Of a stretch of 34,573 bases of DNA, positions 1 to 34,573 are shown piece by piece. The stretch spans positions 1-34,573 of the forward strand of contig CALWXH010000018.1 of assembly GCA_944385465.1 (NCBI GenBank), written 5' to 3'. The notes below the pieces were generated by a model. It was not told the origin of the DNA. It was given only the letters and a program-made list of their open reading frames with translations, and searched no databases. The position numbers and the translations under genes are program-made. This DNA comes from an uncultured Oscillospiraceae bacterium (GTDB taxonomy: Bacteria > Bacillota > Clostridia > Oscillospirales > Oscillospiraceae). The first letter of the stretch is position 1. Every line of letters begins with the position of its first letter.

Positions 1-12
1 CCCCGACAGGCG

Positions 13-44
13 GGGTACTTTCTCTTGCGCAAGAGAAAGTACCC
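13..44. repeat. Left boundary palindrome of repeat copy 1
   Basis: A perfect 32-bp palindrome. Each arm reads GGGTACTTTCTCTTGC or its complement, with no unpaired loop. The same position in copies 2, 3, 4 and 5 also holds a palindrome, with different arm sequence in copy 4. Confidence 0.9.
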
Positions 45-416
45 AAAGAGTGCGCATAGGGGGCGGACCCCCTATGTGCCCCCCACTCAGTTGGGGTGCG
101 TCCCTCTCTTTCCGGCGTCCTGGACCCGCGGCTGCGCCGGTTCCCCCGGCGCCCTCCGGGCTTGTGCATTCGTATACTTCGGCTATTCTACCCCACCGGG
201 GCGCCTGGAATGGCGTAGCACTTTGGTGCCTGCGCCGTTAGAGGTGTAGACCCACAGGCTTGAACACCAAGACCAGGCGCCCGTAGGCGGCGCAGAAGAT
301 TGCAGGGCAAGACGGCAAAAGGCCGGAGGCCGCCGTGGGTGGCAGGGAGTGTCAGCAGGTGTGCGCCGGTCAATAGAGACTGGCACCAATTCCGCTCCCC
401 CGTAAATTGGGGGTTC

Positions 417-483
417 TTAGGGGGCAAGCCCTGCGTACGAGGGACGCCCTTTGTCCCAAGTTAAGCCGGGATTGCGCCCCTAA
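417..483 (+). ncRNA. Distal arm of the repeat core, copy 1 (candidate RNA domain)
   Basis: TTAGGGG at the 5' side pairs with CCCCTAA at the 3' side, followed by CAA/TTG and CCC/GGG with small internal bulges. An inner hairpin pairs GGGAC (441-445) with GTCCC (453-457) around the loop GCCCTTT. The equivalent arms of copies 2-4 pair with different bases. Structure is supported by covariation across copies; transcription is not shown. Confidence 0.6.
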
Positions 484-621
484 GCGGGCTTTTGCCTACT
501 TTTCTCCCGTGAGAAAAGTAGGTCGCCCTGGGGGCGAAAACCCAAAATCCAAAGAGGTTGCCGGCACCCGCCGGCAAACGATCAGGCCAACAGATACGGC
601 CCCCCTGCTTGAGCCGGGACA

Positions 622-651
622 CAAAAACCCCCGGGGCAAACGCCCCGGGGG
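622..651 (-). terminator. Rho-independent terminator of the ABC fusion gene
   Basis: On the minus strand CCCCCGGGGC pairs with GCCCCGGGGG around a GTTT loop, followed by TTTTT. It lies 34 bp past the stop codon of the ABC ATPase-permease gene and between that gene and repeat copy 1. Confidence 0.8.
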
Positions 652-684
652 CACGGGGGCCCCGCCCCCGGAAGGGATGCTGTT

Positions 685-3600
685 TTACTCGCTGCGCAGG
701 GCCTCCACCGGGTCCTTCCGGGCCGCCACCCGGGAGGGGATGAGCCCGGCGATGATGGTCAGCCCGGCGCTGATGGCCACCAGGATGACCGCCCCCGCCA
801 CCGGCAGGGCCGCCTTCAGCCCCTCCAGTCCGGTGAAGTGGAGGAGCACCGCGTTGAGGGGAATGGTGAGCAGCAGGGTGATGACAATGCCGATGAGGCC
901 GGCGGCCAGCCCCACAATGAGGGTCTCGGCGTTGAACACCCGGGAGATGTCCCGCTTGGAGGCGCCCACCGCCCGGAGGATGCCGATCTCCTTGGTGCGC
1001 TCCAGCACCGAGATATAGGTGATGATGCCGATCATGATGGAGGAGACAATGAGGGAGATGGACACAAAGGCGATGAGCAGGTAGCTGATGCCGCTGATGA
1101 TGTCGGTGATGGAGCTCATGAGCAGCGCCACATAGTCGGTGTAGGTGATCTCGTCCTCCTCGTTCTCCACCTGCTGGTTGTATCCGTCGATGAGCCGGGC
1201 GATCTCATCCTTGTCGGCAAAGGTGCCGGCATAGAGCTGGATGGTGTCCGGCCGCTCCAGATCCACATAGCCCAGGGTGTCCAGGTTGTCCTCATAGGTG
1301 GAGTCGGACAGGGTGGGGGGCATATAGTGGTCGTAGAGGTAGACAAACTGCTCCTGGTTCAGCCCGCCGGCGGAGGTGTCCTCCACAGCTCCCTGCTCCA
1401 GGGCCAGCTCCAGCATGGCGGCCAGCTGCCCCTCGCCCATGGCGGACAGGCGCTGCTCCACCCCGGCGGCGTACTGCTCCCGCACCTGCTGGGCGATGGC
1501 CTGCTCCACCTGGTCGAAGAGTTCCTCGTCGCTCATCTCGTCGATGTAGGACAGGATGGTGTCCTCGTCCACCCCCATCTCCCCGGCGTACTGCTGGGTG
1601 GTCAGCTCCACGATGTCCGCCCGGGTGAGGCCGTCCATCTGCTGCTCCACCACCTGGTCCACATAGTCCTGGGTGGGCTGGCCCATCACGTCCAGATAGG
1701 CCTGGGCCTGCTCCGCCGGGGTGAGGGCGGAGAGGTATTCGGTGATGGCGGCGGTCTTTTCAGCGTCGGTGGGCTCCACCTCGTCCCCGGTGGGGAAGGG
1801 CAGGCCGGTGAGCACGTCGGTGTCCGGGCTGTCCAGCTGCTCTTGCACCACGTCGGAGTCGGCGGTGGCCTGGATGGCGAAGTCGGTGAGGGCGCTGGTA
1901 TAGCCGATGGAACCGGAGAGCATGGAGGTGGAGGCGGCCGCGGCGTCCCCGGTGGGACGGGCGATGCCCACCACCTTCAGCTCCACCCCCACCTCGTCGC
2001 TGTTGTACAGCAGCTCCAGGCCGGTCTGGGTGGCGGACAGGTCGGCATAGGTGCCCGTTTCCCCGTCATACTGGAAGTACTCCGCCGGCAGGATGAGCTT
2101 GAAGGTGGTGCCGCACAGCTCCTCATAGCTCCAGGACAGCTCCTGGCTGTCCACCGGCTCCCCGTTCTGCAGGGCGGCCAGGCTCTCCTCCATCTCGTCC
2201 TGGGAGATCAGGCCCAGGGCGTAGAGCATCAGGTCGGAGATCTCGTTGTTGCCGTCCACAAAGAGGACCACCTCGTCATAGGCCTGGGGCCAGCTGCCGT
2301 AGAGCACCTCATAGTCCTCCCGGAAGCCGGGGTCGATGAGCTCGTCCCCCTGGCCGGGCATGAGCTCCTCCCACACCTCCATGCTCTCGTACATGGAGCC
2401 CATGGACTCAAAGTAGGAGGAGTAGTCCCCGCCATACATGGTGGACATGGCCTGCTGCATCAGGTCCATCACGTCGCTTTTGATGATGTCCCCGTTTTCG
2501 TCCTCGTTGTAGATGTCAAACCGGAAATCGTACCCGTACCGGATGTTGGCCAGCTCCGTGATCCCCCCGCCGCCGGCGTCCAGATACTCCTTGAAGGCGG
2601 CCAGGTTGTTGGTCACCGTCTCGGCGTTGAGCATGGAGTCCAGCAGGTCGTACATCACCGTGGAGGAGTACACCCGGCCCTCCTCCCGGTCCGGCGCCTC
2701 CCCGCCGCCCTCGTGGCCCGCCCCCATGAGGGAGGCGAGCATGGCGGTCATGTCCACGCTCTCCCCCTCGATGGTGATGGGGTAGCTGGACAGGGTGTCC
2801 TCCTGCACCTGGTTGATGTAGCCGTTGATGCCCGAGGACAGGGACAGGATCAGGGCGATGCCGATGATGCCGATGGAGCCGGCAAAGCTGGTGAGCACCG
2901 TGCGCCCCTTTTTGGTCATCAGGTTGTTCAGGGACAGGGACAGGGCGGTGAGGAAGGACATGGAGGTCTTCTTCCCCTTTTCCCCCCGCTGCCGGGGCGC
3001 CGGCGCCTGCTGGCTGTGATAGGGGTTGGAGTCCCCGGTGACCACCCCGTCCTTGAGCTGGATGATGCGGGTGGAGTAGGTCTGGGCCAGCTCCGGGTTG
3101 TGGGTGACCATGATGACCAGCCGGTCCCGGGCCACCTCCTTCAGCAGCTCCATCACCTGCACCGAGGTCTCGCTGTCCAGCGCCCCGGTGGGCTCGTCGG
3201 CCAGGAGGATCTCCGGGTCGTTGATGAGGGCCCGGGCGATGGCCACCCGCTGCATCTGCCCGCCGGACATCTGGTTGGGCTTCTTGTCCATCTGGTCGGC
3301 CAGCCCCACCTTCTCCAGGGCCTCCCGGGCCCGGCGGTGGCGCTCGGCCTTGGACACCCCGGACAGGGTGAGGGCCAGCTCCACGTTGGCCAGCACCGTC
3401 TGGTGGGGGATGAGGTTATAGCTCTGGAACACAAAGCCCACGCAGTGGTTGCGGTAGGTGTCCCAGTCCCGGTCGCTGTACTCCTTGGTGGAGCGGCCGT
3501 TGATGACCAGGTCGCCGCTGGTGTACCGGTCCAGCCCGCCGATGATGTTCAGCGTGGTGGTCTTGCCGCAGCCCGAGGGGCCCAGGATGGACACAAACTC

Positions 3601-3693
3601 GCTCTCCCGGAACTCCAGGTCCACCCCCCGTAGGGCCTCCACCCGGTTGTCCCCCATGACGTAGCTCTTCTTGATGTTGGTCAGCTTCAGCAT
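685..3693 (-). CDS. ABC transporter, fused ATPase and FtsX/MacB-type permease
   Basis: A 1002-residue fusion protein. Residues 1-225 form a LolD/MacB-type ATPase: Walker A GPSGCGKT at 38-45, signature MSGGQ, Walker B LLADEP. The first membrane helix lies near 262-282. A long extracellular segment (about 300-850) follows, then an FtsX domain with three helices over the last 150 residues, including the typical [18 protein letters not shown] motif. Such proteins export peptides or lipophilic compounds, or act mechanically at the envelope; the substrate cannot be read here. The start is the ATG inside ATGCTGA, overlapping the marR stop by 7 nt, with AAAGGAGAG upstream. An open frame runs further upstream but only shadows marR. 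It is translationally coupled to marR, so drug- or stress-induced export is a reasonable inference. Confidence 0.9.
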
Positions 3694-4145
3694 TGGGTCT
3701 GCTCTCCTTTGATCTGTTCTGCAAGATAATCCATGGCCCGCTCCGCGGCGTCCACCCCCTGTTGGATGGCGTCCCGGTCCGCCTGGGGCAGCTGGTCCAG
3801 CAGCTGTCCATATCGGGCGAAGCGGCGGCGGATGCGCTCCAGGGTGTCCCGTCCCCCCTGGGTGAGGGAGAGGGTGACCACCCGCTCGTCCCGGAAGTCC
3901 CGGGCCCGCTCCAGATAGCCCGAGCGCTCCAGCCGCTTGCACAGGTTGGAGGTGTTGCCCTGGCTCATGCCCGTCTCCTGGCTCAGCGCCCCCACCGTCA
4001 GCCCGCCGCTGCGGTCCAGCAGGAGCAGCACATAGCCCTGGAGCAGGGTGAGCCCCTCCCCCTGGAGCACCGGCTCCAGCAGGCGGGTCATCTTCCCCTT
4101 CAGCCGCTGGTACACCGACAGGGCGTAGAAATCCGGCCGCTCCAT
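3687..4145 (-). CDS. MarR-family transcriptional regulator
   Basis: 152 residues, usual MarR length. The winged helix-turn-helix spans about residues 47-95 (GLTVGALSQETGMSQGNTSN, then a wing with DFRDERVV), flanked by helices that form the dimer interface in this family. GGAGG stands 7 nt before the ATG. It is first in a two-gene operon, and its end overlaps the start of the ABC fusion gene. MarR proteins usually repress their own operon and release DNA on binding small phenolic or lipophilic ligands. A palindromic site over its own -10 box fits autorepression. The ligand is unknown. Confidence 0.92.
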   Translation of the reverse strand: MERPDFYALSVYQRLKGKMTRLLEPVLQGEGLTLLQGYVLLLLDRSGGLTVGALSQETGMSQGNTSNLCKRLERSGYLERARDFRDERVVTLSLTQGGRDTLERIRRRFARYGQLLDQLPQADRDAIQQGVDAAERAMDYLAEQIKGEQTQC

Positions 4146-4159
4146 TCCATCACCTCCAA

Positions 4160-4206
4160 ATTATATTTGCGTCATATATAATAGAGACGTGCCTCCCCCC
4201 TGTCAA
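4160..4206 (-). promoter_or_regulatory. Promoter and probable MarR operator
   Basis: On the minus strand TTGACA (4201-4206) is followed after exactly 17 bp by TATTAT (4178-4183). The inverted repeat ATTATAT-N9-ATATAAT (4160-4166 and 4176-4182) overlaps the -10 box, the expected position for an autorepressor site. The promoter and repeat are seen directly; MarR binding is inferred. Confidence 0.7.
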
Positions 4207-4414
4207 CACCCGCCGGGCCGGATTCACAGATTGTTTACACACCCCTGTGCCCCCGCCGCTCCATTGGTCATTTTGTCCGCTTTGACAGTCCCCCGCCCTT
4301 GTAAAAACCGCACGGAAGCCGGGGGCATTCCCCTCCGGCTTTTGTCGCTTTTTTTGATAGAAAAATCACAAGCCACGCCCCCTTTTGTCGATCTCTCCCA
4401 ATATCTTCCCTTGT

Positions 4415-4504
4415 TTTTAGGCATCCTATACAAAGTCCCATTCCTTTTAGGCATAGGTTTTCTCGTTTTTGGTATTGGACACCTTTCCCTTCATTGGTTA
4501 TAAT
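4415..4504 (+). promoter_or_regulatory. Promoter of the GntP-type permease with upstream direct repeats
   Basis: TTGGAC (4475-4480) and TATAAT (4499-4504) are 18 bp apart. Upstream, TTTTAGGCAT occurs at 4415-4424 and again at 4445-4454, exactly 30 bp apart, with a weaker TTTTTGGTAT at 4466-4475. Repeats on one helix face before a promoter suggest an activator site. The stretch 4207-4414 is AT-richer than its surroundings and holds no gene I can support. Confidence 0.6.
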
Positions 4505-4524
4505 TTTGACATGGGATTTGTATG

Positions 4525-4575
4525 ACCTGCCGCCGATATAGAGCCTCGTCTCCGTTTTGGATGGCAGGTGTTTTT
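4525..4575 (+). promoter_or_regulatory. Leader stem before the GntP-type permease
   Basis: ACCTGCC (4525-4531) can pair with GGCAGGT (4563-4569) across a 31-nt loop, directly followed by GTTTTT. This lies in the 170-nt leader between the promoter and the start codon. It could be an attenuator or only a chance stem; no known riboswitch is recognised. Confidence 0.3.
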
Positions 4576-4684
4576 GCGTAACATCCCAACCTGATTCCGA
4601 GGGGTCTCCCCGCAGGAGGTGATCAGCCGACAAGCGTACGTTTCCATTCCAAACCAAGTGTTCAAGAAAGAAAGGGGAAAGAAA

Positions 4685-6109
4685 ATGTCTGCTATTGGCC
4701 TGATCGGCATTCTGGTCGCAATGGTGCTGTTCCTGGTCATGGTGTACAAGAACTGCGTCTCCTACTGGGTCGCCATTCTGTGCGCCATCATCGTGGCCCT
4801 CACCAACGAGCTGGATATCCTGAGCGCCCTGTTCACCCTGGGCGGCGAACAGAGCTCCTTCCTGCAGGGTATGGTGGACCTGCTGCCCACCATGTTCAAG
4901 GTGGTCTTCATGGGCGCCATCATCGGCAAGCTGTATACCGACTCCGGCGCCGTCACCTCCATCGCCAACGCCCTGATCCGCGCCTTCGTGGAGAAGCGCC
5001 AGGGCCCCTCCAAGATCACCGCCGCCGTCATCGTCATCGCTGTGCTCAACTGCCTGCTCACCCTGGGCGGCATCGACGGCTACGTGCTCACCTTCACCAT
5101 GGTGCCCATCTGCCTGGCTGTCTGCCAGCAGTGTAACATCCCCCGCCGGTTCATCGGCGGCTTCATGACCTTGAACTGCGCCTTCATGGTGTTCCCCGGC
5201 TCCCCCCAGATCTACAACGTCATGGGCGTGGCCGGCGCGCAGGCCTTTGCCGGCGGGGCTGGTCTGAACCCCGCTGAGCTGGGCATCAGCTCCACCATGG
5301 GCATGATCCCCGGCGTCGTCGCCTCCATCATCATCGCCGTGCTCAGCGTCATCACCATGATCATCGTCTCCAAGCGGGCCGTGGCCCGGGGCGAGACCTT
5401 CGAGGCCGGCACCGTGGAGATGCCCCCCGTCCGGGAGGGCCGCACCCCCCACGTCATCCTGTGCATCCTGCCCCTGATCGTGGTCTTCGTGCTCTACTCC
5501 ATCGTCAAGCTGGACGTGTTCTGGGCCCTGCTGGCCGGTATGATCCTGGCCGCCATCCTGTTCCTGCCCTTCCTGCCCAAGCAGGACGTGCGGGGCAACC
5601 AGATCACCCTGCTGGGCTCCCTGCGTGAGACCTTCAACCACGGCGCCAACCAGTATCCCAACGCCCTGATGAGCGTCATCACCCCCGCCGGCCTGGCCGC
5701 CGTGGTCACCAGCACCGCCACCTTCGGCGCCATCATCGGCATGCTCTCCGGCCTGCCCATCAACCCCATCATCCTGGCCGTCATCATGACCGTCATCATC
5801 GTGGCCCTCACCAGCTCTCCCCCGGCCACTCTGATGATCGTCATCCCCGCTGTGCTGGGTGTTGCGATGCAGCAGTTTGCTGGCGATATCACCGCGTTCT
5901 CCGTGCCCGCTATCGCCCGTACCTCCATCATCGCGGCCTCCACGCTGGAGACCCTGCCCTTCAACGGTCTGATCGTGCTGACCCTGGGCCTGACCCACTG
6001 CACCCACAAGCAGAGCTACAAGTACATGTTCCTGAACACCGTGGTGTACACCACCGTCGGCACCATCGTGGCCGCCGTGCTGTTCATCCTGTTCCCCGGC
6101 CTGGGCTGA
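4685..6109 (+). CDS. GntP-family permease (organic acid/gluconate type)
   Basis: A 474-residue integral membrane protein with about 12 hydrophobic helices, close to the family length of about 450. Family marks include the FPGSPQIYNVM segment, matching the conserved PGTPQIQN of GntP proteins, and a GGIDGYVLTF segment before it. GntP members import gluconate, other sugar acids or hydroxy acids with protons; the substrate here is not evident, and a CitMHS-type carrier is the main alternative. The start at ATG 4685 follows GAAAGGGG by 8 nt; an open frame begins at 4619 but lacks a ribosome site. It is monocistronic, with its own promoter and terminator. Codon use is more biased to C-ending codons than that of its neighbours, which suggests high expression. 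Confidence 0.85.
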   Translation: MSAIGLIGILVAMVLFLVMVYKNCVSYWVAILCAIIVALTNELDILSALFTLGGEQSSFLQGMVDLLPTMFKVVFMGAIIGKLYTDSGAVTSIANALIRAFVEKRQGPSKITAAVIVIAVLNCLLTLGGIDGYVLTFTMVPICLAVCQQCNIPRRFIGGFMTLNCAFMVFPGSPQIYNVMGVAGAQAFAGGAGLNPAELGISSTMGMIPGVVASIIIAVLSVITMIIVSKRAVARGETFEAGTVEMPPVREGRTPHVILCILPLIVVFVLYSIVKLDVFWALLAGMILAAILFLPFLPKQDVRGNQITLLGSLRETFNHGANQYPNALMSVITPAGLAAVVTSTATFGAIIGMLSGLPINPIILAVIMTVIIVALTSSPPATLMIVIPAVLGVAMQQFAGDITAFSVPAIARTSIIAASTLETLPFNGLIVLTLGLTHCTHKQSYKYMFLNTVVYTTVGTIVAAVLFILFPGLG

Positions 6110-6146
6110 TCCCTCTGTCCGGTAGAACACCATCCATGTACCGACA

Positions 6147-6180
6147 GCGATCCCCCTCGAAAGAGGGGGGTCGCTTTTTT
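6147..6180 (+). terminator. Terminator of the GntP-type permease
   Basis: GCGATCCCCCTC pairs with GAGGGGGGTCGC (one T-G pair) around a GAAA loop and is followed by TTTTTT. Confidence 0.92.
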
Positions 6181-6216
6181 CTCCCCCAGGGGGTATACTC
6201 AGGAAAACGGGAGGTG

Positions 6217-6444
6217 ATGCACTTGACGCTGCCGGATCTGAAACCCGGGCGCTACCGCCACTTCAAGGGCGGCGAATACGAGCTGCTGGGGGTGGCCCGC
6301 CACTCGGAGACCCTGGAGCCCATGGTGGTCTACCGGGCGCTGTACGGGGAGGGCGGATTGTGGGTTCGCCCCGCCGCCATGTGGAGCGAGCACGTGGAGC
6401 GGGAGGGCTACTCCGGCCCCCGGTTCACCTATGTGGGGGCGTGA
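6217..6444 (+). CDS. DUF1653 domain protein
   Basis: A small protein of 75 residues, nearly all of it a DUF1653 domain: KPGRYRHFKGGEYELLGVAR, then HSETLEPMVVYRALYGEGGLWVRP, both hallmarks of the family. DUF1653 proteins are short, cytoplasmic and of unproven function. The annotated start is ATG 6217, but GGAGG sits only 2 nt before it. TTG at 6223 has an 8-nt spacing and may be the true start, giving 73 residues. The open frame continues upstream through the preceding terminator, which argues against a longer form. The next gene has its own possible promoter. Confidence 0.85.
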   Translation: MHLTLPDLKPGRYRHFKGGEYELLGVARHSETLEPMVVYRALYGEGGLWVRPAAMWSEHVEREGYSGPRFTYVGA

Positions 6445-6452
6445 TTTTCCCG

Positions 6453-6481
6453 TTTTCAACCGGGGGATTTTGTGGTATACT
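6453..6481 (+). promoter_or_regulatory. Promoter of the WYL-type regulator
   Basis: TTTTCA (6453-6458), 17 bp, TATACT (6476-6481). It lies directly downstream of the DUF1653 gene. Confidence 0.5.
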
Positions 6482-6509
6482 GTTGCCAACGAAAGGGGGA
6501 TGCGCCGCC

Positions 6510-7403
6510 ATGTCCGACCGCCGTCTGTTTCACATCGTCTGCCTGCTGCTGGAGCGGGGGCCCATGACCGTCCACAGCCTGGCCCGGGAGCTGGGGGTGT
6601 CCTCCCGCACCGTCCGCCGGGACGTGGCCGCCCTGTCCGCCGCCGGCGTCCCCGTGTGCACCACCCAGGGCAGCGGCGGGGGCGTGTCCCTGCTGGACGG
6701 CTTTGTGCCGGACCGCCGGTCCTTCCCCCTGCAGGAGCAGGGCCAGCTGCTCTCCGCCCTGCCTCTGGAGGCCTGGGAAGATCCCCTGGCCAAGCTCTCC
6801 GCCCTGTTCCGCCGGACGGAGGAGGAGCCCTGGCTCCAGGTCTGCCTGGAGCGGTGGGGGGACGGGCTTGAGGGCCAGGGCGGCCTGTTCCCCCAGCTGC
6901 GCCGGGCCATCCTGGCCCGCCACCCCGTGTCCTTCACCTGCGCCGGCGCCCGGGAGGAGGGCCGCCGCCAGGTGCTCCCCGCCCGGCTGGTGTACCGCCA
7001 GGGGGCCTGGTATCTCCAGGGCTTCGACCTGGAGCGGGAGGAGTACCGCCTCTTTCCCCTGTCCCGGCTGGAGGAGCCGGCTATCTCCCTGGAGGTGTTC
7101 CGCCGCCGGCTGGAGCCCCCGGAGGCGGGCCTCGCCGGCCCCATCCCCCCGCTGTTCCGGGTGGAGGCCCGGCTGCGCTTCTCCCCCGCCCTGGCCCTGC
7201 GGGTGTACGACGAATTTGACCGGGACCATATCCGCGTCCAGCCCGACGGCACGCTGCTGGTGGAGGCGGTGTTCCCCCGGGAGCCCTGGCTGGAGGGCTG
7301 GCTGCTCTCCTTCGGCCCGGGGCTGGAGGTGCTCGCCCCGGAGGGGCTGCGCCGGGAGCTGGCCCGGCTGGCCGGGGAAGTGGCCCGGCAGTATGAGCCA
7401 TGA
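6510..7403 (+). CDS. DeoR/YafY-type regulator with HTH_11 and WYL domains
   Basis: 297 residues. The N-terminal helix-turn-helix (about 4-60) contains HSLARELGVSSRTVRRDVAA, typical of HTH_11/DeoR folds. The middle carries a WYL-like domain around RLVYRQGAWYLQGFDLER, followed by a WCX-like C-terminus. Proteins of this build control transcription in response to a ligand, nucleotide or DNA damage; the target is unknown. The start at ATG 6510 follows AAAGGGGG by about 10 nt; a longer frame upstream is a shadow of the DUF1653 gene. It has its own likely promoter and a strong terminator, so it appears monocistronic. Confidence 0.88.
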   Translation: MSDRRLFHIVCLLLERGPMTVHSLARELGVSSRTVRRDVAALSAAGVPVCTTQGSGGGVSLLDGFVPDRRSFPLQEQGQLLSALPLEAWEDPLAKLSALFRRTEEEPWLQVCLERWGDGLEGQGGLFPQLRRAILARHPVSFTCAGAREEGRRQVLPARLVYRQGAWYLQGFDLEREEYRLFPLSRLEEPAISLEVFRRRLEPPEAGLAGPIPPLFRVEARLRFSPALALRVYDEFDRDHIRVQPDGTLLVEAVFPREPWLEGWLLSFGPGLEVLAPEGLRRELARLAGEVARQYEP

Positions 7404-7420
7404 GCCGTCAGACCGACAAA

Positions 7421-7456
7421 CCCGCCGGGAGGGAAACACCTCTCCCGGCGGGTTTT
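7421..7456 (+). terminator. Terminator of the WYL-type regulator
   Basis: CCCGCCGGGAG (7421-7431) pairs perfectly with CTCCCGGCGGG (7442-7452), followed by TTTT. Confidence 0.9.
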
Positions 7457-7735
7457 GCCCGTTTTCTCACCCTTCCGGCTGCGCCCGGCAACCCCGCGGC
7501 GCGTCCGCCCCCGTCAGCCCCATGGGGGCGGAGCATTTCCGTCAGACAGCCCCAGTTTGTATGCAACGGCCTTTGCCGCCGTATCCGGACGTATGCCAAC
7601 TGCAATGACAGCTGCATCTGCATCTGCAACTCAAACGCATCCTTAACTCCATCCCCAACAGGTGCGGCGGCAAAACTTCTGGGACAGGCAGCGCCCCACC
7701 GGTATCAGCCGGCGGGGCGCTGCCGCTTTTCGTAT
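7457..7735. other. Intergenic stretch with a possible decayed coding fragment
   Basis: No intact gene is seen. On the minus strand, 7514-7630 reads as VADADAAVIAVGIRPDTAAK and 17 further residues before a stop. This has the look of a nucleotide-binding oxidoreductase segment, but there is no start codon and an in-frame stop lies just upstream. It may be a relic or chance. A long hairpin at 7686-7727 (GGCAGCGCCCCACCGG with its imperfect complement) may end transcription of the minus-strand gene that follows. Confidence 0.35.
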
Positions 7736-8152
7736 TTACAGGTTTGCCACATGTCGGTTTACCACCGCGCAGATAGTGGCGTCCACCAGCATCGTGACAT
7801 TCAGCTTCAACTGTTCCACAGGAGCCTTCCCCTCCATATCGCCGCCGCACATGGCATAGACCAGGGTGCTGTACACGATCATGAACAGGATCCAGACAAC
7901 ATACTGGGAGGCGATCAGCTTTCCCGCCAGACCGCCGTTCCCGCTCCTGGCAAGGGTATGGGCGGTATAATATGCAAGGCCCCATAAACCGGCGGACATG
8001 AGCACCCCCAAGCCCGCCACTGCATATCCCTCGGCCGCTCCGCCCCACACCGTTTCACTGTACCGGAGGGAACTGGCGAACACAAAGAACACGGCAATAT
8101 GGACAGCTGCCGCACACAGCACCAGCAGTGCCGCCCTTCCTTTTTGATTCAC
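7736..8152 (-). CDS. Small membrane protein of unknown function
   Basis: 138 residues with four probable membrane helices: near the N-terminus (LLVLCAAAVHIAVFFVFA), around the middle (AVAGLGVLMSAGLWGLAYY), near 90-110 (YVVWILFMIVYSTLVYAM) and a weaker one at the C-terminus. I do not recognise the family. The chosen start is GTG 8152, which follows AAAGGAG by 8 nt; the open frame extends upstream to 8263 but without a ribosome site. A possible 47-residue ORF ends 22 nt upstream, so the two may be cotranscribed. Confidence 0.65.
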   Translation of the reverse strand: MNQKGRAALLVLCAAAVHIAVFFVFASSLRYSETVWGGAAEGYAVAGLGVLMSAGLWGLAYYTAHTLARSGNGGLAGKLIASQYVVWILFMIVYSTLVYAMCGGDMEGKAPVEQLKLNVTMLVDATICAVVNRHVANL

Positions 8153-8174
8153 GCTGGCCGCTCCTTTCTCTTTT

Positions 8175-8318
8175 TTACCACGGATCAAACCGCCCCTCGT
8201 ACCACACCGCTTCAAATTCTCCGTAGGTAGTACAAATATTGTTGTTCCACGGGGAGCATTCAACTTCTTCCATCCACCTGGCTTTTATCCACTCATTGCT
8301 CCGTAACGTTCCTTCCAC
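8175..8318 (-). CDS. Possible 47-residue ORF upstream of the membrane protein
   Basis: A GTG-started frame with AGGGGG 8 nt upstream. It encodes an acidic, Trp-rich peptide including NEWIKARWMEEVE and ending in YEGRFDPW. Composition looks protein-like rather than random (five Trp, few Pro or Arg runs), unlike the usual shadow frames of this GC-rich genome. It lies in a 338-bp gap and would be cotranscribed with the membrane protein that follows. No family is recognised; it may be the tail of a broken gene. Confidence 0.4.
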   Translation of the reverse strand: MEGTLRSNEWIKARWMEEVECSPWNNNICTTYGEFEAVWYEGRFDPW

Positions 8319-8377
8319 ATTGGAATCCCCCTCTGCGTATCTTCACAAGCGTTTCGCAGAACCTCTCACCTATACAA

Positions 8378-8406
8378 ATTTTACCGCAGGCATCTCCTAT
8401 TGGAAA
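8378..8406 (-). promoter_or_regulatory. Promoter of the small ORF and membrane protein
   Basis: On the minus strand TTTCCA (8401-8406), 17 bp, TAAAAT (8378-8383). It stands about 60 bp before the GTG at 8318. Confidence 0.45.
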
Positions 8407-8446
8407 TGCTTTTTCCTGATCAGCTCATGCACCCAGATCACGCCAT

Positions 8447-8481
8447 CAAAAACCGAGCCCGGCTTCCTGAGAAGCCGGGCT
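8447..8481 (-). terminator. Terminator of the corA-type gene
   Basis: On the minus strand AGCCCGGCTTC pairs perfectly with GAAGCCGGGCT around TCAG, followed by CGGTTTTTG. Confidence 0.88.
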
Positions 8482-8490
8482 GTTTTCGCG

Positions 8491-9417
8491 TCAGAACAGA
8501 TTTCTCTTCTTCAGGATCACCGCCAGGATGACGATGATGGCCACCGAGATCAGCAGGGGCACCCACCAGAAGTGGTCCAGGGGAAGGTTGGCCACGTTCA
8601 TGCCGTAGAAGCCGAAGACGATGTTGGGCACCGTCATGAGGATGGTGATGGAGGTGAGCACCTTCATGATCACGTTCAGGTTGTTGGAGATGACGCTGGC
8701 GAAGGCGTCCATCATCCCCGAGATGATGGAGGAGTAGATCTGGGCCATCTCGATGGCCTGGCGCACCTCGATGAGCACGTCCTCCAGAAGGTCGTGATCC
8801 TCCTCGTACAGGGTGACGATGCGCCCCCGGAGGATCTTCTCCAGGGTGACCTCGTTGGCCTTCAGGGAGGTGTTGAAGTAGACCAGGGATTTCTCCAGGT
8901 CCAGCAGCTGGATGAGCTCCTTGTTCCGCTGGGACTTGTACAGCTGCCGCTCCATGTAGTTGTAGGTCTTGTCGATCTGTTTCAGATACTGCAGATACCG
9001 CTTGGCCACCAGCAGCAGGATATTCAGGATGAACCGGGTGCGCTGCTGGGTGCGCACGTCCTTCACCAGTCCATCCTGGAGATCCCGCACCACCGAGGTC
9101 TCCTTCAGGCACACGGTGATGATGTGCCGGTCGGTGACGATGATGCCCAGGGGGAGGGTGGAGTACACCACGCCGGTGTCGTCCTTCTCCATGGCGGGGG
9201 TGTCCACAATGATGAGGGTCTGGCCGTCCTCGCTGTCAATGCGGGAGGTCTCCTCCTCGTCCAGGGCGGCCCGCAGGAAGGTGGGCTCCACCCCCAGGGT
9301 GGCGGACACGGTTTTCAGCTCGTCCTCGCTGGGGTAGACCAGGTTCACCCAGCAGCCGTCCTCCACGGCGTCCAGCCGGGTGATCTTCCCGTCGATGGTT
9401 TTGTAAATGTTGAGCAT
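8491..9417 (-). CDS. corA: CorA-like divalent cation (Mg2+) transporter
   Basis: 308 residues, typical CorA length. The N-terminal cytoplasmic domain is followed by the long stalk helix (about 140-245) and two C-terminal membrane helices. Between them is the pore signature YGMN, in FGFYGMNVANLP, which marks the CorA/MRS2/ZntB superfamily. CorA forms pentameric channels for Mg2+, Co2+ or Ni2+; ion preference cannot be read here. The start is ATG 9417 with a weak AAAGG site; the frame extending to 9513 runs through the leader hairpin. It is transcribed from a promoter 235 nt upstream, leaving a long structured leader that may control expression. Confidence 0.92.
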   Translation of the reverse strand: MLNIYKTIDGKITRLDAVEDGCWVNLVYPSEDELKTVSATLGVEPTFLRAALDEEETSRIDSEDGQTLIIVDTPAMEKDDTGVVYSTLPLGIIVTDRHIITVCLKETSVVRDLQDGLVKDVRTQQRTRFILNILLLVAKRYLQYLKQIDKTYNYMERQLYKSQRNKELIQLLDLEKSLVYFNTSLKANEVTLEKILRGRIVTLYEEDHDLLEDVLIEVRQAIEMAQIYSSIISGMMDAFASVISNNLNVIMKVLTSITILMTVPNIVFGFYGMNVANLPLDHFWWVPLLISVAIIVILAVILKKRNLF

Positions 9418-9435
9418 TGACTTCACGCCTTTCCC

Positions 9436-9471
9436 GGAACCGCGCGGGCAGCAAAAAGCCCGTGCGGTTCC
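9436..9471 (-). promoter_or_regulatory. Stable hairpin just before the corA ribosome site
   Basis: A 14-bp stem (GGAACCGCGCGGGC with GCCCGTGCGGTTCC, one G-T pair) encloses an 8-nt loop and ends about 18 nt before the start codon. It lacks a following T run, so it is more likely to affect translation or RNA stability than to terminate. Confidence 0.55.
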
Positions 9472-9506
9472 GCTTTGTCTGGCCTCCATGAGCGCATGGG
9501 GCAGCG

Positions 9507-9546
9507 GGCGCACGGGAGCGGAAAAGTCCGGCTCAGCGGGTGCGCC
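9507..9546 (-). promoter_or_regulatory. Second stem in the corA leader
   Basis: GGCGCAC (9507-9513) pairs perfectly with GTGCGCC (9540-9546). It lies in the 235-nt leader upstream of the strong hairpin. The leader does not match what I know of the M-box or NiCo riboswitch cores. Confidence 0.35.
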
Positions 9547-9658
9547 GCGATGGGTTGATGGTACAACTTCGGCCTATGGGATCGCCTGTCACGACGCATT
9601 CCACTTCCTTTCCCTTCAGGTTCCGGGCAGGGCGGCCCGGTTCAGCTCGTACAGATCT

Positions 9659-9687
9659 ATTATATTCCCCCCGGGCCGTCTTTGCAA
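9659..9687 (-). promoter_or_regulatory. Promoter of the corA-type gene
   Basis: On the minus strand TTGCAA (9682-9687), 17 bp, TATAAT (9659-9664). Initiation near 9652 would give a leader of about 235 nt. Confidence 0.6.
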
Positions 9688-9760
9688 GACAGAAGTCTTG
9701 TAAAAACTCCGCAAACTCCCCCCTCCCCTGCGCCCCGCCGTCACCCCTCCCCCCGCCGGG

Positions 9761-9768
9761 CATAGACT
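9761..9768 (+). promoter_or_regulatory. Possible sporulation (sigma-E/K type) -10 box before dpaA
   Basis: CATAGACT matches 7 of 8 positions of the sigma-E -10 consensus CATACAMT and resembles the sigma-K box. An AC dinucleotide lies 16 bp upstream, as in sigma-K promoters. In Bacillus the dipicolinate synthase operon is made in the mother cell, so the position fits. Weak evidence on its own. Confidence 0.35.
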
Positions 9769-9815
9769 GGGAATGGAACGCATCCGGAAACGACGGCGGA
9801 ACGGGGGAGGTTGCC

Positions 9816-10679
9816 ATGCTGCGGACAAAGAATTTCTGGGTCATTGGGGGGGACCGGCGCCAGGCGGCGCTGGCCGGGCTGCTGGCGGAGGACGGCCACG
9901 GGGTACATACCTTCGCCCTGGAGCAGGTCCAGGGCCTGAACTGCCAGCAGACGCTGGACGGCGCCCGTCTGGCCCACTGCGTGATCCTGCCCCTCCCCGC
10001 CGGGGACGGCCAGGGCCGCCTGAACGCCCCCCTCTCCGCCGTGCGCTGTCCCCTGGGGGAGATCCTGAGCATGCTGCGCCCCGGACAGCTGGTGTGCGCC
10101 GGCATGGCGGACGAGGGGCTGCGCGCCCTGGCCCGGGAGCATGGGGTGACCCTGCGGGACTACTTCGCCCGGGAGGAGCTGGCGGCGCGCAACGCCGTGG
10201 CCACCGCGGAGGGGGCCATCCAGATCGCCCTGGAGGAGCTGCCCATCACCCTCCACGAGGCCCGGGTGCTGGTGCTGGGCTTCGGCCGCCTGGGCCAGGC
10301 CCTCTCCCCCAGGCTGCGCGCCCTGGGCGCCAGGGTCTGGGTGGCCGCCCGCAGCTATCACCAGCGGGCGCTGGCCCAGGGCATGGGGCTGGAGGCGGAC
10401 GGGTTGGCGGACCTGCGCGACTGGCTGTGCAGCTTTGACCTGCTGGTGAACACCGTCCCCGCCCCCATCCTGGGGCTGGAGGAGCTGTCGGCCCTGAAGG
10501 AGGGGGCGCTGGTCCTGGACCTGGCCTCCCGCCCCGGCGGCGTGGACTGGGAGAGCGCCAGGGCGCTGGGGGTACGCGCGGTACACGCCCTGTCCCTGCC
10601 GGGGAAGACCGCCCCGGTCACCGCCGGCCGGTACATCCAGGAGACGGTCTATCATATCATGGAAGAGTTAGGAGTGTGA
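9816..10679 (+). CDS. dpaA: Dipicolinate synthase subunit A
   Basis: 287 residues. The protein has an N-terminal dipicolinate synthase domain (VIGGDRRQAALAGLLAEDGH at 9-28) and a C-terminal NAD(P)-binding Rossmann domain with GFGRLG at 155-160. With DpaB it oxidises the dihydroxy-tetrahydrodipicolinate product of the lysine pathway to dipicolinic acid in the mother cell; the acid fills the spore core with Ca2+. The start at ATG 9816 follows GGGGGAGG by 5 nt; the longer frame from 9540 overlaps the corA promoter. The stop codon nearly touches dpaB, so the two are coupled. Subunit order and lengths match those of other spore formers. Confidence 0.95.
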   Translation: MLRTKNFWVIGGDRRQAALAGLLAEDGHGVHTFALEQVQGLNCQQTLDGARLAHCVILPLPAGDGQGRLNAPLSAVRCPLGEILSMLRPGQLVCAGMADEGLRALAREHGVTLRDYFAREELAARNAVATAEGAIQIALEELPITLHEARVLVLGFGRLGQALSPRLRALGARVWVAARSYHQRALAQGMGLEADGLADLRDWLCSFDLLVNTVPAPILGLEELSALKEGALVLDLASRPGGVDWESARALGVRAVHALSLPGKTAPVTAGRYIQETVYHIMEELGV

Positions 10680-10681
10680 CT

Positions 10682-11272
10682 ATGGAACAGCTGAACATGG
10701 GGTTCGCCTTCTGTGGATCCTTCTGCACCATGCACCGGGCGCTGGACGCCCTGGAGGACGCCGCGGGCCGGTACACCCGGATCGTGCCCATCGTCTCGGA
10801 GCGGGTGGCCGCCACCGACACCCGGTTTGGCAACGCCCACGACTTCATGCGGGAGATGGAGCGCATCTGCCGCCGCCGGGTGATCGCCACCGTGGAGCAG
10901 GCCGAACCCCTGGGGCCCAAGGAGCCGCTGGACATTCTGGTGATCTGCCCCTGCACCGGGAACACTCTGGGCAAGCTGGCCGGCGGCGTCACGGACAGCG
11001 CCGTGACCATGGCGGCCAAGGCCCATCTGAGAAACGGCCGCCCGGTGGTGCTGGCCATCGCCACCAACGACGGCCTGGGCGGCGCGGCGGCCAACATCGG
11101 CGCGCTGCTGGCCCGGAAAAACATCTACTTTGTCCCCTTCGGCCAGGACGACTGCAAGAACAAGCCCACCTCCCTGGTGTCCGACTTCTCCCTGATCCCC
11201 CAGACCGTCCGGGCCGCCCTGCAGGGGGAGCAGCTCCAGCCGCTGCTGCTCCCTGCTTCAGAGAAGAGATAG
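10682..11272 (+). CDS. dpaB: Dipicolinate synthase subunit B (flavoprotein)
   Basis: 196 residues with a flavoprotein (SpoVFB/UbiX-like) fold: GFAFCGSFCTM at 7-17 in the nucleotide-binding loop, then CPCTGNTLGKLAGGVTDSAV, well conserved in DpaB. It works with DpaA to make dipicolinic acid. The chosen start is ATG 10682, 7 nt after AGGAG; a GTG at 10676 overlaps the dpaA stop and is an alternative. No terminator is visible after the stop: repeat copy 2 begins at once, so dpaAB transcripts would run into it. Confidence 0.95.
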   Translation: MEQLNMGFAFCGSFCTMHRALDALEDAAGRYTRIVPIVSERVAATDTRFGNAHDFMREMERICRRRVIATVEQAEPLGPKEPLDILVICPCTGNTLGKLAGGVTDSAVTMAAKAHLRNGRPVVLAIATNDGLGGAAANIGALLARKNIYFVPFGQDDCKNKPTSLVSDFSLIPQTVRAALQGEQLQPLLLPASEKR

Positions 11273-11388
11273 GGAGATTCCTTCCGCCTTTGGTTTGCCG
11301 GTTTCCGCACCGGCAGTGCGTCCCGGATTTCGCCCGGAGGGTTCCGGCAAGCCCTTTGGCTTTTGCCGGTTCTCGCACCGGCGGGCGA

Positions 11389-11418
11389 GGTACTTTCTCT
11401 TGCACCAGAGAAAGTACC
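11389..11418. repeat. Left boundary palindrome of repeat copy 2
   Basis: GGTACTTTCTCT and AGAGAAAGTACC arms enclose TGCACC. The same arms and loop occur at 34522-34553. Confidence 0.88.
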
Positions 11419-11792
11419 CAAAGAGGGTGTATAGGGGGCGAACCCCCTATGTACCCCCCTGTTCAGTAGATCTGCGTCCGTCTCTTTCCGGCGTCCTGGA
11501 CCCGCGGTTGCAGCAATTCCCTCGACGGCCTCCGGCCTGCTGCATCCGTATGCTTTGGTTGTTGCGCCCCACCAAGGCGCCTGGAATAGCGTAGCACTTC
11601 GGTACCTGCGCCGTTAGGGGTGCGGGCCCGCAGGCTTGAACACCCGCACCAGGCGCCCATAGGCGGCGCAGAAGTGCGACAGGTTTAGTCGGCAAAAGGC
11701 CGGGGGCCGCCGTGCGTGGCAGGTAGTGTCAGCAGGTGCGCGCCGGAAAGAGAACGCTGCACCGATTCTGCGCCCCCGTAAAACGGGGGTTC

Positions 11793-11859
11793 TTAGGGGG
11801 TAAGCCCTGCGTACGAGGGACGCCCTTTGTCCCGAGTTAAGCCGGGCTTACGCCCCTAA
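11793..11859 (+). ncRNA. Distal arm of the repeat core, copy 2 (candidate RNA domain)
   Basis: TTAGGGG pairs with CCCCTAA, then after one bulged G, GTAAGCCC pairs with GGGCTTAC without mismatch. The inner hairpin GGGAC/GTCCC carries the loop GCCCTTT (11822-11828). Confidence 0.65.
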
Positions 11860-12019
11860 GCCGCCCTTTGGTTCCTTTCGGGCGGCGCCGAAAGGAACTC
11901 GCCCTCAGGCGAAACTGAGAACGCGCCTGTCGGGGCGGGACCCGACAAACCCAAGGGCTTGCCGGAACTCTCCGGCAAAAGGAGGGGGATCAGGGGCATG
12001 GCCCCTATGCGGGCTTTTG

Positions 12020-12047
12020 CCTACTTTTCTCCCGCGAGAAAAGTAGG
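12020..12047. repeat. Second right boundary palindrome in copy 2
   Basis: CCTACTTTTCTC and GAGAAAAGTAGG enclose CCGC and are followed by TCGCCC/GGGCGA. The arms are identical to those of the copy 1 right end at 495-522. Confidence 0.88.
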
Positions 12048-12168
12048 TCGCCCTTCCGGGCGAAACCGGCACCCAAAGGGCTCCGGGCACCCCCGGGAAG
12101 AGAGAAGGGTTCCAACAACGGAGTATCTCCTATCTCCTATCTCCTCCCTCCTATCTGAAAATGCGGGA

Positions 12169-12197
12169 TTGCTTTTCCTGTCAAGACAGCTTATAAT
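12169..12197 (+). promoter_or_regulatory. Promoter of the pncB-mtnN-luxS operon
   Basis: TTGCTT (12169-12174), 17 bp, TATAAT (12192-12197), ending 30 bp before the GTG start. It lies just outside the right edge of repeat copy 2, so the repeat separates this operon from dpaAB. Confidence 0.65.
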
Positions 12198-12227
12198 CTT
12201 CTCAATACCGTAAGAGGGGGAATCCCT

Positions 12228-13658
12228 GTGAAACACGACATCAACTACACCATGCTCACCGACTTCTACGAGCTGACCATGGGCAACGGCTACTTCCAGA
12301 CCGGCCTGGCCGACCGGATCTGCTACTTTGACGTGTTCTTCCGCAGCGTGCCCGACGGGGGCGGCTTCGCCATCGCCGCCGGGCTGGACCAGGTCATCCG
12401 CTACATCCAGGACCTGCGCTTTGACCGGGAGGACGTGGACTTCCTGCGCTCCAAGGGGATGTTCAGCGAGGAATTCCTCCAGTACCTGCTGGACTTCCGC
12501 TTCACCGGCGACATCTGGGCGGTGCCCGAGGGCACCCCCATCTTCCCCCGGGAGCCCATCCTCACCGTGCGGGCCCCCGCCATCCAGGCCCAGTTCATCG
12601 AGACCTATCTGCTGCTGGCCCTGAACCACCAGTCCCTCATCGCCACCAAGTCCAACCGCATTGTCCGGGCGGCGGAGGGCCGGGCCGTCTCCGAGTTCGG
12701 CTCCCGCCGGGCCCAGGGGGCGGACGGGGCCCTGCTGGGGGCCCGGGCCAGCTATATCGCCGGCTGCGCCGGCACCGCCTGCGCCATGGCCGACCAGATG
12801 TTCCACACCCCCGCCACCGGCACCATGGCCCACTCCTGGGTGCAGATGTTCCCCGACGAGTACACCGCCTTCAAAACCTACTGCCAGGTCTACCCCCACG
12901 CCGCCACCCTGCTGGTGGACACCTACAGCGTGCTCCACTCCGGCGTGCCCAACGCCATCCGGGTGTTCCAGGAGCTGGGCATCACCAGCGGCGGCATCCG
13001 CATCGACTCCGGCGACCTGGCCTACCTGTCCCGGAAGGCCCGGAAGATGCTGGACGACGCGGGGCTGCCCGGCATCAAGATCATCGCCTCCAACTCCCTG
13101 GACGAGTATATCATCCGGGACCTCATCACCCAGGGCGCCCGCATCGACGGCTTCGGCGTGGGGGAGCGGCTGATCACCTCCAAGAGCGAGCCGGTGTTCG
13201 GCGGGGTGTACAAGCTGGCCGCCATTGAGGACGAGGCCGGGCGCATCATCCCCAAGATCAAGATCAGCGAGAACCCCGCCAAAATGACCATCCCCCACTT
13301 CAAGAAGGTCTACCGCCTGTTTGAAAACGCCACCGGCAAGGCCATGGCCGACTACCTGTGCCTCCACGACGAGCAGCCCGACTTCACCCATCCCCTGGAG
13401 CTGTTCGACCCGGAGGCCACCTGGAAGCGCAAGACGGTGACCGACTTCACCGCCGTCCCCCTGCTGGTGCCCATCTTCCAAAACGGCCAGCTGGTGTACC
13501 GGGCTCCGTCCATCAACGACATCCGCTCCTACTGCGTGCGCCAGGTGGACAGCCTGTGGGACGAGGTCAAGCGCTTTGAAAACCCCCACAACTACTATGT
13601 GGACCTGTCCCAGAAGCTGTGGGATGTGCGGGCCGGCCTGCTGGCCGCCCAGCGGTAA
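12228..13658 (+). CDS. pncB: Nicotinate phosphoribosyltransferase
   Basis: 476 residues, matching the long bacterial NAPRTase type. N-terminal MLTDFYELTMGNGYFQTGL, the FGSRRAQG segment and IRIDSGDLAYLSRKAR are family signatures; the last lies in the phosphoribosyl-binding barrel. It converts nicotinate and PRPP to nicotinate mononucleotide with ATP, feeding NAD salvage in the cytoplasm. The start is GTG 12228, 7 nt after AGAGGGGG. Only 6 nt separate it from the nucleosidase gene, so it heads a three-gene operon with its own promoter. A nicotinamide-type enzyme is less likely given the DFYELTM start typical of NAPRTase. Confidence 0.93.
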   Translation: MKHDINYTMLTDFYELTMGNGYFQTGLADRICYFDVFFRSVPDGGGFAIAAGLDQVIRYIQDLRFDREDVDFLRSKGMFSEEFLQYLLDFRFTGDIWAVPEGTPIFPREPILTVRAPAIQAQFIETYLLLALNHQSLIATKSNRIVRAAEGRAVSEFGSRRAQGADGALLGARASYIAGCAGTACAMADQMFHTPATGTMAHSWVQMFPDEYTAFKTYCQVYPHAATLLVDTYSVLHSGVPNAIRVFQELGITSGGIRIDSGDLAYLSRKARKMLDDAGLPGIKIIASNSLDEYIIRDLITQGARIDGFGVGERLITSKSEPVFGGVYKLAAIEDEAGRIIPKIKISENPAKMTIPHFKKVYRLFENATGKAMADYLCLHDEQPDFTHPLELFDPEATWKRKTVTDFTAVPLLVPIFQNGQLVYRAPSINDIRSYCVRQVDSLWDEVKRFENPHNYYVDLSQKLWDVRAGLLAAQR

Positions 13659-13664
13659 CCCGGC

Positions 13665-14321
13665 ATGAGAGCCCTTCTCTTCGCCATGGACAAGGAGCTG
13701 GCCCCTCCTTTCACCGGCGGGCAGCCGGTGGACAACCCCGCCGGCCTCCCCCTGCGGCAGCTGAGGGAGGACCTGCTGGTGTGCGTGTCCGGGGTGGGCA
13801 AGGTGAACGCCGCCCTGGCCGCCCAGTTTCTCATGGACCGCTTCCCCATCCGGGAGCTGTGGAACGCCGGGGTGGCCGGCTGCTTCCGGCCCCTGGCCGT
13901 GGGCACTCTGGTGTGCGCCACCGCCTGCGTGCAGCACGACCTGGACGTGTTCGGCGACCCGCCGGGGCAGGTGCCCGTGGTGGAGCGGGTCTTTCTCCCC
14001 TGCGCCCGGCCGGAGGAGGACGCGGCCCGGCTGGCCGCCGCCGGCCTGCCCTGTACTACCGGGGTGGTGGCCAGCGGGGACTGGTTCGGCCGGGACCTCC
14101 CCCGGGCCCACGCCATCCGGGACCGGTTCGGCGCCCTGATGTGCGACATGGAGGCGGGGGCCGCCGCCCAGGTGTGCCTGCGCAATCATGTGCCCTTCCG
14201 CTGTGTGAAGGTGGTGTCCGACCACCTGGACAACCCGGCCCAGTACCAGCAGTACCAGGCCAATCTGCCCGGCGCCGTGGCCCGGCTGAGCCGCGCGCTG
14301 GAGCTTCTTCTGGAGGTTTGA
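13665..14321 (+). CDS. mtnN: 5'-methylthioadenosine/S-adenosylhomocysteine nucleosidase family protein
   Basis: 218 residues, close to the usual 230. Family features in order: MDKELAPP (catalytic Glu in the usual MDxE position), SGVGKVNAALAAQF, NAGVAGCF, SGDWF, DMEAGAAAQVC and VVSDHLD, which carries the catalytic Asp. It should remove adenine from S-adenosylhomocysteine (and methylthioadenosine), giving S-ribosylhomocysteine for LuxS, whose gene follows directly. The sequence is somewhat divergent and the ribosome site weak, so translation probably couples to pncB 6 nt upstream. A futalosine nucleosidase is an alternative within the superfamily, but the luxS neighbour argues for this role. 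Confidence 0.85.
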   Translation: MRALLFAMDKELAPPFTGGQPVDNPAGLPLRQLREDLLVCVSGVGKVNAALAAQFLMDRFPIRELWNAGVAGCFRPLAVGTLVCATACVQHDLDVFGDPPGQVPVVERVFLPCARPEEDAARLAAAGLPCTTGVVASGDWFGRDLPRAHAIRDRFGALMCDMEAGAAAQVCLRNHVPFRCVKVVSDHLDNPAQYQQYQANLPGAVARLSRALELLLEV

Positions 14322-14324
14322 ACC

Positions 14325-14783
14325 ATGGAACCCATCGCCAGTTTTCAGGTGGATCACCGCACCCTGAACCCCGGGCTGTACCTGTCCCGGCGGGACGGCA
14401 GCGTCATCACCTTTGACCTGCGCTTCAAAAAGCCCAACACCGGGGATCTGCTCACCAACGCCCAGCTGCACTCGGTGGAGCACATCATCGCCACCCTGCT
14501 GCGCAACAGCCCGCAAAAGGACGCCGTGGTCTACTTCGGCCCCATGGGCTGCCAGACCGGGTTCTACTTCCTCTTTGACGGGGACAGGCTGTCCCTGGCG
14601 GAGGCGGTAAAACTGCTGCGGGAGGTCTTTGCCGCCGGCGCCGCCTGGCAGGGGGACATGCCCGGAAAGAGCGAGGCGGAGTGCGGCAACTACCGCAACC
14701 TCAGCGTGGAGCTGGCCCGGGCCCAGTGCGGCTATTACGCCGGCCTCATCGCCCACTGGGACGTGGAACAGCTGGCCTATTGA
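14325..14783 (+). CDS. luxS: S-ribosylhomocysteine lyase (autoinducer-2 synthesis)
   Basis: 152 residues, standard LuxS length. The metal site is visible: His49 and His53 in HSVEH with catalytic Glu52, and Cys120 in ECGNYRN as the third ligand. Cys76 in PMGCQTGFY is the catalytic cysteine. The enzyme splits S-ribosylhomocysteine to homocysteine and DPD, the precursor of autoinducer-2. The start ATG 14325 follows GGAGG by 9 nt and lies 3 nt past the mtnN stop. It takes the mtnN product, so the two genes form a complete SAH recycling pair. Confidence 0.96.
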   Translation: MEPIASFQVDHRTLNPGLYLSRRDGSVITFDLRFKKPNTGDLLTNAQLHSVEHIIATLLRNSPQKDAVVYFGPMGCQTGFYFLFDGDRLSLAEAVKLLREVFAAGAAWQGDMPGKSEAECGNYRNLSVELARAQCGYYAGLIAHWDVEQLAY

Positions 14784-14786
14784 CAC

Positions 14787-14826
14787 AAAGAGCCATCCCC
14801 CACCGGCGTGGGGGATGGCTCTTTTG
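14787..14826. terminator. Bidirectional terminator between luxS and the LysR gene
   Basis: AAAGAGCCATCCCCCAC pairs perfectly with GTGGGGGATGGCTCTTT around CGGC; A and T runs flank both sides, so it can serve the two convergent genes. Confidence 0.93.
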
Positions 14827-14831
14827 TCGTC

Positions 14832-15758
14832 TTATTCCGGCTCTGCCTCTCCCGCCTGGGAGAGCGGCCCGCCGGTGTGTCCCTCCACCAGCTCCATGAA
14901 CAGGGCGATGGCCGGGTTGTAATTCACCCTGCGCCACGCCATGGTGATGTCATGCCCCCGGGTCTCCACCGTGGGCAGCTCCCGGATCACCACGTCCGGG
15001 TTGAACCGCTCAATGGTCCGGTTGGTGGTCACCGCCACCCCCCGGCCCATCTGCACCCACAGCAGGACGTCCTCCATCTTGTCCACCTGGACCATCTCCC
15101 CGTGGATTCCGTTCTTCTCCAGCAGGTTGGCGATATACTGATACCCCTCTTCGCTCACCCAGCGGCCCAGCTGGACAAACCGCTCCTGGCGCAGGTCGGA
15201 CAGGGCGATGTCCGCCGCCCCGGCCAGGGGGTGATCCCGGTTGAGCATGATGCAGGAGTCAAACTTCTGCACGTTCACCGCCATCAGGTCGGGCTTGTCA
15301 AACAGGGAGAAGCCATAGGTGCAGATCAGGTCCAGCTCATCCCGGTACAGCCGCTCCGGCAGTTCCCCCAGGGAGAACCGCTCCAGGGTCAGGAGGATCT
15401 GGGGATAGCGCCGCTGGAACTCGTCCACCACCGGGGGAAACAGCTCCGAGATGTCATACACGTCCAGGATGCCCACCCGCAGCCGGCCCTGGAACCCCTG
15501 GTTGGCGCTGCGGGCGTCCTCCACCAGGCCCTCATACCGCTTGAGCAGGTCGGGCAGGCCGTTGTACAGCACCGCGCCGCCGGGGGTGAGCTTCAGCGTC
15601 TTCTTGTCCCGGATAAACAGCCGGGTCCCCAGCTCCTCCTCCATGGACTGGATCTGGCGGCTCAGGGCGGGCTGGGTCATGAACAGGCTGCGGGCCGCCT
15701 CGGTGAAGCTCAGGCACCGGGCCGCCGCGATGAAGTATTTCATCTGGTTCAGGGTCAT
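14832..15758 (-). CDS. LysR-family transcriptional regulator
   Basis: 308 residues. The N-terminal winged helix-turn-helix (about 1-60) has FIAAARCLSFTEAARSLFMT and QPALSRQIQSMEEELGTRLF, classic LysR motifs. The remainder is a two-lobed substrate-binding domain for an unknown co-inducer. ATG 15758 follows GGGGGAG by 6 nt. It is divergent from the flavoprotein gene at 16002 with a 243-bp shared regulatory region; LysR proteins commonly activate the divergent gene, so that gene is the likely target. Confidence 0.93.
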   Translation of the reverse strand: MTLNQMKYFIAAARCLSFTEAARSLFMTQPALSRQIQSMEEELGTRLFIRDKKTLKLTPGGAVLYNGLPDLLKRYEGLVEDARSANQGFQGRLRVGILDVYDISELFPPVVDEFQRRYPQILLTLERFSLGELPERLYRDELDLICTYGFSLFDKPDLMAVNVQKFDSCIMLNRDHPLAGAADIALSDLRQERFVQLGRWVSEEGYQYIANLLEKNGIHGEMVQVDKMEDVLLWVQMGRGVAVTTNRTIERFNPDVVIRELPTVETRGHDITMAWRRVNYNPAIALFMELVEGHTGGPLSQAGEAEPE

Positions 15759-15779
15759 GCGATCTCCCCCTTTGGGGGG

Positions 15780-15808
15780 AGTATATCACATCCATGCTCT
15801 GTTTGCAA
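15780..15808 (-). promoter_or_regulatory. Promoter of the LysR gene
   Basis: On the minus strand TTGCAA (15803-15808), 17 bp, TATACT (15780-15785). Confidence 0.55.
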
Positions 15809-15930
15809 TTTTTTCATTCCCATTGCGCATACTGCTTTTCCCCGGGGACGCATTCTGTTTTCGCATGATGTCCATACCCTCCCGGCATAAACAGACAACA
15901 CAATTGCATGGTTGATCTGCCCGAAAGAAA

Positions 15931-15959
15931 TTGCAGTTCCCCCGGCGGGATGATATAAT
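15931..15959 (+). promoter_or_regulatory. Promoter of the flavoprotein gene
   Basis: TTGCAG (15931-15936), 17 bp, TATAAT (15954-15959). The poor -35 box fits an activator-dependent promoter. The region between the two divergent promoters has three GCAT-containing repeats (GCGCAT, ACGCAT and TCGCAT) that could be LysR sites. Confidence 0.5.
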
Positions 15960-16001
15960 TTCTACAGGTTTGAAACAAACTTCACAAACTGGAGGTACAT
16001 T

Positions 16002-16949
16002 ATGAAAGTCTTGGGTATCGTGGCCGGGCGCCACAACGGCAACAGCGAGATCCTGGTGAAGGAAGCCCTGCTGGCCTGTCAGGAGGCGGGGGCGGACTGC
16101 AAGCTCATCAACCTGTTTGACTACCACATCGAGCACTGCACCGGCTGCGAGTCCTGCACCATGCAGATGGGGGACGTGGCCATGGGCAAAGGCACCTACA
16201 AGGGCTGCGTGCTCAAGAACAAGGACGACATGGACCGCATCGTCAACGAGATGCAGACCTGCAACGGCATCATCGTGGGCGTGCCCACCTACGACCTCAC
16301 CCCCAGTTCCCTGTACCTGAAGTTCGCCCAGCGCTTCCTGGCCTATGAGCTGGCCTTCCGGCTGGAGATCGGCGAGGTGAAGGAGGATCCCCACATGGTG
16401 GGCGGCCTCATCGCCGTGGGCGGCTCCTGCCACGACTGGCAGACCCTGGCCCTGGAGGGCATGGGGGCCACCATGTTCACCCAGTCTATCTCCGTGGTGG
16501 ACCAGATGATGGCCACCCGCAACGGCCGGCCGGGCAACGTGCTGCTCCGGGACGAGCAGATCCAGCGGGCCCACAAGATGGGCGAGAACATCATCAAGGC
16601 CATCCAGACCCCCGTGGAAGAGCGGGGCTGGCTGGGCGACCCCGACATGGGCATGTGCCCCCGCTGCCACTCCTCCCTCATCTACAAGGGCGATCCCCAC
16701 TGGGACGGCATCCAGTTCCCCTTCGAGTGCGCGGTGTGCGGCGCCGGCGGCGACCTGGTGAAGGACGAGAAGGGGGAGTACCACTTCGTGCTGGCGGAAA
16801 ACGGCCTCATCCGGGACCGGAACGTCAACGCCGCCCGGGCGGAGCACCTCAACGAGATCATCAAGACCCGCATCGAATTCATGCAGAACATGGAGACCGT
16901 TCAGGCCAAGTACGCCAAGTACAAGGAGCTGAAGTTCCCCGCCATCTGA
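16002..16949 (+). CDS. NADPH-dependent FMN reductase/iron-sulfur flavoprotein family
   Basis: 315 residues. The N-terminal flavodoxin-like fold starts with VLGIVAGRHNGNSEIL, the FMN phosphate-binding loop. Cys46, Cys49 and Cys52 in HCTGCESC could bind an iron-sulfur cluster, as in Isf-type flavoproteins. The C-terminal third adds a zinc-ribbon-like unit with CPRC near 219 and CAVC near 240, unusual for plain FMN reductases. It probably moves electrons from NAD(P)H to a small aromatic or quinone-like substrate; the true partner is unknown. GGAGG precedes the ATG by 7 nt. It is monocistronic and divergent from a LysR gene that probably controls it. Confidence 0.85.
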   Translation: MKVLGIVAGRHNGNSEILVKEALLACQEAGADCKLINLFDYHIEHCTGCESCTMQMGDVAMGKGTYKGCVLKNKDDMDRIVNEMQTCNGIIVGVPTYDLTPSSLYLKFAQRFLAYELAFRLEIGEVKEDPHMVGGLIAVGGSCHDWQTLALEGMGATMFTQSISVVDQMMATRNGRPGNVLLRDEQIQRAHKMGENIIKAIQTPVEERGWLGDPDMGMCPRCHSSLIYKGDPHWDGIQFPFECAVCGAGGDLVKDEKGEYHFVLAENGLIRDRNVNAARAEHLNEIIKTRIEFMQNMETVQAKYAKYKELKFPAI

Positions 16950-16967
16950 TTCGGAACACAGACACCG

Positions 16968-16995
16968 AGGGGCCGCCCGGCTGGGCGGCCCCTTT
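16968..16995 (+). terminator. Terminator of the flavoprotein gene
   Basis: AGGGGCCGCCC pairs with GGGCGGCCCCT around GGCT, followed by TT. The same 11-bp stem reappears at 17819-17844 on the far side of repeat copy 3. Confidence 0.85.
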
Positions 16996-17135
16996 CTTGC
17001 CGGGAAAGGCCCGGTCTTTTTCAGATAGGAGTGATGAGATAGGAGATAGGAGAGATTCTGGCTGCGGTTCTCTGTCCTTTTGCCAGCGGGTGCCGGCAGG
17101 CCCTTTGGATTGCCGGGTCTCGTCCCGGCAGACGA

Positions 17136-17165
17136 GGTACTTTCTCTTGCGCAAGAGAAAGTACC
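17136..17165. repeat. Left boundary palindrome of repeat copy 3
   Basis: A perfect 30-bp palindrome with arms GGTACTTTCTCTTGC, the same as copy 1. Confidence 0.9.
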
Positions 17166-17539
17166 CAAAGAGTGCGCATAGGGGGCGAACCCCCTATGCA
17201 CCCCCCGCTCAGTTGCACTGCGTCCCTCTATCACCGGCGTCCTGAACCCGCGGCTGCGCAGGTTCCATCGACGGCCTCCGGCCTCCTGCGTCCGTATGCT
17301 TGGGCTATCCCACCCCCCCGGGCCGCCTAAATTGGCAAGGCCCTGGGGTGCCTGCGCCGTTAGAGGCGCAGACCCGCAGGCTTGAACACCAAGATGAGGC
17401 GCCCATAGGCGGGGGACGGGAGAAACAAATCAAGTCGGCAAAAGGCCGGGGGCCGCCTTGCGTGGCAGGGAGTGTCAGCAGGCGCACGCCGGTCGTTAGA
17501 ACAATGCACCAGTTTTGCTCCCCCGTAAAACGGGGGTCC

Positions 17540-17609
17540 TTAGGGGGTGGGCCGACTGTGAGCATGGAGCGCCCTTGGCTCCATGTCGAACCGGAGGCTC
17601 ACCCCCTAA
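17540..17609 (+). ncRNA. Distal arm of the repeat core, copy 3 (candidate RNA domain)
   Basis: TTAGGGGGTGGGCC pairs with GGCTCACCCCCTAA over 14 positions with one G-T. The inner hairpin CATGGAGC (17563-17570) pairs with GCTCCATG (17578-17585) around GCCCTTG. Both stems differ in sequence from the other copies while the loop is kept. Confidence 0.65.
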
Positions 17610-17620
17610 GCGTGTCTTTG

Positions 17621-17648
17621 GTTTCTTTCTGCACGAGCAGAAAGAAAC
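17621..17648. repeat. Right boundary palindrome of repeat copy 3
   Basis: GTTTCTTTCTGC pairs with GCAGAAAGAAAC around ACGA. Arm sequence differs from copies 1 and 4 but pairing is complete. Confidence 0.88.
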
Positions 17649-17817
17649 TCGCCCTCAGGCGAAACTCGTCGTCGCAAAGTCCGCTTTGCTTCGTTTCCAC
17701 CCAAGGGCGGTGAAAACTTCGCCCGCTCCCTTGCTCCTCCTCTCCCCACCGAAACCGCTGACGCTGGGTTTCGGCGGGGACCCCGATAAAGGGCCTGCCG
17801 GGGTGTCCCCCGGCAAA

Positions 17818-17845
17818 CAGGGGCCGCCCAACCGGGCGGCCCCTG
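17818..17845 (-). terminator. Terminator of spo0A
   Basis: CAGGGGCCGCCC pairs perfectly with GGGCGGCCCCTG around a 4-nt loop; only a short TTT follows on the minus strand. The core stem is identical to the one at 16968-16993. Confidence 0.75.
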
Positions 17846-17858
17846 TCTCGGTTTTCCC

Positions 17859-18626
17859 TCACCCCGCCCGGCGGTTCTCCTCCAGGGAGATGCGGTCGGC
17901 GATCATGGCGATGAACTCGCTGTTGGTGGGTTTGCCTTTGGTGTTGGAGACGGTATACCCGAAATACTTCTGCAGGGTCTCCAGGTCTCCCCGGTCCCAG
18001 GCCACCTCGATGGCGTGGCGGATGGCCCGCTCCACCCGGCTGGCGGTGGTGCCGTATTTCTTGGCCACCGCCGGGTACAATACCTTGGTCACGGCGTTGA
18101 TCACGTCCATGTCCGCCACCGCCAGGCCGATGGCCTCCCGGAGATACTGATAGCCCTTGATGTGGGCGGGCACGCCGATGTCGTGGATGATGGCGGTCAC
18201 CCGGCGCTCCAGCCCCCGGCCCCGCTCCGCCTCGGACTGCGGCTCCTCCGCCGTCAACTGGCTGCTGGCCAGCTGCCGGATCCGCTCCACCACCGCCGAC
18301 AGCCGGCAGGGCTTGAGCATGCAGTAGTCTCCGCCCCGTCCGGCCACCTCCTCCGCCAGGGCAGGCGCGGCAAAGGCGGACAGCACCAGGATCTTCGGCC
18401 CCGTCCCCGCCAGGTGCTCCAGCACCTCCAGCCCATCCATGCCGGTGAGCAGCAAATCCATCACCACCACATCGGGCCGGATCTCCCGGGCCAGGTTCAG
18501 CAGCTCTTCCCCGTCCCCGGTCTGACCCGCCAGCACCAGATCTTCCTCTCCCTCCAGCATATCACGGAACATCCCACGAAACTCCTGGGACGCGTCTGCC
18601 ACCAAAACCTTCTTCTGTTCGTCCAT
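17859..18626 (-). CDS. spo0A: Stage 0 sporulation response regulator Spo0A
   Basis: 255 residues. The receiver domain (about 4-120) has the phosphoacceptor Asp57 in [12 protein letters not shown] and the conserved Lys in MLKP; the C-terminal effector domain has [15 protein letters not shown], the Spo0A recognition-helix signature. When phosphorylated, it turns on entry into sporulation by binding 0A boxes. The usual acidic pair reads VADAS instead of VADDN, so its second Asp is Ala; the Mg2+ site may be altered. ATG 18626 has GAAAGGG at 8 nt; ATG 18632 is too close to the site. It lies just downstream of spoIVB, the conserved order in spore formers, with its own promoter. Confidence 0.96.
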
Positions 18627-18685
18627 TGCCATTACCCTTTCCGGTCCCCGACCAGTGATATTTTCCAGTTTTTAGCTGTGCCTCT

Positions 18686-18714
18686 AAAATACCACAGGAT
18701 GCTCCACCTGGCAA
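18686..18714 (-). promoter_or_regulatory. Vegetative-type promoter of spo0A
   Basis: On the minus strand TTGCCA (18709-18714), 17 bp, TATTTT (18686-18691), about 60 bp before the start codon. Confidence 0.6.
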
Positions 18715-18744
18715 GGGCTTTTTACCATTTTCTTGCAGTTAATG

Positions 18745-18762
18745 TTCGACAGCCGTGTCGAT
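18745..18762 (-). promoter_or_regulatory. Inverted pair of 0A boxes upstream of spo0A
   Basis: TTCGACA (18745-18751) and TGTCGAT (18756-18762) form an inverted repeat with a 4-bp gap. On the minus strand the first reads TGTCGAA, an exact match to the Spo0A box TGNCGAA; the second misses one base. They lie 31 bp upstream of the -35 box, so autoregulation by Spo0A is likely. Confidence 0.55.
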
Positions 18763-18785
18763 TCCTGTCCCGGCGGCCCTTCGGC

Positions 18786-19829
18786 TCACTCCAGGCCGCA
18801 CTGGCGGAGCATCCGCCCGGCCCAGATGCCGTAGCCGCAGGCGGGGTCATCCACCATCACGTGGGTCACCGCCCCCACCATCCGCCCGTTCTGGAGGATG
18901 GGGCTGCCGCTCATGCCCTGGACAATGCCGCCGGTGGCCTCCAGAAGCCGGGCGTCCGTGACCTGGAGCAGAAAATCCCGGCAGTCCGTCTCGCTCTCCG
19001 GATAGATCTTTTCAATCCGGATCTCGTATTCCTCCACCTGCTCCCCGGAAATATTGCACAGGATGGTGGCCTTTCCCGTCTCCACCTCATCCCGGGGGGC
19101 CACCTCCACCGCCTGGCCCGGCCAAGGGCTGGCGCCGGACAGGGTGCCGAACACCCCGCCGCTGGTGTTGGCCCACAGGGTCCCCAGGGTCTGGGAGGTG
19201 TCAAACACGCCGTTGAGCTGCCCGGGGTCCCCCGCGCGGCCCCGCTCCACGCCGCCCACGCTGGCGGGCAGGATGGAGCCGCTCTCCAGGGGCATGAGCA
19301 GGGCGGTATCCACATCGCTGATGCCGTGGCCCAGGGCGCCGAAGGTCCCGGTGTCCTGGCAGTAGAAGCTCACCGTGCCGATGCCCGCCATGGAGTCCCG
19401 GACCCAGGCGCCCAGCTTATAGGCCCCGTCGGAGGCGCACTGCACCGCCCGGGCGGTGAGCTCCAGGGGCTGCTCGTCCCGGATGGCCTGGATGCGCAGG
19501 GGCTGGCTCTCCAGCTGCTGGAGCAGGGCGGATACCTCCTCAATGGTGTCCACCTGGGTGGAGTTGATGTGGGTGATCACATCCCCCTCCTTCAGCCCGC
19601 AGGCCTTGGCCGGGTTGACCAGCCCCTGGCTGGTGTCGATGTCTGAGGTGCCCACCACCACAACGCCATCGGAGAACAATTTGATACCCACGGCACGGCC
19701 CACAGGGACCACCGACACCGCGTCCGCCCGGGCCAGCAGCGGCCACAGCGCCAGCGCCACCACCAGCGCCGCCGCCAGCCACCGGGCCACCGCCCAGGCC
19801 GGCCCCCAGGGCCTTGTCTCTTCCTTCAA
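18786..19829 (-). CDS. spoIVB: SpoIVB serine peptidase (S55 family)
   Basis: 347 residues. An N-terminal membrane anchor (about 16-34), a PDZ domain (about 50-115, including GLKEGDVITHIN) and a C-terminal peptidase with His168 in ALGHGISD and Ser307 in GMSGSPI, the S55 catalytic motifs. In the forespore it is secreted into the intermembrane space and cleaves SpoIVFA, triggering pro-sigma-K processing. It is shorter than the Bacillus enzyme (about 425). The start is TTG 19829, well placed after AAGGCGGTGAT, a near-complete anti-Shine-Dalgarno match; no better start lies nearby. spo0A follows after 160 bp. Confidence 0.94.
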   Translation of the reverse strand: MKEETRPWGPAWAVARWLAAALVVALALWPLLARADAVSVVPVGRAVGIKLFSDGVVVVGTSDIDTSQGLVNPAKACGLKEGDVITHINSTQVDTIEEVSALLQQLESQPLRIQAIRDEQPLELTARAVQCASDGAYKLGAWVRDSMAGIGTVSFYCQDTGTFGALGHGISDVDTALLMPLESGSILPASVGGVERGRAGDPGQLNGVFDTSQTLGTLWANTSGGVFGTLSGASPWPGQAVEVAPRDEVETGKATILCNISGEQVEEYEIRIEKIYPESETDCRDFLLQVTDARLLEATGGIVQGMSGSPILQNGRMVGAVTHVMVDDPACGYGIWAGRMLRQCGLE

Positions 19830-20096
19830 TGATCATCACCGCCTTCTGACAAATTCGCGGGTTTTCTCCCGCCTGTTTAATATGGCGGAAATTCGCTTCC
19901 GTCACCGCGGAAAAGTCAGGGGCGGCTGGCAGGGCGGCTTTGCCAGCTTCTTGCCCTCCGCCCTCCTTGGTTTTTATGCGGGAAAAATCCGGCGATCCGG
20001 CTTCTTTTTTCCTTCCGGTCCATGGCGCCGCCACGCATAGTATGCCCGTCCTTCCGCATAAACTGGACAGACAGAATGTTTCCGGAGGATGGTATG

Positions 20097-20618
20097 ATGC
20101 GACAAGTCAACTGCAGGCCGTGGCTCACCTTTTTTGCCGCCCTGGGGCTGGGCGTGCTGCTCCACTTTTTGTACGCCTGGCTGCCCAACCCGCTCACCGC
20201 CCTGTTCTCCCCGGTGCGGGAGAGCCTGTGGGAGCATTTGAAAATTTTGTTCTACCCCCTGCTGGCCGCCGCCCTCTTCCTCACCCGGGGGGCGCCGGCG
20301 GCCCGGGCCGCCCGGCTGCTGTGCCTGCCCCTGGTGTGCGCCCTGATGCTGGGGGCGGGCTGGGTGTACCACATCGCCCTGCGGGGGGAGGGCATGGCCT
20401 TCGACCTGATCCTCTATGGGGTACTCATGGCCCTGGGCTTCCTGCTGCCCCGGCTGCTGTGGCCCCTGGGGGACCGGGCCTGGGTGCGGTCCCTGGCCGG
20501 CTTTCTCGCCGTCCTGGTGTGGGTCTTTCTGGTGTGGTTCACCTTCTTCCCCCCGGAGCACCTGCTGTTTGCCGATCTCAGCGGCGGGGTGCGCACCTTT
20601 CTCACCATCCCAGTGTGA
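20097..20618 (+). CDS. Polytopic membrane protein, DUF6512-like
   Basis: 173 residues with about five membrane helices, starting at WLTFFAALGLGVLLHFLYAW. The SPVRESLWEHLKILFYP segment near 38-54 and the closing WFTFFPPEHLLF motif recall the DUF6512 proteins of Clostridia, whose function is unknown. GGAGGA lies 7 nt before ATG 20097; ATG 20094 is a less likely start. A hairpin follows the stop, and repeat copy 4 begins about 80 bp downstream. Confidence 0.7.
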   Translation: MRQVNCRPWLTFFAALGLGVLLHFLYAWLPNPLTALFSPVRESLWEHLKILFYPLLAAALFLTRGAPAARAARLLCLPLVCALMLGAGWVYHIALRGEGMAFDLILYGVLMALGFLLPRLLWPLGDRAWVRSLAGFLAVLVWVFLVWFTFFPPEHLLFADLSGGVRTFLTIPV

Positions 20619-20620
20619 CA

Positions 20621-20660
20621 AAAGCCGCCGGAAAGGGCTTGGCCCTTTCCGGCAGCTTTG
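20621..20660 (+). terminator. Terminator of the membrane protein gene
   Basis: AAAGC plus CCGGAAAGGGC pair with GCCCTTTCCGG plus GCTTT around TTG, with one internal mismatch. Confidence 0.7.
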
Positions 20661-20739
20661 TGTCTGATGCTCACAGTTTCATGTCTCAATCTGCCTGGGA
20701 TTCCGCCGCCTGCGGGCGGCGGGGACGACGCTCCGCTGG

Positions 20740-20769
20740 GGTGACTTTCTGTACGCGCAGAAAGTCACC
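20740..20769. repeat. Left boundary palindrome of repeat copy 4
   Basis: GGTGACTTTCTG pairs with CAGAAAGTCACC around TACGCG; the arms differ from copies 1-3 in matched positions. Confidence 0.88.
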
Positions 20770-21147
20770 AAAAGCGCGCCCGAAGGGGGGCGTACCCCCC
20801 TTGGGTATCCCCCCCCGCTCAGTTGGACTGCATCCCTCTCTTTCCGGCGTCCTGGACCCGCGGTTTCCCAGCTTCCCCCGACGCCCTCCGGGCTCGTGCA
20901 GCCGTATGCTTCGGCTGTCCCACCCCACCGGGGCGCCTGGCCAGGCTGGGCACTTCGGCGTGTGCGCCGTTAGAGGTGCAGACCCGCAGGCTTGAACACC
21001 ATGGGTAGGCGCCCATGAGCGGCGCAAAGGATTGCAGGGCAAGACAGCAAAAGGCCGCAGGCCGCCGTGCGTCGCTGGGAGTGTCAGCAGGCGCACGCCG
21101 GTAAGAGAACGCTGCACCAATTCTACGCCCCCGTAAACCGGGGGTTC

Positions 21148-21200
21148 TTAGGGGGGCAAATCCTGGAGGACGTCCTTTGTCCGATGGATTTGTCCCCCTA
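21148..21200 (+). ncRNA. Distal arm of the repeat core, copy 4 (candidate RNA domain)
   Basis: TAGGGGGGCAAATCC (21149-21163) pairs with GGATTTGTCCCCCTA (21186-21200) over 15 positions with a single G-T. The inner hairpin GGAC/GTCC carries GTCCTTT (21172-21178), one base off the loop of the other copies. Confidence 0.65.
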
Positions 21201-21212
21201 TGCGCGTCTTTG

Positions 21213-21240
21213 CCTACTTTCTGCGCGTGCAGAAAGTAGG
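21213..21240. repeat. Right boundary palindrome of repeat copy 4
   Basis: CCTACTTTCTGC pairs with GCAGAAAGTAGG around GCGT. Confidence 0.88.
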
Positions 21241-21319
21241 TCGCCCTGGGGGCGAAAACCCAAAATTCAGAGGGCCTGCCGGCACCCGCCGGCAAAAGGG
21301 ACAGAGAACCGCAGACGGA

Positions 21320-22243
21320 CTATCTCCTATCTCCACTCTCCACTCTTCCCTCTCCACTCTCGCTCCCCACCCCGGTGAGGTCAAAGGCCGGAACAAACCC
21401 CTCCCCCACCGAGGACAGCTCCTGGACATAGCCGGGCAGGCCCAGGTTCTCCATGTAGTCCCGGGCGGCGCGCAGCTCGGAGGGGCGCAGGGTGCGCCCC
21501 AGCTCCGGCCAGGGGGACAGGTCCCCCATGGGGGTGTACTGGGCCATGAGGGAGAAGAGCACGCTCCCCCGGGGGAAGGTCTCCGCCACCCAGTCCATCA
21601 CCAGCTTGGCCTCCCGCACCTGGCCGGGGAGAATCAGGTGCCGGATCACCACCCCGCTCTTCAAAAGCCCATCTTCCAGCCGCGCCGGCCCCCGCTGGCG
21701 GAACATCTCCAAAATGGCCGCCTTGGCCGCCTCCGGGTAGTCCTCCGCCCCGGAGTACCGCTGCGCCAGGGCCGCCGTCACATACTTCAGATCGGGCAGG
21801 TAGACGTCCACCCTGCCCGCCAGGGCCCGGAGGGTTTCCACCCGCTCATATCCCCCGCTGTTCCACACCACCGGCAGGCGGCCGGGGATGGGTCGGGACA
21901 GCGCCCGGGCCAGGATGTGGCTGTACTGGGTGGGGGTGACCAGCTCGATGTTGTGGGCCCCCTGGTGGGCCAGATTCTGAAAGATGGCCCTCAGGCCGTC
22001 CTCGCTCACCGCCCGGCCGAAGTTGCCGTGGCTGATGGCGTCGTTCTGGCAGAACACGCACCCCAGGGTGCAGCCGGAGAAGAACACCGTCCCCGCCCCC
22101 CGGCTGCCGGAGATGCAGGGCTCCTCCCAGTGGTGAAGGGCCGCCCGGGCGATGCGCAGGCCGTCAGGCAGGCGGCACCAGCCCTCCCCCCGGTTTTCGT
22201 CCCGCACCGCGGCGCACCGCCGGGGGCACAGATTGCAGATCAT
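21320..22243 (-). CDS. Radical SAM protein, pyruvate formate-lyase activase-like
   Basis: 307 residues. The N-terminus has a Cys-rich MICNLCPRRCAA segment, and the radical SAM cluster motif CTLGCVFCQN (Cys-X3-Cys-X2-Cys) follows near residue 60. This resembles the YgiQ-unlike, PflX/AmmeMemoRadiSam-type activase relatives; the substrate is unknown. The start is ATG 22243 overlapping the mutY stop by 4 nt (ATGA), with GGAGG upstream. The last 17 codons (GVGSESGEGRVESGDRR) lie inside the low-complexity edge of repeat copy 4, whose TATCTCC unit supplies the stop. The native C-terminus may therefore have been replaced by the repeat. Confidence 0.85.
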   Translation of the reverse strand: MICNLCPRRCAAVRDENRGEGWCRLPDGLRIARAALHHWEEPCISGSRGAGTVFFSGCTLGCVFCQNDAISHGNFGRAVSEDGLRAIFQNLAHQGAHNIELVTPTQYSHILARALSRPIPGRLPVVWNSGGYERVETLRALAGRVDVYLPDLKYVTAALAQRYSGAEDYPEAAKAAILEMFRQRGPARLEDGLLKSGVVIRHLILPGQVREAKLVMDWVAETFPRGSVLFSLMAQYTPMGDLSPWPELGRTLRPSELRAARDYMENLGLPGYVQELSSVGEGFVPAFDLTGVGSESGEGRVESGDRR

Positions 22244-23304
22244 GGGCGCGCCTCCTTCCCGTTCTCCCGGCCCAGCCGCTGTTCCACCAGGGGGGCGCAG
22301 CACTGAAAGGCGTTGGGCACAGCGTAGGTCTGCCGCAGCTCCTGCAGGCCGGCCCACACCCAGCCCGGGGGCAGCGCCTCCCCCGCCGCCTCCACGGCCC
22401 GGAGAGTGAGGCGCCACTCCACATGGGTGAAGATGTGCCTGCCCTGCCCGGCGTACTCCACGCACAACGGCTCAATCCCCCACGCCGGGGGCAGGGGGCC
22501 GTCCCCCGGCTCGTTGGGGTACTCCCACAGCCCCGCCAGCAGCCCCTTGTCCGGCCGGCGGCGCAAGGCCACCTGGTCCCCGCGGAAGAGGAGCCACACC
22601 GTGCGCTCCTCCACCCGGCGCTCCTTTTTCTTCCCCTTCACCGGCAGCTCCCCCGTGCGCCCCTCCAGACGGGCGGCGCAGAAGTCCCTGGCCGGGCAAT
22701 GCTCGCACAATGGCGCGCCGTTGGGCAGGCACACCGTGGCCCCCAGCTCCATCATGGCCTGGGTGAACGCCCCGGGGGCCCGGAGGGGGATGACCCGCCC
22801 CAGCTGCTCCGCCACCCGCTTTTTCATGGCGGGGGTGGTGATGTCCCCATCGTCCCCGGTGAGGCGGGCCACCACCCGCAGCACGTTGCCGTCCACTGCG
22901 GGGACGGGCTGGCCGAAGGCGATGGAGCAGATGGCCCCGGCGGTGTAGTCCCCCACCCCCTTCAGAGCCCGGACGCTTTCATAGTCCGAGGGGAACACCC
23001 CGCCGTGCTGTTCCACGATCTGCCGGGCGGCGGCCTGGAGGTTCCGGGCCCGGTTGTAGTAGCCCAGCCCCTGCCACAGCTTCAGAAGCCGCTCTTCCGG
23101 GAGGGCGGCCAGGGCCGCCACGTCGGGCACCTCGGCCAGAAAGCGCCGGTAATAGTCCAGCACCGCCGCCACCCGGGTCTGCTGGAGCATGATCTCGGAC
23201 ACCCACACGTGGTAGGGGGTGGGGTCGTCCCGCCAGGGCAGGCGCCGGGCGTTGTCCCGGTACCACTCCAGCAGGGGGATGGGAAGTTGTTCCAATGGGT
23301 TCAA
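22240..23304 (-). CDS. mutY: Adenine DNA glycosylase MutY
   Basis: 354 residues, typical length. The HhH-GPD glycosylase fold has catalytic Glu37 in SEIMLQQTRV, the helix-hairpin-helix LKGVGDYTAGAI, and the catalytic Asp in PAVDGNVLRV. The iron-sulfur loop is Cys-X7-Cys-X2-Cys-X5-Cys (CLPNGAPLCEHCPARDFC); the first spacing is one longer than in E. coli. A C-terminal NUDIX-like domain (ERTVWLLFRGDQVALRRRP) reads 8-oxoG. It removes adenine mispaired with 8-oxoguanine. TTG 23304 has GGAGG at 8 nt; a GTG at 23313 overlaps that site and is less likely. It overlaps the radical-SAM gene by 4 nt. Confidence 0.95.
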   Translation of the reverse strand: MNPLEQLPIPLLEWYRDNARRLPWRDDPTPYHVWVSEIMLQQTRVAAVLDYYRRFLAEVPDVAALAALPEERLLKLWQGLGYYNRARNLQAAARQIVEQHGGVFPSDYESVRALKGVGDYTAGAICSIAFGQPVPAVDGNVLRVVARLTGDDGDITTPAMKKRVAEQLGRVIPLRAPGAFTQAMMELGATVCLPNGAPLCEHCPARDFCAARLEGRTGELPVKGKKKERRVEERTVWLLFRGDQVALRRRPDKGLLAGLWEYPNEPGDGPLPPAWGIEPLCVEYAGQGRHIFTHVEWRLTLRAVEAAGEALPPGWVWAGLQELRQTYAVPNAFQCCAPLVEQRLGRENGKEARP

Positions 23305-23409
23305 GGCCGCCACCTCCGATGCGTGAGACTTCTGCTATGGTACCACAGGCCGCCCGCTTTTTCAATCGCCGGCGCGGGGTGTTTTTTCACCCCGCCCCAA
23401 GGTTTCGGC

Positions 23410-23437
23410 AGGTTTTTCCCGCCCCCCGGGCTATAAT
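23410..23437 (+). promoter_or_regulatory. Possible promoter of the spoIIA operon
   Basis: AGGTTTTT (23410-23417) resembles a sigma-H -35 box, and TATAAT (23432-23437) a -10 box; no sigma-A -35 box is in place. In Bacillus this operon is sigma-H dependent, so the position fits, but the match is partial. Confidence 0.35.
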
Positions 23438-23466
23438 CCTGTCAAACCCACTCAGGAGGACAAGCC

Positions 23467-23772
23467 ATGCCCATCACAGTGAACAGCCAGTCCGGCGGCG
23501 CGGTCATCACGCTGTCCGGCGAGATCGACCACCACGGCGCCCGGGTGATGATGCAGCAGATGGAGGACGCCATCGCCCGTACCCTGCCCATGCGCCTGAC
23601 CCTGGACCTGTCCGGCGTCACCTTCATGGACAGCTCGGGCATCGCCGTGCTGCTGCGGGCCCTGCGGCAGATGAACCAGCTGGGGGGCAGCCTGCGGGTG
23701 ACATCCATCCCCGTCCAGGCCCGCCGGGTGCTGGACGCCGCCGGCGTGGGCCGGCTCATCACTTTGGAATAA
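23467..23772 (+). CDS. spoIIAA: Anti-sigma factor antagonist SpoIIAA
   Basis: 101 residues, a single STAS domain. The phosphorylation motif FMDSSGIAVLL places the regulated serine at Ser57. Unphosphorylated SpoIIAA binds SpoIIAB and frees sigma-F in the forespore. AGGAGG stands 8 nt before ATG 23467. It is the first gene of the intact spoIIA operon, 13 bp before spoIIAB. Confidence 0.95.
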   Translation: MPITVNSQSGGAVITLSGEIDHHGARVMMQQMEDAIARTLPMRLTLDLSGVTFMDSSGIAVLLRALRQMNQLGGSLRVTSIPVQARRVLDAAGVGRLITLE

Positions 23773-23785
23773 GGAGGGCTACATA

Positions 23786-24229
23786 GTGAAAGCCATCGAC
23801 CAGTCCACCATCCTCTTCACCTCCCGCTCGGCCAACGAGGGCTTCGCCCGCTCCTGCGCCGCCTGCTTCGCCGCCCAGCTGGACCCCACCCTGGACGAGG
23901 TGGCCGACATCAAGACCGCCGTGAGCGAGGCGGTGACCAACGCCATCGTCCACGCCTACCCCGACCGGCTGGGGCGCATCGCCCTGCGGCTGCGCCTGCT
24001 GGAGGGCAACACCCTGGAGGTGCAGGTGAAGGACACCGGGGTGGGCATCCCCGATGTGGAGCAGGCCCGCGCCCCCCTGTTCACCACCGGCAGCGAGGAG
24101 CGTTCCGGCATGGGCTTCACCATCATGGAGAGCTTTATGGACAGCCTGAAGGTGCGCTCCGCCCCGGGAAAGGGCACCACCGTCACCATGCGCAAGCGCA
24201 TCGCCCGCCGCTCCGGCGGGGGGCGGTGA
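23786..24229 (+). CDS. spoIIAB: Anti-sigma F factor and kinase SpoIIAB
   Basis: 147 residues, GHKL-type kinase. The N box EAVTNAIVHAY, G1 box DTGVGI and G2 box SGMGFTIM are all present. It binds and holds sigma-F and phosphorylates SpoIIAA on serine. GTG start at 23786 after AAGGAGGG; its stop overlaps the sigF start in GTGA, so the two are translated together in a matching ratio. Confidence 0.95.
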   Translation: MKAIDQSTILFTSRSANEGFARSCAACFAAQLDPTLDEVADIKTAVSEAVTNAIVHAYPDRLGRIALRLRLLEGNTLEVQVKDTGVGIPDVEQARAPLFTTGSEERSGMGFTIMESFMDSLKVRSAPGKGTTVTMRKRIARRSGGGR

Positions 24230-24954
24230 GAGGGCTGGACGCCCCCTCCCTGCTGGAGGCGGCCCGGAGGGGCGACAACGACGCCTGCGAGCGGCTGCTC
24301 ATTGACAACAGCGCCCTGATCTGGTCGGTGGCCCGGCGGTACTACGGCCGGGGGGTGGACCCGGAGGACCTGTACCAGCTGGGCTGCCTGGGCTTTCTCA
24401 AGGCGGTGCGGGGCTTCGACCCGGACTACGGCACCCAGTTTTCCACCTACGCCGTGCCCAAGATCGCCGGGGAGATCCGCCGCTTCCTCCGGGACGACGG
24501 CATGGTGAAGGTCAGCCGGGGGATGAAGGAGCGCTCCGCCGCCCTGCGCCAGGCCCGGCAGCAGCTGAGCCAGCAGCTGGGCCGGGAGCCCACCCTGTCC
24601 GAGCTGTCCGCCGCCACCGGCCTGGAGGCGGAGGACATCGCCGCGGCGGACACCGCCGCCCTCTCGGTGGCCTCCCTCCAGAGCGAGAGCGGCGAGGACG
24701 GCTTCACCCTGGAGTCGGTGCTGGGCACCGGCGGCATGGAGGAGGAAGTGGTGGAGCGCCTCACCCTGCGCTGGGCCATCGACGCGCTGCCCCAGCGGGA
24801 GCGGCAGGTGATCTTCCTGCGCTTTTACAAGGGCCTCACCCAGGACCGGGCCGCCCGGGTACTGGGGGTGAGCCAGGTGCAGGTGTCCCGCATCGAGCGC
24901 CGGGCCATCTCCCGGCTGCGGGAGGCCCTGACAGAGCCGCAGCAGACCGGATGA
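24226..24954 (+). CDS. sigF: RNA polymerase sporulation sigma factor sigma-F
   Basis: 242 residues. Sigma-70 regions: 2 (ARRYYGRGVDPEDLYQLGCL and FSTYAVPKIAGEIRRFLRDD), 3 (GREPTLSELSAATGL) and 4 (LPQRERQVIFLRFYKGLTQD, then SQVQVSRIERRAI). Region 1.1 is absent, as expected for a sporulation sigma. It directs the first forespore-specific genes. GTG start overlaps the spoIIAB stop by 4 nt. The terminator stem begins inside the last five codons. Confidence 0.95.
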   Translation: MRGLDAPSLLEAARRGDNDACERLLIDNSALIWSVARRYYGRGVDPEDLYQLGCLGFLKAVRGFDPDYGTQFSTYAVPKIAGEIRRFLRDDGMVKVSRGMKERSAALRQARQQLSQQLGREPTLSELSAATGLEAEDIAAADTAALSVASLQSESGEDGFTLESVLGTGGMEEEVVERLTLRWAIDALPQRERQVIFLRFYKGLTQDRAARVLGVSQVQVSRIERRAISRLREALTEPQQTG

Positions 24955-24990
24955 CAAGAGAATTTCCTTGTCATCCGGTCTGCTGTGTTG
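24940..24990 (+). terminator. Terminator of the spoIIA operon
   Basis: A perfect 19-bp stem (24940-24958 with 24967-24985) carries an 8-nt loop and is followed by TGTTGTTTT. It overlaps the end of the sigF coding sequence, including the stop codon. Confidence 0.92.
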
Positions 24991-25005
24991 TTTTCCACAT
25001 TTTGC

Positions 25006-25034
25006 TTGACTTTTTCTTCTATTTCCGCTATGTT
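25006..25034 (+). promoter_or_regulatory. Promoter of the small exported protein operon
   Basis: TTGACT (25006-25011), 17 bp, TATGTT (25029-25034). The surrounding 25000-25080 is markedly AT-rich compared with the rest of the window. Confidence 0.6.
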
Positions 25035-25095
25035 GATAGTGGAATAGTATTATATTTTGACTTTTTTGTGCATTCTGACAAGGAGGGCGATTCCC

Positions 25096-25122
25096 ATGAA
25101 CACCGCCGCGGCCCGTCACTGA
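25096..25122 (+). CDS. Possible 8-residue leader peptide
   Basis: ATG at 25096 follows a full AAGGAGG site (25080-25086) by 9 nt and encodes MNTAAARH before TGA. The ribosome site is as good as any in the window, yet the frame is tiny. It ends 28 nt before the next start. It could be a regulatory leader or a relic of a lost gene start. Confidence 0.4.
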   Translation: MNTAAARH

Positions 25123-25150
25123 CCCATTCCTCTGTGAAGGAGGGCCTGCA

Positions 25151-25498
25151 ATGAAAAAGAAAACCGTCATCACCCTTGTGGTGGTGCTGGCCGTGGGCGC
25201 CGTCCTGCTTTTTCACGCCTGGCTGTCCCCCGGAAGATTTCTCACCCCCGACTTCACCTGGATGGGGGAGTGCGTGGTGGTGGACAAGTCCGCCGGAGAC
25301 GGGGCTTGCCTGCTGCTGGTGCGCACGGGGGACGGCTACACCCCCGCCTATCTGACCCTGGAGTGTACGCCGGAGTGGTATCAGCAGCTCCAGCCCGGGG
25401 ACCGGATTTCCGGCGGATGGATCTATAACCGCAACACCCACCAGGGAAGCCTCTATTCCAGCGGCTTGCGCGTACTGGAAGGGGGCAGTCAGCCATGA
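25151..25498 (+). CDS. Small membrane-anchored protein, first of three related proteins
   Basis: 115 residues. An uncleaved signal anchor (about 5-25, KTVITLVVVLAVGAVLLF) precedes a short extracellular domain. The domain pattern VVVDKSAG, LLLVRTGDGYTP, LTLECTPEWYQQLQPGDRI resembles the next protein (IVLDK, LAVRTKES, LLLYCDE, YRQASAGDRL), so the two are paralogs, probably small beta-barrels. I recognise no named family. AAGGAGGG lies about 7 nt before ATG 25151; the stop overlaps the next start in ATGA. Confidence 0.75.
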   Translation: MKKKTVITLVVVLAVGAVLLFHAWLSPGRFLTPDFTWMGECVVVDKSAGDGACLLLVRTGDGYTPAYLTLECTPEWYQQLQPGDRISGGWIYNRNTHQGSLYSSGLRVLEGGSQP

Positions 25499-25842
25499 AC
25501 CTTGGAACCAAACGCCAGTGGCTCAGGCTGGCCCTGGGTATGGCCGCCCTGCTGTTTTTCGTGCTGTGCTTCATCGCCTCCCGTCCCCTCTACCTCCGGC
25601 TGTCCCACCACTCCGTTTCCGGAGAGGGGATCGTCCTGGACAAGGCGGTCACCGCGGAGGGATACACCCTGGCCGTCCGGACGAAAGAGAGCGGCCAGCC
25701 CTACCTGCTGCTGTACTGCGACGAGGCCTGTTACCGGCAGGCCTCCGCCGGGGACCGGCTCCGGTTTCACGGCCCGGTCAGCCCGCTCACCCAGTCCGGA
25801 CACATTCAGGAATTTGAACTGCAACAGGAGGGATTGCCGTGA
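25495..25842 (+). CDS. Small membrane-anchored protein, second of three related proteins
   Basis: 115 residues with an N-terminal membrane helix (about 11-28) and an extracellular domain related to the previous protein: GEGIVLDK, YTLAVRTKESGQ, YLLLYCDEACYRQ, GDRLRFHG. It overlaps its neighbours by 4 nt on both sides (ATGA and GTGA), so all three are translationally coupled. Its last 15 codons, with the next gene's start, were duplicated at 26178-26270. Function unknown. Confidence 0.75.
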   Translation: MNLGTKRQWLRLALGMAALLFFVLCFIASRPLYLRLSHHSVSGEGIVLDKAVTAEGYTLAVRTKESGQPYLLLYCDEACYRQASAGDRLRFHGPVSPLTQSGHIQEFELQQEGLP

Positions 25843-26150
25843 AACGTCTCACTGCCCTGCTGGCCGCCCTGCTTCTCCTCCTGGCCCTGGTGGGCTGCGC
25901 CCCGGAGAGCTCCTACCCTGAGGATTCCTACCTGATCCGGGGCACCGTGTACCTGAAAGACCAGTTGGCAACTCCCATCATCTGTATCTATCGGGATGAG
26001 GAGTACGGGGGCGGACTGGCCGCCATCTCGGTAGACAATCTGGATGACTTTGAGATTGGCGACCGGGTGGAAGCCCGGGTGGGCGGCCGCATCATGGAGA
26101 TGAGCCCGTGCTTATACCAATACTACTACTCCTGCCGGGTCATCGGCTGA
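25839..26150 (+). CDS. Small lipoprotein, third related protein
   Basis: 103 residues. A signal peptide ending in the lipobox LVGC (Cys20) marks it for lipid attachment. The mature part has RGTVYLKD and FEIGDRVEARVGG, weakly matching the VLDK and GDRL motifs of the two upstream proteins, so it is probably a third, more divergent paralog. GTG start at 25839 follows AGGAGGG by 6 nt and overlaps the previous stop. Its first 11 codons are shared nearly exactly with the gene at 26238. Confidence 0.75.
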   Translation: MKRLTALLAALLLLLALVGCAPESSYPEDSYLIRGTVYLKDQLATPIICIYRDEEYGGGLAAISVDNLDDFEIGDRVEARVGGRIMEMSPCLYQYYYSCRVIG

Positions 26151-26178
26151 CCCCCCTCCCCGCCTGAAACACACGCAC

Positions 26179-26226
26179 AGCCAGCTCACCCACTCCGGAC
26201 ACATTCAGAAATTTGAGTTGCAATAG
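26179..26226 (+). pseudogene. Duplicated tail of the second small exported gene
   Basis: The 16 codons read SQLTHSGHIQKFELQ and a stop, matching SPLTQSGHIQEFELQ at the end of the gene at 25495. The copy has an early TAG where the parent reads CAG. It has no start, so it is a relic of a tandem duplication whose right part carries the start of the next gene. Confidence 0.8.
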
Positions 26227-26237
26227 GAGGGATTGCC

Positions 26238-26678
26238 ATGAAACGTCTCACTGCCCTGCTGGCCGCCCTGGCCGTTTGCCTGGCGGTCTCTGTGTCTGTC
26301 AATCTATATCAGGCTTTTGGTTCCCCCCAAACCCAGCCGGTGCGGGGAACCTATATCACCCCCCAGGAAACCTATGCCCAGAACTACAACAGGGGCGCGG
26401 CCTGGATGGTGCTGACCGAGGACCACTTTTACCTGTATGACGGGCTGACCCTGGAACTGATGGAGGAAGGGGAATACCGCACTTCCGAAGACGGGCAATA
26501 CCTGGACCTGACGGCGGACGGTGCACCCTATATGCAGGCCGCCTTAGACGGCAAAACCCTGTGCCTGATCCACCCGGACGGGAACGGGGTCATCGCAGTA
26601 CAGCATGTGAACAACGAATATGTATTCCCGGGCGCGTACCCAGACTCTTTTTCCCCGGGCGGCGCGGCGAAGGTCTGA
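26238..26678 (+). CDS. Exported protein with a duplicated signal peptide
   Basis: 146 residues. The first 11 (MKRLTALLAAL) equal those of the lipoprotein at 25839; the rest of the signal differs and has no lipobox. The mature part (TYITPQETYAQNYNRGAAWM, then YLYDGLTLELMEEGEYR and LDGKTLCLIHPDGNG) is unrelated to the three upstream proteins and looks like a small beta-sheet domain. Ribosome site AGGAGGG was carried along in the duplication. So a new mature protein is joined to a copied expression and export signal. Function unknown. Confidence 0.75.
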   Translation: MKRLTALLAALAVCLAVSVSVNLYQAFGSPQTQPVRGTYITPQETYAQNYNRGAAWMVLTEDHFYLYDGLTLELMEEGEYRTSEDGQYLDLTADGAPYMQAALDGKTLCLIHPDGNGVIAVQHVNNEYVFPGAYPDSFSPGGAAKV

Positions 26679-26703
26679 CCCCCTCCCCGCCTGAAACACA
26701 CGC

Positions 26704-26737
26704 GCAGCCCGCCCGGCCAGAAGGCCGGGCGGGCTGC
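26704..26737. terminator. Terminator between the exported-protein operon and the isomerase-like gene
   Basis: GCAGCCCGCCCGGCC pairs perfectly with GGCCGGGCGGGCTGC around AGAA. It stands between two convergent genes and can serve both. Confidence 0.8.
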
Positions 26738-26765
26738 AGACATTTGCTCTGTTTTCTCTGCCGGC

Positions 26766-27728
26766 TTACAGCCACCACATGCCGTCCTCCGTGTCCCGGA
26801 TGAGCATGGGCTTCAACACGTCCACCGCCTTTTCCAGCCCCTCCCGGATGGACATCAGGCCGTCCTCGTGCTCGATGCTCACCGCCCCGTCGTACCCCGC
26901 CAGGCGCAGGGCGGACAGGATGTCCCGCCACACCGGCTCCCCGTGGCCCCAGCCCACGGTGCAGAACACCCAGGAGCGCTCCCGGAGCAGGTGGTAGCCC
27001 TTGGTGTCCAGCACGCCGGCGCGGCCGGTATTCTGCGGGTCGATGCGGGTATCCTTGGCGTGGACGTGGTAGATGGCCTCCCCCAGGGCCCGGATGGCGG
27101 CCGCCGGGTCCACCCCCTGCCAGAACAGGTGGCTGGGGTCGAAGTTGGCCCCCACCGTCTCCCCCACCCCGGAGCGCAGGCGCAGCAGGGTGTCCGGGTT
27201 GTACACGCAGAAGCCCGGGTGCATCTCGATGGCCACCCGCACCCCCGCCTCCCGGGCCAGCCGGGCCGCCCCCTCCCAGTAGGGGAACAGCACCTCGTTC
27301 CACTGGTAGTCCAGGGTGCGGGCAAAGTCCTCCGGCCAGGGACAGGTGACCCAGTTGGGGGTGGCGTCCCCCGGCCCGCCGCCGGGGCAGCCGGAGAAGG
27401 TGACCACCGTGTCCACCTCCAGCAGGTTGGCCAGGCGCAGGGTATCCAGATAGGTCTGGTGGTCCGCCGCCGCCCGCTCCCCGTCCGGGTGGACCGGGTT
27501 GCCGTGGCAGGACAGGGCGGAGATGGACATGCCGTTGTCCGCCAGCAGCCTCTTCAGCTCCTGCGTCCGGCCGGGCCGGGCCAGATAATACGCCGGGTCA
27601 CAGTGGGCCTTGTTGGTATAGCCGCCGGTGCCCAGCTCCACCTGCTCCACCCCCAGCCCCCGCAGATAGGGCAGCACCTGGTCCAGGCCCTGGTGGGAAA
27701 AGGGGACGGTCAGCACGCTGAGTTTCAT
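26766..27728 (-). CDS. Sugar phosphate isomerase/epimerase family protein
   Basis: 320 residues, an AP-endonuclease-2-like TIM barrel. Metal-binding segments visible: VAIEMHPGF, GANFDPSHLFWQG, YHVHAKDTR and VSIEHED, the typical Glu/Asp/His/Glu order of this family. Such enzymes isomerise or epimerise sugars, inositols or related compounds; the substrate is unknown. ATG 27728 follows GGAAGGTGA by 8 nt; a GTG at 27737 lies inside that site. It appears monocistronic. Confidence 0.88.
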   Translation of the reverse strand: MKLSVLTVPFSHQGLDQVLPYLRGLGVEQVELGTGGYTNKAHCDPAYYLARPGRTQELKRLLADNGMSISALSCHGNPVHPDGERAAADHQTYLDTLRLANLLEVDTVVTFSGCPGGGPGDATPNWVTCPWPEDFARTLDYQWNEVLFPYWEGAARLAREAGVRVAIEMHPGFCVYNPDTLLRLRSGVGETVGANFDPSHLFWQGVDPAAAIRALGEAIYHVHAKDTRIDPQNTGRAGVLDTKGYHLLRERSWVFCTVGWGHGEPVWRDILSALRLAGYDGAVSIEHEDGLMSIREGLEKAVDVLKPMLIRDTEDGMWWL

Positions 27729-27876
27729 TGCAATCACCTTCCGATTGTCTTGTTCGGTGTTTCAGCATACCACATCCCGCCCCCACCGTCCAGTGGAAAT
27801 CTGCCGCTCGGGCAAAAATCCCGCCGGGGGAAGTCGCGCCAGCCGGCGGCGCCTTCGCCCTCCGGGCGGAAGGGGC

Positions 27877-27905
27877 TTGAAAAATTCCCCGCCGCGTACT
27901 ATGAT
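27877..27905 (+). promoter_or_regulatory. Promoter of the glycosyltransferase/GtrA pair
   Basis: TTGAAA (27877-27882), 17 bp, TATGAT (27900-27905), 74 bp before the start codon. Confidence 0.65.
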
Positions 27906-27979
27906 AGGGGTATCGGCACAGCGGGCCGCTGCTTTCCGGCCCGCCGCGCACTTCTTTTTTCTGTTACGGAGAGAATCAC

Positions 27980-28948
27980 ATGGACAACACGCTGTATATC
28001 GTTGTGCCCTGCTACAACGAGGAGGAGGTCCTGCCCGAGACCTCCAGGCGGCTGCGGGCCAAACTGGAGCAGCTCATGGCCGCGGGAAAGATCAGCCGGA
28101 AGAGCCGGGTGCTCTACGTCAACGACGGCTCCAAGGACCGCACCTGGAAGCTCATCTCCCGGCTCCACGAGGCGTGCCCCCTGTTCTGCGGGGTGGATCT
28201 GACCCGCAACCGGGGCCATCAGAACGCCCTGCTGGCCGGGCTGATGACCGCCAAGGACCGGGCGGACATGGTCATTTCCATGGACGCCGACCTCCAGGAC
28301 GATGTGGACGCGGTGGACGCCATGGTGGACAAGTTCCTGGAGGGGGTGGACATCGTCTACGGGGTGCGCTCCTCCCGGAAGCGGGACACCTTCTTCAAGC
28401 GCACCACCGCCGAGGGCTTCTACCGGGTGATGAACGCCATGGGGGCGGAGACGGTGTTCAACCACGCCGACTACCGCCTCATGTCCCGGCGGGCGCTGGA
28501 GGGGCTGGCCCAGTTCAAGGAGGTCAACCTCTTCCTGCGGGGCATCGTGCCCATGATCGGCTACCGCACCGACACGGTGGAGTACGAGCGGGGGGAGCGG
28601 TTTGCCGGTGAGAGCAAATACCCCCTGAAGAAGATGCTGTCCTTCGCCATGGAGGGCATCACCTCCCTGTCGGTGAAACCCCTGCGGATGATCACCGGCC
28701 TGGGCTTTCTGATCTTTCTCGTCTCCCTGGTGATGATCGTGTACAACATCGTGCGCTGGGCCATGGGGGCCACCGTCACCGGCTGGGCCAGCCTGGCCTG
28801 TTCCATCTGGCTCATCGGCGGGCTGATCCTGCTCTCCCTGGGGGTGGTGGGCGAGTATATCGGCAAGATCTACCTGGAGGCCAAGGGCCGGCCCCGGTTC
28901 CTCATCCGCCAGGTGCTGGAGGACGGACATGGACAAAAAGAAGGCTAA
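27980..28948 (+). CDS. Family 2 glycosyltransferase, GtrB/DPM1-like
   Basis: 322 residues. The GT-A domain (1-225) has IVVPCYNEEE, VNDGSKDRT at 47-55 and the metal-binding MDADLQDD with Asp102 and Asp104. Two C-terminal helices (about 230-255 and 265-295) anchor it in the membrane. Such enzymes move a sugar from a nucleotide donor to polyprenyl phosphate; the GtrA flippase encoded next supports this. Products are used to decorate wall polymers. GGAGA precedes ATG 27980; the 3' end overlaps gtrA by 20 bp. Confidence 0.92.
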   Translation: MDNTLYIVVPCYNEEEVLPETSRRLRAKLEQLMAAGKISRKSRVLYVNDGSKDRTWKLISRLHEACPLFCGVDLTRNRGHQNALLAGLMTAKDRADMVISMDADLQDDVDAVDAMVDKFLEGVDIVYGVRSSRKRDTFFKRTTAEGFYRVMNAMGAETVFNHADYRLMSRRALEGLAQFKEVNLFLRGIVPMIGYRTDTVEYERGERFAGESKYPLKKMLSFAMEGITSLSVKPLRMITGLGFLIFLVSLVMIVYNIVRWAMGATVTGWASLACSIWLIGGLILLSLGVVGEYIGKIYLEAKGRPRFLIRQVLEDGHGQKEG

Positions 28949-29354
28949 GCTGCTGGACGCCACGGTGTGGAAATTCCTCCTGGTGGGGGTGGCCAACACC
29001 CTGGTGGGCTCGGGGGTCATGTTTTTGCTGTACAACCTGGCCCACGTCCACTACTGGGTGGCGGTGTGCGCCAACTATGTGGTGGGGGGCATCCTGAGCT
29101 TTTTCCTCAACAAGTACTTCACCTTCCAGAACCGGGAGCGCTCCGCCGCCCAGGTGCTGCGCTTCATCCTCACCGTGGCGGTGTGTGCCCTCGTGGCCTA
29201 CGGCCTGGCCAAGCCCGCGGTGCGCTGGGTGCTGGCGGGGTATGGGGAGCGGGTGCAGGAGAACGTGGCCATGCTGGCCGGCATGGTGCTGTACACCGGC
29301 CTGAACTATTTCGGCCAGCGGTTCTTCGCCTTCCGGCAAAAAAACCAGGGCTGA
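28929..29354 (+). CDS. GtrA-family membrane protein
   Basis: 141 residues with four membrane helices; FLLVGVANTLVGSGVMFLLY and the FFLNKYFTFQ motif mark the GtrA family. GtrA proteins are thought to flip polyprenyl-phosphate sugars made by GtrB-type enzymes across the membrane. It overlaps the glycosyltransferase gene by 20 bp, confirming joint function. The third member, a sugar-transferring GtrC-type enzyme, is not found in this window. Confidence 0.92.
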   Translation: MDKKKAKLLDATVWKFLLVGVANTLVGSGVMFLLYNLAHVHYWVAVCANYVVGGILSFFLNKYFTFQNRERSAAQVLRFILTVAVCALVAYGLAKPAVRWVLAGYGERVQENVAMLAGMVLYTGLNYFGQRFFAFRQKNQG

Positions 29355-29378
29355 GGGCCGGAATTTCCCCCTTCGCAC

Positions 29379-29407
29379 TTGCATTTTCCCGCCGTCCGGC
29401 ATACAAT
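29379..29407 (+). promoter_or_regulatory. Promoter of the coiled-coil protein
   Basis: TTGCAT (29379-29384), 17 bp, TACAAT (29402-29407). Confidence 0.5.
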
Positions 29408-29467
29408 ATGGACAGGATCACCCGGGATTCATCCCACATGTTTCTGATATGACAGGAGGCTTTTACT

Positions 29468-29875
29468 ATGGGCATTGATTTTGACCGTCTGAAAGAGCGG
29501 GCCGGCGAGCTGGCCCAGGCCGGCGTGGCCAAGGCCAAGGAACTCACCGACGCCGGCGTGGCCAAGGCCAAGCAGCTGACCGAGATCGGCAAGCTGAAGA
29601 TGCGCAACTCCAGCCACCGGGACGCCATCCGCAAGGCCTATCTGGAGCTGGGCAAGCTGTACTATGCCGAGCGCAGCTCCGCCCCCGAGCCCGGCTACGC
29701 CGATCTGTGCCAGAAGATCACCGACGCCAACGCCAAAATCGCGTACAACGAGCAGCGCATCGCCGACATCAAGGCCGCCGGCGAGCTGTCCGACGAAGAG
29801 GTGGAAGAGGCCGCCTATGACGGCGAGCCCGAGGACGAGGACGCCCCGGAGGACGAGGCCGACGACCAGGTGTAA
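29468..29875 (+). CDS. Small helical protein with 11-residue repeats
   Basis: 135 residues, soluble. Residues 15-38 carry two copies of an 11-residue unit (AGVAKAKELTD, AGVAKAKQLTE), which at DNA level is a 33-bp tandem repeat. The middle (LELGKLYYAE, then CQKITDANAKIAYNEQRIAD) matches a common clostridial family of short coiled-coil proteins with a YxxLGKLYY-type motif. Those often end in a zinc ribbon; here the end is instead an acidic tail (EDEDAPEDEADD). AGGAGG lies 7 nt before the ATG. Function unknown; monocistronic with its own terminator. Confidence 0.8.
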   Translation: MGIDFDRLKERAGELAQAGVAKAKELTDAGVAKAKQLTEIGKLKMRNSSHRDAIRKAYLELGKLYYAERSSAPEPGYADLCQKITDANAKIAYNEQRIADIKAAGELSDEEVEEAAYDGEPEDEDAPEDEADDQV

Positions 29876-29896
29876 AACTCCATCCAGACCAAATGG

Positions 29897-29926
29897 CCCG
29901 CCGCGCACTGCCGCGGCGGGTTTTTT
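29897..29926 (+). terminator. Terminator of the small helical protein gene
   Basis: CCCGCCGCG pairs with CGCGGCGGG around CACTGC, followed by TTTTTT. Confidence 0.92.
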
Positions 29927-30002
29927 GCGCGCGGATTCCCCTGCCCTGCCCCGCCGGGTTCCGGGGGGTGGGGGGCGGCTCTCCAAAAAGAAAAAATACC
30001 CC

Positions 30003-30031
30003 TTTACTTTAGCGTGCTACTATGCTAAAAT
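30003..30031 (+). promoter_or_regulatory. Promoter and possible operator of the amino-acid ABC operon
   Basis: TTTACT (30003-30008), 17 bp, TAAAAT (30026-30031). An inverted repeat TTTAGC-N10-GCTAAA (30008-30013 and 30024-30029) fills the space between the boxes, a typical repressor position. Confidence 0.6.
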
Positions 30032-30083
30032 ATCACTTGACCTGCCGGGACCGCCGGCAGAGGTATCGTTTGGAGGGAACATC

Positions 30084-30977
30084 ATGAAAAAGATTCTTGC
30101 CTTGATTCTGGCCCTGTGCCTGAGCCTGTCCCTGGCCGCCTGCGGCGGGAACAACGCCCCCCAGGATCAGAACTCCCCTGCCGGGGACGACCCCGCCACC
30201 ACCACCGCCCCCGCCCAGTCCGCAGCCGTGGAAGAGGGCGGCGATACTGAGAGCGATGTGGCCTATGTCCAGGCGCAGGGCACCCTGTATGTGGGCATCA
30301 CCAACTTCGCCCCCATGGACTACAAGGAGGCGGGCAGCGATGAGTGGATCGGCTTTGACGCGGACATGGCCAAGGCTTTCGCCGAGAGCCTGGGGGTGAA
30401 CGTGGAGTTCCAGGAGATCACCTGGGACTACAAGGTCCAGGAGCTGGACTCCAAGACCATTGACTGCGTGTGGAACGGCATGACCATCAACGACGAGGTC
30501 ACCGCCGCCATGGCGGTGTCCGACCCCTACTGCACCAACTACCAGGTGCTGGTCTACCCCGCGGACAAAGCCGCCGAGTTTGAGGGCCTGACCTCTCTGG
30601 AGGGGCTGTATGTGGCGGTGGAGTCCGGCTCCGCCGGCGAGGACGCCGCCGAGGCCCTGGGGGCCACCACCGTGCCGGTGCAGGCCCAGTCCAACACCCT
30701 GATGGAGGTCCAGTCCGGCAACTCCGACGCCGCCGTCATCGACGTGCTCATGGCCGCCGAGATGACCGGCGAGGGCACCAGCTACGCCGACCTGGCCTAC
30801 AGCCTGAACCTGAACGAGGCCCAGGGGCTGGAGTCTGAGAACTACGGCGTGGGCTTCCGCAAGGGCTCCGACCTGGTGGACGCCTTCAACGAGTTCTGGG
30901 CCCAGGCCGTGGCCGACGGCACCGTGCTGGAGATCGCCACCACCTACGGCCTGCAGGACGCCGTCATCCTGGAGTAA
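30084..30977 (+). CDS. Amino-acid ABC transporter substrate-binding lipoprotein
   Basis: 297 residues. Lipoprotein signal with lipobox LAAC (Cys20), a Thr/Ala/Pro-rich linker (about 25-60), then an SBP_bac_3 domain: VGITNFAPMDYKE, WIGFDADMAKAFAESLGV, and DCVWNGMTIND. It captures a polar amino acid outside the cell and delivers it to the permease; cystine or another polar amino acid is plausible but not proven. GGAGGG stands 8 nt before the ATG. A strong hairpin follows before the permease gene, which would make this gene's message more abundant, as usual for binding proteins. Confidence 0.93.
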   Translation: MKKILALILALCLSLSLAACGGNNAPQDQNSPAGDDPATTTAPAQSAAVEEGGDTESDVAYVQAQGTLYVGITNFAPMDYKEAGSDEWIGFDADMAKAFAESLGVNVEFQEITWDYKVQELDSKTIDCVWNGMTINDEVTAAMAVSDPYCTNYQVLVYPADKAAEFEGLTSLEGLYVAVESGSAGEDAAEALGATTVPVQAQSNTLMEVQSGNSDAAVIDVLMAAEMTGEGTSYADLAYSLNLNEAQGLESENYGVGFRKGSDLVDAFNEFWAQAVADGTVLEIATTYGLQDAVILE

Positions 30978-30992
30978 CGGGACCTATCCAAC

Positions 30993-31024
30993 AAAAGCAG
31001 AGGGCGGGAGCGCCCTCTGCTTTT
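30993..31024 (+). terminator. Internal terminator between binding protein and permease
   Basis: AAAAGCAGAGGGCG pairs perfectly with CGCCCTCTGCTTTT around GGAG. Partial read-through would feed the two downstream genes. Confidence 0.85.
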
Positions 31025-31068
31025 GAGCGGAATGCCCTCACCATCCCACACAGAGAGGACTGCCTCCT

Positions 31069-31851
31069 ATGATCGAATTTTTCCAATCGCCGGTGACCCA
31101 GACCATCCTGACGGCGCTGAACCAGGGCTTCATCGTCACCCTGGAGCTGTTTTTTGTCACCCTCATCGGGGCCATCCCACTGGGGCTGGTCATCGCCTTC
31201 GGCTCCATGAACCGCCTGGCGCCCCTGGCCCGGCCCACCCGCTGGCTGCTCCGCCGCCGGGGGCGGGAGCCCCGCTGGTTTGCCCGGGCCCTGATCGTCT
31301 TCCGGCCCATCCAGCTGATCTGCCGGCTGCTGGTGTGGATCGTCCGAGGCACCCCCCTGATCCTGCAGATCATCGCCATCTACTATGTGCCCGGCCTGGT
31401 GATGGACGGGGGCACCCCCTGGCCCCGGGGGGAAATGGGCCGGATGACGGCGGTGTGTGTGGCCTTCATCATCAACTACGCCTTCTATTTCTCCGAGATT
31501 TTCCGGGGGGGCATCCAGGGGGTGCCCAAGGGCCAGCAGGAGGCGGGGCTGGTGCTGGGCATGACCAAGGGGCAGATCTTCTTCAAGGTCACCCTGCTGC
31601 AGATGGTCAAGCGCATCGTGCCCCCCATGTCCAACGAGATCATCACCCTGGTGAAGGACACCTCCCTGTCCCGGGCCATCGCCCTGCAGGAGGTCATCTG
31701 GGCGGCGGAGTCCTTCATGAAGGGCAACCAGGGGATCTCCGGCCTGTGGTGGCCGCTGATGTTCACCGCGGTGTACTACCTGGCCTTCAGCGCCATCGTG
31801 ACCATGGTGCTGGGACGGCTGGAGAAGAAGCTGGACTATTTTCAGGTATAA
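31069..31851 (+). CDS. Amino-acid ABC transporter permease
   Basis: 260 residues of the HisM/GlnP type. The ATPase-coupling EAA loop is QQEAGLVLGMTKGQIFFKVT, and WIVRGTPLILQ is a family signature. Between the first two helices lies an extra, strongly basic cytoplasmic segment (about 48-80, with LLRRRGREPRW) that most members lack. It forms the membrane pore for the substrate carried by the upstream lipoprotein. AGAGAGGA lies about 10 nt before the ATG. The ATPase gene follows after 12 bp. Confidence 0.93.
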   Translation: MIEFFQSPVTQTILTALNQGFIVTLELFFVTLIGAIPLGLVIAFGSMNRLAPLARPTRWLLRRRGREPRWFARALIVFRPIQLICRLLVWIVRGTPLILQIIAIYYVPGLVMDGGTPWPRGEMGRMTAVCVAFIINYAFYFSEIFRGGIQGVPKGQQEAGLVLGMTKGQIFFKVTLLQMVKRIVPPMSNEIITLVKDTSLSRAIALQEVIWAAESFMKGNQGISGLWWPLMFTAVYYLAFSAIVTMVLGRLEKKLDYFQV

Positions 31852-31863
31852 GGGGGTGGGGAC

Positions 31864-32652
31864 ATGCCGATTCTGGACGTACGCAACATCGAGAAGCACT
31901 TCGGGGAGACCCGGGTGCTGGAGGACATCAGCTTCTCCCTGGAGCAGGGCCAGGCCCTGGCCATCATCGGCTCCTCGGGCAGCGGCAAGACCACCCTGCT
32001 GCGGTGCCTGAACTTTCTGGAGCGGCCGGACCAGGGCGTGATCCGGGTGAAGGACCATGTGATCTTTGATGCCCGGGACCCCGCCACCCAGCAGGAGAGC
32101 GAGGTGCGCCGCAAGCGGCTCCACTTCGGGCTGGTGTTCCAGTCCTTCAACCTGTTCCCCCAGTACACCGCCCTGCGCAACGTGACCCTGGCCAAGGAGC
32201 TGCTGGCCCGGGAGCAGCCGGAGTTCAAAACCCGGAAAAAGGAGGTGCTGGCGGAGATCGAGCGGGAGGGGCTGCAGCTGCTGGAGCGGATGGGCCTGGC
32301 CGACCGGGCGGGGCACTATCCCAACCAGCTGTCCGGCGGCCAGCAGCAGCGGGTGGCCATCGCCCGGGCCCTGGCCCTGCACCCGGACATTCTCTGCTTT
32401 GACGAGCCCACCTCCGCCCTGGACCCGGAGCTCACCGGGGAGGTGCTCAAGGTCATCCGCACCCTGGCGGAGCAAAAGACCACCATGATCATCGTCACCC
32501 ATGAGATGGCCTTTGCCCGGGATGTGGCCGACCAGCTCATCTTCATGGACAGCGGCGTCATCGTGGAACAGGGGGATCCCCAGCAGGTGATCAACCACCC
32601 CCGGGAGGAGCGCACCCGCCAGTTCCTCGCCCGCTACCGGCAGGAGGCGTGA
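31864..32652 (+). CDS. Amino-acid ABC transporter ATP-binding protein
   Basis: 262 residues, GlnQ type. Walker A GSSGSGKT at 36-43, Q-loop in VFQSFNLFPQ, signature LSGGQ at 156-160, Walker B ILCFDE, and the switch His in VTHEMAFARD. Powers uptake of polar amino acids with the neighbouring permease and binding protein. It carries a slightly longer helical region (about 110-145) than short GlnQ proteins. GGGGTGGGG precedes the ATG. Confidence 0.95.
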   Translation: MPILDVRNIEKHFGETRVLEDISFSLEQGQALAIIGSSGSGKTTLLRCLNFLERPDQGVIRVKDHVIFDARDPATQQESEVRRKRLHFGLVFQSFNLFPQYTALRNVTLAKELLAREQPEFKTRKKEVLAEIEREGLQLLERMGLADRAGHYPNQLSGGQQQRVAIARALALHPDILCFDEPTSALDPELTGEVLKVIRTLAEQKTTMIIVTHEMAFARDVADQLIFMDSGVIVEQGDPQQVINHPREERTRQFLARYRQEA

Positions 32653-32725
32653 CACCGTCTGCACCCGGTCGGGGCGCGCCGTAAAAGCTGTGGCCGCGGC
32701 GCGCTCTGTTTGGTATGGATACGGG

Positions 32726-32763
32726 AAAAGACCGGGCGCTCCAGGAGCGCCCGGTCTTTTTTT
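32726..32763. terminator. Bidirectional terminator between the ABC operon and recR
   Basis: AAAAGACCGGGCGCT pairs with AGCGCCCGGTCTTTT, followed by further T; it serves both convergent transcripts. Confidence 0.93.
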
Positions 32764-32790
32764 CGCAAATTTTGATGTCGTACCGCCCGT

Positions 32791-33393
32791 TCACATCTCC
32801 CGCCGGCCCTCCATGGCCCGGGTGAGGGTGGCCTCGTCGGCAAACTCCAGGTGGCTGCCCACGGGGATGCCGTAGGCCAGCCGGGTCACCTTCACCCCGA
32901 AGGGTTTCAGCAGGCGGGAGAGGTACATGGCAGTGGTCTCCCCCTCCGTGTCCGGGTTGGTGGCCATGATGACCTCCTCCACCCCGCCGGCGGACACCCG
33001 CTCCGCCAGCTGGGCGATGCGCAGATCGTCGGGCCCCACGTGGTTCATGGGGGAGATCACCCCGTGGAGCACGTGGTACACCCCCTGGTACTCCCGGGCG
33101 CGCTCCATGGCCACCACGTCCTTGGGGTCGGCCACCACACAGATGACGCTGTGGTCCCGCCGGGGGGAGGCGCAGATGGGGCAGGGCCCCTCCCCCTGGG
33201 CCAGGTTCTGGCACACGGGGCAGCAGGAGATGGAGGACTTGGCCTGCAAAATGGCGTCGGCAAAGGCCCGGGCCGACTCCTCCGGCTGATCCAGCAGGTG
33301 GAAGGCCAGGCGCTGGGCGCTCTTGCGGCCCACGCCGGGCAGCTTGGCAAACTGCTCCACCAAATTCTCCAGAGCGGGGGGAAAATAATCCAT
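32791..33393 (-). CDS. recR: Recombination mediator RecR
   Basis: 200 residues, exact family size. N-terminal helix-hairpin-helix (KLPGVGRKSAQRLAFHLL), a four-Cys zinc finger (CCPVC at 57-61 and CPIC at 71-74) and a Toprim domain (VICVVADPKDVVAMER). RecR with RecO/RecF loads RecA on gapped DNA. ATG 33393 has GGAGG at 8 nt; a TTG at 33408 is unlikely. It follows rpe by 45 bp and probably shares its transcript. The usual partner dnaX is not adjacent. Confidence 0.96.
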   Translation of the reverse strand: MDYFPPALENLVEQFAKLPGVGRKSAQRLAFHLLDQPEESARAFADAILQAKSSISCCPVCQNLAQGEGPCPICASPRRDHSVICVVADPKDVVAMERAREYQGVYHVLHGVISPMNHVGPDDLRIAQLAERVSAGGVEEVIMATNPDTEGETTAMYLSRLLKPFGVKVTRLAYGIPVGSHLEFADEATLTRAMEGRREM

Positions 33394-33438
33394 GGGATTG
33401 ACCTCCAAAGGGGGTATAGAGTAAGAGAGGGGCGCCCC

Positions 33439-34095
33439 TCAGTTCTCCGGGGGCTGGCGCAGGGAGGCGATGGCCAGTTCAATATCCGGCGCGCCGTACA
33501 CCGAGGAGCCCGCCACCAGCACATTGGCCCCCGCCTCCACCACCTGGCGGGCGGTGACCGGGTTGATGCCCCCGTCCACCTCCAGCTCGCAGGCGGGGTT
33601 CACCTCATCGATGAGCTGCCGCACCCGGCGGATGGTATCCAGCTGGCGCTCCAGAAAGGCCTGCCCGCCGAAGCCGGGCTCCACCGTCATCACCAGCACC
33701 ATATCCAGCTTCTCCAGATAGGGCAGCACCGCCTCCGCCGCGGTGATGGGCCGCAGGGCCACCGCCTTTTTCACGCCGCAGTCCTCCATGATCTTCAGGG
33801 CCTCGGCAATGCGGGTGGGGTGGTCCGCCTCCAGGTGGATGGACAGCAGGTCCGCCCCCGCCTGGGCAAAGGCCTTCACATAGCGCACCGGCTTGTCGAT
33901 CATCAGGTGCACGTCCAGGAACATGTCGGTGTGATTGCGGATGGACTTCACCACCGGCACGCCGATGGTGATGTTGGGCACAAAGCAGCCGTCCATCACG
34001 TCCACATGCACCCAGTCAGCGGAGCGGATCCGGTGGATGTCCCGCTCCAGGTTGCAAAAATCCGCTGACAGAATGGAAGGCGCGATTTTAATCAT
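33439..34095 (-). CDS. rpe: Ribulose-phosphate 3-epimerase
   Basis: 218 residues, standard length. TIM-barrel signatures: SILSADFCNLERDI, HVDVMDGCFVPN, LDVHLMI, TVEPGFGGQAF and VDGGIN, which include the metal-binding His and Asp residues. It interconverts ribulose 5-phosphate and xylulose 5-phosphate in the pentose phosphate pathway. AAAGGATG precedes the ATG by 9 nt. It is the upstream gene of an rpe-recR unit. Confidence 0.96.
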   Translation of the reverse strand: MIKIAPSILSADFCNLERDIHRIRSADWVHVDVMDGCFVPNITIGVPVVKSIRNHTDMFLDVHLMIDKPVRYVKAFAQAGADLLSIHLEADHPTRIAEALKIMEDCGVKKAVALRPITAAEAVLPYLEKLDMVLVMTVEPGFGGQAFLERQLDTIRRVRQLIDEVNPACELEVDGGINPVTARQVVEAGANVLVAGSSVYGAPDIELAIASLRQPPEN

Positions 34096-34284
34096 GGAAT
34101 ATCATCCTTTCTCTCTTCGGGGCAAACCATTTCCCACCGGCGGCGGGGGCGCCCGGGGCACCGTTCCGCGGCCGGATACATAGGATACCACAAGCGGAAG
34201 TCGCCGCCGGCAGACCGGGGGGCTTCCTGACGCTCCCGCCCGCCCCCGGTGTACCGCCGCGCCCGGCGTGCCGCACCTGAATAG

Positions 34285-34327
34285 CCGCCCGGCAGGGTCC
34301 GCCCTGCCGGGCGGTATTGGCGTTTTT
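34285..34327 (+). terminator. Terminator-like hairpin upstream of rpe
   Basis: CCGCCCGGCAGGG (34285-34297) pairs perfectly with CCCTGCCGGGCGG (34302-34314); a run of five T follows at 34323-34327. It stands between rpe and repeat copy 5, but no plus-strand gene precedes it. A terminator hairpin also precedes copy 4. The stretch 34096-34284 shows no other feature. Confidence 0.5.
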
Positions 34328-34353
34328 GGGGGGCGATACCCCCAGACCCCCAG

Positions 34354-34573
34354 GGGATTCCGCCGCCTGCGGGCGGCGGGGCGCGCCGTCCCGGTGCGTC
34401 CCAGGTTTCGGCCTGAGGGCCGACCTACTTTTCTCACGGGAGAAAAGTAGGCAAAAGCCCGTTCTTTCGCCGGAGGGTTCCGGCAAGACCTTTGGTTTGT
34501 CGGGTCCCGCCCCGACAGGCGGGGTACTTTCTCTTGCACCAGAGAAAGTACCCAAAGAGCGTGTCCAGGGGGA
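34354..34573 (+). repeat. Dispersed repeat: inverted right-end fragment and start of copy 5
   Basis: 34354-34381 repeats the copy 4 left flank exactly. Then 34408-34451 is a right end in reverse orientation: a TCGGCC/GGCCGA hairpin, then CCTACTTTTCTC/GAGAAAAGTAGG, then GCAAAAGCCCG, matching copy 1 read backwards. A normal left end follows: TGTCGGG/CCCGACA (34498-34504 with 34511-34517), the palindrome at 34522-34553 and CCAAAGAG. The core runs out of the window. This head-to-head join shows the modules recombine. Confidence 0.85.

Follow-up and report, generated by a model that had tools for sequence, protein, structure and literature searches.

Background

For REP elements, roles as terminators or in the protection of mRNA 3′ ends have been proposed, and integron cassettes contain one attC site each. 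In the available passages of the respective publications, REPs are described as being recognised as single strands (PMC8266576), integron attC sites as conserving a structure with little sequence (PMC2727003), and a class termed 'mobile/repeat sequence candidates' (MRSC), obtained from a screen of intergenic regions, as containing a covarying stem in dozens of copies per genome; the authors of that screen allow the DNA form to matter, and MRSC-65-2, which they show as an example, consists of one long stem with UYCCGG repeats (PMC11109978).

The window, i.e. the whole stretch of 34,573 nucleotides that was analysed, is one contig (C18) of a 2.1 Mb genome in 108 contigs (G000). Four sites in it had been described in an initial annotation as the distal arm of a folded core. 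These sites were found to belong to a repeat of about 450-650 bases; the four similar hairpins are end pieces of this repeat, which is probably a mobile DNA element. The arm was found as a terminal inverted repeat in many genomes of the genus, with covariation in the inner stem and between a loop and its flank, with cargo between the ends and with copies that lie between genes. With fair confidence, the element can be described as non-autonomous, MITE/BIME-like, mobile and of high copy number; the arm would be one of the four palindromes contained in its terminal inverted repeats, and the ends of the element would act as folded DNA. Such an element would account for one densely occurring class of GC-rich palindromic repeats in the genus and would provide a testable case of a DNA structure maintained by covariation. 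No earlier description of it was found in the titles and abstract starts of the literature searched, which lay outside subscription journals and preprints.

Anatomy of the element

The copy with the main arm under study (copy 3) was located on the + strand at 17074-17690, from the outer 5′ modules to past the 3′ outer mini-hairpin, flanked on one side by a + strand gene that ends at about 16949 and on the other by spo0A (17859-18632, − strand). Further copies on the + strand were found at 3-581 (copy 1, the 5′ end of which is cut by the contig end), 11327-11982 (copy 2) and 20759-21299 (copy 4), together with the 5′ end module of another + strand copy at 34461-34572, also cut by the contig end. 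Both contig termini (1-90 and 34461-34573 of the window) lie inside copies of the repeat, so the assembly probably broke there. Short runs of GATAGGAG / CTCCTATC repeats were seen beside several elements (about 17015-17060, 12121-12150 and 21320-21345), and a direct repeat of 93 bases with 92% identity, perhaps a tandem gene duplication, was seen at 25779-25871 and 26178-26270.

Copy 3 was found to contain a 5′ terminal hairpin GGTACTTTCTCTTGCGCAAGAGAAAGTACC at 17136-17165, recognised from its sequence and by the family test, and a shortened 5′ arm CATAGGGGGCGAACCCCCTATG at 17177-17198, which corresponds, within the opposite terminal inverted repeat, to the distal arm and where the arm model matched the − strand (R1, 17168-17215). 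The core of the element (17209-17500, + strand) is conserved in G000 and has a predicted fold without covariation support; its consensus consists of long, mostly >90% conserved stretches, e.g. GTTAGAGGTG..GACC.GCAGGCTTGAACACC, in dozens of copies. The core is followed by a CCCCCGTAAAACGGGGG hairpin at 17520-17537 that adjoins the arm, and by the distal arm itself at 17540-17609, TTAGGGGG...CCCCCTAA, with the inner stem CATGGAGC/GCTCCATG and the heptaloop GCCCTTG at 17571-17577. The 3′ terminal hairpin GTTTCTTTCTGCACGAGCAGAAAGAAAC at 17621-17648 was again recognised from sequence and by the family test, and the outer mini-hairpin TCGCCCTCAGGCGA at 17649-17662 by eye. No strand was assigned to the palindromic modules.

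From the outside inward, the order of the modules is mini-hairpin, terminal hairpin, distal arm and CCCCC...GGGGG hairpin. In relatives, the last three form a block of about 138 bases, which often occurs in inverted (−/+) pairs that span about 0.5-1.8 kb, i.e. as terminal inverted repeats. The same inverted layout was found in G000, where most copies have a 5′ arm reduced to AGGGGG...CCCCCT; copies on C37 (C37:13937) and C56 (C56:11521) have a full-length arm at either end. The mini-hairpin, with variants in relatives that include GCCCCCGGCAGGGGC and CGCCGGAGGC (by eye), is the last module evidently common to the copies in relatives, and no shared sequence was evident beyond it (85 ends, by eye). 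The outer boundaries, which were looked at for a target-site duplication, vary, and the flank modules are themselves palindromic.

Throughout the genus, the 5′ half of the arm was found to contain TTAGGGGG, an outer stem, an internal loop of the TGTGAGC type, an inner stem and the loop GCCCTTN, and the 3′ half the inner stem, an internal loop of the YCGAACC type, the outer stem and CCCCCTAA; a short class of arms has no internal loop. The base TTAGGGG/CCCCTAA was present in most of 117 distinct arms. In G161 (two loci) the base was TAGGGGGG...CCCCCCTA, and in G135 (three loci) a frame of TTAGGGG...CCCCTAAGC or CCCCTGAGC, in one case CCCTTAAGC, was found around unrelated palindromes. In G135, a member of another family, the arm position near 1500 of L259, L263 and L264 was seen to hold, within a frame similar to TTAGGGG...CCCCTAAG, A-tract/T-tract palindromes that resemble bidirectional terminators.

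The four arms of the window lie at 417-483 (copy 1), 11793-11859 (copy 2), 17540-17609 (copy 3) and 21148-21200 (copy 4, short class). The stem and loop strings that the initial annotation had quoted were all located there or at most a few bases off, and its statement that the four arms keep fold and loop while the stem varies holds. The outer stems were CAAGCCC/GGGATTG with one mismatch in copy 1, GTAAGCCC/GGGCTTAC without mismatch in copy 2, TGGGCC/GGCTCA with one G·T in copy 3 and GCAAATCC/GGATTTGT with one G·T in copy 4. The inner stems were GGGAC/GTCCC in copies 1 and 2, CATGGAGC/GCTCCATG in copy 3 and GGAC/GTCC in copy 4, and the loops of copies 1 to 4 were GCCCTTT, GCCCTTT, GCCCTTG and GTCCTTT. 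By eye, copies 1 and 2 fall in one arm class, so that the window represents three classes and not four.

Copy number and spread

With copy 3 as the query, at least 43 matches were found in G000, with 75-87% identity apart from the query itself (40 of the 108 candidates scored). When G000 was searched with a covariance model built from 19 arms, at least 107 matches reached E<=0.01, with 150 of 1785 candidates scored; 16 of the matches listed were short 5′ arms of 48-51 bases. An arm match at E<=0.001 was found in 26 of the 42 genomes of the genus, G000 counted. Across the order, with 20 candidates scored in each of 197 genomes, only weak matches besides those of G000 were found, in G135 and G161 (E 7.7e-7 to 6.6e-4). 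By plain DNA similarity, a match was found in 28 of 119 relatives, G000 counted, one of the matched contigs (CALWXG010000011.1) being that of an uncultured Oscillospiraceae MAG; the core was matched in this search outside G000 only in G034 and G039. The stretch 17201-17690 matched none of 50,697 phage records and none of 72,556 plasmid records, and one 34-base end pattern was absent from viral contigs; a phage or plasmid origin was therefore set aside.

Covariation of the distal arm

From G000 and relatives of the same genus 165 arms were collected, of which 134 were parsed, 117 of them distinct; the 31 that could not be parsed were dropped. Native halves of the 117 distinct arms formed 11.5 of 16 Watson-Crick pairs vs 7.2 for halves of different arms, and 39 representatives gave 11.7 for native vs 7.4 for mixed halves. 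Four loop-proximal pairs were Watson-Crick in 112 to 116 of the 117 arms, and at two of these four positions three pair types each occurred in large numbers.

The R-scape-type check that the initial annotation had proposed was carried out as an imitation of our own, not with R-scape itself; the columns were anchored on conserved motifs, and in the tree-aware null the observed changes of each branch were re-dealt among the columns (200 nulls). For all arms, the inner-stem pairs P1 and P2 scored above every null value and P5 reached E 0.04, with a summed score of 1056 vs a null maximum of 289. Double Watson-Crick changes on the same branch numbered 38 vs a null mean of 2.5 and maximum of 8, tree-based counts being approximate because the copies recombine. 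None of the nine outer-stem pairs passed singly (best E 1.65), and the top six of the top 15 column pairs were all proposed pairs, with seven of the 15 not proposed. In the relatives alone, P2 was above all nulls, followed by P1 (0.005), P4 (0.04) and P5 (0.045), and 39 double changes were counted vs a null maximum of 6. In G000 alone (62 arms, anchored) no single pair passed (best E 0.3); the summed score was 363 vs a null maximum of 117, and the double changes were 12 vs a maximum of 3. With a plain MAFFT alignment, the passing pairs were two for the 82 arms of relatives, none for the 83 of G000 and one for all 165; the anchored alignment is the version relied on. The covariation that had been claimed for the whole stem thus stands for the inner stem and, pair by pair, fails for the outer one.

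That selection has kept pairing and loop, as had also been proposed, agrees with pairing beyond chance, and selection is the likely cause, though not the sole one. By eye, the arms fall into a few discrete classes, and these occur together with several classes of terminal hairpin; the pattern is therefore due in part to a swap of whole modules and not to stepwise compensation. The same combination of classes, as well as the unrelated palindromes that fill the arm position in G135, would be expected of a fold without function, in which template switching in replication makes and perfects the palindromes and recombination between copies spreads them with no selection. This explanation is doubtful, as such a process would erase the conserved internal mismatches and would leave the loop heptamer unfixed; nor does it predict that a loop should pair with the triplet at its flank, as described below.

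Contact between loop and flank in the terminal module

Within the terminal module, the three bases that follow the G of CCCCTAAG were found to be complementary to the tip of the next hairpin. In copy 3, the loop GCGC of the 5′ terminal hairpin (17149-17152) is complementary to the flank GCGC (17174-17177), and the loop ACGA of the 3′ terminal hairpin (17633-17636) to the flank CGT (17611-17613). The combinations found include GCGT with ACG, GCGC with GCG, GTGT with ACA, GCGG with CCG, GCAT with ATG and GCGA with TCG. When the loop was taken with one closing base on either side, complementarity at the fixed place was present in 69 of 76 distinct modules, whereas 1000 shuffles of the loops gave 22.2 on average and at most 33, a comparison that is not a strict probability since the modules share ancestry. 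A looser search without a fixed place gave 110 of 164 vs a mean of 33.6 and a maximum of 50 (200 shuffles). The flank triplets were of ten kinds, with matches for nine; outside the genus, a match was present in only two of four modules.

Interleaved pairing of this kind is impossible inside a cruciform arm, which speaks for folding of a single strand. It fits a pseudoknot in a single strand and is not explicable by a protein that reads one fixed sequence. This covariation was absent from the initial annotation; it is the most unusual part of the element and is worth testing by specialists in mobile DNA.

RNA strand or DNA

An alignment of 60 full elements from G000 was folded on each strand, with about equal values (-337 and -328). 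At the 113 pairs predicted from both strands, single changes from Watson-Crick pairs gave a G·T:A·C ratio of 142:144 (tree-counted), and in the union of both predictions G·T was counted 357 times vs 369 for A·C. When pairs were predicted from a single strand, the ratio was shifted towards that strand (304:254 for + and 195:259 for −, read on +), which is what a prediction bias would give. For the control, 30 RNase P RNAs of the genus were fetched, and 27 were used after three with incomplete flanks had been dropped; the same procedure gave 40:10 at shared pairs, and the lean persisted with prediction from either strand (47:13 and 41:12). Other single mismatches numbered 232 in the element vs 12 in RNase P, i.e. 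the pairs of the element break far more often. With G·T equal to A·C in the element vs 40:10 in RNase P, an RNA strand is not supported; covariation alone is no proof of RNA, and the simple G·T vs A·C control separates RNA from DNA here.

By region, double Watson-Crick changes numbered 80 at 40 shared pairs of the 3′ end, 15 at 18 pairs of the 5′ end and 2 at 50 pairs of the core, where 232 single changes were divided into 64 to G·T, 79 to A·C and 89 others. Double changes are concentrated in the end modules and hardly occur in the core; the kept pairing therefore belongs to the end modules, and the description of the arm as the distal part of a folded core was not upheld. Of the functional folded nucleic acid that had been proposed from the four copies, the folding proved real, and RNA is not indicated as its form.

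A structured non-coding RNA on a multi-copy repeat, with one strand transcribed and the arm as a hairpin that binds a protein or ligand, is unlikely. The loop GCCCTTN and the internal loop TGTGAGC/YCGAACC are conserved and strand-specific, the arm covaries, and the pairing of loop and flank would be an ordinary RNA pseudoknot. The arms alone gave a G·T:A·C ratio of 14:4 in G000, an excess that an RNA would explain, 14:13 in the relatives and 27:15 together; these mixed counts leave a small opening for an RNA role of the arm. Against it, the changes over the whole element are strand-symmetric, those of RNase P of the genus are not, the fold of the core lacks covariation, and the orientation to neighbouring genes is not fixed. 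No Rfam family matched the element at gathering in a scan of the window, only two weak miRNA-model hits (E ~8) were obtained on 17200-17750 at E<=10, and no promoter-like site was found in 16900-17900. In ten related loci no relevant family was found, the sole gathering hit being an FMN riboswitch (Rfam RF00050), which lies at 2443-2637 of L263, near an element in G135. A described structured RNA family was rejected with these scans.

Genomic placement and transcription

Neighbouring genes were called by a simple script on both sides of 47 G000 copies, with duplicates removed by hand and ORFs wholly inside the element ignored. The copies were found between tandem genes in the same (19) or the opposite (12) orientation, between convergent genes (10) and between divergent genes (6). 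The middle of the core was spanned by no called gene, and a gene edge overlapped the core in two cases (L009 and L098). The copies thus sit between genes without a fixed orientation.

An intergenic position is also what palindromes related to transcription, i.e. terminators or structures for mRNA 3′ protection, would show. Terminator-like sites were found to be enriched in 16900-17900, with six sites where shuffles gave 1.3; two of the six lie in end modules of the element. The G135 arms with their A and T tracts also resemble bidirectional terminators. This role is nevertheless improbable for the arm: the GC-rich arm at 17540-17609 is not among the terminator-like sites, the gene to the left of copy 3 already has a terminator-like site ahead of the element (16999-17015), and six of the 47 copies lie between divergent genes.

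No arm was found near spo0A in 29 other fetched loci (flanks up to 1.5 kb), and by BLAST no element was found at spo0A in 12 compared relatives. Nothing to the left of spo0A could be aligned in these 12 relatives, so this absence is weaker than an empty site and may reflect rearrangement.

Cargo and movement

Inspection of ten paired-end loci revealed an HTH-like ORF between the ends in seven (five by Pfam, and L078 and L081 by eye); none was found in L070, L169 and L170, the interiors of which are 0.5-0.66 kb. The Pfam scan, which covered ten proteins from five of the ten loci, matched HTH_3 in all five and DUF6809 in two. Among the DUF6809 matches listed, at least 12 lay within 0.7 kb of a listed arm, and all 12 were on the inner side of the arm. 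DUF6809 was not mentioned in the literature searched, which was limited as stated above.

In three close species (G026, G005 and G038) the element was found at one common site with flanks of 92-96% identity. The cargo of G026 was unlike that of G005, and the cargo of G038 was a diverged form of that of G005; DUF6809 was matched in the cargo of G005 and G038. At these loci (L046, L049 and L051) the right-hand arm of G026 was also seen to differ from that of the other two.

By eye, no transposase was found among the ORFs of the ten paired-end loci, and an autonomous copy among them was accordingly rejected. A non-exhaustive search found no transposase or recombinase in or tied to the elements.

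In the favoured reading as a mobile DNA element, the ends would function as folded single strands of DNA that become exposed during replication or transfer. A recombinase encoded elsewhere may recognise the end through its structure, the near-constant GCCCTTN loop and the pairing of loop and flank, and the stem sequence would be free to drift or to be swapped as a module. The elements of G000 may be cargo-less derivatives of cargo-bearing copies. A more specific and tentative proposal, short of being likely, is that these are mobile cassettes of Clostridia with ends of folded single-stranded DNA, a private and self-consistent address given by tip-triplet pairing, an exchanged regulator cargo and an external recombinase. 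The end would then be a hairpin set with free stem sequence, a near-constant loop heptamer and tip-triplet pairing; the cargo, exchanged at fixed sites, would be an HTH ORF accompanied by DUF6809 or by a different small ORF; and the mover would be a recombinase that the element does not encode.

Comparison with known systems

The element resembles REP/BIME with TnpA_REP (RAYT) in its high-copy intergenic palindromes, inverted pairs and mosaics, and differs in forming units of 0.5-1.8 kb with several palindromes and cargo and in having no general GTAG tag; the terminal hairpins were found by eye to start with GTTAC, GTTCC, GGTAC, CCTAC, GTGAC and similar sequences. Five of the six arm-richest relatives (G027, G028, G036, G017 and G002, with 12-30 arm matches each) had no Y1 transposase match, some of these genomes being incomplete, and the sixth (G037) had one match with a stop. 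A Y1 (REP-type) transposase, and with it RAYT, is therefore unlikely as the mobiliser. The genomes G012 and G025 contained 10 and 12 Y1 matches and no arm. The single Y1 match of G000 was found in a locus without an element match (L031, 1450-2211), beside a uvrB-like ORF (by eye) and a partial repeat of the 3′ end of that ORF; this locus was seen to hold GTAGGGGCGCACA...TGTGCGCCCCTAC palindromes of another kind than those of the element.

The likeness to MITEs lies in the non-autonomous state, the long terminal inverted repeats, the lack of a transposase gene, the many copies and the intergenic position, whereas the ends of the element consist of several covarying palindromes. With integron attC sites it shares structure over sequence and small genes that are swapped between such sites, but the base of the arm has no R′/R″ boxes (by eye), and the cargo is flanked by inverted sites, unlike integron cassettes. 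A covarying stem and high copy number are shared with MRSC, compared by description only, whereas MRSC-65-2 has one long stem.

The hairpin ends recall IS200/IS605, and the pairing with a nearby short site recalls the pairing of guide and cleavage site described there in the available passages of PMC8266576; here, however, the hairpin tip pairs with a flank triplet within the element, and most element-rich relatives lack a Y1 match. Should the pairing of loop and flank prove to be a code by which ends are recognised, base pairing within the ends of a mobile element would have one more use, beside the guide pairing of IS200/IS605.
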